A stretch of 64,000 nt of DNA from Thozetella sp. PMI_491 (lineage: Eukaryota > Ascomycota > Sordariomycetes > Chaetosphaeriales > Chaetosphaeriaceae), in assembly GCA_021432635.1 (NCBI GenBank), contig MU270099.1, positions 66,693 to 130,692 on the forward strand, written 5' to 3'. The notes under the pieces are model-generated. The model did not search any database and was not told the DNA's origin. It was given only the letters and a program-made list of their open reading frames with translations. This document shows, piece after piece, positions 1 to 64,000 of the stretch (its first letter is position 1; each line of letters opens with the position of its first letter). The translations under genes were made by a program, and so were the position numbers.

Positions 1-243
1 CAAGGGTCAGCCGACAGAGAAATAGTAAACATAGATCCTTAGCTAGGTACATCTAGGGGGCCAATCAGATTTAAGAAATTTTGCCGACAGACCGGGCGCT
101 CCTGCCGATGGCCCAGCCACCTTGCGTCGGCGAATCAGAAACACGCTTTCGGTAGGCGCCCCGCCAATACCGTCGATACGAGAGGCCGGAGTAGCTACAG
201 CACGCACTACTACAGCTACACCTTCTTGTCCCAAGTCCACCGG
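1..243. other. 3' flank of the ABC transporter gene, no gene seen
   Basis: This is the left edge of the window, downstream of the transporter stop codon. Short open frames on both strands lack family resemblance. No RNA gene or repeat was recognised. Confidence 0.5.
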
Positions 244-3200
244 TCAAATATTGGCTTCCTTTGGCGCTTCGTTATTTTTGCCCTCCTCCTCCCCATGCTC
301 TTCCTCGGCTAACGAGGCGCTGTAGAGGGCTGCAAAGGCTGACCCGGGAACATCAAGGAGTGCATAAGGACTGTCAAACTCGACGAGTCGCCCGGCATCT
401 AGCACAGCTACCTTGTCAAAATCCATAATGGTCTCGAGTCTATGAGCTACGGCAATTATGGTGTGATTGGCGAATTTCTTGCGGATAAGGCGTTGGATGA
501 TCTCTTCGGTGTGTGCGTCGATGCTGCACAATTAAAGCAGACAATTTAGCAAGCAGATAGACCTGATCAAGAGGAATAGTTGAGCTTACCTGCTAGTGAC
601 TTCGTCCAAGACGAGTACGGTACTTGGGCGAAGTATGGCGCGAGCTAGGCAAAAGAGCTGCTGTTGCCCGGACGACAGGTTCAGCGCGTCAACGTCAGTG
701 TCCAAGCCGCCACTATCCTCAATGAGCTGCGACAACTGTACGCTGCGGAGAGCTGTTTTGATAGATTCGTCCGACGCGGCGCCTGTCGGATCCGCATTGA
801 GACGTACGGACCCTTTGAGCAGGAAAGGATGCTGCGGCACACCGACGATTCGACGACGGACCTCTTGCCTCGGAAGGCTGGCGATGTCTACGCCATCTAC
901 ACGTATAGATCCCGCCTGTAGGTCGAGGATGCGGAATATTGTCGTGATAAGAGATGTCTTGCCGCTACCTGTTCTTCCACATATTCCTATTTTCTCGCCG
1001 GCTTTGATGGACAGACTGACATCTCGGAGGACGAGGTCAGAACCGCTATGCCAGATCTAGGTTAGATGGTAACTAGGATCATGGAGAATCTACCACGAAC
1101 TAACCTGTAAGCCGCAGACAAATTCTCAAACTCGATCGCCCCAGTCGAAGGCCAGTCTGGTGGAGGCATCTCCTTCTCCATGGTCTGGTCCTCCGACACC
1201 GTCGTTTCGGTGAAGCTCTTGATGCGGGCGACTGACCCGATGTGAGTTTCGAGTGTCGTCCAGAAAGTTACCAGTAGCTTGATGGTCTGGCTGAACTGTA
1301 TCACGTTGAGCAATGCTAGGCCGACCCCGCCAGCTCCGACCGTGCCGCGGAGCGCCACCACTAGCACGATCAGCACAACGGCGGCGGCGGCCACGATCAG
1401 GTCCAGTACGAGTGTGAGCCAACGCTGTACAGCGAATAATAGGTAGAATGGGCGCTGTGATCGGTCTAGCAGCGTGTGGTTCTTGCCCCTGAGTGCGTTC
1501 TGCCACCCGAATGAACGGATTGTAGCAAGTCCGCCGAGTGACTCCTCGAAGAGCGAATATAGCGGTGCCTTGGTCTCAAGGTCGAGTAGACGCAGCTGTC
1601 GGGAGGTCCGTAGGTAAAACTTTTGAATGATAAATAGCGCCACCAAGATAATAGGAAACGAAATCGCAGCATAAATAGATCCCACACCGATGAGGACCAT
1701 CTGCGCGACGCAGAGTACAAGTGCTGAGGCAAATGGTGAGATTCTTATCGGTCAGTGAATTGGTTGAAAGATTTATTTACATACTGGCAAAGGCGTTGAG
1801 TGCTGCAACCGGTAGTTCCATATCAATGAGCTGAAGATCTTGGCTGAAGCGATTCAAAGTGACTCCGGAATCTGTCTCGACGAAGAACGACATAGGAGCG
1901 CTGTTAAGCAAATTTTTTTTACGAATTAGCCCAATTTTTTTTTCGAAGACGGACCATAATACATGCCTAAGTACTGTCTTAAGTAACACGAGGTGAAAGT
2001 TTTCCCCTGATCGGGGAACCATCGTGATGATCATTTGCCTGTATTTGGATATTTAGCTTCTAGTTTACACAAGACAGCGTGTAGAGAGCACATCGATACA
2101 TACCAACAACTGACGAATAAGCAAATGATTGCCAGGCCTCCTAATGCAGCGTAGACGCCCAGCCAGTATCCCAGTCTGTCGTTGGGATGAGCTTCGTTGT
2201 CGGCAGCCCACCACTCCACCCAAATGTCTGAGTACAACGGCGGTCAGCATAGATACAACGTGCCACAGATAGATTTTATGACTGAATTACAGCCTAGAAT
2301 GCCAACTTACTTGGGAAAGATGTGCAAAATACGAAGCCTATAATGGCAAACACGAAGATGAGACTGGCCCACCAGCCAACAGACCTCACGTAATACAGAT
2401 ATATCTGCATATCGCTAGTTTGCCGGCTCGTATCGGATTGTTCTAGAGGCTTCCCTGATGGAGACTCGCCAGACGAAATCGATGGACCGTACCCAATGTC
2501 CTTTGTATCAGCAGAGATGATGCCATCGCGATCTACATCTAAGAGGCCCATGCCATCGCTGCCGTCCACAGCGGCGGTCCGGTCTGGGCAAGGTAAATTG
2601 AAAGAAGATACGTAACCGCTCAAGTCTTTCAGATCGGCAAAAGTACCATGCTCAGTGATCTCGCCCGTGGGACCGAGGCACACAATGTTGTCTGAGTATG
2701 GGAGACGTTTGGCTGCGGATTAAATGAGCCAAGGCCGATGCGAAAACACGAGGGGAAGGTTGAAGTATACCTGAAGATGTCACTAGCACAATAGTGGTTT
2801 GCATCTCTCGGAATAATCCGTCTCTACCGAGGAGACTGTGGAAGATATGGTTCTCGGTCGATGTGTCGAGCCCACTAAAGACGTCGTCTAGGATGGCAAT
2901 TTCTCGTCGCGCGTAGACAGCGCGAGCTAGAGCCTACAGAAATGCATAGATGTTAGCACAAAATGGCAGAGCGTTAAGAATCAAGAGGTGGAAGAAAGAC
3001 ATGGAATCTCACAATACGTTTGCTCTGGCCACCACTTAGGGCAACTCCCCCACTCCCTATTCGCGACGAGTCACCAATTGGCAATTCTTCTAAGTCTTGG
3101 CGAAGCGCGCAAGCGCTCACCACACGGGTGTACCACTTCTCATCGAATGGCTCGCTGCCTGTAATTGCCTCGCGGATAGTGCCGTTCATATGCCACGGTA

Positions 3201-5545
3201 CCTGGGAGCAGTAGGCAATGCTCATAGACCTGAGTTGTACGGAGCCAGATTGCGCTGGGATCTCGCCTAATATGGCATTTAGCAACGTGGACTTGCCACA
3301 GCCGACTGGCCCGACGACCATGGTGAGCTGTCGGAAGGGGACCGAGAATTGGATCCCTCTTAACAGTGGCGATTGCTTAGAGGAACTCCATCCAAAATCG
3401 GCACTGGAAACCGTGATGGCGTCGGAAGCCGCGGACTTATTTGTCTCGTCAAACTCAGGCAGCTTGCAGCGCGTGTCGGATCGCTCCTCTGAGTCGAGGA
3501 ATTGCTGGATGCGGACAAAACTGCCCAGAGCTCCCATAAATGACGCTAGCGACATTACTAGAGACGCCAGAGGCTCCGATAGGAGAGCAAAGAGTGATAG
3601 TGAGGTAAATACACGCGCCGTGTCTAGTGTTCTGTCATTGCCGCCGTTCCGGGCGAGCACCGAGAATATGGCGAAACTCAGGACTGGGGCAAATATTTGT
3701 GTCACATAGGCTGCAAGTTAGGGTCCACCGTGTCAGCTACTTCTCGTAAATTTCCTTGTGGCTCTTCTGTTCGAGCTTACCGAAAGTCATGTTCCAGATG
3801 ATCAGCTTCCGAAACCTCTTCGAGATGTGTAACTCTTCGACCCGCAGCTTCTGCACGCTAGCGAGCAGCGTGTCTTTCAAGCCGCACATCTTGACACCTT
3901 TCATCGAGGACAACATAGCTGAGGTGGCTGAAATCCGCTTCTCGATAGCCTCGAGCCATGCGGCCTGGCGGGACATTATGGATCCCATAGCAACAAGCGA
4001 TCCAAGCAACGATACTATCAATAATGGTTAGGAGGCTACAATTTCTTCTCAGATATAAGGACCCACGAACCGATCGAAACTGCGACAGGCACGACGCACG
4101 CGACGCCTAGCTGTCGCTGTAGAAGAAAGATTGCTATGGCAACTTCCACAGCATTCGCCCAAATCTCGTGCATTGTCTGCCATCCTTGAACGATGCGTTC
4201 CACGTCGGCGCTCATGAGCGTCATTGAGGAGGCAGGATCTAGATCTTTAAGGCTCAAAGTCCCAGTTTTCTGGTATATGATGGAGACCAGCCCTGCACGG
4301 GCCATTGTGATGCTACGATAGGTGCGGTGCTGATATTGTCCCGTTGAAACCTAAATATAATTCAGCATCCGGAAATATTCAAGCTATGCACTACAAGAAA
4401 GACGAAGTGCTTAGTGCGAGCGTGGCTGGACATACCGCAATACCGACATATACAAGTAGGTACGCGCCAATGAGGCCGTAGCCGATTTGCGTCGTTTTAT
4501 CATTAATGGCTTCCTGCGATAGGAGAATAGCACGGTTGATGAGAAAGGGTTGGCAGAAATTGAGCGCCGTGAGACAAGCCCGTGGAGGGATGGTCCGAAG
4601 CAAGGGCCATTTTAGCACGCCGAAAGAGGTCTTGAATAGAGAATATGGCGACTTCTTGCCGACTACAACTGCGTGATAAGTAAAAGGGGCCGCTGGGTGG
4701 GAGATGCGGGAAATGGACCTACTGGTCGCCCAAGCCGACTCGAAGCGACGATGAAGATATGTTGCCTGGAGATGCTTGTCCAGCACAAACAAGTCATCAA
4801 CGTCTAGGACCCTTCTAAAGCCGAGACGGAAAAGGGAATTGAGCCACCAGAAGAAATACCGGTTGTAGATACTGCCGGTCGCCTCTGGCGAGGAGTTCCG
4901 ATACTCGGGGCGTAGCACGCGGCGCTTTTCCAGGGCCTCGACCACTAATACGACCGCCTTCACCGCAACGGAGGCAATTGAAATTTGCGCAATGACATGA
5001 TCTGGGTCCGATGTAGCACGGAGCCATAGAGTTCTTACGCAGGCAATATCGAGTAACAGAGTAATAAACAGACATGTGCTCAAGAGGGTGGAGGGCCGAA
5101 TGGTGCGACCATGCTCGGCATACGAGAGGAGGCAGAGAAAAACGGTAGAGAGGAGGGATACAGTACGAGCCGCTATGGATACCCGGGTTCGAGTAGCCGA
5201 TGCGGCCGCCCAGAGAATCAACTCAGCGAGTTGCAATGCCCAGAGGGAAATCCAGGCAGACTATCCATCAGGGGGCCGAGATCAGCAGAGTTCCCATCTA
5301 TCCAGAAGAGTGCTCACAGTCTTGATGACCAGCAAATTGTTGCTGCCGGATACTAGTTTTTTGGTGCGCTTGAATAAAAACCAGAGACGTGGAGGTAGTA
5401 AGAGAAGAAAGAAACCAAGCGGTAGAATGGTCAAAATGGTTTCTTCAAAAAGAAGAGTGAAGTCGAAGCCCCCACGACATTCGCCCGCATATGGGCCAAA
5501 AGAATTGTCGAGGAGAGTGCACGAAGAGTTCGACGAGAGGGACAT
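244..5545 (-). CDS. ABCC-type (MRP-like) full-length ABC transporter
   Basis: This is a membrane exporter of the fungal ABCC/multidrug-resistance family, roughly 1,450-1,500 residues in about a dozen exons. The start at 5545 gives the family-typical N-terminus ([17 protein letters not shown]) and an extra membrane region (TMD0). The first intron (about 5313-5259, GTGAGC...TAG) joins LLVIKT to SAWISLW. TMD1 follows, then NBD1 with Walker [10 protein letters not shown] (about 3300), signature LSGGQ (about 3050) and a degenerate Walker [13 protein letters not shown] (about 2890), where Asp replaces the catalytic Glu, as is usual for ABCC NBD1. TMD2 (2400-1300) is followed by NBD2 with Walker [10 protein letters not shown] (about 955), signature LSSGQQ (about 665) and Walker [10 protein letters not shown] (about 600). 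The protein ends in an acidic tail ([10 protein letters not shown]). The gene diverges from the NRPS, so a role in exporting or tolerating the NRPS product is inferred, not shown. I saw no frameshift or in-frame stop. Confidence 0.9.
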
Positions 5546-8027
5546 GGCTGTTGGACTTCCGGGTTGTGGATTTGTGGATTATGGATTTGCGGTTGTGGAC
5601 TCGCAGGTCATGACTTGCGCAAAGAACTTTTCTGCCCCGGGGTAAAATGGGAAGGAAAGAGGCGCGAGCAAAGCGAAGTTGGGAGTCTAGGCTATTGTGG
5701 AGAACGGGTCGAAACGCTGCCCAAGGTTCTAGACCGGAAGGTTGCATCTTGGCTACAGTTCGGTCATTCTCTCAAATATCACGTCTCAGTCAGGTTTCTT
5801 GCCTCCGGGATGTGGGCGACGTCTTCGGGGAATGGAACAGTGTCTCGGTCTTGAACACGGGTCGATCTTCAAGCACAACGTGACAACACATCACGGCTGT
5901 TCGGCTCGGTCCCCGTGAATGGCAGTGGCGGCATGGAAAAGTGAGTGTCTCCGGATCAAAGTTCCTTTGCCATGTGATCAATTGCTGCTTTCGCCAGGAA
6001 CAGGGTGTCACTTACACGCCACCTGCGTCAAGACACGTATATACTGTCGCATTGCATCGCCATCTGTCCCTCTATGAGACGAATCCCGTTCTTGATACTG
6101 ACCCTGAGCTCTCAGCCACAAGGTGAGGAAGCAAGAAACTCCATCTCGCAGGAGCGGAATTCTCCGGAGGAGACGCTCCATGGCGACTCCCGCCTCCGCG
6201 CACGTGCCTATTCGCTCCGCCTGTGCCTCGATCGTCCCGAGCCCAACATGACTATGTTTTTGGTTATGGCTGGCAATCGTCCCGGGGGCGCCGCAAACGA
6301 GTGACACGCCATTACGTGAATCTTGTAGGAATCTTTTGCTCTGCGTAGCACAGGGTGGAAGCGAGAGCTGTACGGACCATACAGATTCTCACGCTTAGCT
6401 GCCTGCATTTCAGCTACTTGCTCGTTGCCGAAATCCGTTTGAACCCACAGGAACCGAACGCCGTCCGATGCCTGCATGAGATCGCCATTGGTTCTCGGAT
6501 GGGATTCGCCGTTCCGTCCCGTCCTACTGTCACCGATGGATCTGCACAACCGTTTCCTTATTTGAGACCTCGATGCCCTGCAGCTAAACCTGATTTTCTT
6601 TTCACATTAACCTTATTTTTAACCTACCACACCTAGCGTTAGCTGCCGTTTTGCCCCAGATTTTCCTCCTGGCCTAGTGCACAAGACGCAGATGTGACGA
6701 GATGCATACAAAAATTGATGTCCTTACCAGCGTTGCTAGGGTTATGATGCTTTGGGGGCGAGGAGCAACCCTTTCCCTACTTTTGAAAGCCTCGGAGATA
6801 ACTGGAAGTCCTAAAGCCCATTATCAGCTCCATGTTAGCTGCATATTCGAATTAGGCTAAACATTTAGCGACACTAGTTCAAGACATCATCCTAAAAGGG
6901 TCCCCATTGAGGTCAAGATGGTCCCGGTTTACCCCATATTCGGTATAGTACTGTCAATCCACGTAACATTTTGTCTTAACTGAGCGTGCTAACCCGTGAA
7001 CAACGCCTGAATTTTCTTTGTTTCAGAGAGACATTATTTGCGCTGGGACAGGGTAATCCCTCTATGTAGAATTATGTATGCACTGCAATGATTCACTGGG
7101 AGAGCGTCTTGGCAGGCCCAAGGCCGCGCGCGTGTGTTTCCGCTGATCACTATCCCGATAGCCTACCAGGTGCCTTGGGGAGAAACACCAAGACGGCAGG
7201 CCAAGCGGCTGAATAACTATCAGCTGCTCACCGCTACGAACTCACCTTGATAGTCTGTAAGCTAGCGTGTTATAGCAACATGTCTCTCCGCTAGTTTCGC
7301 CGCGCAGCGTGCCGAGTTTGTACGAGAGACCGCCTCTGTTGGGTACTCCATTCTTTGTCTTTCAGTTTGTACCTTGCTCCTGCAGTTTCGGCTATCAGGT
7401 CCGACGGCGGCTCGGCCATAAACCTAGTCAGTCGGAAGCAATCCAGCCGCACAACAACTCAGCAAAGACTAATGATTGGCTCGGATGACGGCGCCTGCTC
7501 GGTGACAATGTCGACAGCTCGCCTGAGAATGACGGAGCGGCAAACACCTGCCAAATGTCGTAACCTATGCTGTAGATCCCATCTCTATGACCTCTACTCG
7601 TTCGCCCCCCCTTTTCTCTTCTCGCCTCTTCCCTCCTCCTGACGAAATGTTCCATTACCAATGTTGACCAGCGAGGGTAGCAGGATGGCTCGACAAGATG
7701 AAGAAGGGATCTGAAGGGCCTAGGCTCATGTAGATCCCGGGGCTATAATAAGTGAGGATGTCTCGATTCAGGCGGGTTTTCACTATGTGGCCGTAATAAG
7801 CTCATGTATACATTGCAAATCTGAGTCACCGGTATTCTGATAGCTGCAATATTACGAATTCTCACGCCCACTTTTCCATTTGAATTATCAATCATTTGCT
7901 CTGCTTCTCCCTCTCACACGTTGAAACTGTTGATCGCCCGGCAACGCTGTGTTCCTCCCGTGCCTCACTTCCCGCTCACGACTTCTGCCATACTGTCTGT
8001 CAAAAGCTATTCCACATACCTGCAGTC
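5546..8027. promoter_or_regulatory. Divergent intergenic region between ABC transporter and NRPS
   Basis: These 2.5 kb separate two divergently transcribed genes and should hold both promoters. Open frames here (for example around 5940-6640 and 7355-7660) have no family-like sequence. A TATA-like TATAATA lies at about 7744, and a CT-rich stretch at about 7886-7920, before the NRPS ATG, is typical of a fungal transcription start. No specific operator was identified. Confidence 0.4.
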
Positions 8028-11000
8028 ATGTCTGTTACCCCGTTTCCGCTCTTTATCCGTCCGGAGCCGGCCAATTGCAGCACCACGGCAACCCACCGAC
8101 CAGCGATCATGTCGGTCCGCGTGGTAGTCGAAGGTCAAGACGCAGAAAAGTTGTCCGTGGTTGAACCCGATGAACTCGGAGCTGTGCTCCGCACTGCCTG
8201 GGCTGTTCTCCTCCGATGCTACACAGGACAAGAGGAAGTGAAGTTCACCTTCCAGTATGGCATCGATGAGCCCACTGTCGCTAGCTTTCGACTGGACGGT
8301 GGCATGTCTCTAAACCAGCTACTCACTTGTGCCAAGAACGCACCTACGAACGGTGACACCTTGACCTCTGGGCTTGCGTACAGCCCAAATGCCGACCCAT
8401 CATTTGGCACGGCTGTCGTGCTCTGGGACTCGACCAAGCACTCCGCGCCCTCCCAGGTTCTACCGGCGGTAAGACGCCCCCGCCCCCTCAGTACCTCCTC
8501 TCCCTTTAGACTTGTCCCCTTCTACACGTGTCCCTCTACATCCAACTCCGCACACAAGTACTGACAGAAAGGTCGGTTACAGCAGCATAAGCTGTGCTTG
8601 CTTGCGAAACATAGTAGCAGCAAGGCTAGTAGGGACAATAGCCTGAGCCTCTTCCTGACCTGGGACAACAGTCATTTCCGTACATCCGCTACGGAGGGAA
8701 GTCTAGTAGCCAGCACCTTGAGCAAGATTCTCTCTGGTCTTCTCGAAGGTCCCTTGGACGCGACGAAGCTGGATATGTTAGACTGCCTAAGCCCTGAAAA
8801 CCTGGATCGAATCCAGGCATGGAATAGCTGCGCTGCTCCACTCACGGAAGTACCTGTTCACTGCTGCATTTACGACGTAATTGCCCAGCAGGCCCTCGAG
8901 CATCCCGACGCTGAGGCAGTCTGTGCCTGGGATGGCTCATTCACATATCATGAGCTTGATGTGGCGACTGAGCGCCTAGCTGCCCGGCTGGTGCAAATCG
9001 GGATTGGCCCTGGGGCTATTGTTCCACTGTGTTTTGATAAGTCGGTACGTAACGGGCAAGGTCTTTCTCTGCTCTCTTCTTTGTTCTTCTATTATTCGAG
9101 CCTCCTATATCTCCTGCCGTGTAACGTGCAGGCACTTTACAGCGGAGCGATGTGCTAACGTTGGTCTTCTGTTTGGAAATGGAATGTAATTGCGATGCTT
9201 GGTGTCCTGCGAACGGGCGGGGCATTTGTCTCTTTGGACCCCTCTCATCCCGTCAAGAGACTCACGTCTCTCTCCAACTCCGTCGGGGGGCGGGTCATGC
9301 TGTGTTCCCGCAACCGCCTGCAGATGCTATTCGCAGTCGTCGATGCGGTGCTCGCTGTGGACGATGCTACCACGGCTGAGGACTGCGCCAATAGCAACCC
9401 ATCGCTCTGCACAACTGTTTCCGGTGCAGATGCAGCATACGTCATCTTCACATCTGGCTCGACAGGAAAGCCCAAGGTAAGTCCCACTCTCTCTAAGTAC
9501 AAATGCTCCAATCACAGCATGAGTACAGTGCAAAGTCCGATTTCGTCTAACCATAGTTCAAAAAATACAGGCTACCTTAATTGAGCATCGAGCCTTCTGC
9601 TCTAGTGCCCGGGCACATGGCCCGGCGCTTCGGATCGACAACGGCTGCCGCGTACTGCAGTTCGCCGCACATACCTTCGATGCTAGCCTAGTCGAAATCC
9701 TCACCCCCCTGATGGTCGGAGCCTGCGTCTGCATCCCTAGCGAGCATGACCGGCTTAATGACCTAGCAGGTGCCATCCACCGCCTGCGCGTCAATCATGC
9801 AGTGCTAACACCCTCGTTCATCGCCACTGACTCCCTCTCCCCGGCCACTGTGCCAGGGCTACGGAGACTCGTGCTTGCCGGCGAGGCCATGGCGCCCTCG
9901 CATGTGGCTACGTGGGCTCCGCACCTTGAGCTCGTCAACGGCTATGGCCCAGCTGAGTGCTCAGTCGCCGCCGTTGTCAACTCCCACGTGAGCCCTGACA
10001 CTGAGCCCAACGACATCGGCTTTCCGTGCGGTGTGCGTGTCTGGCTTGTCGACCCAGCTAATGTCGATCGGCTGGTCCCGGTTGGCTGCGTCGGCGAGAT
10101 GCTCCTGGAGGGCCCAAGCTTGGCCAGGGGGTACTTGAACGATCCCGAGAAGACTGAGAGCAGCTTCATTTTTGATCCCGAATGGGCCCGACAGTCTCGA
10201 GGAGATGGCATGCCTAGCGTTTGCCGCCGTCGCTTCTACAGGACTGGCGACCTGGCGCGCTACAACTCAGCCTTGGGGTCGCTGAGCTACATCGGACGCA
10301 AAGACACGCAAATCAAATTTCACGGGCAGCGAATCGAACTCGGCGAGGTTGAGCACCACCTAGTCTCCGATGTAGACATTCAGCATGGCATGGTGCTGCT
10401 CCCAAGACTTGGGCCCTTGGCTAACCGTCTCGTTGCTGTCGTTTCGCGGCCAGGTGTCGACCCGGCACAGCAGCTGCCCACAGGCAAAATATCAACTACA
10501 TCGGTAACGACATTGAGACTAGCCAGCGAGTCTTCTTTGGCAGGTCCCGCCCTGCAGAGAGCCCGAGAACGGCTGGAACGGCGCCTGCCTGCATACATGG
10601 TACCTTCAACCTGGCTGTGCATAGAGGCGTTCCTCATGTTGCCCTCGCAAAAGATAGATCGCAAAGCCGTGACGACCTGGCTAGAGCATGATATTACTGC
10701 TGAGCAGTGTCAGGCCATCATTATACCGAGGCAAGCCCTCGATGATACGGATACCGAGGTGGATAACATTGCAAAGAATGGGAATGAAGACAACAGAAAC
10801 GACAAAACTGACAAAAATATTTCCTTCGTTCCACTCACTAATGTCGAATTGGAGCTCCGCGCTGTATGGAGTAAGGTGCTGAATCTGCTTCCCGAAACGA
10901 TCAATCCCGATGACCGAAGCTTCCTTAGTCTCGGTGGCGACTCTATCTCTGCTATGGCCTGCGCAGGCCAGGCGAAAAAAGCACGATTACGCCTGACAGT

Positions 11001-11060
11001 GCAACATATCCTCCATGCAAAATCCCTTCGGCAGTTGGCCGCGTGTGCTGAGCCCATCCA
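8028..11060 (+). other. NRPS loading module: truncated C lobe, A1, T1
   Basis: The first 230 or so residues resemble only the C-terminal lobe of a condensation domain (TAWAVLLRCYTGQ is the recognisable piece), with no HHxxxDG. A1 spans about 8810-10690, with TSGSTGKPK at about 9450-9476 and SQKIDRK at its end. My hand-aligned specificity residues for A1 (235, 236, 239, 278, 299, 301, 322, 330, 331) are D A V V V A G V A, a small hydrophobic pocket. T1 has LGGDSISAM with its serine codon at 10942-10944. The intron inside A1 at 9045-9176 has an unusual 3' end. Confidence 0.8.
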
Positions 11061-14000
11061 GGGTAGTCAGCCAGAGCGGCAGAATGCATCTTCGAAAGAA
11101 GGCGACGGCGATGATGAAGTGCCATTCCCTCTCTCCCCGATCCAACAATTACACTTCAAGGTCCGCGGAATGGCCCAAGGAGACGGCGGACATTTCAACC
11201 AGAGCTTTCGCCTCCGCCTCGCCCGGCCTGTGGATGACACAGCGGTCGATGCCGCGCTCAAGCTTATCGTGAAGCGCCACGCTATGCTTAGGGCCCGCTT
11301 CAGTCCCAGTCAAGAGCGTGACGGGGAGTGGCAGCAATTCATTACTGCTGATGTAAACTCCTCGTACTGTTATCGTACATATAGAGCGACTACGCATGAC
11401 GCTACAGACGGCGCCATTGCTGCTGCCCAGGGCTGCCTAGACGTTCGCCGAGGACCCCTGTTTGCGGCTGCGCTGATTAATGCGGAAGGTAACTGCCGTG
11501 ACCAGCAGCAAATCTTGTTCTTGACAGCACACCATCTCGTTATTGACCTTGTGTCGTGGCGGGTGATACTTGACGAGATAGAGGACATCTTGGAAGGAAG
11601 GGGAAGCATGCTATCCTCTATCCCTCGTTCTTTGTCGTTTAGGGAGTGGATATCCATCCAGGCAGATGACTGCCGTGGAACTCATGGTGGTCACAATCCG
11701 GTTCTCTCCACAAACGTTTCCAAAGAAGTATTAACTTCCAACTTTTCCTACTGGGGAATGGAACTTCACTCAAACCTCTATGGAGACGTCATATGCGAAG
11801 GATTCGAGCTCGACACACTCACCACTGCATCCTTACTCTCTCCTCGCCACTACTCGGCTCTGCGCATTGAGGCAGTCGATGTGCTTCTTGCTGCTGTTAT
11901 CTGGTCTTTCCGAAATACCTTCACGGACCGCCAAACTGCTCCTGCTATCTTCAACGAAGGCCACGGTCGCGAACCCCCGACTGGATCGGTAGAACTAGAC
12001 ATCGATATCTCTCGCACAGTGGGGTGGTTCACAACACTTTTCCCTATCGTGCTATCATCTACTCCTACCACCTTCCTAGAAGCTCTGATCCAAGTCAAAG
12101 ACCTTCGTAGGCGTGTACCGGGTCACGGGCGTCAGTATTTTGCGTCTCAATTTCACGGCACGCCAGATGTTGCGGATCAAGACCAATACCGCAACATGGA
12201 GATCGCCTTCAACTTCTTGGGTCGGTATCAACAGCTCGAGCGGGACGATGGCTTATTCCAACCCGCTGGAGCCTCCGACGCGATCCTGGGCGGCGAGGCG
12301 CACGCCGGTGGTGTATCGGGAGACTATGGGTGTGAGACGCCAAGATTTGCGTTGTTTGAGATCTCGGCCGTGGTAGCTCGTGGTGCACTGCGTTTTTCAT
12401 TTTCCTGGAATCGCTTCATGTGCCACCAAGGGCGGATCCGTGATTGGATTGCTGCCTGTCACAGCATGTTGGGCCAATCGGCTAAGGATATCCTACCAGG
12501 CGCCAAGCACCGAATCACGCCGAGTGATCTGGTTTTGCTGCCGACATTAACACTAGCGGAGCTAGACGCCTTTGAACGTAACACGCTTTCACCCTTGGCA
12601 AGGGCCACGCATCAGAGAAGTGGATGGGATCTGGTCGAGGATATCTATCCTGCGTCACCAATCCAACAAGGGCTATTGCTCAGTCGAACCAAGGACCATA
12701 ATTTCTACGCCGTGCGTCGTGCTTTTCGAGTCGAGATCAACGGCAATGAAGGAGGCAGCACCCAAGTTGGCAATGCAGTGGAGCGTATGGTACAAGCATG
12801 GAAAGGTGTCGTGCACCACCACGCATTGCTGCGGACAGTGTTCGTCGAAGCCATCAGCCAGGGGCGCGCCGGAACTTACGATCAAGTGGTTCTGCGGCAA
12901 GTGGAGCCTCGTATCAAACTACACAAGTGTCCAAGTGGCAGCCCAGATGCGACAATATACAAAATGATCGAAGACATGGAGCCGATGCTATACGAAGATG
13001 GCGTCACCCAACATCGTCTTTCCATCTTCATCTGCGACGATAACGATTACAGCGGCAGCAGCAAAGAGTCCAACAGTAGTCTATACTGTGTCCTAGAGAT
13101 GAGCCATGCCATTATGGACGGGGCATCAATGGACATTCTCCTACGGGATCTCGAGCGTAGTGATGAAGGGCCTTTAGCATCTCTCCCAAGGCCTCTGTTC
13201 AGTCCCTTTGTGGCAAGCCTCCAAGCACGCAACACCAGCACTGATATAGCCTTTTGGGCTGAGCATCTAGCCGGCTTCGAGCCGTGCCACTTCCCCCTGC
13301 TAAACGATGGCGTATGCGCAGATGAAGCCAAAACAACAAGGATGCTCCTCTCTACCCGCGTCGAGTTCCCTAAGCTGGATCTGTTGCAGGCCATTTGCGA
13401 GGACGGCGGAATCACCCTCCCGAATGCGTTCCATGCAGCCTGGGCGTTGGCATTGGCGCGCTATACTGGATCTGAAAGCGTATGCTTTGGCTATCTCGTG
13501 TCGGGGCGCAACAATGCCGTCGTCGAAGGGTCTGAGGATGCAGTAGGGCCATTCATTAACATGGCAACCCAACGAGTAAGGTTGAGTGGGGGCCAGGACA
13601 CCGGCGAAGTTGACAATAAAGCCCAGCTGTGCCTTCGCGATGTACTGGAAGCCGTGCAGAGAGACAACATTGCCTGCATGCCGTATGCTCAGACCTCGCT
13701 GGCCGAGGTACAGCATGCGCTCAACCTACCAGGGGGCATGCCACTCTTCAACACGTGTATCTCGTACCGTCGCCGACCTAGCTCCCGGCCACCTCGCCGA
13801 CAGGGGCTGCGTGTGATGGAGGACATTGGCACCATCCAGGACCCAACCGAGTATCCCATCTCAGTCAACGTGGAGATGAGTGATAGCGGCGTTGCGGTCA
13901 TAGATGTCGACTATTGGACAGATATGGTGGCAAGTGCACAGGCTAAGCATGTTATTGCCACCTTTGTGCAGGCTCTGACGAATATTGTCGAACATGCGGA

Positions 14001-17000
14001 TGTTCCGCTCTCCCAGCTAGACCACGTCCATCTATCGACCAAAGAGTGCATCTGGGCTTGGAACAAAAACATGCCTGCTACGATTATAGACTGCGTGCAC
14101 CACATGGTGGAGAAGCAAGTGGCCCTCCGTCCACAGGCGGTCGCCATACGTGGCTGGGATGGCGACTTCTCGTATTACGAGATGAATGAGAGAGCAGAAA
14201 ATCTGGGGCGGTACCTGATAGACCTTGGCATTGGCCCTGAGGTTCTCGTACCTGTGTGTTTTGACAAATCGGCCTGGACCGTCATCGCCATGCTCGCGGT
14301 TCTCAAGGCAGGAGGTGGCGTGGTACCGCTCGATGCTACGCATCCCGTGCCTGTACTTGAAGCGAAGGTTACAGATGCACGCGCTCATTTGGTTATTGCA
14401 TCTGAGATGCGAGCACATTTGTTCGAGTCCATGGTGCCGTACGTGGTGGCCGTTGGCCCTCAGCTGCCACTCGGATCATCTCACACTACAAGACCGACGC
14501 AGACCACTTCAATGAAAGCAGCGGGAGCCCAATTCCCAGACGACTGCGATACCAAGATACTATCCAGAGTCTCTCCCTCCAGTGCCGCTTTCGTCATGTT
14601 CACATCGGGATCCACTGGTAAGCCCAAGGGCGTCGTGCTCTGCCACGAAGCGCTGGTGACGAGCGGGCTGGCTCATGGTGCGGCGCTTGGCCTCGGGCCA
14701 CACACACGCTTCCTCCAGTTCGCAGCACACACTTTTGACAACAGTATCGAGGAGATGTTCACCACACTGATGCATGGCGGCTGCGTGTGTGTGCCCTCCG
14801 AGGAAGACCGGCTGAGCGACCTACCCAGCGCCATTGCTTCCCTAGACGCAAATTTCATGGACCTTACGCCCACAGTGGCTTCGATTTTGCGCCCGGAGCA
14901 GGTACCATCGATCCAAGGCATCGCTGTCGGCGGTGAGGCGCTTACCCGCGAGGTCCTAGACATCTGGGGCGCCGCCATACCCACGCACAACCAGTATGGC
15001 CCAAGCGAGTGCTCTATCAACGCCACACACCGGCTACATACGGACGCGCAGGGCGAGCCAGCCAACATAGGCTGGAGCGTCGGCAGCGTTTCGTGGGTGG
15101 TGGACCCGTGCGACCACGACAGACTTGTGCCCGTCGGGTGCGCCGGCGAGCTGCTCATCGAAGGTCCCATCCTGGCTCGAGGATACCTAAATCGAGAAGA
15201 TGAGACAACAAGAGCATTTATTAAACAACCCAAGTGGGCATCATCAGATCCGTATCACGCCGACAGAGGAAGTCGCAGGATGTACAAGACCGGCGACATG
15301 GTAAGGTACAACTCAGATGGCTCGCTAATCTATCTAGGCCGTAAGGACACCCAGGTGAAACTACACGGACAGCGCATCGAGTTGAGCGAGATTGAACATC
15401 GTATCAGAGAGCATTTGCCGTCGACTGCACAATCTGCGATCGAGCTGGTACATCTCGGAGAGTCCCAAAATAAGGCGCTGGCCGCATTTATTTGTTCTTC
15501 TGCTCCCTCTTCGGCGGAGTCTCCCGAGGAGAGCCAAAGGGACCAAGCCGTTCGAATATTGCCCACGAATACAAACTTTCGCTCTCTCACGCAGAATATC
15601 ACCGGGTCCATGGTGGCCGAGGTGGCCTCGTACATGGTGCCCAGTCTGTTCTTACCTGTATCCCATATGCCGCTCACGTCGTCGGGAAAGCTGGATCGCC
15701 GTCGACTGCGTATGCTAGCGGAAGGCTTACCCGAGGCCTCGACCAAGGAATATCGCCAAGGCTCTGGAAGCCGTAAGGGCCGTTCTGCTAAAACCGCTAT
15801 GGAGAAGGCCTTGCAGGAGCTGTGGGCGTCGGTGTTAAGAGTATCTGGTGATGTCATCAGCGCTGACGACAACTTCTTCCAACATGGCGGTGACTCTGTC
15901 GGAGCGATGCGGCTCGTTGCGGCGGCACGGCAGAGATCCATTAAACTCGCGGTAGCGAGCATATTCCAGACGCCGAAACTTTGCGACATGGCAGAGGTAG
16001 CTGTCTGGGTTGGTTCCCATTGCTATGGTGAAGTCATGCAAGAAGAATCAATGCCCGAGCCACTCGAACCATTCTCCTTACTCAAAGATGCGGACGAAGC
16101 AATTCTACAGCAGCTTCGGCAGCAGGTAGCTTCCATCTGTCGCATAGACACTGAGTCCATCGAGGACATTTATCCCTGTACCCCGCTCCAAGAAGGCCTG
16201 GTCGCAGCATCTCAGAAGCAGCCGGGCGCTTATGTTGCCATGAATGCGTACGAGCTTCCAGCTGGCACCGACATGTCTCGATTCAAACGCGCTTGGCAGG
16301 AGGTGGTATTATCTGAGCCCATTTTGCGGACGCGCATCGTATTTATCGAGAACAGGGGATTCTTACAAGTTGTCGTCCGTGATATGAAGATCCCCTGGAC
16401 GACGGTGGAGAACATCCGTGATCTCCCTGGAGCGCATCGTGAGCTCCCCCCGTATGACGGTGGCGACCTTTCTCGATACGCTATTGCTGGAGAACATAGT
16501 ATCCAGCCAACCTTCATATGGACAGTGCATCACGCGCTTTATGACGGATGGAGCTTGCCTACCTTGCTCGGACGGGTCGAATCACAGTACCGACATACCC
16601 AATCGTTCATGGACATGACGCCCCAGTACTCGCGATTTGTGGAATACCTCTGCCACGGCTTTGATATTGCCTCCTCAGAAGCCTTTTGGAAAGCCAATTT
16701 GTCCAACTCAGCTTATGGCACCGCACCCGAGCACTTCCCCCAGCAACCTCATCCGGGCTACCGAGTCCAGGCAAGTAGCCAGGCACATCGGCATGTACGT
16801 TTCACGCGACCCGCCGGTACCAGCTTAACAACTGCTTCGTTTTTGCGGGCAGCTTGGGCACTCACACTGTCTGTGTACACTGGCTCCGATGATATTGTGT
16901 TCGGCGAGATTCTCAGCGGGCGAGACATACCTCTCATCCGAGTCGAGGATATGGTCGGGCCAACACTTGCGTTGGTGCCGCGCCGGTTGCACATCGATCC

Positions 17001-20000
17001 CACTGTTAGCGTCGACCACGCGCTAGCAGAGATGCAAACGCGTCTCAACGAGGCCATCCCGCATCAGTTCATGGGACTACAGCGCATCAAGACTCTTAGT
17101 CCGGCTTCGGCGGCTGCATGTGAATTCCAGAGTCTATTGGTCCTGAATACAACAGAGGAGGAATTTTCAGCTGATAGTCTTTGGAGCAACATGACGAGCG
17201 GGGGTACGAAACAAGGAGCTGATTTCTTCAGCTACCCTCTCAACATCACCGGCAGCATTGGCCGCAACCATGACAACCAGGGCGCGTACGATGAGATGGA
17301 GATAGGTGTATACTTTGACGCCGAGGTCGTACCGCGATGGCAAGTGATGCGCATATTGGGGCTGTTCGAAACCATCTTGTCGAAATTCACCGCTGCGGAG
17401 AGCCAGGGAGTCAAGATCGGGAACTTAGACTTGCTGAGTCCAGATGATAAGGCCACGATACTTGAGTGGAACAAAAGCCCTGGACCACTGGTGGAACGTC
17501 CCATTCACGACCTCATCGTCGAGCAGATAACGCAGCCAGAGGCCCTAGCTTCTGCGGCTGTCGTGGGATGGGATGCCACTTTTTCCAATGGTGAACTCGA
17601 CGCGCTTTCAACAGCTCTGGCGCACGAGCTGACATCACGGGGCATTGGCCGCAGTGGTAGCAGCAAATATGTCCCCTTCTGTTTTGACAAGTCGGCTGTG
17701 GCCGTGGTGGCCATCCTTGCTATACTGAAGGCGGGGGCAGCATTTGTGCCTCTGGATCCTACCTATCCAGTGTCTCGTCTAAGGAGTATTGTCGACGATT
17801 GCGCGCCCGACTTGATTTTGTGCTCGACACAGTTCGGAGGCATTTGCTCTGAAATTCTAAGAGCCGTATTAACGGTCGACATGCCCATGCTAAAGAGGCT
17901 TGAGAAAGAGATGCCAGAAGATGTATCAGCAGCTGCCGATTCCAATGGTGTGTGGTACCGTCCCTATCGCTATATAACTTCATCCTTTTGCTAATCCAGA
18001 CACATAGTTCATGGTCCCCTCCCTAGCGATCCAGCATACGTAATATTTACATCCGGGACAACAGGCAAGCCAAAGGGGGCTATTGGTATGTCGATCTCGG
18101 TCTTGGCTTTTCTGGCTTTTAGCTGGGCCGCTATTCTTGCCTCTTTGCTCAACATCTAACCTTTTACGGACAGTTTCCCATACGGCATTCTGCTCGAGCG
18201 CTGCCGCACACAGTCAGGCTATGCTTATGACAGCACCTCGATTCAGGTTCCTGCAATTTGCTGCCTACACTTTCGATGCCTCTCTCGTGGAGATTTTGAC
18301 GACACTGATGATGGGTGGCACCGTGTGCGTACCCCACGAGGCCGATCGTACCAACGGCCAGATTGCCGCCTCTATGGAACGTATGGGCGTGACCATGGCC
18401 CTCCTAACGCCTTCATTCGCTCGGACGCTGGTACCTACCGACGTACCGCATCTCAAGACCCTGATTCTGGGCGGCGAGGCCATGTCCCAAAGTCACCTTG
18501 ACACCTGGGCCGAACAGGTGGACCTAGTGAATGCGTACGGTCCTAGCGAGTGCGCCGTCGTTGCCGCAGCGAACCCCAATATGACCCGCTCGTCTAACCC
18601 AGCCAGTTTGGGGCGAGGTCTCGGCCGTTACTGGGTAGTAGACCCTCGGAACCATAATCGACTTGCCCCGCTCGGCTCCGTTGGCGAGCTCGTAGTCGAG
18701 GGACCGACACTCTCGAGCGGCTATCTCGGGAACGAGCTGGAAACGCGCAAGGCATTTATCGAAAATCCGGCATGGGTGCGAGATGACGCCTTGTGCCTCC
18801 CAGATATAATCCCAGGAGCGACGCGCCGTATGTATAAGACTGGCGATTTGGTGCGCATCGGGGATTCCCTGCCCGGGGAGATGTTCTATGTCGGCCGCAA
18901 AGGGGCTTCCCAGGCTAAAATAAACGGCCAGAGGTTGGAACTCGATGAGATCGCTCATCATCTCGCCGGAGATGATGCCGTGCAGAATGCTGTTGTAGTG
19001 TTCCCCAAAAAGGGACCCTATGCAAAGCAACTGGTCGCAATGATCTCGTTGAGAAACATTTCTCGTTCCAAAGCTCCCGAGCAGTTAAATCTGGTAACAT
19101 CTGCAGAGGCTTACTCAGCTGCAAACCACGTTCAGAAGCGGCTGAGAGGACAAGTGCCGGTCTACATGGTCCCGGCAACCTGGCTGGTTCTCAACTCTAT
19201 ACCGCTTTTGCCGTCCGGGAAGATCGATCGTACCCGCACAAGCACATTCATCGAGAATATAAGCAACGAAATGCTTGAAAATGTCCTTCTTGCTCAAGGA
19301 GCTGAACGGCATGTACTCCAGAACGAAACCATGGGTTCTGTGGGGCCCAATTTCCCCTCAACTGAGGACACACTCAAGTCCATCTGGAGTGAGATTCTCA
19401 ACATCCCTTCCCAGAGAATCAGCCGAAGCATCACTTTCCTCCAGCTAGGAGGAGATAGCATAAGTGCCATCCAGGTCATGGCACGATGTCGGAGCAAAGG
19501 AATTAGCGTCACAGTTCGAGATATCATCCACAGCAAATCTGTGCATGATCTGGCACTTAAGGCTAACTTCACTGGAGGTCAGCAACAGCCACAACCGAAT
19601 TCACTGGCTCCTGCAACCACCCATATCGCTGCTCAAGAAGATTCATACGAATTTGACCTCTCGCCTATTCAGCAGCTTTATTTCCACCGCGTGAGGGAGG
19701 AACCGACACCACATCCTTCAAGCCAGCCACCGTCCCTCCAGTTCAACCAGAGCATACTCTTGCGTCTTACAAGTGACGGCATTACCTCGAACGATTTCAC
19801 AGGCGCATTGCATTCGTTAGTTCAGACACAATCCATGCTTCGCGCACGATTCCGACGGGACGGTGCTGGAAGCTGGCGGCAGCGTATCACGCCTAACGTG
19901 GGAGATTCATACTTATTCAAGACACACGCCATTGCCGCCGCAGGAAATGGACGTATGAAGAAACTCATGAAGAGCTCACAGAAGACACTCGATATCCAAA

Positions 20001-23000
20001 AAGGGCCTCTGATAGCTGCGGACTGGTTCAATATCCGCGAGACTAACCAAGTCTGCATTTTTATCGTCGCTCACCACCTGGTAGTTGATGTTGTCTCCTG
20101 GAGCATCATCTTGCGAGACTTGGAGGATTTCTTTACCTCTGGCCGCATGCTACCACTATCATCCTCCTTGCCGTTCCAGGCTTGGGCCCGAAAGCAATCT
20201 GAGCAGGCGCAGGCCCAAATTAATGGGGTTAGCTTGCTCCCATATCGCCGAGACCGCGAGACGACGAATGAGGCATTGGAATTTTGGGGCATGTCTGACA
20301 AAACGAACCTCTATGGTGACGCGATTACTCGGCACATGAATCTTGACGACAACGCCACGGCGCTGCTACTCGGGCCAGAGTGCCACAGTCCTTTACAAAC
20401 TGAGGTGCTAGACATCCTGCTAGCCGCCATGCTGCTGTCGTACCGAAATGCTACGTCCGCTCGCGGGCGGCATGGGGCACCGACTATCTACAACGAGGGT
20501 CATGGTCGCGAGGTCTGGGATGATTCGCTTGACGTATCGAGAACAGTTGGGTGGTTTACTACTCTGTGCCCCGTGCATTTGCCGAATGAGGCATCCTCAG
20601 GTACGTGGTTACTCACGATTTCCTTTTATATCCGCGGCCCTATTTCCTCCAGTTGCCCCCATTCTACGGGATGAAAACTGACCGAACCCCTCCTTGGGAC
20701 TTTTGTCTAGACAATGACTCTATCAGAGCCGTTCGGTGGGTCAAGGATTATCGACGGCGACTTGTAGGCAACGGGCGACCCTACTTCGCTTACCAACTCC
20801 TGACCTCGAGCGGGCGAGACGAGTACGGACATGACTGGCCAGTCGAGATTATGTTCAACTATCTCGGACAGATACAGCAGCTAACCCGTGGCAACGGTGT
20901 CCTTCAATCCTTCGACATCCCAGAGGCGGCCATGAGTGCGTCCTTAGATATTGGTGGAGATGTCCGTCGCCTTGCCCTCATCGATGTATCGGCTATGGTG
21001 TCAGAGGGCAAGCTAGAGCTATCTTTCACGCACAACAAGCACATGAAGCATCAAGAGACAATCGAGACATGGATGGCTCAATACGTATCGCTTCTTCAAG
21101 AAATCCCTCGGAAAATGATACAGCACAGTACCCAGAGAACCTTAAGCGCATTCCCGCTCCTACCCTTGAGCTATTACAGCATGGAAAATCTCGGCCGCAT
21201 ACTGGAAGAAAACCTGGCATTTGCCAATATGCAGGATATCCAGGACATTTACCCTTGCTCTTCCACGCAGCGTGGCATACTTCTAAGCCAAATCAGAGAT
21301 CCTGGAAAGTATACATACACAGCCGTCTTCGAAGTTGAATCTTCCTGTCCTGGAGGGAAGAAGGGCATCGTTGATGGCCATCGTCTATTCGATGCCTGGC
21401 AAAGAGTTGTTCAGCGCCACGCGACTCTGAGGACTATCTTTGTAGACGCGATCGGCGGTGACGGGCTGATGGACCAGGTCATCTTGCACAGCGCGTTAGG
21501 CCGAGGGCAGATATTACAGTCAGATGGCAACCCGGGAGTGGAAGGAAAAGAGGAAGAGGAGCATGCCCTCAGCGCTCTAAGGAAGCTCTCAACCATGGAT
21601 TGTCGAGAAAATCAGCCGCCGCATCGGTTCACTATCTTCATGACACCCAAGAGCAACCGCGTGTTCTGTCGACTAGACATTAGCCACGCGATATGTGATG
21701 GATCTTCGGCGCCCATCTTGCTCGATGAGTTGACTGCTGCATACAGCAATGACGCCAGAGGCAGCATTTCGACAAAGCCAGTGCCACAGTACCGTGACTA
21801 TGCCGCTCATCTCCAGGCACAGTCTCGTAGCGAGAGCGTTTGCTATTGGAAAAACTATTTGAACGGTGCAGAGCCGTGCCTGTTCCCCACCCTTGGAGAC
21901 GGAAACAGCCTGTCGGACGCACATGGGTCATCGCATGGTTCTTATGTTGTCAGCTTGGGAAATGCCGCCGAGGTCAACCAATATTGCGCTGACTCGAACA
22001 TCACTCCGTCTACCTTGCTCCAATTCGCCTGGGCGCTTGTGCTCCGGTCTTACACCGGCTCGGATGAAGTCTTATTTGGCTACCTCAGCTCCGGCCGGGA
22101 CATTCCCGTGGCACACATCGAGAACGGCATCGGTGCCTTCATCAATATGCTGGTTTGTCGCATGCGCCTCACCGCCGACGCTGAGCTTGGAGAAGCACTA
22201 GACACGATGCAAGTCGATCTTGTGGCGGCTATGGCTCATCCGAATAGCTCACTAGCGGAGATCCAGCACGAGCTGCGGCTTCCTGTCCTGTTCGATACGG
22301 CTTTTACTTACCAGAAACGCGTTGGTACCGCCGCGGGCCTCGAACAGCAACCATGCTCCCATTCGGCAGAACTTCTGTACCGTATCGTGGAAGTGGAAGA
22401 TCCAAGCGAGTACAAAGTCGCAGTCAATGTCGAAGCGACATCCACTTCGCTTGAGGCACACTTCAGTTACTGGCGGAATGCCGTTTCGGATGCGCAGATC
22501 CGGAATGTTGCCGCCACTTTCGAGCAGGTCCTTCACGACCTTGTCGCCCATGGGCAGCAGAACGACGATCGTACAGTGGGAGAGGTTGGTCTTATGAGTC
22601 CTGCAATGATCCAACAGGTTGCAGCTTGGAATAACTACGACCTACCCCGCGTGGACCAGTGCGTGCACGACATCATCTCCCAGCACGCCCAACACCTTCC
22701 GTCCAACACCCCGGCTGTCTGCGGGTGGGATGCTTCGTTTACGTATCAGGAACTTGAACGCGCTGCCACCTCACTCGCACGACACTTGGTCATCGTGTTG
22801 GGCGTGCGCCCGGGGTCACTTGTACCTCTCTGCTTCGAGAAATCCGCGTGGGCAGTTGTCTCGCAGGTCGCGGTTCTCAAGGCGGGCGCTGCATTTGTCA
22901 GCCTTGACCCCGGCCACCCTGACAGTCGCTTAGAGAGTCTCATACAGGATGTGCAAGCCCAGATCGTGCTCTGCTCTACCCACCATAAAGCCAAAGGCGA

Positions 23001-26000
23001 TAGAATCACTGGAGGTGCGACTCTTGTCGTTAATGCCGAGTCTATCGCAGCTCTGGGGCACGAGCCATTCATAGCCCCCAGTGTGGTGGCGTCTAACGCG
23101 GCCTATGTGATTTATACGTCAGGAACGACAGGGAAACCTAAGGGAACGGTCGTGGAGCACGGCGCTTTCTGCACCAGCGCCGTCGCGCACGCCAAGGCTA
23201 TGTTCATGTGGCATGACTCCCGCGTGTTGCAGTTTGCCTCGTACACTTTTGACGCTAGCATCATGGAGATTCTCTCGTGCCTGCTGGTGGGCGGCTGTGT
23301 CTGTGTTCCTTCGGAAGAACAGAGGATGAACGACCTGGCCGCGGCGATCCGAGATATGGGCGTTACTTGGACTCTCCTAACACCCTCGGTGGCGAGCACG
23401 CTCAAGCCCGAACGAGTTCCCTGTCTGAAGACACTAGTCACTGGTGGAGAGGCTATGTCGGCCGGCCACCTCGAGCAGTGGGGTACACAATGCGCACTTG
23501 TAAATGCATACGGCCCGACCGAGTGTGCTGTTGTTGCCACCACGAGCACCAAAGTGGACGAGAACCACCGCGTGTGCAATAACGACAGATCTAATATAGG
23601 TACAGCAGTCGGAGGAAGAATCTGGGTAGTGGATGCCCACAACTCGGATCGCCTAGTGCCTTTGGGTGCAGTTGGCGAGCTTCTAGTGGAAGGCCATCTG
23701 GTGGCGCGAGGATATCTTAACAATGACGAGCAGACCAGGCGGGCATTTATCTTGACGCCTCCCGCATGGACGACAAACTCAGGCTTTTCCGAGCATAAGT
23801 GGTTGCAATTCCATCGCGGAAATAGACCCAAGATGTATCGGACAGGAGATCTAGTGCGCTACAACGCCGATGGGTCCGTTTCTTATGTGGCACGCAAGGA
23901 CACTCAGGTCAAGGTAAATGGGAGACGTATCGAGCCTGGCGAGATCGAGTTTCGTTGCCTCGAGGGCTTGCCAGACGGTGCGCAGGCCGCCGTGGAGGTA
24001 GTTTCGCCACAGACGAGCAAAATTAACCTAGGCACAACTCCAACTAGGTACCTCGCTGTCTTCTTCAGCCTGCCTGGTTCAACCACGGACGCCAGTCGGG
24101 ACACCAGCCTTGCCCCCCGATTCTCTCTCCTGCCCATGTGTGACGCATTTCAAAACGTCGCCCGTGCCATGGAATCCCATATCTCCCGAGTCTTACCAGC
24201 ATATATGATCCCGCAGCTCTTCGTCCCTATCTCGGCTATGCCGTGGACAAGTGCGGGCAAGCTCGATCGCAAACAGCTTCGACAATCCATCGACGAAGCT
24301 CCGAACCGAGAAGCGATTGCGGGCTACCGCTTGTCGTTCAAGGGAGGAGCAGCGACAAAAACCACACATCCAGATTCCATCCCCGAAAAGCCAGGCGTGG
24401 CCTCGACCGCTCCCGTTTGCGAAATAGAGGGCCGCCTGCGTGAGCTTTGGGAGGCGGAGTTAGGGCTTCCCGAGGGCTCTATCAGTTCCAGTGATAATTT
24501 CTTCCGGGTCGGCGGCGACTCGCTCACCGCGATGCGCCTCGTTGGCGCTGCGCGTGCCAGGAGAATCGAGCTATCAGTGGTAGATATCTTTGACAAACCA
24601 GTACTAGCGGACATGGCGAGGGTGTGCAGCGACTATCGCTTAAGCGGCCAAGACAATAAGGACGAAGTCACGGCAACCGAGGCGGTACTATCGGCACCTG
24701 GTAGCGTCCAACCCTTTGACCTGATGCCCTACGGTGAGGGTTCGGCCGAGTTTGATGCTATTCTACGAGAGGTTTCGGTGCATTGCACACTCACCTCCGA
24801 GCAGATCCAGGACATCTATCCATGTAGTCCGCTCCAAGAGGGTCTGATTGCCACTGCCAACAAGCAAGAAGGAGCATATGTTGCAGTGAGCACTCTGAAG
24901 CTTTCGGCGTCGGTCGATCTCGGCCGCTTTAAGGCGGCATGGCAGGAGGTTGTGGATGAGTCGGACACTCTCCGCACGCGGATTGTGCATACAGCGGCAT
25001 CGGGGTTGATTCAGGTTGTACTAACCCCGGCACCTATCGAATGGCACGAGGAGCATCACTTGGAGCAGGCAGTAGCCAGAGGGTGGGAACTTGGGCCTTC
25101 GCCGAAGAATGGAGGGAGACTTGCCAGCTACACCATCGCCCAGCCCGCAGAAAAGCATGCGCGGTATTTTATTTGGGCCATTCACCATGCACTATATGAC
25201 GGATGGAGCCTGCCCCTAATTATCCAACGAGTCCAGGATTCTTATAACTGTATCGGCAGTAACAGCATGAGCACAATTCCCTGCCCGCCGTATTCCAACT
25301 TCATACGGTACCTTGGATCCAGAGACAAGGCTGCTTCCGAAAAATTCTGGATAGAGTTGCTGCGTGGTTCTGCGTCAGCCATCTCTCACTTCCCTCAAAC
25401 TTCAGATCAGGGCGAGACCACCCCCAGCTTCCGCGCCATGATGCATACCATCCGAGTTCGGCGGAGTGATATTATTGCCGAGACAACCATTCCTACTTTG
25501 CTCCGCGCGGCCTGGTCTATTGTCCTAGCTAGTTACACCGGGACAGATGATGTGGTGTTTGGGGAGACACTGGCAGGCCGCAACATTGATCTCCCCGGCG
25601 TGGCGGAGATGACCGGACCGACCTTTACCACTGTCCCGACAAGAGTGACACTTCGACCGGACATGTCTTTGACCGAACTATTGAAGAGCATTCATACCAT
25701 GGCCGGTCGAGTGGTTCCGTACCAACATCTCGGGCTGCAGAGCATCAAGCGACTCAACCCAGACTGTGCAGCTGCTTGCGACTTTAAGAATCTTCTTACG
25801 ATTCAAACTCCTCCGAAACAACGCAACTACGAACAATTGACCGGCAAGCCCGAGATCGAGGAGTGGGACTTCCAAGGTGGCTCGTCGATGGGAGGCTTCT
25901 TCACGCACCCTCTCGTGGTAGAATGCACCGCTACGGACGCCGCTATCGAAGTTATATTACACCATGATGAGAATGTAATTTCGTCTTGGCGAGCCGGGCG

Positions 26001-29000
26001 TCTTGTGCACCAGTTTGATGCTGTGGTACAGCAGTTGGCCACCTCGTCTAACAGCGACACCATACTTGGCGATATTGACGTCTTCAGCGCCAGCGACGCG
26101 GACATGGTATCGGAATGGAACCGTGCGGCGGAGCCTATCGAGTGCGAAACGGTGGACTCCTGCATACATGATCTCTTCGCCTCCCAAGCATCTGCACAGC
26201 CGTCACGAGCGTGTATTGATGCGTGGGATGGTGAGCTGACGTACCATGAAGTTCAGGATTACGCCTCCCGCTTGGCATATCGCCTGCGGCAGCTCGGCGT
26301 CGGACCCGAAACCCTAGTCCCCGTGTGCTTAGCTCGTTCGGCCTGGGCTGTTGTTGCGCTGATGGGTGTTCTCATGTCGGGCGGGGCATTCGTACCCCTC
26401 GATGCGGACCATCCTGTGGAGAGGCAGAGGATCATGCTCGATGCAGTGTCGCCCAAGGTTATGGTCTGCAGTCCCGAATATGCGGCCCGTTTTACCGAAC
26501 TTGTCGAGACATGCGTCCCAGTGGATGGACCAACGCTCCGCATACTCCCCCATCCCCAAGCTCAAGAAAATCATCCATGGTTCCCAGATGCTCGGCCGAG
26601 CAGCACCGCCTACGTCCTCTTCACTTCAGGATCTACCGGCGTTCCTAAGGGCGTAATCGCCTCTCACCTCTCCTTCTGCAGTAGTTCGCGCGCCTACGCC
26701 GCTGTCACGCGTCAAAGCGCATCCTCACGCGTCTTCCACTTCGCATCGCTCACTTTCGATGCCGCGCTCATGGAGGTCCTCACGCCACTTACACTAGGCG
26801 GCTGCGTCTGTGTGCCCGAGGCGAGTGAGCGCCTTCGTGATCCTGGCGGCGCTATCGTACGCCTGCGGGCCAACTGGGCGTTTCTCACCCCGAGTGTCGC
26901 GAGGTTGATCGACCCAGCTGTAGTGAGTCCCACGCCGCTCAAGACACTAGTGTGCGGCGGCGAGGCAGTGCGCGGCGAGACGATCGACCGTTGGGCAGGG
27001 AGTGGTGTGGAGCTGATGAATGGCTATGGTCCCACCGAAACCTGTGTCCTGGCTGTGGTGAACCCTTACTTGTCAGTTCAGAGAGAACCGGGCGTCATAG
27101 GGCACGCAACAGCCGCGGCACGAACTTGGGTAGTACACCCCCAAGATAAACCCGGGAGCAGCAGTCGCCTCGCCCCAGTCGGAGCGGTCGGAGAGCTAGC
27201 AATTAGCGGACCTGGCTTGGCAAAGGGATACCTGAACGATCCAATCAAGACATCACGGGCCTTTATCGACAATCCAGCTTGGTCAACAAACGGTATATTA
27301 GCTTCCAAGAACAACCTCGCCACTGCCAATAGGGCAGGTGTCTCACTTCCTACGCGAATCTACCGCACAGGCGACCTAGTCCGGTACAGACACGACGGAA
27401 GCCTCGACTATATTGGGCGCCGCGATGGCCAGGTCAAAATCAATGGTCAACGCCTCGAACTAGGCGAGATTGAGAATCGTCTAATGGCAAACCCCCTCGT
27501 GCGCCTTGCGATGGTGCTTCATCCCAAGACAGGTCCTTGCAAACGGCAGCTAGTCGGAGTCATCGCCTTGGTTTCGACTGCCCAGAGTGCAAACAGCAAT
27601 GCGAAAGACCCCGATAGCCAAGAAGAGAAAACTACGGTTTCCCATGCACCAAGTGACGACGTTGGCAGTAGCGGTGACCTCCGCCTCGTCGCGACTGGAA
27701 GTCCACCGGACCTCCTGGCCCGAGCACGCACCGAAGTTGCCAAGATCCGGGATCATCTATCCGATACCCTCCCACACTACATGGTTCCGGCCGCCTGGAT
27801 CGTGCTCGAGGCCATGCCCATGGTTGTATCGGGCAAGATGGACAGACAGAGGCTGATGAGATGGGTCGAGAGCCTGGACGACATGGCATACGAGCGCATA
27901 GCACGCAGCCTTGGCATTCTTTCCGGGGACGGAGGCGGCCAGAGCGACGTCGAAATAACCGGGCCGGCTAAGATTTTGCGAGACATTTGGGCTACAGAGC
28001 TACAACTCCCTGCGGATCGGGTGGGAGCGAATGTAGCGTTCCTCAGCCTCGGTAAGTCAACTCTATGCTTAGGGGGGCGAAGCCTTCGATCACAGTCCCC
28101 TCTCCTCTCATATTTGACTAATCTTCGTCACGCAGGTGGGGACAGTATCACCGCAATGGGCGTAGTCTCGCGGGCTCGTAACGCGAAGATCAACCTCTCC
28201 GTCCAAGATGTCATTCGGTCCAAGTCTATCATCCACCTTGCCCAGCAAGCCAGCCTATCATCTCCCTTACTAGGTTCGGAAGTCAAGAGTGGTGGGAAGG
28301 AAGACGATGCCGGTCGGCCATTTGAACTGTCTCCTATTCAGAGCATGTATCTGACAGCGGCTGTTCGCCATACTGGCGACGCACGTTTCAACCAGAGTTT
28401 TACTCTGGGGGTTTCCCGACAAATTCCCGTCGGCACCATGAAGCAAGCGGTAGACGCCATGGTCCAACGACATTCGATGCTCCGCGCGCGATTTTTGAGA
28501 AATAATGGTCGGTGGGAACAGTGTATCGCAAAGGTAAGCTCTCCACCATTCTCCCATCAACAAAATTCTTTACTGACTGCTCGGGCCGGGAAGATGGCAC
28601 CTTCGGCGTATTACTCCCGCGTCCATAAGCTTGGGTCTCCTCGTGAGATGCCCGCACTCATCGGCACAGCGCAAGCTAGCCTATGTATTGAGCAAGGCCC
28701 CGTGTTCAGTGTCAGCTTCTTCGATGTGGCCGGCGAAGACCAAATCATGATTTCCATGATTGCTCATCACCTTTGCGTCGACATGGTATCGTGGCGCATC
28801 ATCGTGCGAGACTTCAGTGAGATTCTGGAGACAGGGGTCTTGGTGGAAGAATCGCCAGCTCTCTCGTTTCGTAACTGGTGTGCCCTACAAGCCAGCCACA
28901 ACAGGACTGTGGATGCAGACTCACTTCTGCCGTTCCGAGATGTTCCTGCCTCTGACCTGGGCTACTGGGGGGCACACGATAAGCCTCTGACGTACGGCAC

Positions 29001-32000
29001 AACCCAAACCGAATCTTTCAGCCTCGGCGAAGAGACAACTGCACTCGCACTAAAAGAATGCCACGCGGCCTTCAGGTCGGAACCAATTGACCTATTTTTG
29101 GCGGCTCTCGCATACTCTTTTGCAAGTATCTTCAGAGACAGAGCGGCACCAGTGCTGTATAATGAAAGCCACGGCCGGGAGCCACCCGAGGGGTCATATA
29201 TCGACTTGACTCGCACAGTAGGCTGGTTCACAACAATTTGTCCCTTAGTCATACCCGTCCACAGCAAGGATGATGTTGCAGAAACTGTGCGGCGCGCAAA
29301 AGACACGAGGCGAAGCATCCCGGGCCTCGGACGGCCTTATTTCGCGCACAAGTGGCTAAACGGTACGACTTGTTCCAAGCCCGAGCCACCATCACCGTCA
29401 ATGGAGATTCTTTTCAATTATCTAGGCGGGGGAGGAAAACAGAAGCCTCACGAACAGGGTGACCAGCTCGTCCGCCAAATCGAGCTTGACGACGATGACT
29501 CCATGGCCACTGCAGATGTAGGAACTGCAACCAAGAGACTGGCTCTATTTGAGGTTTCCGCTATCGTCGTCAATAATCGACTACAGTTCAACTTCATCTA
29601 CGACGGCAGCCTTCCTCGCGCGGGTGACGTCCGTAGGTGGATTGACTGCTGCGAAATAACGCTTGGCGAGATGGTTCAGCGGCTGATTCGACACCCCATC
29701 GGACCGACACTGAGCGACTATCCTCTGCTCCCGGTTTCTTACGACGGTCTTCGTGCGCTAGTCGAAGTGACCCTCCCGCGTATTGGCATCGATGATGCAA
29801 CCTCGAAAGTAGAGGATATATATCCGTGCACGCCAGTTCAGGAGGGCATACTCATCAGTCAGCTGCGCAACCCCAGTGCCTACATCTTCCACGCTGTCTA
29901 CAGCATCAGACATACGAACCCCAATCATATCGTCGACGCTGAAGGGATTGCACGGGCGTGGCGGAGGGTAGTCGATCGGCATCCAGTTCTAAGAACTGTC
30001 TTCATCGAGAGCGTCCATCGTAACGGCTTTTTCGATCAGGTTGTTTTGAAGAGTATGGATTGCAACGCTCTCTTTCTCCGTGGCAGTGACGAACAAGATG
30101 CCTTGCATAAGCTCGGCGAAGTTACTTTCCGAGAGCACGAGGGCCCATCTACCCGAGTCAAACAACCAGAGCTCCCTTACCGGCTCACAGTTTGCACAAC
30201 ACGGGGTGGGAGTGTGTTCATGAAACTCCAGATCAATCATGCCGCCATCGATGGGGGTTCCCTCGCTATTATTGTCGAAGAATTAGCTTCCGCATACGAA
30301 GGCACGCTAGAAGACACACCCGGTCCGTTGTTTAGTGAATACATCCGGCACATTCGGAGCGGGCCCGCCCAGGCCGACACAAAGTACTGGATGCACTATC
30401 TTGAGGGCCTGCAACCTTGCTATTTCCCGAGACTGAATACCGCTCCCAACGAGACCGCAAGGACCCTGCGCTCTCTTTCTCTGCCGTTCCACCGCTTTTC
30501 GGATCTGCGGCAGCTCTCCGAGCAAACACATGTCACGCTTGCGAATATAATGCATGCAGCATGGAGTTTGGTGCTCCGAAGATACACAGGCTCCGACGAT
30601 GTGTCCTTTGGATATCTAGCAGCAGATCGGGATGCGCCAGTCAAGGACCTCCGCCGCACAGTGGGGGCATTTATCAACATGCTTTGTTGCCGTATCCAAA
30701 TTTCCTCTGGGTCATCGCAAACACTAGAAGACATCTTCCGGGCGGCCCAAGAGCAACACCTCGAGAGCTTACGATTCCAGAGGTGCTCGTTAGCACGGGT
30801 CCAGCACGACCTAGGCATGGGAGGTAACAAGCTGCTTTATAATACAGCCATCTCGACACAAAATCACGGTGGGGTCCAAGTCGAGAAATCGGACGGAGAA
30901 GACGCCATCATATTTGAGACAGAAGAGGCACATGATCCGAGCGAGGTGAGTTGCCATTTCTTAAAACATGTTTCCTTCCCGTTTCCCACCTCCTTCTTCC
31001 CGTAGCTAACCATGATGGTATGCAAGTACGCTATGACTGTGAACGTTGAAACGACCAAAAACAGCGAAGGAGTTTTATTCCGATATTGGTCCGACCATGT
31101 CAATGACGACCAGGCCCAAGAAGTGGCTCATTTCATGGCACACATTCTGGAGGCCTTTATGAATAGACCCACGCAAAGCATCGCAGAATTCGACGAGGAA
31201 GAACGTACCAGGAAACCAACGACGGCAGGGTCAACTAGCGGGGGTGGTTCAGAAAGTGAACAGTTGTCTGGCCACGCAGAGACCCCTCTGACGACAGATT
31301 TGTCTCCGGCTTTGTCATCCAAGAGTTCCTCGATGCAGCTAGGCGATACTGCCGCCGCTACTATTGAGGTCGATACACGCACTCAGACAAAGTTATTATT
31401 GGCTGCCGAAGACACCAAGTTGGCTTCGTGCCGGAGAGCGCAGGCGCTTCTTGGCCTCTGGAGCTCGCTATTGCAGGTGTCTGAAGATTCGATCCATGGT
31501 CAAGACAGCTTCTTCGACCTTGGAGGAGACAGCATCACAGCCATGAAACTTGTTGGCGATGCTCGAGACCAAGGTCTGGAGCTCACTGTTGCCGATGTGT
31601 TCCGCAACCCCTCCTTCGACGGTATGGCTATGCGCTTGGGTGAGATGCAGTCTATACACAATGATACCTCTCACGCACCCGGCAGCGCGATTAGTTCCCT
31701 GTCAAATGGTGAGCTAGCTGCAATCAAGAAACTCGACAACGTCTACGAGCGATTCTCGCTTCTCGCAGCCTCCAACGTCAGTGGATTCCTTCAAACCCAT
31801 ATTGTACCACAAGTTGGTGTTTTCCGAGGCGGGTTGGCCGACGTGCTCCCTGCCACCGACTTCCAGTCCCTCGCCGTCGCCGGCGCCCTACTAAAATCCC
31901 AATGGATGCTCAATTACTTCTACCTCGATGGCGATGGTGCTATAAATATGGGCCGTCTCAAGCGGGCATGCTTCCAGCTGGTACGGACACTTGACATCCT

Positions 32001-33846
32001 ACGCACAGTGTTTGTTCCATCCGGAGGAAAGATCCTTCAAGTGGTGCTGCGCACGCTACAGCCTGCATTCCGTGTTTTCGAGGTTGACGATCAGTCCTTG
32101 GACGAATTTATGACTGAATTGCAGCATTGCGATGGCGGTCGAGGATTTGGGCAGTCATTTGTGGAATTCTGGGTGATCAGGGAGCGGCGAAGCACACGCC
32201 ACAGGGTCGTCCTCCGGATGTCTCATGCCCAATACGACGGCGTCTGTTTCCCCAAGATCCTCAGTATTCTCCAGGAGGCATACCTGGGCAATGATGCCCT
32301 GTGTTCGCCACCGTCGTTTGCCAACTACCTCCGTGCTTCAGCTATTGCCCTAACGTCCCATCACTACCAGCATTGGAGGCAGCTTCTTGCAGGGTCATCC
32401 ATGACAGAAATTGTTCGGCGGGATGGACCAAGCTACTACCATCGCAGAGCCAACCTCGCAAAATCAGAAATACGCAGACCCGTAGCCGCATGCTGTCTCA
32501 AGCGGACTGTCCACCTACCGCCCGTATCCTCCATCACCACAGCCACCGTCGTCAAAGCAGCCTGGGCATACGTACTCGCTCAAGTCTCAGCGAGTACCGA
32601 CATCGTCTTCGGTCACACCATCAGCGGCCGCAACGCGACGGTCGACGGGGTTGCCGGTATGGTCGGCCCTTGCCTGAATCTCGTACCTGTGCGCGTACGC
32701 TTCTCCGAGCAGCGTTCAGGGTGGACGGCGCACGATCTCCTCCGCCACGTTCAGGACCAGCAGCTCGCTAACATGCCCCATGAGGTACTGGGATTCCGCG
32801 AGATCGTTCGTCATTGCACCGAGTGGCCGGCGTGGACATCCTTTTCTACCACAGTTCAACACCAGAATGTGGACCGCACCGCGAGCCTGCGCCTGGGGTC
32901 TATAGACTATCGCGTTGGAGCGGCGACTCCGGTGGCTCACGAGGACTTCTCCGACTTAGAGATCCTTTCGCAGTCACTCGAGGGCGGCGAGGGAATGTAT
33001 GAGATCATGATCAGCTTTGCGGAGGGAGGTCCTGTCCCCCGCGATTTTGCCGAGCACGCATTGGAAAAGCTGTGTCAGGCGGCGCATCTATTCGCTACTC
33101 ATCCTAATGACATTCTGGCTTCGCCATCGGAGCTGCTATCTTGTCAACCTTGCGAGCTGCCATTCCATGATACAGCACCTCGAGCAGCCAACGCATTCTC
33201 TCGGCCCGAAGCCGCGCCGTCTTGCCTCCCCCCATCTTCCTGTCTGCGCAACATTAGTGCCGCACATCGGCTCGAACTTGCCGACATAGTCACCGCGGCG
33301 TGGCGCGAAGTGCTGCCGCCATCAACTGAATTGGATATACCAGCAGCGGCGAACCACCAAGTAGGTAACGACACCTCTTCTATGGAACAAAGTCCAATGC
33401 CAATGCCATCTCCTGGCGATCCCTTGGGCCATAACCTGGACAAGTCATTTTTTGATTTAGGAGGAGATATCATTGGCCTAGCGCAACTTACCGGGATTTT
33501 CAACCAGCGCGGTTTTTCCTCGCCACACTTCTTAGAGGACTTGATCGCCTATCCTACTGTCGGAGGGCACATGGCGGTGCTATTAGAAATGTGCAACTGT
33601 GATAGTGGGGTTATTTCTTCTACAATTGCTGCCGTTGCAACTACTGCAATAGATGTAGCAGAAACAGCCCTTGGCGGGATACAGAAAGCCGCAGTTGCCG
33701 CCGCAGCCGCAGTAGATCAGGAGGTGGTACGGCAAAAGACACGGAAGGCAGATGGTTCCATGGGCACTGCGCTACTGCGTTTATGGGTAAAAAGGTTGAC
33801 TGCGAGGAAGACACAGCAAGGCAATGGTTCAAGGGAAGTTCTATAG
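8028..33846 (+). CDS. Giant nonribosomal peptide synthetase, five A domains, D-L-D-L-D pattern, NRPS4-like
   Basis: A cytosolic multimodular synthetase of about 8,331 residues. I infer nine introns: 8469-8582, 9045-9176, 9477-9570, 17948-18007, 18086-18173, 20601-20710, 28052-28135, 28534-28593 and 30946-31026. Removing them leaves 24,996 nt, exactly 8332 codons, with every junction restoring a conserved motif. The domain order is C-remnant, A1-T1-E1, C1-A2-T2, C2-A3-T3-E2, C3-A4-T4, C4-A5-T5-E3, C5-T6, C6-T7. All five A domains keep the A10 lysine (for example SGKLDR). C domains after an E domain read SHAIMDG, SHAICDG and NHAAIDG; C2 and C4 read HHALYDGWS. The E domains keep HHLxxDxxSW and NExHGRE. 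The predicted product is a D-L-D-L-D-(L) peptide released or cyclised by the terminal C6. The pattern matches what I recall of Fusarium NRPS4 (fusahexin, D-L-D-L-D-L) and the NPS4 group tied to surface hydrophobicity. Orthology is inferred. Neighbours are an ABC exporter and a methyltransferase. Confidence 0.93.
9045..9176 (+). other. Anomalous intron in NRPS A1 ending in GG
   Basis: The donor GTACGT follows the codons for FDKS. The downstream exon must begin at AAA TGG AAT (KWNVIAML) to give the conserved DKSKWxV of fungal A domains. The two bases before that AAA (9175-9176) are GG, and no AG lies in frame between the stop codon at 9156-9158 and that point. The expected sequence TTTAG reads TTTGG here. 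Confidence 0.6.
11120..16000 (+). other. NRPS E1 and module 2 (C1-A2-T2)
   Basis: E1 (about 11120-12520) has HHLVIDLVSW, NEGHGREPP, RTVGWFT and VPGHGRQYF, the full set of epimerase motifs, so residue 1 should be converted to D. C1 (about 12630-14050) has EDIYPASPIQQGLL and SHAIMDGAS. A2 (about 14060-15720) has TSGSTGKPKG and SGKLDRR. Its hand-read specificity residues are D N E D A G Q I N, the most polar of the five. T2 has HGGDSVGAM with its serine codon at 15895-15897. Confidence 0.8.
16080..21120 (+). other. NRPS module 3 (C2-A3-T3-E2)
   Basis: C2 (about 16080-17440) carries HHALYDGWS. A3 (about 17470-19240) is interrupted by introns at 17948-18007 and 18086-18173; splicing restores VIFTSGTTGKPKGAIVSH. 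Its hand-read specificity residues are D A V L I G A V V. T3 (about 19365-19570) has LGGDSISAI. E2 (about 19640-21120) has HHLVVDVVSW, NEGHGRE and RTVGWFT, with the intron at 20601-20710 between RTVGWFT and the later NGRPYFAYQ motif. Residue 3 should be a D-amino acid. Confidence 0.8.
21200..24620 (+). other. NRPS module 4 (C3-A4-T4)
   Basis: C3 (about 21200-22600) begins QDIYPCSSTQRGIL and has SHAICDGSS. A4 (about 22620-24300) has TSGTTGKPKG and SAGKLDRK. Its hand-read specificity residues are D A M L V G A V V. T4 has VGGDSLTAM. There is no epimerase, so residue 4 should remain L. No introns fall in this module. Confidence 0.8.
24740..29700 (+). other. NRPS module 5 (C4-A5-T5-E3)
   Basis: C4 (about 24740-26090) has HHALYDGWS. 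A5 (about 26110-27870) has TSGSTGVPKG, where Val replaces the usual Lys of A3, and SGKMDRQ; its hand-read specificity residues are D A M F V G G V L. T5 is split by an 84 nt intron (28052-28135) exactly at LSLG|GDSITAM. E3 (about 28315-29700) has HHLCVDMVSW, NESHGREPP, RTVGWFT and IPGLGRPYF, plus a likely 60 nt intron (28534-28593). Both introns are multiples of three without stops, so an uncorrected reading frame runs through them. Confidence 0.78.
29800..33846 (+). other. NRPS A-less terminus: C5-T6-C6-T7
   Basis: C5 (about 29800-31170) has EDIYPCTPVQEGIL and NHAAIDGGS. No A domain follows; after a Ser/Gly-rich linker comes T6 (about 31430-31640) with LGGDSITAM. C6 (about 31770-33100) is a divergent terminal condensation domain with SHAQYDG, a candidate cyclisation/release domain. 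T7 (about 33250-33590) keeps the fold signature FFDLGGD, but the next residue is Ile (codon 33469-33471), not the Ser that carries phosphopantetheine. A low-complexity Ala-rich tail (AAVAAAAAVDQE) and a basic end (WVKRLTARK) finish the protein. Confidence 0.78.
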
Positions 33847-34303
33847 GATGGTCACGGGCGAAGCAGTAAGTAGTTGCGACAAGATTGTACATAAAGCCTC
33901 GGAGCTACTTGATATTAGGAAATGTATATCTCTTATAAATGTAGCAAGGTTAAACGTATTAGCAAAGCATCCTGTATTGCTAGTTACTCGCAGCTACTCT
34001 ATGCTCAATCCCACTGAGAAGGTCAAGGTCGCATGGACAGGCCGGTATCTACATCAGTGCTCATATCATTGTCATTTGTCCAGACATATATCGGGTTCCG
34101 GACTATATACCTGGTGACATGACAGCTATAGAGTAATCAGGGGTGATCATGGGAAGTCCTTTATTAAGATCCATAGGTGATAGAATTACTTCTACGAATA
34201 CCCCGTAGCAGGGCAGACTCGTGCCAAGTAATTGACCGGAAGAGTCGATCGAAATATCGCGCTTTTCTCCTGGATATATCGGTTCAATCACCCCGACCAT
34301 GGA
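33847..34303. other. Convergent 3' intergenic spacer
   Basis: This 457 bp spacer lies between the ends of the convergent NRPS and methyltransferase genes. It is AT-richer than the flanking genes. No gene or repeat was recognised. Confidence 0.5.
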
Positions 34304-35857
34304 TTATTCGCTGGGCTTACTTCCGTAAACAGTCCACCTAAGCCATAAAGTCAGGGGTCAAATTATCCCAATAGTAAGCACCACAGGGGACTACTTACAT
34401 GGGTAGGTAGGCGTGGATGCTGCGACTGATTAAGCACTTCCGGACATCGGAGAGGAAAACTTCAATCTCCTCCCTGCTCCAGTCCAACTCGCGAGAGAGG
34501 AGAGCGAGCGAGAATGCTTCCAGGCCAGCCATAAGGTTCTCAAGCATCCATATGCCGATCTCCTTCATTTTTTTGTCTGCAGGCCACGGGTTGATCGTCC
34601 ATTTGAACGGAACCGCGTGGACGTCGACGAAGCCGATACTCTCCAGCGTGGCCTTGTACGTCCGAGGGTCTTGGAAAGGCCGCCCACGCTTCTTAGCCGC
34701 TTCCTTGAGGAAGACGCACCACTTAGAACTCGCGTGACTGGGCAGTAGCGTCCCATCGTCCGAAGTGTACTCAAGTACGATATCGGCCAGCTCGATATAG
34801 CCGCCTGGTTCCAAGTTCCTATTTGTTGGATCGTGTCAGCGGGCTGGACTAAATAGATGGATGCACTCATGTTGACTTACTCGTAGCACCTCTTGAGAAA
34901 GCCTTCGAAATCGGCAAAACAGCACGTCATCATACGGCTATGAATGTAATCAAACTTGTATGAATACGCCCAAGGCTCTTCCACATCATCTACCTCGAAA
35001 CGAGTGTTAGGCGGGATGCTAGGAATATCAGTCGGTGTTCTGTGACCGCGGGTTGGGGGCACAATATTTACAATGATGGCTGTATTGGAGAGAGGTCAAC
35101 GCCGATGACCTGCATAGCACGTGGTTAGATTGGCCGCTACAGTTCAAGGGGAGAAATGTGCGAACCTCGGAGGCTGGGTGCGCATCCGCTATCTTTGGGT
35201 CAATTCACAACAAACGAAATGGGACGGTAGTCAGTCACATACCGAAATCAATAGCCCAGAGACCTGTTCCAGTACCGATGTCGAGAACCTTCCCTGGAGA
35301 GGCATCATTTTCGGCGAGAGGGCAGAGTCCTAGCTTTCCATCGTAGCACAAATCAAACACGTGATGTTGCAAGTCTAGTATTCAGGTACGGTAATCAGTT
35401 TCATATCATCGGAATCAAACGCGTATCACCACTAACCTAGCCGCTCACTCTCGTTCTCATCGTTTGGGAAGATGTATTCTGGACAAGTGTCAACACATCT
35501 CGACCGCATTAGCTCGGCGGTTAGGCAAGAACGCAGCTAACTTCCGTCTTTGTAGGCGTGATACGTTCTTCCGTTCTCGACGCGGTATTGCATGATGCTT
35601 GACCTCAGACTTGCCGTTGACGACTCGGCGATTTCCTAACTTAATCAGAACATATGTTTCCATGGTCCTGGCCGTTGCCCAGAGATGCATCTTACTGAAC
35701 CGAGGCCCTGTGTCACGTGTTAGCTCGCCTGAATGAGATAGCACGCCTAGCGCGGCCAAAATCGAGGCTAAAGAAATCATACCTCATCATCAAAGGGTTC
35801 ATTCGCGATGGCTGGGTCGACCGCCAGCGCAGGCTGTTCGGGTTCTTGGTCTGCCAT
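34304..35857 (-). CDS. LaeA/UMTA-like SAM-dependent methyltransferase
   Basis: This class I methyltransferase of the fungal LaeA-like/UMTA family has about 300 residues in roughly eight small exons. The start at 35857 gives MADQEPEQP. Spliced landmarks in order are SSIMQYRVENGRTYHAYKDG (about 35605-35547), EYIFPNDENESERL (about 35475), the SAM-binding glycine loop VLDIGTGTGLWAIDF (about 35285-35240), VIGVDLSPIQPS (about 35105-35070), PPNTRFEVDDVEEPW (about 35010), HSRMM, and LEPGGYIELADI (about 34815). The last intron (GTAAGT about 34397 to TAG about 34330) joins HAYLPM to WTVYGSKPSE and a stop at 34304-34306; an annotation that omits it would stop at 34395. The gene is convergent with the NRPS. 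It may methylate the peptide or act as a LaeA-type regulator; the sequence does not decide this. Confidence 0.85.
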
Positions 35858-37242
35858 CTTGGTTGGTAAGAGTATGAAGCGGTAAAAAAAAAAGAGGCGG
35901 TTCGAAAGCCGATATTCTCTGCTCGAGATGAATCAGCGGGGAAGTGCGGGGTTCCTTCGACCTGACTTGACACAACTTGCAATGGCGAAAGGCCCAACCT
36001 AGGCGAGTTCCGAAAGACCAGTTGGTGCAGGGTTCATCGCTCACGGTTTCCTGATCTGCACTAGGTCGGGGCATGCCAGTTGTACGCACGAGAAGCCAAT
36101 GAAGACTGTCGATCTTGTCACTCAAGGAAAGCAGCCGAACGATTTCAGCGTAAATCTTCAAGGCATACCTCGATTTATCTCTGAGGGATAAAGTGGCATA
36201 GGTTTACACATACATACAGCCGCTATTCCTCAACTTAATACACTAGCCCTCTTTTTAGTGATTCTTAGACGACAAGGGGACTCCACTAATTCTTAATTCC
36301 CTCGAGGTATTGAGGACGCTACTCTCTAGCTTTGGAATATCGACAGGGTTGTTGCAGTATACAGAGGGCCACAGTGGGGCGGCTGTATGCCGTGCTTTCC
36401 AAACACCACTGTGCTTTCCAAACGGTAAGACAGTGGGTCCAGATTTTGAGCACCACTACTACCACCACCACCTAAATCCATACCATACCAAAGATCATGA
36501 GATCCAGTCGGTCAACTATAAAATAGTTAATTAAAGGGCAATTGTTATACTAGCTAATATAATCGAATGCTGATATTCTAGTTTATTGTATAAAATGCCT
36601 AAGAAAATAAATGTGGTGCAGTATGCTGTTCTACACTTAATACTACTATCCCTCCTTAGATAGTTAAAAGCTCCTTAAGCTCCTATCTGACTAGCTGGGT
36701 ATACACATAGGTGCCTAAGGCATCTATTGTGAGTTTTACTATTGCTGTCCGCCCTAGGTACACTAGGTTGGTCTATTAGGTCAGGGCTGATGCATACTTG
36801 TAACACTGCACCAAACTGACACAGCCTTTCTACATCAGCTGTGTCGGTCTAGTGCAGTCCGGTGTCTAACAAGGTAGTCTTTCTAATTAGGTGGTTGATT
36901 ACGTTAAGGGCTATTCAAGGGCTTATTTAAGCAGTTAACTTAACTTATACAGATATATATATATAAATATAATAGACGTTTTAACTAGTTGTTTTTACAT
37001 TTATTTATTTATTATATTAAGATCTTATAATATTAAGTAGTACTAGCTTATAAAAATAGGATAGGTAAGCTAGACAAACTTATAAATACTATTTAAAAGA
37101 TTTTATTTTTTTAGATCAAGAAATTAAGGGGGCATGGCGCGATCCACACACATCCTAGGATAAGTTTAATGCAGGACTTAGCTTCTGACTATGTATGAGA
37201 GATGGAAATCGAAGCACTTCCTGATTTCATATGACAACCTCT
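35858..37242. other. Intergenic region with AT-rich, RIP-like island
   Basis: The part near 35858-36230 is ordinary upstream sequence of the methyltransferase. From about 36230 to 37130 the sequence turns strongly AT-rich, with stops in all frames and no recognisable gene, as expected for a RIP-degraded repeat. It contains an imperfect inverted repeat at 36805-36858. Confidence 0.5.
36805..36858. repeat. Imperfect inverted repeat, transition-type mismatches
   Basis: The arm at 36805-36825 (ACTGCACCAAACTGACACAGC) pairs with the arm at 36838-36858, spaced by 12 nt. The three mismatches are all C/T or A/G differences, the class RIP would produce. It is probably a remnant of a mobile element. 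Confidence 0.5.
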
Positions 37243-39091
37243 TCAGATACTATCAAGTATAACGATGGAGGCCTGAAGCCCAACTAACCCATTGGATGTG
37301 ACGACATTACCGCCGTCTCCAATGCTCCAAGTCACACCGCCCCAGATATCTTCGTTTACGGAAGCAAGTTCAACACCTTCCGGAAAAAGAATGTTGATAT
37401 CCCCATTGTGATTCCCGTAGTTCAGATTCACGACGCTCAGTAAGATCTGTCCCTTCTCCGCGCTGACCCATGCCGCTGCATCTACTCTGTCCGCGCCCTG
37501 CACAGTCAAAGACATAGTCAGTGGCGATTGTAAAATGAAGTCGGCCATCCTATCGCTTGTCAAGATCGTCGCTAGCTGATTTGTGACATTCAAAATATCG
37601 ACGCTTGTCGGAAAGTCCCACATGACGATGCCCTTCGCCCCGTGGTTGATGCCCAACATTGTCATGACCACCTCTTCAGCAGCTGTTGGGTATCTCGTCC
37701 AAAAGGTCTCGTTTCCAAAAGCTTGCGGGGCGAACCAGTGTGTCTTGGACCAACCAATAAGGTTGTCCCGTCTATGAAATTCGTCGAGCCGGGAAGATAT
37801 GTCCTCGAACGTGCCGTTGCAGTCGTCACAACCGCAGCACCCATATGTGGCGTTACAAACCGTGTCGTACACCGTCGAGTATGAAGTGTTGCTACTGATC
37901 GGATACACATCTGGCAAAATGATGTCCCCGCCAGCGGCGTAATCTTCATAGTAAAAGTCATAGCAGTTGAGTGCCAGCGACGCCGGGTGGTAGGGATCTA
38001 GCTCACGAATTTTCTTGTACGCAATGCCAGTTGAGTTGATGGGGTTGCTCTTTCCATCAGGCTCGTCACTCTGATAGTATAAGAGAAGTGAGGGATGGCT
38101 ACGCAAGTGCTTTACTTGGTCGATCATGGACGACAAATTGGCATAATCCCAAACGACATCGTACTGGAGGTACAGGCCAAGTTTGTCAGCTCTGTCCAGA
38201 TATGGCTCGAATTTTTCCCAAGGGAAAGGGTTGTCCCCAAGTGTTCCGGTCGGAACAATGTGTATCACATTATAGCCAAGAGAAGAAAAATCGTCTAGTG
38301 TTGTCACGTCGTCGTCCCAGTAAAGACTCCATTGAACTGCAGGTCGATTAGCAGGCTGTGCGAAACGAGACAAGGCCGAAGAGGAGTCTTCATACCGTAG
38401 TACGTGTATGGAAATATGTGTCTCCATGGCGTATCTCCTCTCTGAATCCACAGCCCGCCATATAGATTATCGATCCGGGACACACTTCCCCGGTAGTCAG
38501 GAGATGGAAGGAGAAAAAAATCTGTGGAGGCCACGTATGTTGTGTTGCAGCCCAGTGTTGCGCGGATGTTAACATTGGAGGCGCCTAAGTCTGGGGAAAT
38601 TGTTTTTAGATCAATCGGTACTTCATTATTTGTGCTGCCAACAGTAATCCGTGTTGTGTTCAGCAGGATGCCATTTGCGAATATCTCGACGCGCAGTGCA
38701 GCGGAACTCGGCATCGACCTTGCAAATTGCGAGGACTGCAAAGGCTGCCCAACTTGATACGAAATGCTAGCATCAATAAGAAGGCTTCCCGTTGTTTCGG
38801 TCTCTAGGTAAATGCTCATCCGCGGGCGCACTCGGAGGTCCAGTAATGGAACTGTCGAGATAGGTGGCTCTCCGAACCAACCGCCGGGATCGAATGACGA
38901 GTTGCTGCGACATGGGTAAGCCACTGTAGCTTTCTTGGCCGCAAACCAGTTGATGATTCCCCAGACACCTACCTTGCGCGGTAAGCTTTACCGCACCATA
39001 TGTCTACTCCTGCTGGGTTGTTGAACTGGGCCTGCGAGAGAGCTGGGAACTGGGCCAAAGCCCACACTGCATTTCCGACAGACAGTCGCAT
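37243..39091 (-). CDS. Secreted glycoside-hydrolase-like (TIM-barrel) protein
   Basis: Three exons (39091-38992, 38923-38396, 38336-37243) splice to 1722 nt, or 573 residues, exactly in frame. The start at 39091 gives a signal-like leader (MRLSVGNAVWALAQFPALSQA) before FNNPAGVDIWC. The middle part resembles a beta-sandwich domain (TTGSLLIDASISYQ). The C-terminal two thirds look like a barrel of the glycosidase type, with QWSLYWDDDV, VIHIVPTG, LLYYQSDEPDG (a candidate acidic catalytic site), WSKTHWFAPQAFG and GAKGIVMWDFPTS. Several NxT/NxS sequons and a Cys cluster (CNATYGCCGCDDC) fit secretion. The donor GTAAAG and acceptor ACAG of intron 1 were chosen because they keep the frame. I cannot assign a GH family or substrate. 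Its link to either flanking cluster is unknown. Confidence 0.78.
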
Positions 39092-40622
39092 TATCAATCC
39101 TGGCGAGTGCTACTGGCCGAGTAACTATGTTACAGTTGCCTTTATTCAGCGGGCCGCCAAGCTTTATGAAAAACGGAGGGCGGTGGTTTTGGTTTATCGA
39201 TGGAGGCTTTCCAAAACAATCTGTACGAGTCATGACCTTTACTAGCCGTTCTTGGACCTATAACGTTACATGGGAGTATTGACGCGTGGAGATCGGCAGG
39301 TCTATCGCAGCTCTCGTGCTTTATCGGCATCAAAATTGCTTGCGGTGAGGGGTCAGACAAATTTCGCTCACTGGCCGCGGGGCCTAAGCGAAGCGGCACA
39401 GGGGTTAGTCCATGGGCTAAGTTGGGGAAGCCTGGGATGAGAACAAGGGTCCACAAGGTTGGCCGGGCCTAGAAAGGGTTATAAACACCGCCGGGGAACT
39501 AGCTGATCGGACTCCATCGCCGTTGTGGATCACACTATTTCGGCCCTATCGATACGAAGCCCAAACTAAGGGGTATGGAAAAGTGGGATGCCTAGGCCCT
39601 GTCGTCAGATTCGTAACCTCTACAAAACAAGAGTCATATTACTCGTAGGCTGTTTAAAGAGGTAGCAAGCGCCTTTAAGGCTGCATCCGCTCATGGCTAA
39701 GAAAATGGACCCGTGGGTCAGGAAAGCCCCTGAGTCGATCTATGCAGGTCATAACCCTGTTGTTGCCACTCCTTGTGGATCGACTCGCTGTGCATCATCG
39801 AGGACAGCCGCGATGATTGAGAGCGCAAGGTCCGAGGTGACTATATGTAATGCATAGATCTTTTCATACCTATCATAGGTGCTTGTGTATACCATTCGTC
39901 AATACCACACGCAACTGGGGCGTAGTTCAAACTGAGCCACCTACACCGATAGACAAGTCCAGGTAACGCAATGCGCAACCGCCAACCTTCCGGCGTGCAG
40001 GCAGCTCAGCCTTCTCTTCCGGGCCAGCGGAGTGCTCTCATGAGCATGGAAGATCTGCCACCCTCTCTTTTCTCTTTGCCCTCCTTGTTTTGACCCTCAT
40101 CGCCTTCTTTGTCTTTGCTTTACCCTAATTTCTCTATAAGCTCCAACCCTTATTATCCTAGATTTTAGCGTAATATAGACTAATTTTATATAAGCTCTAT
40201 TATAAAAAGTTAAGAACTTACCTTTAGGGTGTTAAAGTGTAGAAATCTGTGATAGATAAGCGTTGTAGCTTAAACATAGGGGTGTTAGTGCTGCATCTTA
40301 ACAGCCAGAAGTGTACCCGTGTGGTGAGAACCATGACATCAGGGTCCGGTCGGGGTAGCTCATTTTGAGAAACGGCACAAAAGATGATGAAGAGATACTC
40401 CCAAAACGATTGCGCGACTTCGACCTTCGACTCTAGGTGGCAGGGTCTCGGAGATACCCTCAGCGATCCCACAAGCACAGAAGTCGTTGATTGTGCATTC
40501 TCGGCACTCCGTCCGTCTATTACCATAAACAACTGAAAGTTTTTGTCTTGGAGAACTAAAGTAGAGCGACCAGACAAGGAAATAAGTGGCAATGACAAGG
40601 CAAAGGGAACTTGTTATCGCTT
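39092..40622. other. Intergenic region, no gene recognised
   Basis: About 1.5 kb upstream of the glycosidase-like gene and downstream of the oxygenase gene. The open frame at 40224-40598 (minus) has no family features. The interval 40120-40220 is AT-rich. No repeat pair was found. Confidence 0.5.
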
Positions 40623-42700
40623 CTAACTCTCAATGAACGTACCATGCGGACCTAACCCATACACCTGGGGCATATGAGCGCGCGCAACCTCCTCAAATGT
40701 ACGGCCGTCCAGAGCAACCAAGACACTGTGCGTGCCCTCGCGATCCACGACAATCGTCAGAACAACACCGTCATCCTCATCCTTAGCACCAGGCCGCTGT
40801 ATGAAGATGGGTTCACACGGACAGCTCTCCCCATCCGGCGGCTGCCACGTGCGCACCTCGCCGGTGAGCCAGTCCGACTTGGCCAGCCGGCTGAAGAAGG
40901 CGGCCTGCACCATCTTCAGTCCGTTGCCGAGCCGGCCAATCGGGACCGCCGTGCCGGGCGACGGGCCGCCGTTGCCGGCCGTAAAGTAGACGTAGCGGTA
41001 ATGCGGGTCCATGGAAGCGCTCTTGGCGATGCGCGGCAGCTCCGCCGCGACGCCGGGGATGGCGGCCGCGACGGTGACTCGGCGCGGCGGTTCGGAGACG
41101 CCGTCGAGCATTGGCTGGCAAACGTTGGCGAGCTCGTAGCGGATTAGAGTGCCGTCACGGAAGGGTGCGGCCGGGTCTAGGACGTTGCTTAAGTTGTACT
41201 CGCGATAAGGGACGGGGCCGCCTGCGTAGCTGCAGAGGTCGACGTGGATGTTGACCTCGTTGGTGCGCTTGTCGAGGTAATCGTAGGCGTTGACCGAGTG
41301 GAAGAACATGAAGCTGTCTCCAGCGTATGTTGCAACGCTGATGGTGGTAGAGCATGTCAGTTTTCGTGATAAGAAGTCATGCGTGAAATGTAAAGCTTAC
41401 AGTTTCCCCGAAAACTTATCCAGTACGAAGAAAAAGGTAGGAACATCGGGCTCGTACTCCAACATCTCCATGACCTGTTTTGTATTGTCGCTAACATCCA
41501 TATGCAAAGGCTAGATAGCATTAGTGCTATTCGGCCGAACATCCAAAACCGTGGTGGGATGCAAATAGATAGGTGGCGACTCACATTTCGAATGAATACC
41601 ACAAATCGGTCAGTCATGGCCATAGAGTGGATGTAGCATGGCCGACAAGGCAAAGGTGTCTTCCACAACACAGTTGCTGGGTTGGAGCGGATGTTCAAGC
41701 TAAAGATGGACAGAACCCCGTCGGGGGAGATGACGTAGTTGAAAGTCAACCCGCGTTTTCGGTCCTTGGGAGGGTGTGCACAGATGCCGTAGCCTTTGAG
41801 CTCGGGGTTGATGGCTGCGTAGGTCAAGAGCCGCTTTGGCTCAAGCGTCTTGGCATCACAGACTTGAAGCATGTTGAAGTCTGTGTGGACGAGGAACTGT
41901 GGCCAATGTCAGTCCCCGACCTATCTCCCATTCTAACTAGGAGACGAAGGCTTTGGCTTACCTCGTCCACCTCAGGATTCGCAGAAGCCGTGCCATTTGA
42001 GAGCGGGTTCGAGTCAGGGGGTAAATGCATCCCCCTCCTTGGCACGACATTCACGTTGACTTCATCGGGACCCATATGACCCTGGGGCAGGTATAACGAT
42101 TGCTGATCATACAAACCGTTAGCTTGACGGCGCTACACAAGTCTCGGGCTTCAAATATGCATGGCGAGGCAATATCGCGTACCTGCGCGCCCAGCAATGC
42201 CGAACACGGGTCTTGGGCATCCTTCAGCGGCGTGTTGGCATTCAGGCCAAACATAGTCGTGCTGACATAGCCATTCTCCTTAGCTTTCCGGACAACGCCT
42301 TCGGCAGTGTGGCGGCTGGAATAGAAGACCTCGCCATCGACCATTCGGAACTTGTGAAGTATGCCAAGGCCGTCAAAGAAGTGTTGTAATACGGCGTTCG
42401 GCTTGGAACCATCCTCCGAGAGCGGCACCGTGAAACGGCCGGAGCCGATGCTAGGATTCCCGTCAGAATCCCTGGCCAGGCTTCAGAACTGCCATTTTGA
42501 AGTAGTGGGAAGTCTCACCGCACAAAGGTCCCGCAGAGCCATTGCGGCCAGTTGCCAGCCGTGGCACACTTCACCTCTTCCCGCGTTTCGGGTGTGTCCC
42601 GGAGATACGGCGGCACATATTTGAGATCCGCCTCTTTGACGAAGTAGTTGTTGTAGAGAGCATTCGGGGTAGTAGGGGACGCCATGGCATGTGGAGACAT
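40623..42700 (-). CDS. Carotenoid-cleavage/stilbene dioxygenase family enzyme (RPE65-like)
   Basis: This non-haem Fe(II) dioxygenase cleaves a conjugated double bond; in fungi the family covers beta-carotene/apocarotenoid and stilbene (resveratrol, lignostilbene) cleavers. Six or more exons give roughly 600 residues. Exon 1 (42700 to about 42515) has LYNNYFVKEADL; the in-frame ATG at 42685 is an equally possible start. Later exons contain GSGRFTVPL, GEVFYSSRHTAEG and DEVNVNVVPRRG. The four iron-ligand histidines are visible in the family contexts ICAHPPKD (about 41778), CYIHSMAMTDR (about 41620), FFHSVNAYDYLD (about 41305-41270) and the C-terminal GLGPHGTFIES (about 40640). No stop or frameshift was seen. 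The neighbours (MFS carrier, gentisate-dioxygenase-like and FAH pseudogenes, salicylaldehyde-type ALDH) favour a stilbene or lignostilbene substrate over carotene, but this is inference from context. Confidence 0.85.
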
Positions 42701-43218
42701 GGATACAGAGGCTTAGTTGATGGTGATGGCCACTGGGACTCGTCATTCGCGTGTCCCTTAAAAGACGAAGAGCTGGCGGCCTCCGGATTCCGAGCGGCCG
42801 CCGTGAATCGTCCCATCCAGGGACACTTCCGTGTCTTAGATTGCCGCATGTCACCATGGCTGGGTCCAGGTCATGCACCCCGCATGATGGCTGGAGGCTA
42901 AGCCCTGGAAGAGTTTCACCAACGTGACCGTTGGGCGGTTGACTCCTATCTCCCCGTGAACTCCTATCCCCCCGCAAACTCTATCCCCCGAGTGTTCTCG
43001 CACTAAAAGCCTTTGCGTTGTTGTGGACCGTGCACCAGGACACGTACACATAGGAGACTTCAACAGTGGTTGTAAAGATGTAAAAAAGGTGCCCGGTGAT
43101 TTGATGTTGCCGGTCGCTCCACCGTATCTATTCGGAATTCCGCGACGTGACACTTAGCTTCGTCGACCGAGTAAACTACAATTATCTCATATCGCTCCAG
43201 TTTCCTCTAACCACAATC
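42701..43218. promoter_or_regulatory. Divergent promoter region, dioxygenase and MFS transporter
   Basis: This 518 bp gap separates divergent genes and probably holds both promoters. Open frames within it are low-complexity shadows. No specific binding motif is claimed. Confidence 0.4.
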
Positions 43219-44766
43219 ATGTCTTTGTCACCTTGGGTAAGCTAAACAGCTAGTGGCAGAGCAGTGATGAACGATGGCTGATTTCTCAGGACTGGCCGCT
43301 GTCGTGGCGCGCCGCCATCCTTCTGAATGTTGGCTTCTACAATTGGATGGGCAATGCGTTCGCGGCTGGCATCGCCGTCGTGTTTCCCCTTATTATCCCG
43401 GAGTTTGGCGTCTCCCAGGAAGATGCGTCCAGGCTATCGACGTACGCTCTGTTGACCCTGGGACTGTCGGTATGAGCGCAGAGGTCCCGCTACATTTGCT
43501 TTAACCACGTTTGCCCGCTGACCGGGTGCCTAGAATCTCTTCGCCCTCCCCCTGGCCTCGATTATTGGCAAGAGGTACTCGATCCTCCTGTCGCAGGCCG
43601 TCTTCCTCGCATCTTGCCTCTGGTCAGCTGAAGCCAAGACCTTCAACTCTCTGCTGGCTTCTCGCATCGTCGGCGGTTTGGCTGGCGGTATGATCGAGGC
43701 CCTTGGCCCAACGATTGTTGCCGAGACGTTCCGAGAACAAGCGCTGGCGCGAGCGATGGTGGTCTACGTTGGCCTCCTAGCAGCCGGATCTAATCTCGGC
43801 CCCTTCTTTGCTGGCTGCATCGCTCAGGGTCTCGGCAGCTGGCGGTGGTTCATGTGGGTGCTGGCCATCCTCACCGCAGCGAATCTCGTGGGGTCTATCC
43901 TCATGCTGCCAGAGACGACCCACCAAGAGGTCGAGTTCCAAGGCCCCATCGACATGGCGGACGAACCGCAAAAGGCCCAACAGCTGGAGACGGTTGAGAG
44001 AGCCGAGCCGGAAATACCGCCGGCCGGAACACTCAAGCGCGAGTGGGTCAAACGGTCTTTCACCGGCCGCTATGTCGCGTTTGACTGGAGGCAGGTGGCC
44101 ATCGCATTCCACAAGCCCTTCGAGCTGCTCCTAGCGCCACAAATCCTTGTCACCACACTGGTGTTTGGGCTGACAATCGGCTGGTCGGTCATCATCTCCA
44201 TCCTCGTCCCGACAGCCTACTCCCCACCGCCGTACTTGTGGGGCGCTTTCCAGGTGGGCCTCCTCAATCTCGCACCGTTCATTGGGATTGTTGTAGGTCT
44301 CCCCATCGGCGGGCCCTTGGCCGACATGCTGTCGAACCAGGCCTGGAAGAAGCGGGGAATGCATGACGCCGCCGATCGGTTCCCGGCACTGCTCCCCGGA
44401 GCCCTCCTTAGTCCGGCTGGATGCGTGCTTGTCGGTTTCGGCCTTCAGAGCCCGGACCGGTGGATCCTGCTCGCCGTAGGCTGGGCCATGCTCAGCATTG
44501 GCCTCACCGACTCAGCCAACGTGCTGCTCACCTATTGCGTCGACTGCTTGCCCTCGCGCGCGACACATATCGGAGCTCTCATCAACATCGCCAAGAATTG
44601 TGTTGCGTTTGGGACCTCTTATGCCTCTATCTCTTGGATGGAGAGCATGGGCCCGGTGAAGCAGTTCGCCACGATGGGCTCTATCCTTGGGGCCGCCTAC
44701 ATTGCCGCCATCATTGTCTGGGTATTTAACAAGCCGTTGTCACATCTTATCTCTAGGTTCGTCTAG
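43219..44766 (+). CDS. MFS transporter
   Basis: A plasma-membrane major facilitator, 476 residues, in three exons: 43219-43236, 43290-43469 and 43534-44766. The first exon codes only MSLSPW; introns of 53 and 64 nt have GTAAGC...CAG and GTATGA...TAG ends and restore DWPLSWRAAILLNVGFYNW and TLGLSNLFALPL. Hydrophobic segments fit about 12 helices, with a long charged central loop (QKAQQLETVERAEPE...TLKREWVKRS) between the two halves. Family-like pieces include LASRIVGGLAGGMIEALGPT and GPFFAGCIAQGLGSWRWFMWV. The gene diverges from the dioxygenase, so uptake or efflux of the aromatic substrate is inferred. The substrate itself cannot be read from the sequence. Confidence 0.9.
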
Positions 44767-45267
44767 CTGGCTTCCAATGGAGAACTCATGCAACGATTAC
44801 TATGGTCGGGTTTGCTAGAATCTCGCTGTGATTGGATTGGTCGTCGGTTGGATGGTGTTGGTTCTGGGTCCCAAGGCTAGCTTTGGCCAAATATAAAACC
44901 TTGCTCTTGGGAATTCCCGTCTGGAGCGTGACACCGTCACCCACTGTCCAGTCTGTGATCGATTGTATTTGAACACGGATGGCATGGGTTGTCGACTTTC
45001 GAGCGCCGCAGAAAACAGGCCGGTTGGTCTTTCATCTCGTCTCGGACCTCTCATGAATTGCTCTCTGGGGATGGACCTAGGAGCGGCAGAGACGAGACTG
45101 TTTACCGAAGCAGGGACTCTATTCTAAGCACACCGCTCTCGCAAAGAATATCGATGATTGCCTGTGTACACGAAGCCCCAACACCCTATTCTAGGCATGA
45201 AACTTAGGCGATAAATGGATCTGAATTACTCCGATACCAAGGACTCAACGTCCATGACATCAGATCC
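44767..45267. other. Intergenic, no gene recognised
   Basis: About 500 bp between the ends of the convergent MFS gene and cupin pseudogene. Small open frames on both strands show no family features. Confidence 0.5.
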
Positions 45268-45824
45268 TTAGAACTCCAGAGCTGTCAACATGGGCTTATC
45301 ATCAAAGCGGTATAAATAACACGGATCAGGGCCCGGATCGGCGAATTGCTGGTACGGGTACCAAGAGGAGATGCAGAACTTGTCTCCTTTCGACAAAGTG
45401 TACTCCTTATCACCGGTGCGAGTTTTGCCCGAGCCCTCGATGATGAACCGCATCGCGAAGGCTGTGTGGCGGTGGGCTCGGGCCGTCTCGCTTAGTATGA
45501 TGAGCTGCAGGCCCGCATAGATCGTGACCGTCGTGAACGGAGCATCTTGCGTACCACATTCGTCAGCTGGATGACCAGAATCCAAGTAGTTGTCACCTTT
45601 TCTCACCTCGAGACAGGTTGGCCAGCATCAAGACCCTGCATTCGGCCTGTGCTTACGCGGCCAGGTTCCCGCCTTTAAGGAGGCTAGGCCTGATGTCGCC
45701 GTACCTCCAGAAGTGTGGCGTGTATTGGGGGTTACGCTTTGGGGGAGGGGGGTGGTGGGGTGGTTAAGTGATCCGTATGCAGCCAGAGGGGCTTCGTGTA
45801 ACTTGGCTTGGCCGATTGAACCAT
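45268..45824 (-). pseudogene. Gentisate 1,2-dioxygenase-like cupin, disrupted
   Basis: Three reading frames together resemble a short gentisate-dioxygenase-type cupin. Frame one starts at 45824 (MVQSAKPSYTKPLWLH) and is lost at a C-rich run (about 45765). Frame two has TPHFWRYGDIRPSLL and then an in-frame TAA where a family-like ...AQAECRVLMLANL segment continues. A one-base shift at an AAAA run (about 45602) enters frame three, with GLQLI, the metal-site region AHRHTAFAMRFIIEG and a final YLYRFDDKP. The TAA could come from CAA by C-to-T change. In an aromatic pathway the family opens the gentisate ring to maleylpyruvate. Intact neighbouring genes make general sequencing error an unlikely sole cause, but homopolymer errors cannot be excluded. 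Confidence 0.7.
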
Positions 45825-46500
45825 GGGCGCCACTTTGGCGTCCACGTTTTGCGTTTCAATCGAGAAGGGGCTATATCCTGTTTTTTTTTTTTTGGCTTAG
45901 TTCTCTCCCTCGCTGGTGGGGGTCAATGAAGTGTGGTGCTCTATGACAGATTGAGCAGTCAGTGCAAACATTGAGAAATCTCCAGAGCTTGAGACGTCTG
46001 GCAAGGCACATGCTCTATTGCTATGTCATAATCTTCGAGGACTCGTCAGCTGTGCTGCGTTGCCGGGCGGCGCCAAGTCCGCCGGGTCCTGAACCGGGGA
46101 GTGCGGAGTTTAGAGAGCCTTCCGGTGAGGGGACGGACTATGCCTGGTGGTGGGGAGGCGGTTCTCATAGTTTGCTATCTCCCCGTGTTGTCGGGGCCTC
46201 AGGGCCTCATCCTAACTCCCCGGGGTCCACAGCTCCACCCAAGCTCTTAGCGTCACGGCAATCTAGAACACCTTCCGCGGACACAAACATTCGTTGAATG
46301 AGGGCTTGGGAGCATCCTGTGATGGCTAGTCTTGAACCAGCTCTAGAGATTTCACAAGATCACCATACCACAGCCTGCGCAGGCTTAGCATTGCATGCAG
46401 GTCGTAATCTTCTTGTGTGTGCCGAACTATTGACTTGCAGGAGGAAATCCCATTGCGGACCCCGCAATTGGCTTATATCATCTAACACCAGCTAGTAGAT
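45825..46500. other. Intergenic between two pseudogenes
   Basis: Contains a long T-run at about 45881-45893 and no recognisable gene. Open frames on the plus strand lack family features. Confidence 0.5.
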
Positions 46501-47504
46501 CTAAGTTGGCTGCCGACTTAAGGCAAACTTGACTTTGTTCCTCAATGTGCCAATCTTGGTGATGCTCACTTCCATTTGCGTACCTGGCTGAAGAAATCGC
46601 GGGGCCTTCATGGCACCACTAACATCTGCGAGGCACGGTCAGCCAAAGGGACCCCTTCACGGTACGATTTTTGTGGAAGTACGCACCTCCCGCGTTACCG
46701 GCCATGATGATGGACCCATCTGCAGCGTGGTCCCGCTGGAAAGGTGCGACACCAGATACGCACGATCAAACAACAAATCGGTGATGGACCCCTTTCCCCC
46801 TTCCCCCCAAAATTCCGGAGTCGATCCTCGCCGTAAAGACAAGCTCTTTCGGGTCGCCCACAAAGCCCGCCTGCACCAAGTAGGGGCCGCGGGGTACATA
46901 GGCGCAGAAGTCTTCGGAGAAACCCCAATGAGGCTCGACGCCGGCGTAGGCCGGGTTTTTCTGTCCCCTTGCGTGACGAGATATCATTACCGCACGTGTA
47001 GGCCGCCGCCACATAATCAAGCGCGTTCTCCACGGACACGCCCTTGCCCTCGTAGTCGACCTAGTCGTCCTGACAAATCTGAGGGACCACCATGTCGTCA
47101 CCATGGCCGATTACTTTTGTGTTAGGCTTGAGGAATATGAGAGGATAGGTCGGCAATTTGCGGCCCGTTTCCGGGACTGGCTCTGACATCAGTCTCTACC
47201 GCCTGCGTTTCCCATCCTTACATACCATGCTTCGAATAGTTGAGCCGGACACAGCGGAGGATGGGAACATCCTCCTGACTCAAAGGTCCCAATAGCTTCC
47301 TGACCATGACCACCTCATCCGGCAACGCTGTCTTTGCCATGGTGTCTTAGATACCGTCATCCTGTATCACTTTAGCCTGCAGCTTTGTCTGCTCGGTCGT
47401 GTTTCCGAGGTCAAAATCGGCTGATGGCAGCATGGGCCCAGCACGAAGTATTCTGCCATCCCCGGAACGATGAACTGGATCAGTCGTTGCTACGGAATAG
47501 TCAT
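46501..47504 (-). pseudogene. Fumarylacetoacetate/fumarylpyruvate hydrolase family, heavily disrupted
   Basis: Successive frames match an FAH-family hydrolase from end to end. A likely start at 47504 gives MTIP, then TAG where Trp is usual (a TGG-to-TAG change would explain it), then QRLIQFI. A frame change at a G-run (about 47462) leads to LPSADFDLGN. A TAA at about 47350 precedes MAKTALPDEVVMVRKLLGPL. After an intron come SLIFLKPNT-type sequence (YPLIFLKPNTKVIGHGDD) and ICQDD, followed by TAG (from CAG by C-to-T) and VDYEGKG. Further frame changes at about 46950 (AAAAACCC), about 46795 (G/A runs) and about 46715 separate YVAAAYTCGNDISSRK, PHWGFSEDFCAY, LVSHLSSGTTLQ and IIMAGNAG. The last exon reads FLQPGTQMEVSITKIG and stops at 46501. 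The family hydrolyses fumarylpyruvate in the gentisate pathway. Confidence 0.8.
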
Positions 47505-47861
47505 CTCGTCTGTGAGGAGATGCTCCAATTTCTTTTTGGTGATACTCGCTTGGGAATACCAAGTTCTTCGAAATAGCGAGGACGCATCAATATTCCGTCT
47601 CGCATATGTTGCGGTGAAACCTTGGCGGCCAAAGCGGGGAGTTAGGGTCCGGAGTTAGGGAAGGAAACCGCCGCGCATAGCATGCTATTGCTGACGATGG
47701 AGATCTCTCACTAGGCACGAAGGAAATGAAGTAGAAACACTGCCGTGAAGATAAAGAAAATAAATCGGTTAAAACGAAGATAGTGAGCTTGAGAATGTCT
47801 TGCGTGTTTGAGAGGCGACGGAGGAATCTAGTGTAAACAACTCCATGCTGAGTAGCCGATC
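47505..47861. promoter_or_regulatory. Divergent spacer between FAH pseudogene and ALDH
   Basis: A 357 bp gap that should contain the ALDH promoter. No binding motif or RNA gene was recognised. Confidence 0.4.
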
Positions 47862-49509
47862 ATGGTCTCCAACATCGTGCCTCTGATTATCCATGGAGAA
47901 TCTGTGGTTCTGGACGGATCCTTAAGTGAACGTGTCTTCATTCCCAATCCCGACATTACTCATCTTGATGACTGGAAAGCTCAAGGGGCAACCCGCGAGG
48001 TCTGCCTCCGTTCAATCGACTCCTGCGCACAAGCGTTCCCGGGGTGGAGGGGAACGCAGCCTTCCGACAGACAGCGGCTTTTCAACCAACTAGCTCGGGT
48101 GCGTACACATCGTCGGCCATCGCATCTGCCCACGAAACTATTCACGAGTGGCGGCAAGCTAACCATGAACCATCTGATAGCTGCTTCGAGAGAGCGCAGA
48201 CGAGCTCCGGGCCACGATCCAGGAGGAAATCGGATGCTCGGAGAAATGGGCCTCCATCAACGTGGAGGATACTATCGGCATGGTTGAACAGGTAGCTGCA
48301 ATTACAACCTCGGGAGTCTTGGCGGGAACGGTCCCCGAAGTAAGGGCCTCCGGCGCACATGCCGTCGTGTTCAAGGAGCCTCTGGGCGTGGTGTTGGGCA
48401 TCGCCCCGTGGAATGCACCGGCCGTCCTGGGGCTGCGCAGCGTTGCTGCTCCGGTAGCGGCGGGAAATTGTGCTATTTTCAAGGTCAGCAAGGCTCTAGC
48501 AGCTCTTTGCCTTGATCAACCTTTGTTACGCGAAGCATGCTTACTTCAAAAAAGGGATCGGAGCTGAGTCCGAGGACTCACTACTTCATAGCCAAGTCTT
48601 TCCAAGATGCTGGATTTCCTCCAGGGGTGGTCAACTTTCTCATCCACCGGCCCGAAGACGCACCAGAAATCTTTGAGACGCTCATCTCCCACCCCGCCAT
48701 ACGAAAGTGTAACTTCACCGGCTCCACGGCCGTCGGCAGACACATAGCGGCGCGTGCCGCCCAGTTTCTGAAGCCAGTCCTCCTGGAGCTGGGTGGGAAG
48801 AACTTCGCCATCGTCCTAGACGATGCCGACTTTAGTGTGGCCGCAGACGCGATCCTCGAGGGTGCTTTTCTGAACGTAGGTTACCTTCAGCGCTGCGGTA
48901 TGCTCTCTTAGTCCAGTGGCTAATTCGTTGACACCCCCTTCAAAGAGCGGCCAGATCTGTATGTCTACCGACCTAGTCTTGGTATCCGAGGCGAAAAAGT
49001 CACTTCTTTGCGAGATGCTCCGCGAGCGACTCAAGTCGGCATCCCAGAACGTCACACGGACCATCAACGCCAAAAGCGGCGCGCGAGTCAAGGCCCTGCA
49101 GGACGACGCCGTGAACAAAGGAGCCTCCGTCAGCACCGCTTCCGGCGGCGAAGGGCTGGAAGATGGTCTACTGATCGAAAATGTCAGCCCTGACATGGAC
49201 TTCTGGCACCAGGAAAGCTTCGGTCCAGTCGTCGGCATCGCGGTATACCGTGACATCAATGAGGCTGTGGCCATTGTGAACGATTGCAGCTACGGTTTGT
49301 CCACTGCTCTCTTCACTCAACCTACACTTTCGGCGCTAGAACTCGCTAGCCGGCTAAACGTAGGGGCTATACATATCAATGGGCCAACCGTTCACGACGA
49401 GCCAACATTGCCGCACGGAGGACACAAGGACAGTGGGTGGGGACGGTTCGGTGGGTGTTGGGGCTTTGAGGAGTTCCTACACACCAAGACTGTGATTATG
49501 AACCAATAA
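47862..49509 (+). CDS. Aldehyde dehydrogenase, salicylaldehyde-dehydrogenase-like
   Basis: An NAD(P)-dependent aldehyde dehydrogenase of 474 residues in four exons: 47862-48098, 48181-48483, 48555-48875 and 48946-49509. Splice ends GTGCGT...TAG, GTCAGC...AAG and GTAGGT...AAG all restore frame and motif. Catalytic and cofactor residues are present: PWNAP (Asn), IFK|GSELSP (Lys; the intron falls inside this motif), LELGGKN (general-base Glu), SGQICMST (nucleophile Cys) and QESFGPVVGI. The C-terminus has the class-typical HGGHKDSGWGRFGG and WGFEEFLHTKT, like bacterial and fungal salicylaldehyde/vanillin dehydrogenases. Unlike its neighbours it appears intact. It would oxidise a benzaldehyde released by stilbene cleavage, an inference from context. 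Confidence 0.85.
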
Positions 49510-51131
49510 AGGGTGGCAGCATAGTATTGTATATAAAACTTAGCTCTTATGATCCAGTCGAATACATCATGAATCACGGGATCATTCTGCAAACATTGTA
49601 CTAAGACTAGGAACTTTCCGGGGTTGTGTCCACATGTTTCTCTTGGACCACGGATCCACACCGCATCGCAGCGATTGTGGCGACAGCGGGCTCAAGATTC
49701 AGCGAACGAAGCTTGTCCACACCACCACCACCAAAGGCCTCAAAACCAACTGATCACTCACGACACCCCATCGCCCGCGTCGATGTCGTCTTCAGTGGCG
49801 AAGTAGCTGGCGAGACTGGAACCAACTGCAGCCGAGCGCGAAATCCTGCTTAAGTTTGAACCAATCACTGTGCTTCAATCCAGTGGGTCCACTTTTAACC
49901 GACCGCCCCGACCACCACGGAATACGCGTTTTGAGCATATAAGTTCGTTTACAGTGCGTTTTCGACCTATCTGTGATACATAGCACAGGTCACATCTATA
50001 TTAAAGCATTTAATTCGCTGCCCACTGAGCTACTCACCGAGATCTCGTTACCGTCGGTCTGTACGGTTGGCTGGCAAAGCAGCTGGGTTGCCAGCCAGCG
50101 TTATAAGTTAGTTTCATAAGGTCGTCGGTCAGAACCCTATTTCTCCCAGCGACTCGAAGATGGCCTTCAGTCAGCTCTCGCGCCCCGAAGGGTCGCGCGA
50201 GAGAAATAGGCCCCGGAGCGTAGCGGAGGCCGCCTATTTTACCATAAGATGGCTAATTACTTAGGGTAGTTTACAACTGCGCGATTAAATAAGGGGGGGT
50301 TTAGGGGGTCCCCCCAATTACGCTGGCTACACTGGCTACGCGAAGGTTAGAAAGTAATGATAGGGCTCATTTATAAGAATGGACCGAACGGCCGGAACTA
50401 TAATCTAGTGTAGGGAGACTTTCCTTGAAGTTGTCGACGGTCTATGAGCATTTTGAGCTGGCTTATATTTTGGCCGTAATTGTGTTAAATAGTATGTTAG
50501 TATCGGGGATAGGACAGCTCGTCTGATAACGACCACATAGTTTTGAGCAGATAGAAATAAGCGGCAGAGTTTGCTAATAAGAGGGTGGCTCTTCCGAGAG
50601 CATCCCCTAGGGCACCTGCGTTTTCTAGACTCTCACCGCTAGTAGAGTTATATTATAAATATACACGGCTGTTACACATATATCCGAGCTTTAACTCTAC
50701 TTAGATGTCTCTACCTCTACCTTGCGTCCACAGTAGCTACACTTTCCTTTACAGGGAGCGAATACACCAGCTCAGCAGGGCAGCTTACAAAGCTCAAACA
50801 GTTTATAGAAGGGAAGCTGGCAGAATAAGCCGCCCATATCGAGTCCAGCAGCCCTCTGGTCTCTAGGCTATAGGAATCTCTGTTAAAGGGCCGAGATATC
50901 TCCATAGAGAAGTTAGATAATACACATACCATTGCAGTAGAAAGTATCAAGAAGATAAAAGCGTATAATAAATACCGGAATAAAATACTTACAGAAATAA
51001 CCACATCGAGACAAAGCAGCCGAGAACCCTTGAAGATATAACAGTCCCTCTACTCATATCTTCAACGAAACAGTAGTCTGTGCTACTAGGCCAGTGGCTG
51101 AGATCAACCGGGAATGTTTACCTGACATGTA
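49510..51131. other. Gene-poor, repeat-rich stretch with hairpins
   Basis: At about 50007-50055 a short stretch reads FNSLPTELLTEIS, like the start of an F-box, and then degenerates, suggesting a gene relic. Two adjacent GC-rich hairpins lie at 50175-50239, followed by a G-run/C-run pair near 50297-50319. The open frame at 50717-51004 (minus) is not recognisable. The rest is AT-rich. Confidence 0.45.
50175..50239. repeat. Two tandem GC-rich hairpins
   Basis: Hairpin one pairs CTCTCGCGC (50175-50183) perfectly with GCGCGAGAG (50195-50203). Hairpin two starts at the next base and pairs AAATAGGC (50204-50211) with GCCTATTT (50232-50239). The block sits in AT-rich sequence and is probably part of a mobile element end, though no partner end was found. 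Confidence 0.6.
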
Positions 51132-51186
51132 ACGTAATCCATAAGCGAGCCGTACACGCAAGCGAGTCGTACACTCGAGATCACAC

Positions 51187-51335
51187 GTTAAATCCAATAG
51201 TTATTTCTTAACTTGTTAAACCAACCAATTCTGGATCAATATTTCTAAAGTTTGATATACACTTTTTCTTACCGATAATTGATATATAGATCTATAATTG
51301 GTTGGTTTGGAAAGTTAAGAAATATTGGGTTTAAC
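51187..51335. mobile_element. Small inverted-repeat element (MITE) inside the left arm of the larger element
   Basis: About 149 bp bounded by GTTAAATCCAATA and its near complement TATTGGGTTTAAC. The arms of about 42 bp share TTTCTTAACTT and AAACCAACCAATT. The right arm of the host element is uninterrupted at the matching point and has a single TTAA there, so a TTAA target duplication (51188-51191 and 51331-51334) is plausible. Confidence 0.7.
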
Positions 51336-51482
51336 AAGGAGCTTTTATCCTTGCCGCATACCTCTTTACTACACAACACATATTTGACTCCACTATTCGC
51401 CCTATCCGTCGCTTAAATCTTTAGCGTAAAAGTAGCATAGAAATAGCATATTTGTTACAGTTAAAGGCTTAAGAAGCCCTCT

Positions 51483-51502
51483 AGGAGGCCCTGGGGCCTC
51501 CT
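51483..51502. repeat. Perfect short palindrome
   Basis: AGGAGGCCC and GGGCCTCCT pair perfectly around a two-base loop and are followed by a T-rich stretch. It lies in the interior of the inverted-repeat element. No function is claimed. Confidence 0.5.
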
Positions 51503-52425
51503 TTTATTTACTCCCTATGTAATACCATAGGCAACCCGCCTGTGGCAGCCACCTAGATCCAGGGGCGTTCAGTAGCTAATCTAGAGACCCCAGGGGCCTA
51601 GTCCCTAAGAGGATTGACTATTAGCTAGTAACCTTGTAGGAACTTTCCTCCTATAAGAGTCAGTCGATATAGCCAAGGAGAATACAGTAATTCCCCCTAC
51701 TACCACCTAGTGTTCACCAGCTGCCTAGGGGACTAATACCATAGTATAATACCCTAAGAGTTAGTTTTTACAGCTAGTAATCAACACAGTAGTGCCTTTA
51801 AAATCTATCGTATTACATGTTTTACCTCTGGTAATTATTTAATATTATAAGTATTATAGTGTTCTTTTAAGGATTAAGCCCTTAGTTATTCAGTAAATTC
51901 TAGGTATATAATTAAGTAATCTACCGAGAGAAAAAGGGGAAGGAGGGTCAGCACCCTTTTTTTATCCTGAAAACACTATTAAAGCACCAAATTAGTGCTA
52001 AAGATTTTAGCAACAGATAGGGCGAATAGTGGAGTCAGGTAGGTGTTGTGTAGTAAAAGAGAGGTGTAGCAAGGATAAAAGCTCTTAACAAGTGATTTGG
52101 AGTGTATGACTTGCTTGTGTGTACGGCTCACTTATGGATTACGTTATCACTCGGCATATTTGACAAGGATGTCCTAACACGTGACGTTGGTTGACGGGCA
52201 CTTGTGTCCCCTTCACCTGAAGAGCGGCAACCAGGCAGCCACGGGTGCCTAGAAGTAGTCTAGTCAAACAGTCAAGCAGTAGCCGAATCGGAAAAGGTCG
52301 AGGTCCATGAAGTATCTCATTCTAAATTTAATCATTTCGGAGAAAGAGAGCATTAGAGTGGTCCAAACCCGCCGCCTCATTTTTAGTCGATCCAAAGCAC
52401 TCCTCGCTCCAACCTTGCTTCTGCT

Positions 52426-53534
52426 TTGCAAATGGCTAGCATGCAGTGCATCTCCGGCTTTCGGCAAAATTGTCAGTCTCAAGAGTCCAGCCCCTTGTTC
52501 TCAAAGCTTCCCGGAGAGATTCGCGAAGCAATCTGGACGGAAGCCCTTGCGTCATACGAGGTGAGAATCCCTCTGAAAGGTGGCCGTTGCGCGACATGGG
52601 ATTTACAATACGAACCTAGGACGAGTCCCGCGTCTACGATAATCACACTCCCTACCGGCGCCCCGGCTACCTGGCAGTGCACCGAACGGACTGTGCGCTC
52701 TTGCAAACATGCCAGCGTGTTTACACAGAGGCTTGGTTTCGACCCTGGGTGTCGCGCGTGCACACGCTCTGGCTTGCGTGGCCAGCACGCCGGCCCGCCG
52801 ATGAAGCAATTCTCACTGTAGAGAAATTTCAAGAGGGGTTGAGCTTGGTTCACGATAAGCATGGCGATGTCTCTCTCTCTCATGTCCGCGTCTTCTCCCA
52901 GCTGTGCAATGCAGGAGGTATTCGCGAGATTCTGGGCTTAAACTACTTTTACCCACGTGTCTTCACTTTGACCCTCCGTCACCATGACTGGTGGGAGTGG
53001 GAGACAGACAAGCGACTATATATTGGCGACAATCTCCCCAATTATATCGATGGAAACCTTCCAGCCTCGCTACAGGAGTTTAGAATGGAACTCGAGAGTC
53101 TACAGCGAAAAAGGACTCAGATCGACTACGTGGCGACGCAAATGGTCGAATCGTGGTCCTTTATGCGAAGAGATGGGGTCCGCATGACTGCTCAAGAAAG
53201 CGATTTTGAAACCGACGACTGGACTGGTAGCTCGATTTGGGAAGGGATGAGGTGGTTAAGAGACGAATCAGGACCAGAGACCCTCTCATACTATGTCAAG
53301 ACGGTTGTGTGGCGGCCGGCGAAGGGGTTTGCCTCGAAGAACAAGACCGCGCATCCCGGAAGGCTGCCCGAGTTGCACGTTCCGCGGCACTTCCCGGCTT
53401 TGCCCCATGCAAACTTGGACCGTGTCTTAGTCCGTACTCTGAACAACTTGGAGGTAGTACCTGGTACCCCCGCCGAGATGGTTAGAGAAATACTTCAGAC
53501 ACGGTGGAATAGGGTACCGCCTTCAAACAGTTAG
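52426..53534 (+). CDS. 2EXR/F-box-like hypothetical protein
   Basis: Two exons, 52426-52560 and 52620-53534, give 349 residues (347 if the in-frame ATG at 52432 is used). The 59 nt intron (GTGAGA...TAG) joins ALASYE to DESRVYDNHTPYRRPGYLAVHRTD. The N-terminal PLFSKLPGEIREAIWTEAL resembles the 2EXR/F-box-like motif common in uncharacterised fungal proteins. LLQTCQRVYTEAW follows, as in that group, and the rest is rich in Trp and Arg. No catalytic motif is visible and the function is unknown. It lies just downstream of the transposon island. Confidence 0.7.
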
Positions 53535-54171
53535 AACGGTTTAGAATATTTTGGTCGCTTATCCACCACAGTCGGTCCTACGCTGTATAGTAGGGAATAA
53601 CAGGTCTCTATGGCCCAGGGCAGGTATGGGTTTAGGCTTAACATGCCGCATGCATGGGTTTACGCAGTTGAGGTCTCTATTCCCCTATTCCCTAGGGGGG
53701 CGTGGCAGGCGCTCGGGTCTAGAAGCTAAAACGAGCAAGCCAACGGCGAAGAAGTTTTGCCCTTTATCGGAAGAAAGCCCCCAATAGATGATTGGCTTAA
53801 CAGGCTGGCGGGCTATATTTCCCAATGCTAACAAACTTCGCTGGTAGAGTCGGCAACCATAATCCTACCCTACCATGTGGGCGTCACATCAACCTTTTTC
53901 GTCAGAGGGCTAGAAATTAGAGAGAGAAAGGAAGTAATAAGCATTACGGGGCACGGTAGCTCGGACACACTTCAGAGCCCGCAGAAAGTAGCCTGACAAC
54001 TAACGGTGTATAATTAGCCCTTGGTGATTCTAAACCAAGACATTACCGAGTTTCCCTTATGCCTAAAATCATCGCACATACTCCGCAATCCGCGCATGTA
54101 ATACCATATCTTCTAAAACCAGACCTTAACCGCTGTATCCTTTAGCACGCCTCCTTGACTTTTCAGCTGCC
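53535..54171. other. Intergenic, no gene recognised
   Basis: About 640 bp between two convergent genes. The small frame at 53551-53787 has no family features. Confidence 0.5.
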
Positions 54172-57100
54172 TCAAGGTCCCTTGTATGGATTCGTGGCCG
54201 GCGGATTGATCAATGCGCCATAGTAATTAGGTGACGTGTCCGTGTTTGCCCCGGATAGATCCAACCAGTTCTTCTTATTCCCGCCTGCATTTCCAGCCCT
54301 TGGGATATTCTGCACGTCACACGCTGTCTTATGACTGTTCGGTATATATGGCTTGCGGGCAACCATGACATCTGGTGCTTCCAGGAATGTTGCCGTTAGC
54401 CCAGCTTCAACATGCCATTCAGTGTGACAGTGGAATAGTTGTATTCCAGGATTATCTGCCACAAAGCGAATCGTCGCGCCCGTATCGGGATAGACGATTA
54501 CAGTATCGCGGCGCATGGGGACAGCCGGTGTGGTATATAGACCAGGCCACATAGTACCGTCGCCGGCCCGACTAATCAGCTGGAAATTGTGGCCGTGTAA
54601 GTGGAAGGGATGTGCACGGGTGTCGTGGTTGTTGATATTAAGCTCAATGACGGCACCGAATGGGAGGATGACGGGGTTGACTTGACCATAGATTTGGGCG
54701 TTTAGAAGGTACTCGGCTGGGGCGCTCAAAGCAGTGAAGAAAGTGGGGACCTAAGGCATATTATTAGCGGAATGGGTGAGTCCGTAATTACACATGTCCC
54801 CCAATATAGGACTGACCTTCTGTGCAATATACGTCAAACCGTTGAACATGGAACGGGTCGAGCCCCAGGAGTTGGGGGCAAAGTCGGCTGTGAGATACAC
54901 GCTTTGAATCAATAGTCAGATTAACTCGCGTTTCACTTTAGAGGGCATGCTAGGATGCCAAAGATGTCGATGGAACCTACTATTGTACGTTGTCGGAGTC
55001 ATACATGGGGGTTTGGTCCCACGGCACAAGCGTTGAGTCGTCAAACGGCTGCGGCTGTAGAGTAAACGCCTTCGGTAGGCTCGCCGCTGTGTTATAGACC
55101 AGCCATCCGGTGCACTAAAAGGTTAGCCGTAGTTGGCCTAGAGTGAAGGTAGTTACTCACTGTCGGTTGCTGCCCTGGTGGGGTCTGCGAGCTGCCAAAC
55201 ATATCGGTCAAAAATTGCGATACGATAGCAAAATTTTGGCTGGCTGTTGCCTTTGCTCTGATGAGGACAGTATATCGTTGGGCAACGCCGACGAATAGCT
55301 GCTGTGTGTCCCATGGCTGGATATATACTCCGTCTACCTCAATGACAGTCATGGTGTGCTGGTCAAATTGGAGGTACTGCCCCGCAATAGCTCCCATATT
55401 GATTATGTGAAACTGATACAGCTTGCCTGGTACGATAGGAATCTGGACGTTCTGAGCCTCATTCATCAAACATGAATTTGGAACTGGCTCAGCGCCACTG
55501 GTGTTATTGGCGGATAGGAACCAGTTAATCAAGTACGGTGCCTCCACGTGATAGAAGTCGGACAACGTCAAAGTCACTTCGTTGTCTATGTTGCCGTAGT
55601 TTGCTAGTGCATTGTTGTCCCGAATTATAAGTGGGCCACGCAGACCGTCGACTAACAGCCTCTGTTAGCTAGAGAAATGGACCTTGTGCAGTATGGGATA
55701 CGAACTGTATTGTCCGCCAACATGAGAATGGTACCAATATGTACCGGACTGTGTGAAGGTGAACTCGTACACAAAAGCTGACCAATTATCAGTTCATTTG
55801 CCGATGCGACGTGGAGGGAGGGGGGAAGAGAGGCGAAGCCTACTTTGGCCGGGAGGTATGGGGCACTGTGTCACCATAGCCGGGCCATCCTCAAAGGTGG
55901 TGTTGATTTGGAACATGCCATGAAAATGAATAGCTGTGGTCTCGTTGCCAAGGTTGTTGACGACGTTGATCTTGACTGTGTCGCCAATATTGCCAACGAT
56001 CGGCGGACAAGGGAACTGACCGTTGATGCCGACGAGTGGACGATTGAATCCGTCGGGTGCTGCATTGACCCAGCCCACGCTCCAGTTCAAGGTAATTAGT
56101 TTTGGTTTGGGATTCGCTGTCACAGAGCCCCGAGGAGTTGTCGAAGTTGACGTCGATGACGTTTTGGTCGAAGATGAAGGTATGGATGTTGCCAGAGTGG
56201 ACATACTGCTAGAGGTGGGAGGCAGAGAAGACGATACGGTGGAGCTTATGCTCGATGACTTACTAGTCGTTGAACTACTCGTTTGGGTGGTGGTCGTACT
56301 TGTCTTGGGCGTCGCCACCTGGCTGCTAGAAACGCTGCTAGTCGTGGAAGTTTTGCCTGCAGTCGTGGACGAGCTGCTCGAAACGCCGCTACTCGTGGAT
56401 GTCTTGATAGAAGTCGTAGATGAAGCTGAAGATGTCGAAAGCGTGCTGACAGGAGGCGGCGGTCCCGGGGCGGCGACCGCGATGATTGTGTTTGTTTGAG
56501 AAGTGTATATCCTCCCGTTACCGAATACCGGGCGCTGAAACTTCTGAAGCCTCCCGGTTGCCCAGCCTAAGGCGATGGGCTGTAATGCTCCGTTTACCGG
56601 CACGGCTTTGTAGGCAACCAATCCCAAATTTATATCTGTCATCCAGACCTGGACACGCCTTTTAGCCGTCTCACTCGGACAATCGCAAGGTTTAGATGCA
56701 ACTTACCACACCCGTTCCGGCCTGACCGTTGTAGCTAGTGGTGGTAGGGTTCCCTTTGCATGCGCTACCCGTTGGCCCCGTCCCGGCCTGCGTAAAAACA
56801 GGATTTCCATTGCCGTCGAGACCGAATTTGAAGGCAGTCAGGACACCGTTTGTCGGACAGACATAGATGTATCCCCCGTCTAGAGGGTAGCTCCCAATAC
56901 CGCCAAAGAATGAGGCCCCGTTAAAGGCAATCTGCTGGAGAGCTGTAGAAGGTAAGCTTCGGCACACCAAACAAGTCAAATCTGAAAAGCATCGTGCCAA
57001 GAAGCGGAATACTAGGGAAGGAGATTAACTAACTCGCGTCCTTCCCACCATTGTTCGCGAAGCCGCCTAGATTGTCCGCGTTCATGATGTAAATCTAGAT

Positions 57101-58529
57101 TCGGCGTCTATGTTAGCATACCACTGACACCCAAGAGCATACGGATTCGTTCTTACGACACCATTCTTTCCAGATGCAACGGCGATCCCAGAGACCCCGA
57201 CTGCGGGAGCGTTGAATGTCCCTCGATCTAATAGCGCAACACCGGCTGATGAGATGTCCTGGTCGCCTCCGTTCAACTGTGTGTCGAAGTTGTAAGGTTC
57301 AAAGTAGTCTTGTTGTGTCAAGATGCCGGTGTTCGGGTCGACTGCAAAGTTGGCTACAACCTGTTCCAATGTGCTGATAGGGACCTTGCCATTGGCTGGC
57401 ACTCCTTGATTCTTGTTGACCCCGGGTCCAACGCCATTCCTGCATTTCATTGTCAGTTTGCCCATGTAGTCTTGCATCGTTACGAGAATTCCTACCCCGT
57501 TGTGAAGAAAACATTGCTCCCCTGTACCGCTAAGCCCATGCCACCTTGCCATATCCCGGCTTTTCCTCCAGTCTGCTTGTTAATGTCTGTCGGTTGGGGT
57601 GATGGTGCGCCTTTTATCTTGTCAGGAACCATCTTGGACATGATGTCCGTGAAGGGGATATGAGACTAACCTGGGGAAGCAACCATCGCCTGCATGGCGC
57701 CCACCGAGGCGGTCTTTGTGACAGTGACCAAAAGGCCAGTATAATTAAAGTTATCGCAGTGGCCACCAAAGCCCGCAATAATACTGTTGCCGATGATAGC
57801 GAGTCCTGGCCGCTGTAAGACAGTCCCTGCTACGAAGTATCGCGTCGGATCGTTCGTTGCCGGGCCACCGATGATAATCGGAAACCCCGGAACATCCGTT
57901 AAGTTCGGCAGCTTGACTGCGTAGGCCTTGTACTGACCTGAAAGCAGATAGTCACTGGATTAGTCCCTGGATATGATATGTGCGATAGAAAGCTTACCGT
58001 TGATGGTTCCACTCCCGGTTGCGGCACCATTCTTGTAGCCCTTGGAGAAGAAGTACATGATGTCCGTATTCGGATCTATAATCGGTGTTCCAGTGATGCC
58101 GATAGTTGGCGAAATGTCGCCACAGTTCGAATCTGCCGAAGAGAAAGGCGCGTCGAGAACCCGAGTGTACAGGACACTGCCCAAGAGCCCATCAAGCACA
58201 CGCACTATATTCTGGTTGGAGACGACAATCACCAATTCATTGGAGAAGCCTTTGGGGGTGTACGTCAGGGGCTTGGCGAGGAAAGCCTCGCTGGTATTGA
58301 ACTGCATTGTCCATGACTTGGTGAAGGTGCCCAGTTTGGAGGGATCGATGTTGTGGTAGGGCAGGTACCCCGATTGAAGAGAGTCCTTCTTTGTCAATAC
58401 CGACTCATGAAAACACTTAGTTGAAGGGCCGCGAAGGGAACCTACCGCATCTTGGTACTGATCTGTGAGACTCACAGCGCCGCACAGGGTCAGCAGGGGC
58501 AGAACACTGGCAGTACTGGTAAACCACAT
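54172..58529 (-). CDS. Secreted fusion: quinoprotein-like beta-propeller + Fet3-type multicopper oxidase
   Basis: One chain of roughly 1,150 residues in about a dozen exons. The start at 58529 gives a signal peptide ([20 protein letters not shown]). The N-terminal half resembles a PQQ-type beta-propeller, with [73 protein letters not shown] and [14 protein letters not shown]. Exon 56646 to about 55835 then runs without interruption from the last blade through a linker of about 110 Ser/Thr residues into the oxidase. Copper sites are [18 protein letters not shown] (about 55720), HPFHLHGH (about 54595) and [12 protein letters not shown] (about 54420). Residues matching the Fet3 iron-oxidation set appear: Glu in FYHVEA, Asp in FLTDMF and Asp in [10 protein letters not shown]. 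No C-terminal membrane anchor is seen (ends NPYKGP), so it is probably extracellular. Ferroxidase or laccase activity, and whether the propeller binds PQQ, remain inferences. Confidence 0.83.
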
Positions 58530-61249
58530 GATGAAACCTTCGACAAACTTTGCTTTCGTCCAAGGCGTGGGTAACTTCTGAGTGTCCCAAAGGATCGGGA
58601 GACGAGTACAACATGCCAAGACTTTTTGAAGTGCCGGGTGGCCAGGAGATGAACCAGAGCAGAGAACAGACGTGCCTGCGCTATCTGAGGCGTGATATCC
58701 CGGATTGGATCAACCAGAACTCGACTCAGTTTGGGACTAGTCTCGGCAATGGCGGCGTCGAAAGGCATGGCTGAACCCCTGTCGAGGCGCTACGATAGCG
58801 CAATACGACCTGGGCGGCAGCGAAGATGCACAAAATGTCTAGGTTGAGACATCATTGGGAGCAGCACTAGTGTGTGCTTCGTGCGACTGCTGCATCAGAA
58901 AGGCAGCATGTGCTGACCGGAATTCTGTGACATTGGCACAAGCGACAGCAAAAATTGACATTTGAATGCAGCTTCCCTGAGAAATGGTACGCTAATGCCA
59001 TGCTGGACGATAATACTGATGTTCGTCCACAGCTTGCCCAGCGGTACACCTCGTTGGGCGGATCTAACTGGTAGGGGGCTGCCCCTGAGCTGATACCTTC
59101 GTGTTCCTGCATGACGTAGGTGCAAGGACACTCCCTGGTCATAGGAGCGTAGCCAAAAGGTCGAGCTAATTTGGGGAATAGGGGCCAGCCACTTTCCAGG
59201 CGCGCACATCGCACTTTGGCTTTTCTGGTTAAGCCTATAAGATATCCTTATGGATCCCAGCCACCCGGAGCTGATTCTCCTAGAGCTGGGGTTCCTGACT
59301 AGAGGCCCTGAACCCTGGAGTCAACCGACCCGTGGTGCAGATTAGAGAAGACGCGGCGATGATGGGCACAGGGGTCAGCGAGGCCACACCTGAGCTTGGG
59401 TATCAAGTTCATTAATCGAGAACATGCTTTAGCTTTTTTTTTTTCTCTCCACTACCAGATCTGTTAATTCCCAGAGGTTAAAGTGAGCTAGAGAGTCAGC
59501 TCTACTGTCTTCTTCTCCGTATATTTAGTCGGTATCTAAGCAACTTTTTCCCGGCTCCTGGTTCTCTTGTACCAGCCCCTTGGCAACATTTACTTTCCAG
59601 TGACTTCCGATAGAAGCATGTGTTATGGGCCTCAATCGACAGCTGCATTTGGAGGACGCTTTGAGGATGAGGCCTCGATTCGGATCTCTCGCCCATAACG
59701 GGCAATGTGGCAACGCCATGCAGGCAAGCAAGCCTGCGGCGACCGCGTGGGGGTCACCGCTAGCGTTGGCCTACCCCACTAAAAGTTTCGATGTACTGTA
59801 AATGCAACACCTACCTACCTAAGATAGGTATCTACTGGATTCCAAGGATGAGCTGAGGCGGGATTCCAGCCACGGGGAACGTTCAGCCCTTGGCTGGCAT
59901 TATCGTGGCGCTCGCTTATCTCTCCCGTTGATAGAAACCGCGTTGCCAAGCAGCGTCTCCTGGTATTGACCGGCCATTTCATGGCCAGCGGGTAGCAAAT
60001 AGAGGCCAGAAGCCTTATCGTACCTGGGTCAGGCTCGCAATGTGCCTGGGGAGCCACGACGGGAAGAGCTAGCTGCAGTGTGGTTACCTGCAGTAGCACA
60101 CCTTCAGCTAGCGATAAAGTTACGGTTTATTGGATTATGAACAGGGGTAGTGGCCAATCGGACCGCTAACGAAAACGCCGATAAAGAAGCCGGAAGACAG
60201 CTGAATGTTGTCGACGGTCTCGAGGCCAAAGCAAGGTAGTCTCGACGCAGGAAAAGAAAATGCCGCTCCTGAATTAGTAGCCCAGTGCCCAACACATTTG
60301 GGCTCAAGTAGGCGCAACACCTCGAGATTGAAAATTGGGCTGACTGCTCCACTTCTTAGCCACTGCAATACGATGGAAGCCCTGCCCCCATGCCTCGTCT
60401 CGGCAGTCTTATGGCCAAGTTCGGTCACTCTCGTCGTAAGAAGCAATGATCTCCAGTTTTGTACCCATTGTACCTAAAGCACGGATCAGCTCTGATACCT
60501 ATGGGAAAGGAAAGGAGCGACCGACAACAGCTGTGAGCATGGAGGGGAGTGGACGATCCGACCTGGCGGTTTTGATCCACCATTTCCTTTTGTAGACCTT
60601 TTCACCCGCCCAAGAAACTACAGAGGATATGTGCATCGCCTCCAGGGAGACTTCGTTCATTTGGAAATGCGAATGCTGATCAACAATGCTTCAAGTTGTA
60701 CCCTGGAAGTTCCAGTTTCTGAGAATTGCGCACTTTAATCGCTGGGTTAATCAGATGTTCGTTGCCCCGCTTCTATGAATTGAACTTTCGGTGACTGGCC
60801 GAAAATGACCGATCCAGTCATTCGATTGCCGCCCATCGAGGATCAGGTGAAGCCTGTGAATGGATATAAGTATACGGTGAACATTTGGTGTTTGTTTCGG
60901 AACGGCGCCAAGGCCTTGGAGGCTAATCGGCCTTGGCTACCGTACCATAGTCAGGTACCTAACAGGTAAGTAGGTAGGTATGTACCTAGGTACTGTCCCT
61001 ACAATAGCAACAGCCCTACAAACCCCGCAAACGCCACCCTCGCTACGTTTTCTGCGAGAATGCTCGCTCGGGCACAATCGGAGTCAGCACTACGAAGTGC
61101 TTCGTCAATGTACAGTATACTGTCTTCTCATCCATATATACAATGGCTGGAAAGGGACCAGAGCTGCTGTCGCGCTATGTAAAGATGCCGGACGTTTTGG
61201 CCTAGAGAAGTTTCAAAAACTTCTTGCCAAACTACAGACTTCAATTTTG
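58530..61249. other. Long intergenic region, no gene recognised
   Basis: About 2.7 kb without a supportable gene. It includes a T-run at about 59434 and two clusters of TAGGTA/TACCTA motifs (about 59806-59830 and 60955-60990). The first part should contain the promoter of the fusion gene. Confidence 0.5.
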
Positions 61250-62275
61250 GCTACCTCTACGCTGAACAGCATCCTCCTGCAAGGAGGAGCAGCTTTCATT
61301 CATGACGATGGATTCCACATCAAGCCTCCAATTTGCGACGTCCTAGTTGTAGGTAATGAGATCGTCAGAATAGTGCCTCAGATTTCGCTCGGAGAACTCG
61401 AGGCTGCTTCGATCAAGACGATCGACTAACACAACAAGATCATAAGCCGGGGCTTCATCGGCACCCACCATCATCTCTATGATACCCCGCAACTTTCCAT
61501 CAAGCCTATACTCGCTAGAGCATACATTCTAGGCCCAGTTAACTACCGCATTGGAGGCCCTCGATGCGGGAGCGACCACCCTTTATCGACCATTCGAGCG
61601 TTATCCTTGGCGCTGACTATAGTAAGATGCATCGACGGCTGACACCTGGGACGATTGCGACTTTTTGGGAGCTAACAGGTTCTAACTGGCTAAAACTAGC
61701 ATTCAGGCCCAAGTATCTTCTAGCCTATGCACCACCTACGGCTATACGCCGCCTTGTATTGTCTCTAACTGGGCGCCCTTTACCTTCCAGGATGATGGTT
61801 ATACCCTGGGTTCTCGAGGCTTTCGAATCTCTGGCAGCATCCAGGCTTTACAGGAACGGGCGGGTATAGGAACAGGAGGGTGCACATCGGCCTCGCTAAT
61901 GACAACCTCTACCTCCCTCACGCGGCCATGACCGGCCTGTACGCGCGTCGAGCGGGGCCTTGGGCTGGGGAAACAGGGAGAATGGAGCCGCCATGTTGGG
62001 CCACCGGTTGAGACGGTATTCAATCTCGGTACGGTTGCCGGCGCGAAGGCTGCGGAGCTCGCCGACAAGGCTGGTCCTATCGCCATCGGACTAAAGGCGG
62101 ACTTTATTATTTTCGTCGCAACTAGCCCTCCCATGCTACTAGCGGCTGAGGAGGATCCTCTCTTAGCAGTTGTAATGCAGTCGAGCGAGCGGGACGTAGA
62201 AACTGCGAGTATCGATGGTATTGTAAGGAAGGAAGACTCCAGATGTACCTATCATACCCAAACTCGAAGGAGGTA
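61250..62275 (+). pseudogene. Amidohydrolase (cytosine-deaminase/chlorohydrolase-like), disrupted
   Basis: Successive frames spell a metal-dependent amidohydrolase. LLQGGAAFIHDD and CDVLVVGNEIVRIVPQI are followed by ASIKTID, then a TAA (61427-61429), then NKIISRGFIGTHHHLYDT, which holds the metal-binding HxH. EALDAGATTL loses frame before DHSSVILGADYSKMH. PWVLEAFESLA ends at a stop, VHIGLANDNLYLP and GLYARR appear in another frame, and FNLGTVAGAKAAELADKAGPIAIGLKADFIIF with SIDGIVRKEDS forms the C-terminal part. At least one stop and several frame changes make it non-functional. Confidence 0.75.
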
Positions 62276-62289
62276 AGCCACTCGGATAA

Positions 62290-62750
62290 TACCGCTCTAT
62301 GGAGCGCGTGATCTCCAACTTTTATACAACCATACGAGCGTCTCACTCGACTGCATCCAGAACACGTTTAGCAATTTTGCGGATTACTTTACCTCATACG
62401 TCCGGACCAACGGCCAGGAAAACCACAGCACCCCTATGTCCGGCGCGGTATTTCACTATGCAGTGTGTTTAGATGTCAACTGGGCTTCTTTATCATTACC
62501 GTGCCTCTTGGCTCTAGGAGTCTTGTGCCTCTTCCTCTTCACCGCACTCAAGACGGCTCAGATGGGATTGCCAGTATGGAAGTCGTCCACATACCCATTG
62601 GTCTTCCGAGGCCCACTTGCGGTGGATTCGAGCGGTGGGAATATAACTGAGCCCCGCATGGCGGCAGGGCAGGATTTGGATGCCATAGCATCTATTGAGA
62701 GAGAGCGAATTGATTGTCGTCTCTCTAAACCAGTCGAACCAGGGGACTAA
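62290..62750 (+). pseudogene. C-terminal fragment of a DUF3176-like membrane protein
   Basis: The frame reads TFSNFADYFTSYVRTNG, SGAVFHYAVCLDVNW, a single hydrophobic helix (LPCLLALGVLCLFLFTALK) and then PVWKSSTYPLVFRG, the order I associate with the end of fungal DUF3176 proteins. It has no start of its own and directly abuts the decayed amidohydrolase, so it is probably a truncated copy. Confidence 0.55.
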
Positions 62751-63011
62751 ACTACTAGAGGTCCAGTAAAAACGAGCAGAGATAAATAAGGCTAAATCGG
62801 GCTTACTGCTAGGCTCCGAAATATCTTGTGAGCGAAGCGGTCTCATTGCGCAATAATACCTATGATCCAAGTTGTGCGTGATTGCTCACTCATCACCGCC
62901 TAGCTACACGGAACCGGCATCAGGTCCCAGGCTACCTAATAACAAATCTTCCACACAGGTGTCTCCAATCGAGGCTTACTCACAAGCCTCAAAATTACCA
63001 ACCCAGCCGAA

Positions 63012-64000
63012 TCACTCAGTAACTTTGCACGAGGGGCATGAAGGGTTCATCAGCCCATGATAACTCAGCTTCCCACAGCCCGCCTGCACAAAGCTTGCCT
63101 CTCTCGGGAACGCGTAAGAGTCTCCGTAATACTCCAGCGATACACCTCCCCCGCACGTATTGTTGCCATGAATATAGTAGTACAGCCGACACGCACCACT
63201 CCATGAGGTGGTCCACTCACTCGCAGCACAACCTGGGTTGTCGAGGCACAGTTGGCAGCAGGCACTGGCGTCCATGCCCGGGATACCAATAAGCGAGGGT
63301 GGAAAGAATTCTATCGGAAACACCCAGTCAAGCGGCAAAAGCTGAATAGCGGCACCGTGGCCGTCTCGCTCTGCGATAAGGTTTGTTGGAGCGCACTGCG
63401 CCGCCCTGGTTACGGTTGGTGTTTCAGGGCAGGCAGTGGGAGCAGCCTTGGTAACGTATGCAAGATTCCAGTCGCTGCTGGTTACGGTAACGGTGTTCAG
63501 GTAGACAGTGCTATTATACCTGAACGGTGCAACGGTTAAGGTCTTGTTTGTTGACACCGTTGTCGTTGACAGCCAATTGGACCCCGTCACAGTGGAGGTG
63601 ACGGTGACAGTGCTTCCAACGTGAGTTAGGACGCGGTAAGATGCCGTAAGGGTTACGTAGGTAGTCACGGCGGTTGGCCAGGCGCTCGGCGTGGTCGTGA
63701 CTTGGCCCGAGAAGGGGCTGTAAGTGCCGGTATACACCGTCACGGTTGTAGCGGTCCGTGTGCCGTTGGAAGGCAATGTGCCGCCGGCGCAGGCAGTCGG
63801 CGAGAGTGTTACAGTGGCTCGGGCCGGGCTGACCCATTGCACGATAGTAGATGTCCCATTGCTTGTGACGGAACGAGGAACTGACAATGTGGTGATGGGA
63901 GCGGCTGTGTACGTTGAGAGAGGAAAGGTGACCTGGTCGGTTATCCAGTGAGTTACAGTGATGTCGCTGCTGGCGGGCGGCTCGCTGACGTACGACGTCA
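63012..64000 (-). CDS. Thr-rich secreted protein with Cys-rich apple/PAN-like C-terminus (partial)
   Basis: The frame ends at 63012 and stays open to the right edge of the window, so the N-terminus lies outside. The visible 329 or so residues begin with Thr/Ser/Val-rich repeat-like sequence (TVTVYTGTYSP, TVTVTSTVTGSNW, TVTVTSSDWN) typical of fungal cell-wall or surface proteins. They end in a Cys-rich unit with CCQLCLDNPGCAASEW, SGACRLYYY and SFVQAGCG, resembling an apple/PAN-type fold. Sequons such as NST and NKT fit secretion. I do not recognise a specific family. Confidence 0.7.
   Translation of the reverse strand, partial: TSYVSEPPASSDITVTHWITDQVTFPLSTYTAAPITTLSVPRSVTSNGTSTIVQWVSPARATVTLSPTACAGGTLPSNGTRTATTVTVYTGTYSPFSGQVTTTPSAWPTAVTTYVTLTASYRVLTHVGSTVTVTSTVTGSNWLSTTTVSTNKTLTVAPFRYNSTVYLNTVTVTSSDWNLAYVTKAAPTACPETPTVTRAAQCAPTNLIAERDGHGAAIQLLPLDWVFPIEFFPPSLIGIPGMDASACCQLCLDNPGCAASEWTTSWSGACRLYYYIHGNNTCGGGVSLEYYGDSYAFPREASFVQAGCGKLSYHGLMNPSCPSCKVTE

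Follow-up and report, generated by a model that had tools for sequence, protein, structure and literature searches.

The DNA window analysed in the current study, a stretch of 64,000 nucleotides from the ascomycete Thozetella sp. PMI_491, carries on its minus strand a gene (58529-54172) whose spliced model comprises 13 exons encoding 1200 amino acids, with the ATG at 58529 and the stop codon ending at 54172. The 12 inferred introns are all of the GT-AG type with lengths between 46 and 91 nt, and an alternative 12-exon model without the first intron gives 1219 codons. Over the whole gene (54172..58529) the model predicts a propeller, a linker and a multicopper oxidase recognized by the Pfam profiles Cu-oxidase_3, Cu-oxidase and Cu-oxidase_2, in a protein that is apparently secreted. 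Exon 1 (58446..58529) encodes an N-terminus resembling a signal peptide by eye and is followed by an intron with the position and phase of that in the paralog C73. According to the spliced model and the alignments, the propeller occupies exon 2 (57998..58388, with the conserved Cys117), exon 3 (57671..57937, His218-Cys219), exon 4 (57496..57610, Trp268), exon 5 (57157..57439, Asn287, Asp345-x-Asp347 and Lys377), exon 6 (57034..57094, preceded by an intron private to this copy) and exon 7 (56707..56942). The last propeller blade, a Ser/Thr-rich linker and the first copper motif (HFHG) are found together in exon 8 (55844..56648), a single open exon, in which the linker (56130..56471, amino acids 539-652) has Ser or Thr at 76 of its 114 residues. 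The multicopper oxidase continues through exon 9 (55706..55777, HSH motif), exon 10 (55161..55651, where Glu826 corresponds to Fet3 E185), exon 11 (54981..55114), exon 12 (54817..54901) and exon 13 (54172..54750), the last carrying Asp1051, the counterpart of Fet3 D409, and the copper motifs HPFHLHGH and HCHTEWH.

An earlier note on this DNA had assigned the last blade, the linker and the first copper motif to one exon at about 56646-55835, and had concluded that the fusion resides in the DNA and does not result from exon joining. Both statements hold, since a single open exon at 56648-55844, lying within an open frame of 302 amino acids, spans the junction, and the same continuity from blade through linker to copper motif is matched in C15, another locus of this genome. 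Of the seven introns in the propeller, six recur at the same position and in the same phase in one or more of eight paralog models; because the window protein served as the guide for aligning the DNA in these models, the intron support is not fully independent. The first of these introns is common to C73, the last is common to C15, C73 and C4, and none of the compared models has the one at residue 380. The domain search proposed in the earlier note was positive for the oxidase, with all three Cu-oxidase domains matched at E 4.6e-33 or better, and negative for the propeller, with no PQQ family at E <= 1 in Pfam and one chance-level match as the only other hit. No hydrophobic tail is visible by eye among the last residues of the protein, in agreement with the absence of a membrane anchor claimed previously.

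Searching the 72.3-Mb genome to which the window belongs with the propeller returned 35 exon matches, distributed over the window and 11 other loci. An oxidase lies downstream on the same strand at two of these 11 loci (C15 and C20), and no oxidase match was detected in the stretches fetched around the other nine. The C15 propeller splices without stops and leads into a 918-aa open frame in which the last blade is followed by a Ser/Thr stretch, a WSC-like domain (25.3 bits, under the cut-off of 27.8), a further Ser/Thr stretch and the oxidase, whose final few residues appear by eye to lie in a small further exon; its last propeller intron is the one present in the window gene. The C20 fusion follows the domain order of the window gene and consists of the last blade, linker and oxidase only, with stops in each and an Arg replacing one copper-binding His. 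Two separate genes misread as one, or a mis-assembly, the outcome that the earlier note had considered fatal to the fusion, we regard as highly improbable: one open exon crosses the junction, C15 crosses it within its 918-aa frame and has its last propeller intron in common with the window gene, and the broken C20 copy keeps the same order. Because C15 is a second stop-free copy in the same genome, the propeller-oxidase fusion is confirmed as real and no accident of assembly, and the two-gene and mis-assembly readings were rejected.

As a rule, the propellers of this family are continued by arrays of WSC domains. WSC matches were found downstream of the propeller in all eight copies of this kind that were scanned; in C107, C62, C6 and two C2 genes the match and the propeller sequence share one open frame, whereas for C9, C4 and C73 the match is in a separate downstream frame of the same strand and probably belongs to the same protein. 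The ninth oxidase-free locus, C48, is partial and has stops, and was excluded from the propeller alignment and tree. No match to the WSC domain (PF01822) was obtained for the window protein itself with Pfam at E <= 1.

Regarding the oxidase half, its relationship to Fet3, as suggested in the earlier note, was supported by the identification of yeast Fet3p (1zpu) as its best solved relative (E 5.2e-111). Aligned to Fet3p, the copper-binding histidines are complete (720, 722, 764, 766, 1055, 1058, 1060, 1115, 1117 and 1121) and the T1 cysteine is Cys1116; we assume the usual ligand roles for these ten histidines and the cysteine, and we take Fet3 numbering to be the chain number plus 21, which places the T1 Cys at 484. 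The T1 axial position is occupied by Leu in the window oxidase and by Met in C15. The earlier claim that Fet3-like iron-oxidation residues are retained was borne out in part: E185 (E826) and D409 (D1051) are kept, while D278, D283 and Y354 are absent, G924 taking the place of D283. Both stop-free fusions retain D409.

The literature disagrees on the weight of these residues. In the available text of PMC3129051, E185, D283 and D409 are decisive for Fet3 ferroxidase activity and Y354 is less critical, whereas a passage of PMC10382037 describes Y354 and D278 as necessary and ties D283 to iron handover to Ftr1; the acidic pocket is given as E185, D283 and D409 in the accessible part of PMC11817551. 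PMC3129051, as available, also describes a ferroxidase/laccase cluster in which roughly a third of the members have E185 and D409, and reports that Phanerochaete Mco1, with E185 and D409 only, has the stronger ferroxidase activity, that Abr1 keeps only E185 and that ChMCO1 has none of the four residues. The window oxidase shows the ferroxidase/laccase pattern of that text (E185 and D409 without D283) and in this resembles Mco1, for which the same text mentions no propeller, the likeness being one of residue pattern and not of direct phylogenetic placement.

In a tree of 13 rows, 12 from this genome plus Fet3p, the oxidases of the three fusions cluster together (100/99) in a clade that adjoins, and does not fall within, the clade of Fet3p, C9a and C21 (100/99); the partial C126 was excluded, and the rows represent part of the oxidases of a genome with 49 oxidase exon matches. 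Five candidates were scored in the genome-wide search for the permease family Ftr1 (PF03239), which matched only at C9:524688-525254 and C21:916520-917436, both adjoining the Fet3-clade genes C9 and C21, and gave no match on any fusion contig. For this reason a role of the fusion as an iron-uptake ferroxidase appears unlikely, and the canonical Fet3 uptake role was rejected given the missing D283 and the location of the Ftr1 neighbors elsewhere. Compared with yeast Fet3p and the AA1_2 ferroxidases, the window protein has all the copper ligands, E185 and D409 in common, but differs from Fet3p in having no D278, D283, Y354, visible C-terminal anchor or nearby Ftr1 match and in carrying a propeller and linker in front of the oxidase.

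For the propeller, searches of the PDB, whether run with the sequence or with a profile, yielded only chance matches, and PF01011 had no match at E <= 0.001 in the genome when six frames were examined exon by exon. Among the 10 own-genome rows, Pfam detected PQQ_2 in three and ACSF4-propeller in three, with E-values no better than 0.045, and BamB was reported by NCBIfam in one (E 0.017). Since the direct PQQ-family and PDB searches failed, the fold of the window propeller rests on bacterial relatives. The own-genome copies match bacterial propellers with an hhalign E-value of 6.6e-93, PQQ_2 scores above its cut-off in two of four scanned bacterial proteins, and the model of one relative (L045) has an eight-bladed quinoprotein/BamB fold, so that the window propeller is probably eight-bladed as well, as far as hhalign can carry the comparison. 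Thus, the description of the propeller as "quinoprotein-like" in the earlier note is sustained through its relatives and not by a direct Pfam match.

In total, 138 propeller relatives were confirmed and 80 loci were kept, of which 21 entered the bacterial alignment; no oxidase was found in the flanks examined around the 80 loci, save a chance match at E 0.067. The best relative match, L040, seems by eye, from its introns and repeats, to be a fungal contig within a Deltaproteobacteria MAG, and it was excluded from the bacterial alignment. A scan of viral contigs yielded three distant loci. Ig-like (ASH/HYDIN) domains clearly follow the propeller in three of the four bacterial proteins. Among the frames scanned in this genome, to which the corresponding frames of C9 and C4 did not belong, only C6 and, narrowly, C2a passed a cut-off, and none was found in C107, so they are not claimed as a general feature of the family. 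Phylogenetic analysis of the propeller (16 rows) grouped the window copy with C15 and the oxidase-free C73 (100/99), joined next by C4 (100/99), and placed the five bacterial rows outside the branch of all eleven others (100/99); two rows were flagged, L058 for the length of its branch and L044 for its unusual composition. Most simply, an oxidase would have been added to a protein of the propeller-WSC type, and C73 would either have lost the oxidase since or have never possessed one.

The possibility raised in the earlier note, that a dehydrogenase-like domain is coupled to a copper oxidase, depends on the propeller pocket, which was examined by comparing the 10 own-genome and 21 bacterial rows with five dehydrogenase rows. 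In PQQ dehydrogenases we take a vicinal Cys-Cys pair to lie over the PQQ and a Trp to form the floor of its pocket, with a Glu at the metal site, a catalytic Asp, a metal Asn and an Arg/Lys presumably completing the site. The adjacent Cys-Cys pair occurs in all five dehydrogenase rows and in none of the own-genome (0/10) or bacterial (0/21) rows, where a conserved Cys aligns with the first Cys of the pair. The propeller rows have a near-invariant Trp across both sets, yet no Trp lies 5-8 residues after it, the place at which the alignment puts the floor Trp of methanol dehydrogenase (0/31). Other positions are strongly conserved: the D-x-D motif and the Lys are present in all 31 rows and the Asn in 30 of them, the alignment of the Asp to the dehydrogenases being ambiguous, and His218-Cys219 is found in all 10 own-genome rows. 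Judged from these alignments, the window propeller is not a standard PQQ enzyme, yet it keeps a conserved polar set, and it may retain a functional site because the D-x-D, Asn and Lys are near-invariant.

An enzyme with two redox centers, in which the propeller would oxidize a substrate with PQQ or another cofactor and pass the electrons to the T1 copper, draws on this conservation and on the model of the bacterial relative, which matches PQQ alcohol and methanol dehydrogenases; non-catalytic BamB, however, is matched equally strongly. The bacterial rows align with methanol-dehydrogenase-type rows (hhalign E 1.8e-6, probability 89.7%), but there is hardly any direct match between the own-genome and the PQQ rows (probability 29.6%). 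An Asp beside the His-Cys pair, near the expected position of the metal-site Glu, is present in all 21 bacterial rows and in five own-genome rows out of 10, among them the window copy, but the Glu itself aligns by eye with a variable residue. Together with the absence of the Cys-Cys pair, of the aligned floor Trp and of any PF01011 match in the genome, the points against it make a two-center enzyme improbable, and the coupling proposed earlier was not supported. In its probable eight-bladed fold, seen in the model of a bacterial relative, the window family resembles PQQ alcohol and methanol dehydrogenases and BamB, but it differs from the dehydrogenases in the two missing pocket features, and no dehydrogenase activity is attributed to it. 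Even less probable, in our view, is that the propeller represents a new kind of domain, either catalytic or metal-binding, which retains a D-x-D/Asn/Lys site but neither the disulfide nor the stacking Trp of PQQ enzymes and passes electrons or metal ions directly to the copper oxidase; if true, this would constitute a self-contained extracellular redox relay.

A pigment- or phenol-polymerizing oxidase of the Abr1/ChMCO1 kind, involved in wall melanization and not using iron as its natural substrate, is a more serious contender, though still a doubtful one. The loss of D278, D283 and Y354 is seen in these ascomycete enzymes as well, and they likewise have no membrane anchor, as far as the available text of PMC3129051 goes; the Met at the T1 axial position of C15 points in the same direction. 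On the other hand, both stop-free fusions still have D409, unlike Abr1, and no melanin gene was found among the 10 frames scanned, out of 20 reaching 200 codons in the window.

We therefore favor, with a probability of roughly 0.6, a modular multicopper oxidase that is secreted, retained in the cell wall or matrix and active on Fe(II) and/or phenols. Such a four-copper enzyme would take single electrons from Fe(II) and/or phenolics at the T1 copper and reduce O2 to water at the trinuclear center. The propeller would serve as a non-redox platform for targeting or binding, joined to the oxidase by a long, probably O-glycosylated linker, and both would keep the enzyme in that location in the absence of a Fet3-type transmembrane helix. 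Secretion, wall targeting, the substrate and a cofactor-free propeller are the points that we infer here. A binding or targeting role is suggested for the propeller because it mostly occurs without an oxidase (9 of the 11 other loci) and is followed by WSC in the eight copies scanned. The junction exon, the C15 fusion, the well-supported fusion clade (100/99), the complete copper ligands, the retained E185 and D409 as in Mco1, the confinement of Ftr1 matches to the Fet3-clade genes and the missing Cys-Cys pair are in favor of a wall-held oxidase. Against it counts the absence of a WSC domain in the window copy, which leaves the propeller or the glycans of the linker as the source of any wall binding, and the near-invariant D-x-D, Asn, Trp and Lys suggest a functional site and speak against the propeller as a plain spacer. 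The ferroxidase part of this explanation is weak, given the loss of D278, Y354 and D283.

Oxidases with WSC modules provide a precedent for the wall-held oxidase that we favor. In the available portion of PMC3620520, WSC modules are described in glyoxal oxidases (AA5_1), and work cited in the accessible text of PMC8400822 indicates that an alcohol oxidase carries a WSC domain which bound polysaccharides of the wall but brought no catalytic gain. The C15 protein is comparable, with its sub-threshold WSC-like domain between propeller and oxidase, but the window copy differs in having the propeller in place of a WSC match. In line with the opinion in the earlier note that this architecture was not a known one, our literature search, which covered titles and opening abstracts of the papers listed, together with parts of PMC8400822, PMC3620520 and PMC7902709, found no description of a propeller joined to a Cu-oxidase; it may well exist unremarked in fungal protein databases. 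It is best regarded as an apparently new combination within the modular secreted oxidases, which are themselves known.

Altogether, the fusion brings together a Fet3-related oxidase, with neither a visible anchor nor a nearby permease match, and a propeller otherwise found in WSC-bearing proteins, and C15 adds a WSC-like module to the same combination. This suggests that fungi can build an extracellular oxidase by domain shuffling and offers a testable system for the placement of oxidases in the wall. Besides, it highlights a propeller family that occurs in fungi as well as in bacteria and in which a set of polar residues is conserved.

The propeller family is common to the genome of Thozetella sp. 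PMI_491 and to bacteria, including Acidobacteriota, Actinomycetota and Burkholderiaceae, and a D-x-D motif, an Asn, a Lys and a Trp are nearly invariant across both the own-genome and the bacterial rows of our alignments (A1 and A2). The best relative in the propeller search, L040 (NYXK01000007.1), lies on a contig binned in a Deltaproteobacteria MAG, and its propeller, read by eye, is split by introns and followed by WSC-like repeats. In the propeller tree, it joins C62, one of the oxidase-free copies of the fungus (support 87/97). Judged from its sequence, the L040 contig looks fungal in origin despite the bacterial bin.

Within the window, long open frames mark a large nonribosomal peptide synthetase (9523-33843, + strand); four of these frames were scanned, and two of them gave Condensation, AMP-binding and PP-binding domains. 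Domain scans of open frames also matched an RPE65-type carotenoid oxygenase (40626-41396, - strand), an MFS transporter (43534-44763, + strand) and an aldehyde dehydrogenase (48880-49506, + strand); these three matches lie between the synthetase and the propeller-oxidase gene.

Two further fusion copies were found in the genome. The third copy (C20; L030 2712-4913, - strand), comprising the last blade, linker and oxidase, is broken: it is interrupted by three or more in-frame stops and has lost one copper-binding His. The second (C15; L029 2154-4907, - strand) is stop-free, and its axial T1 residue is Met rather than Leu, a substitution that may reduce its redox potential.
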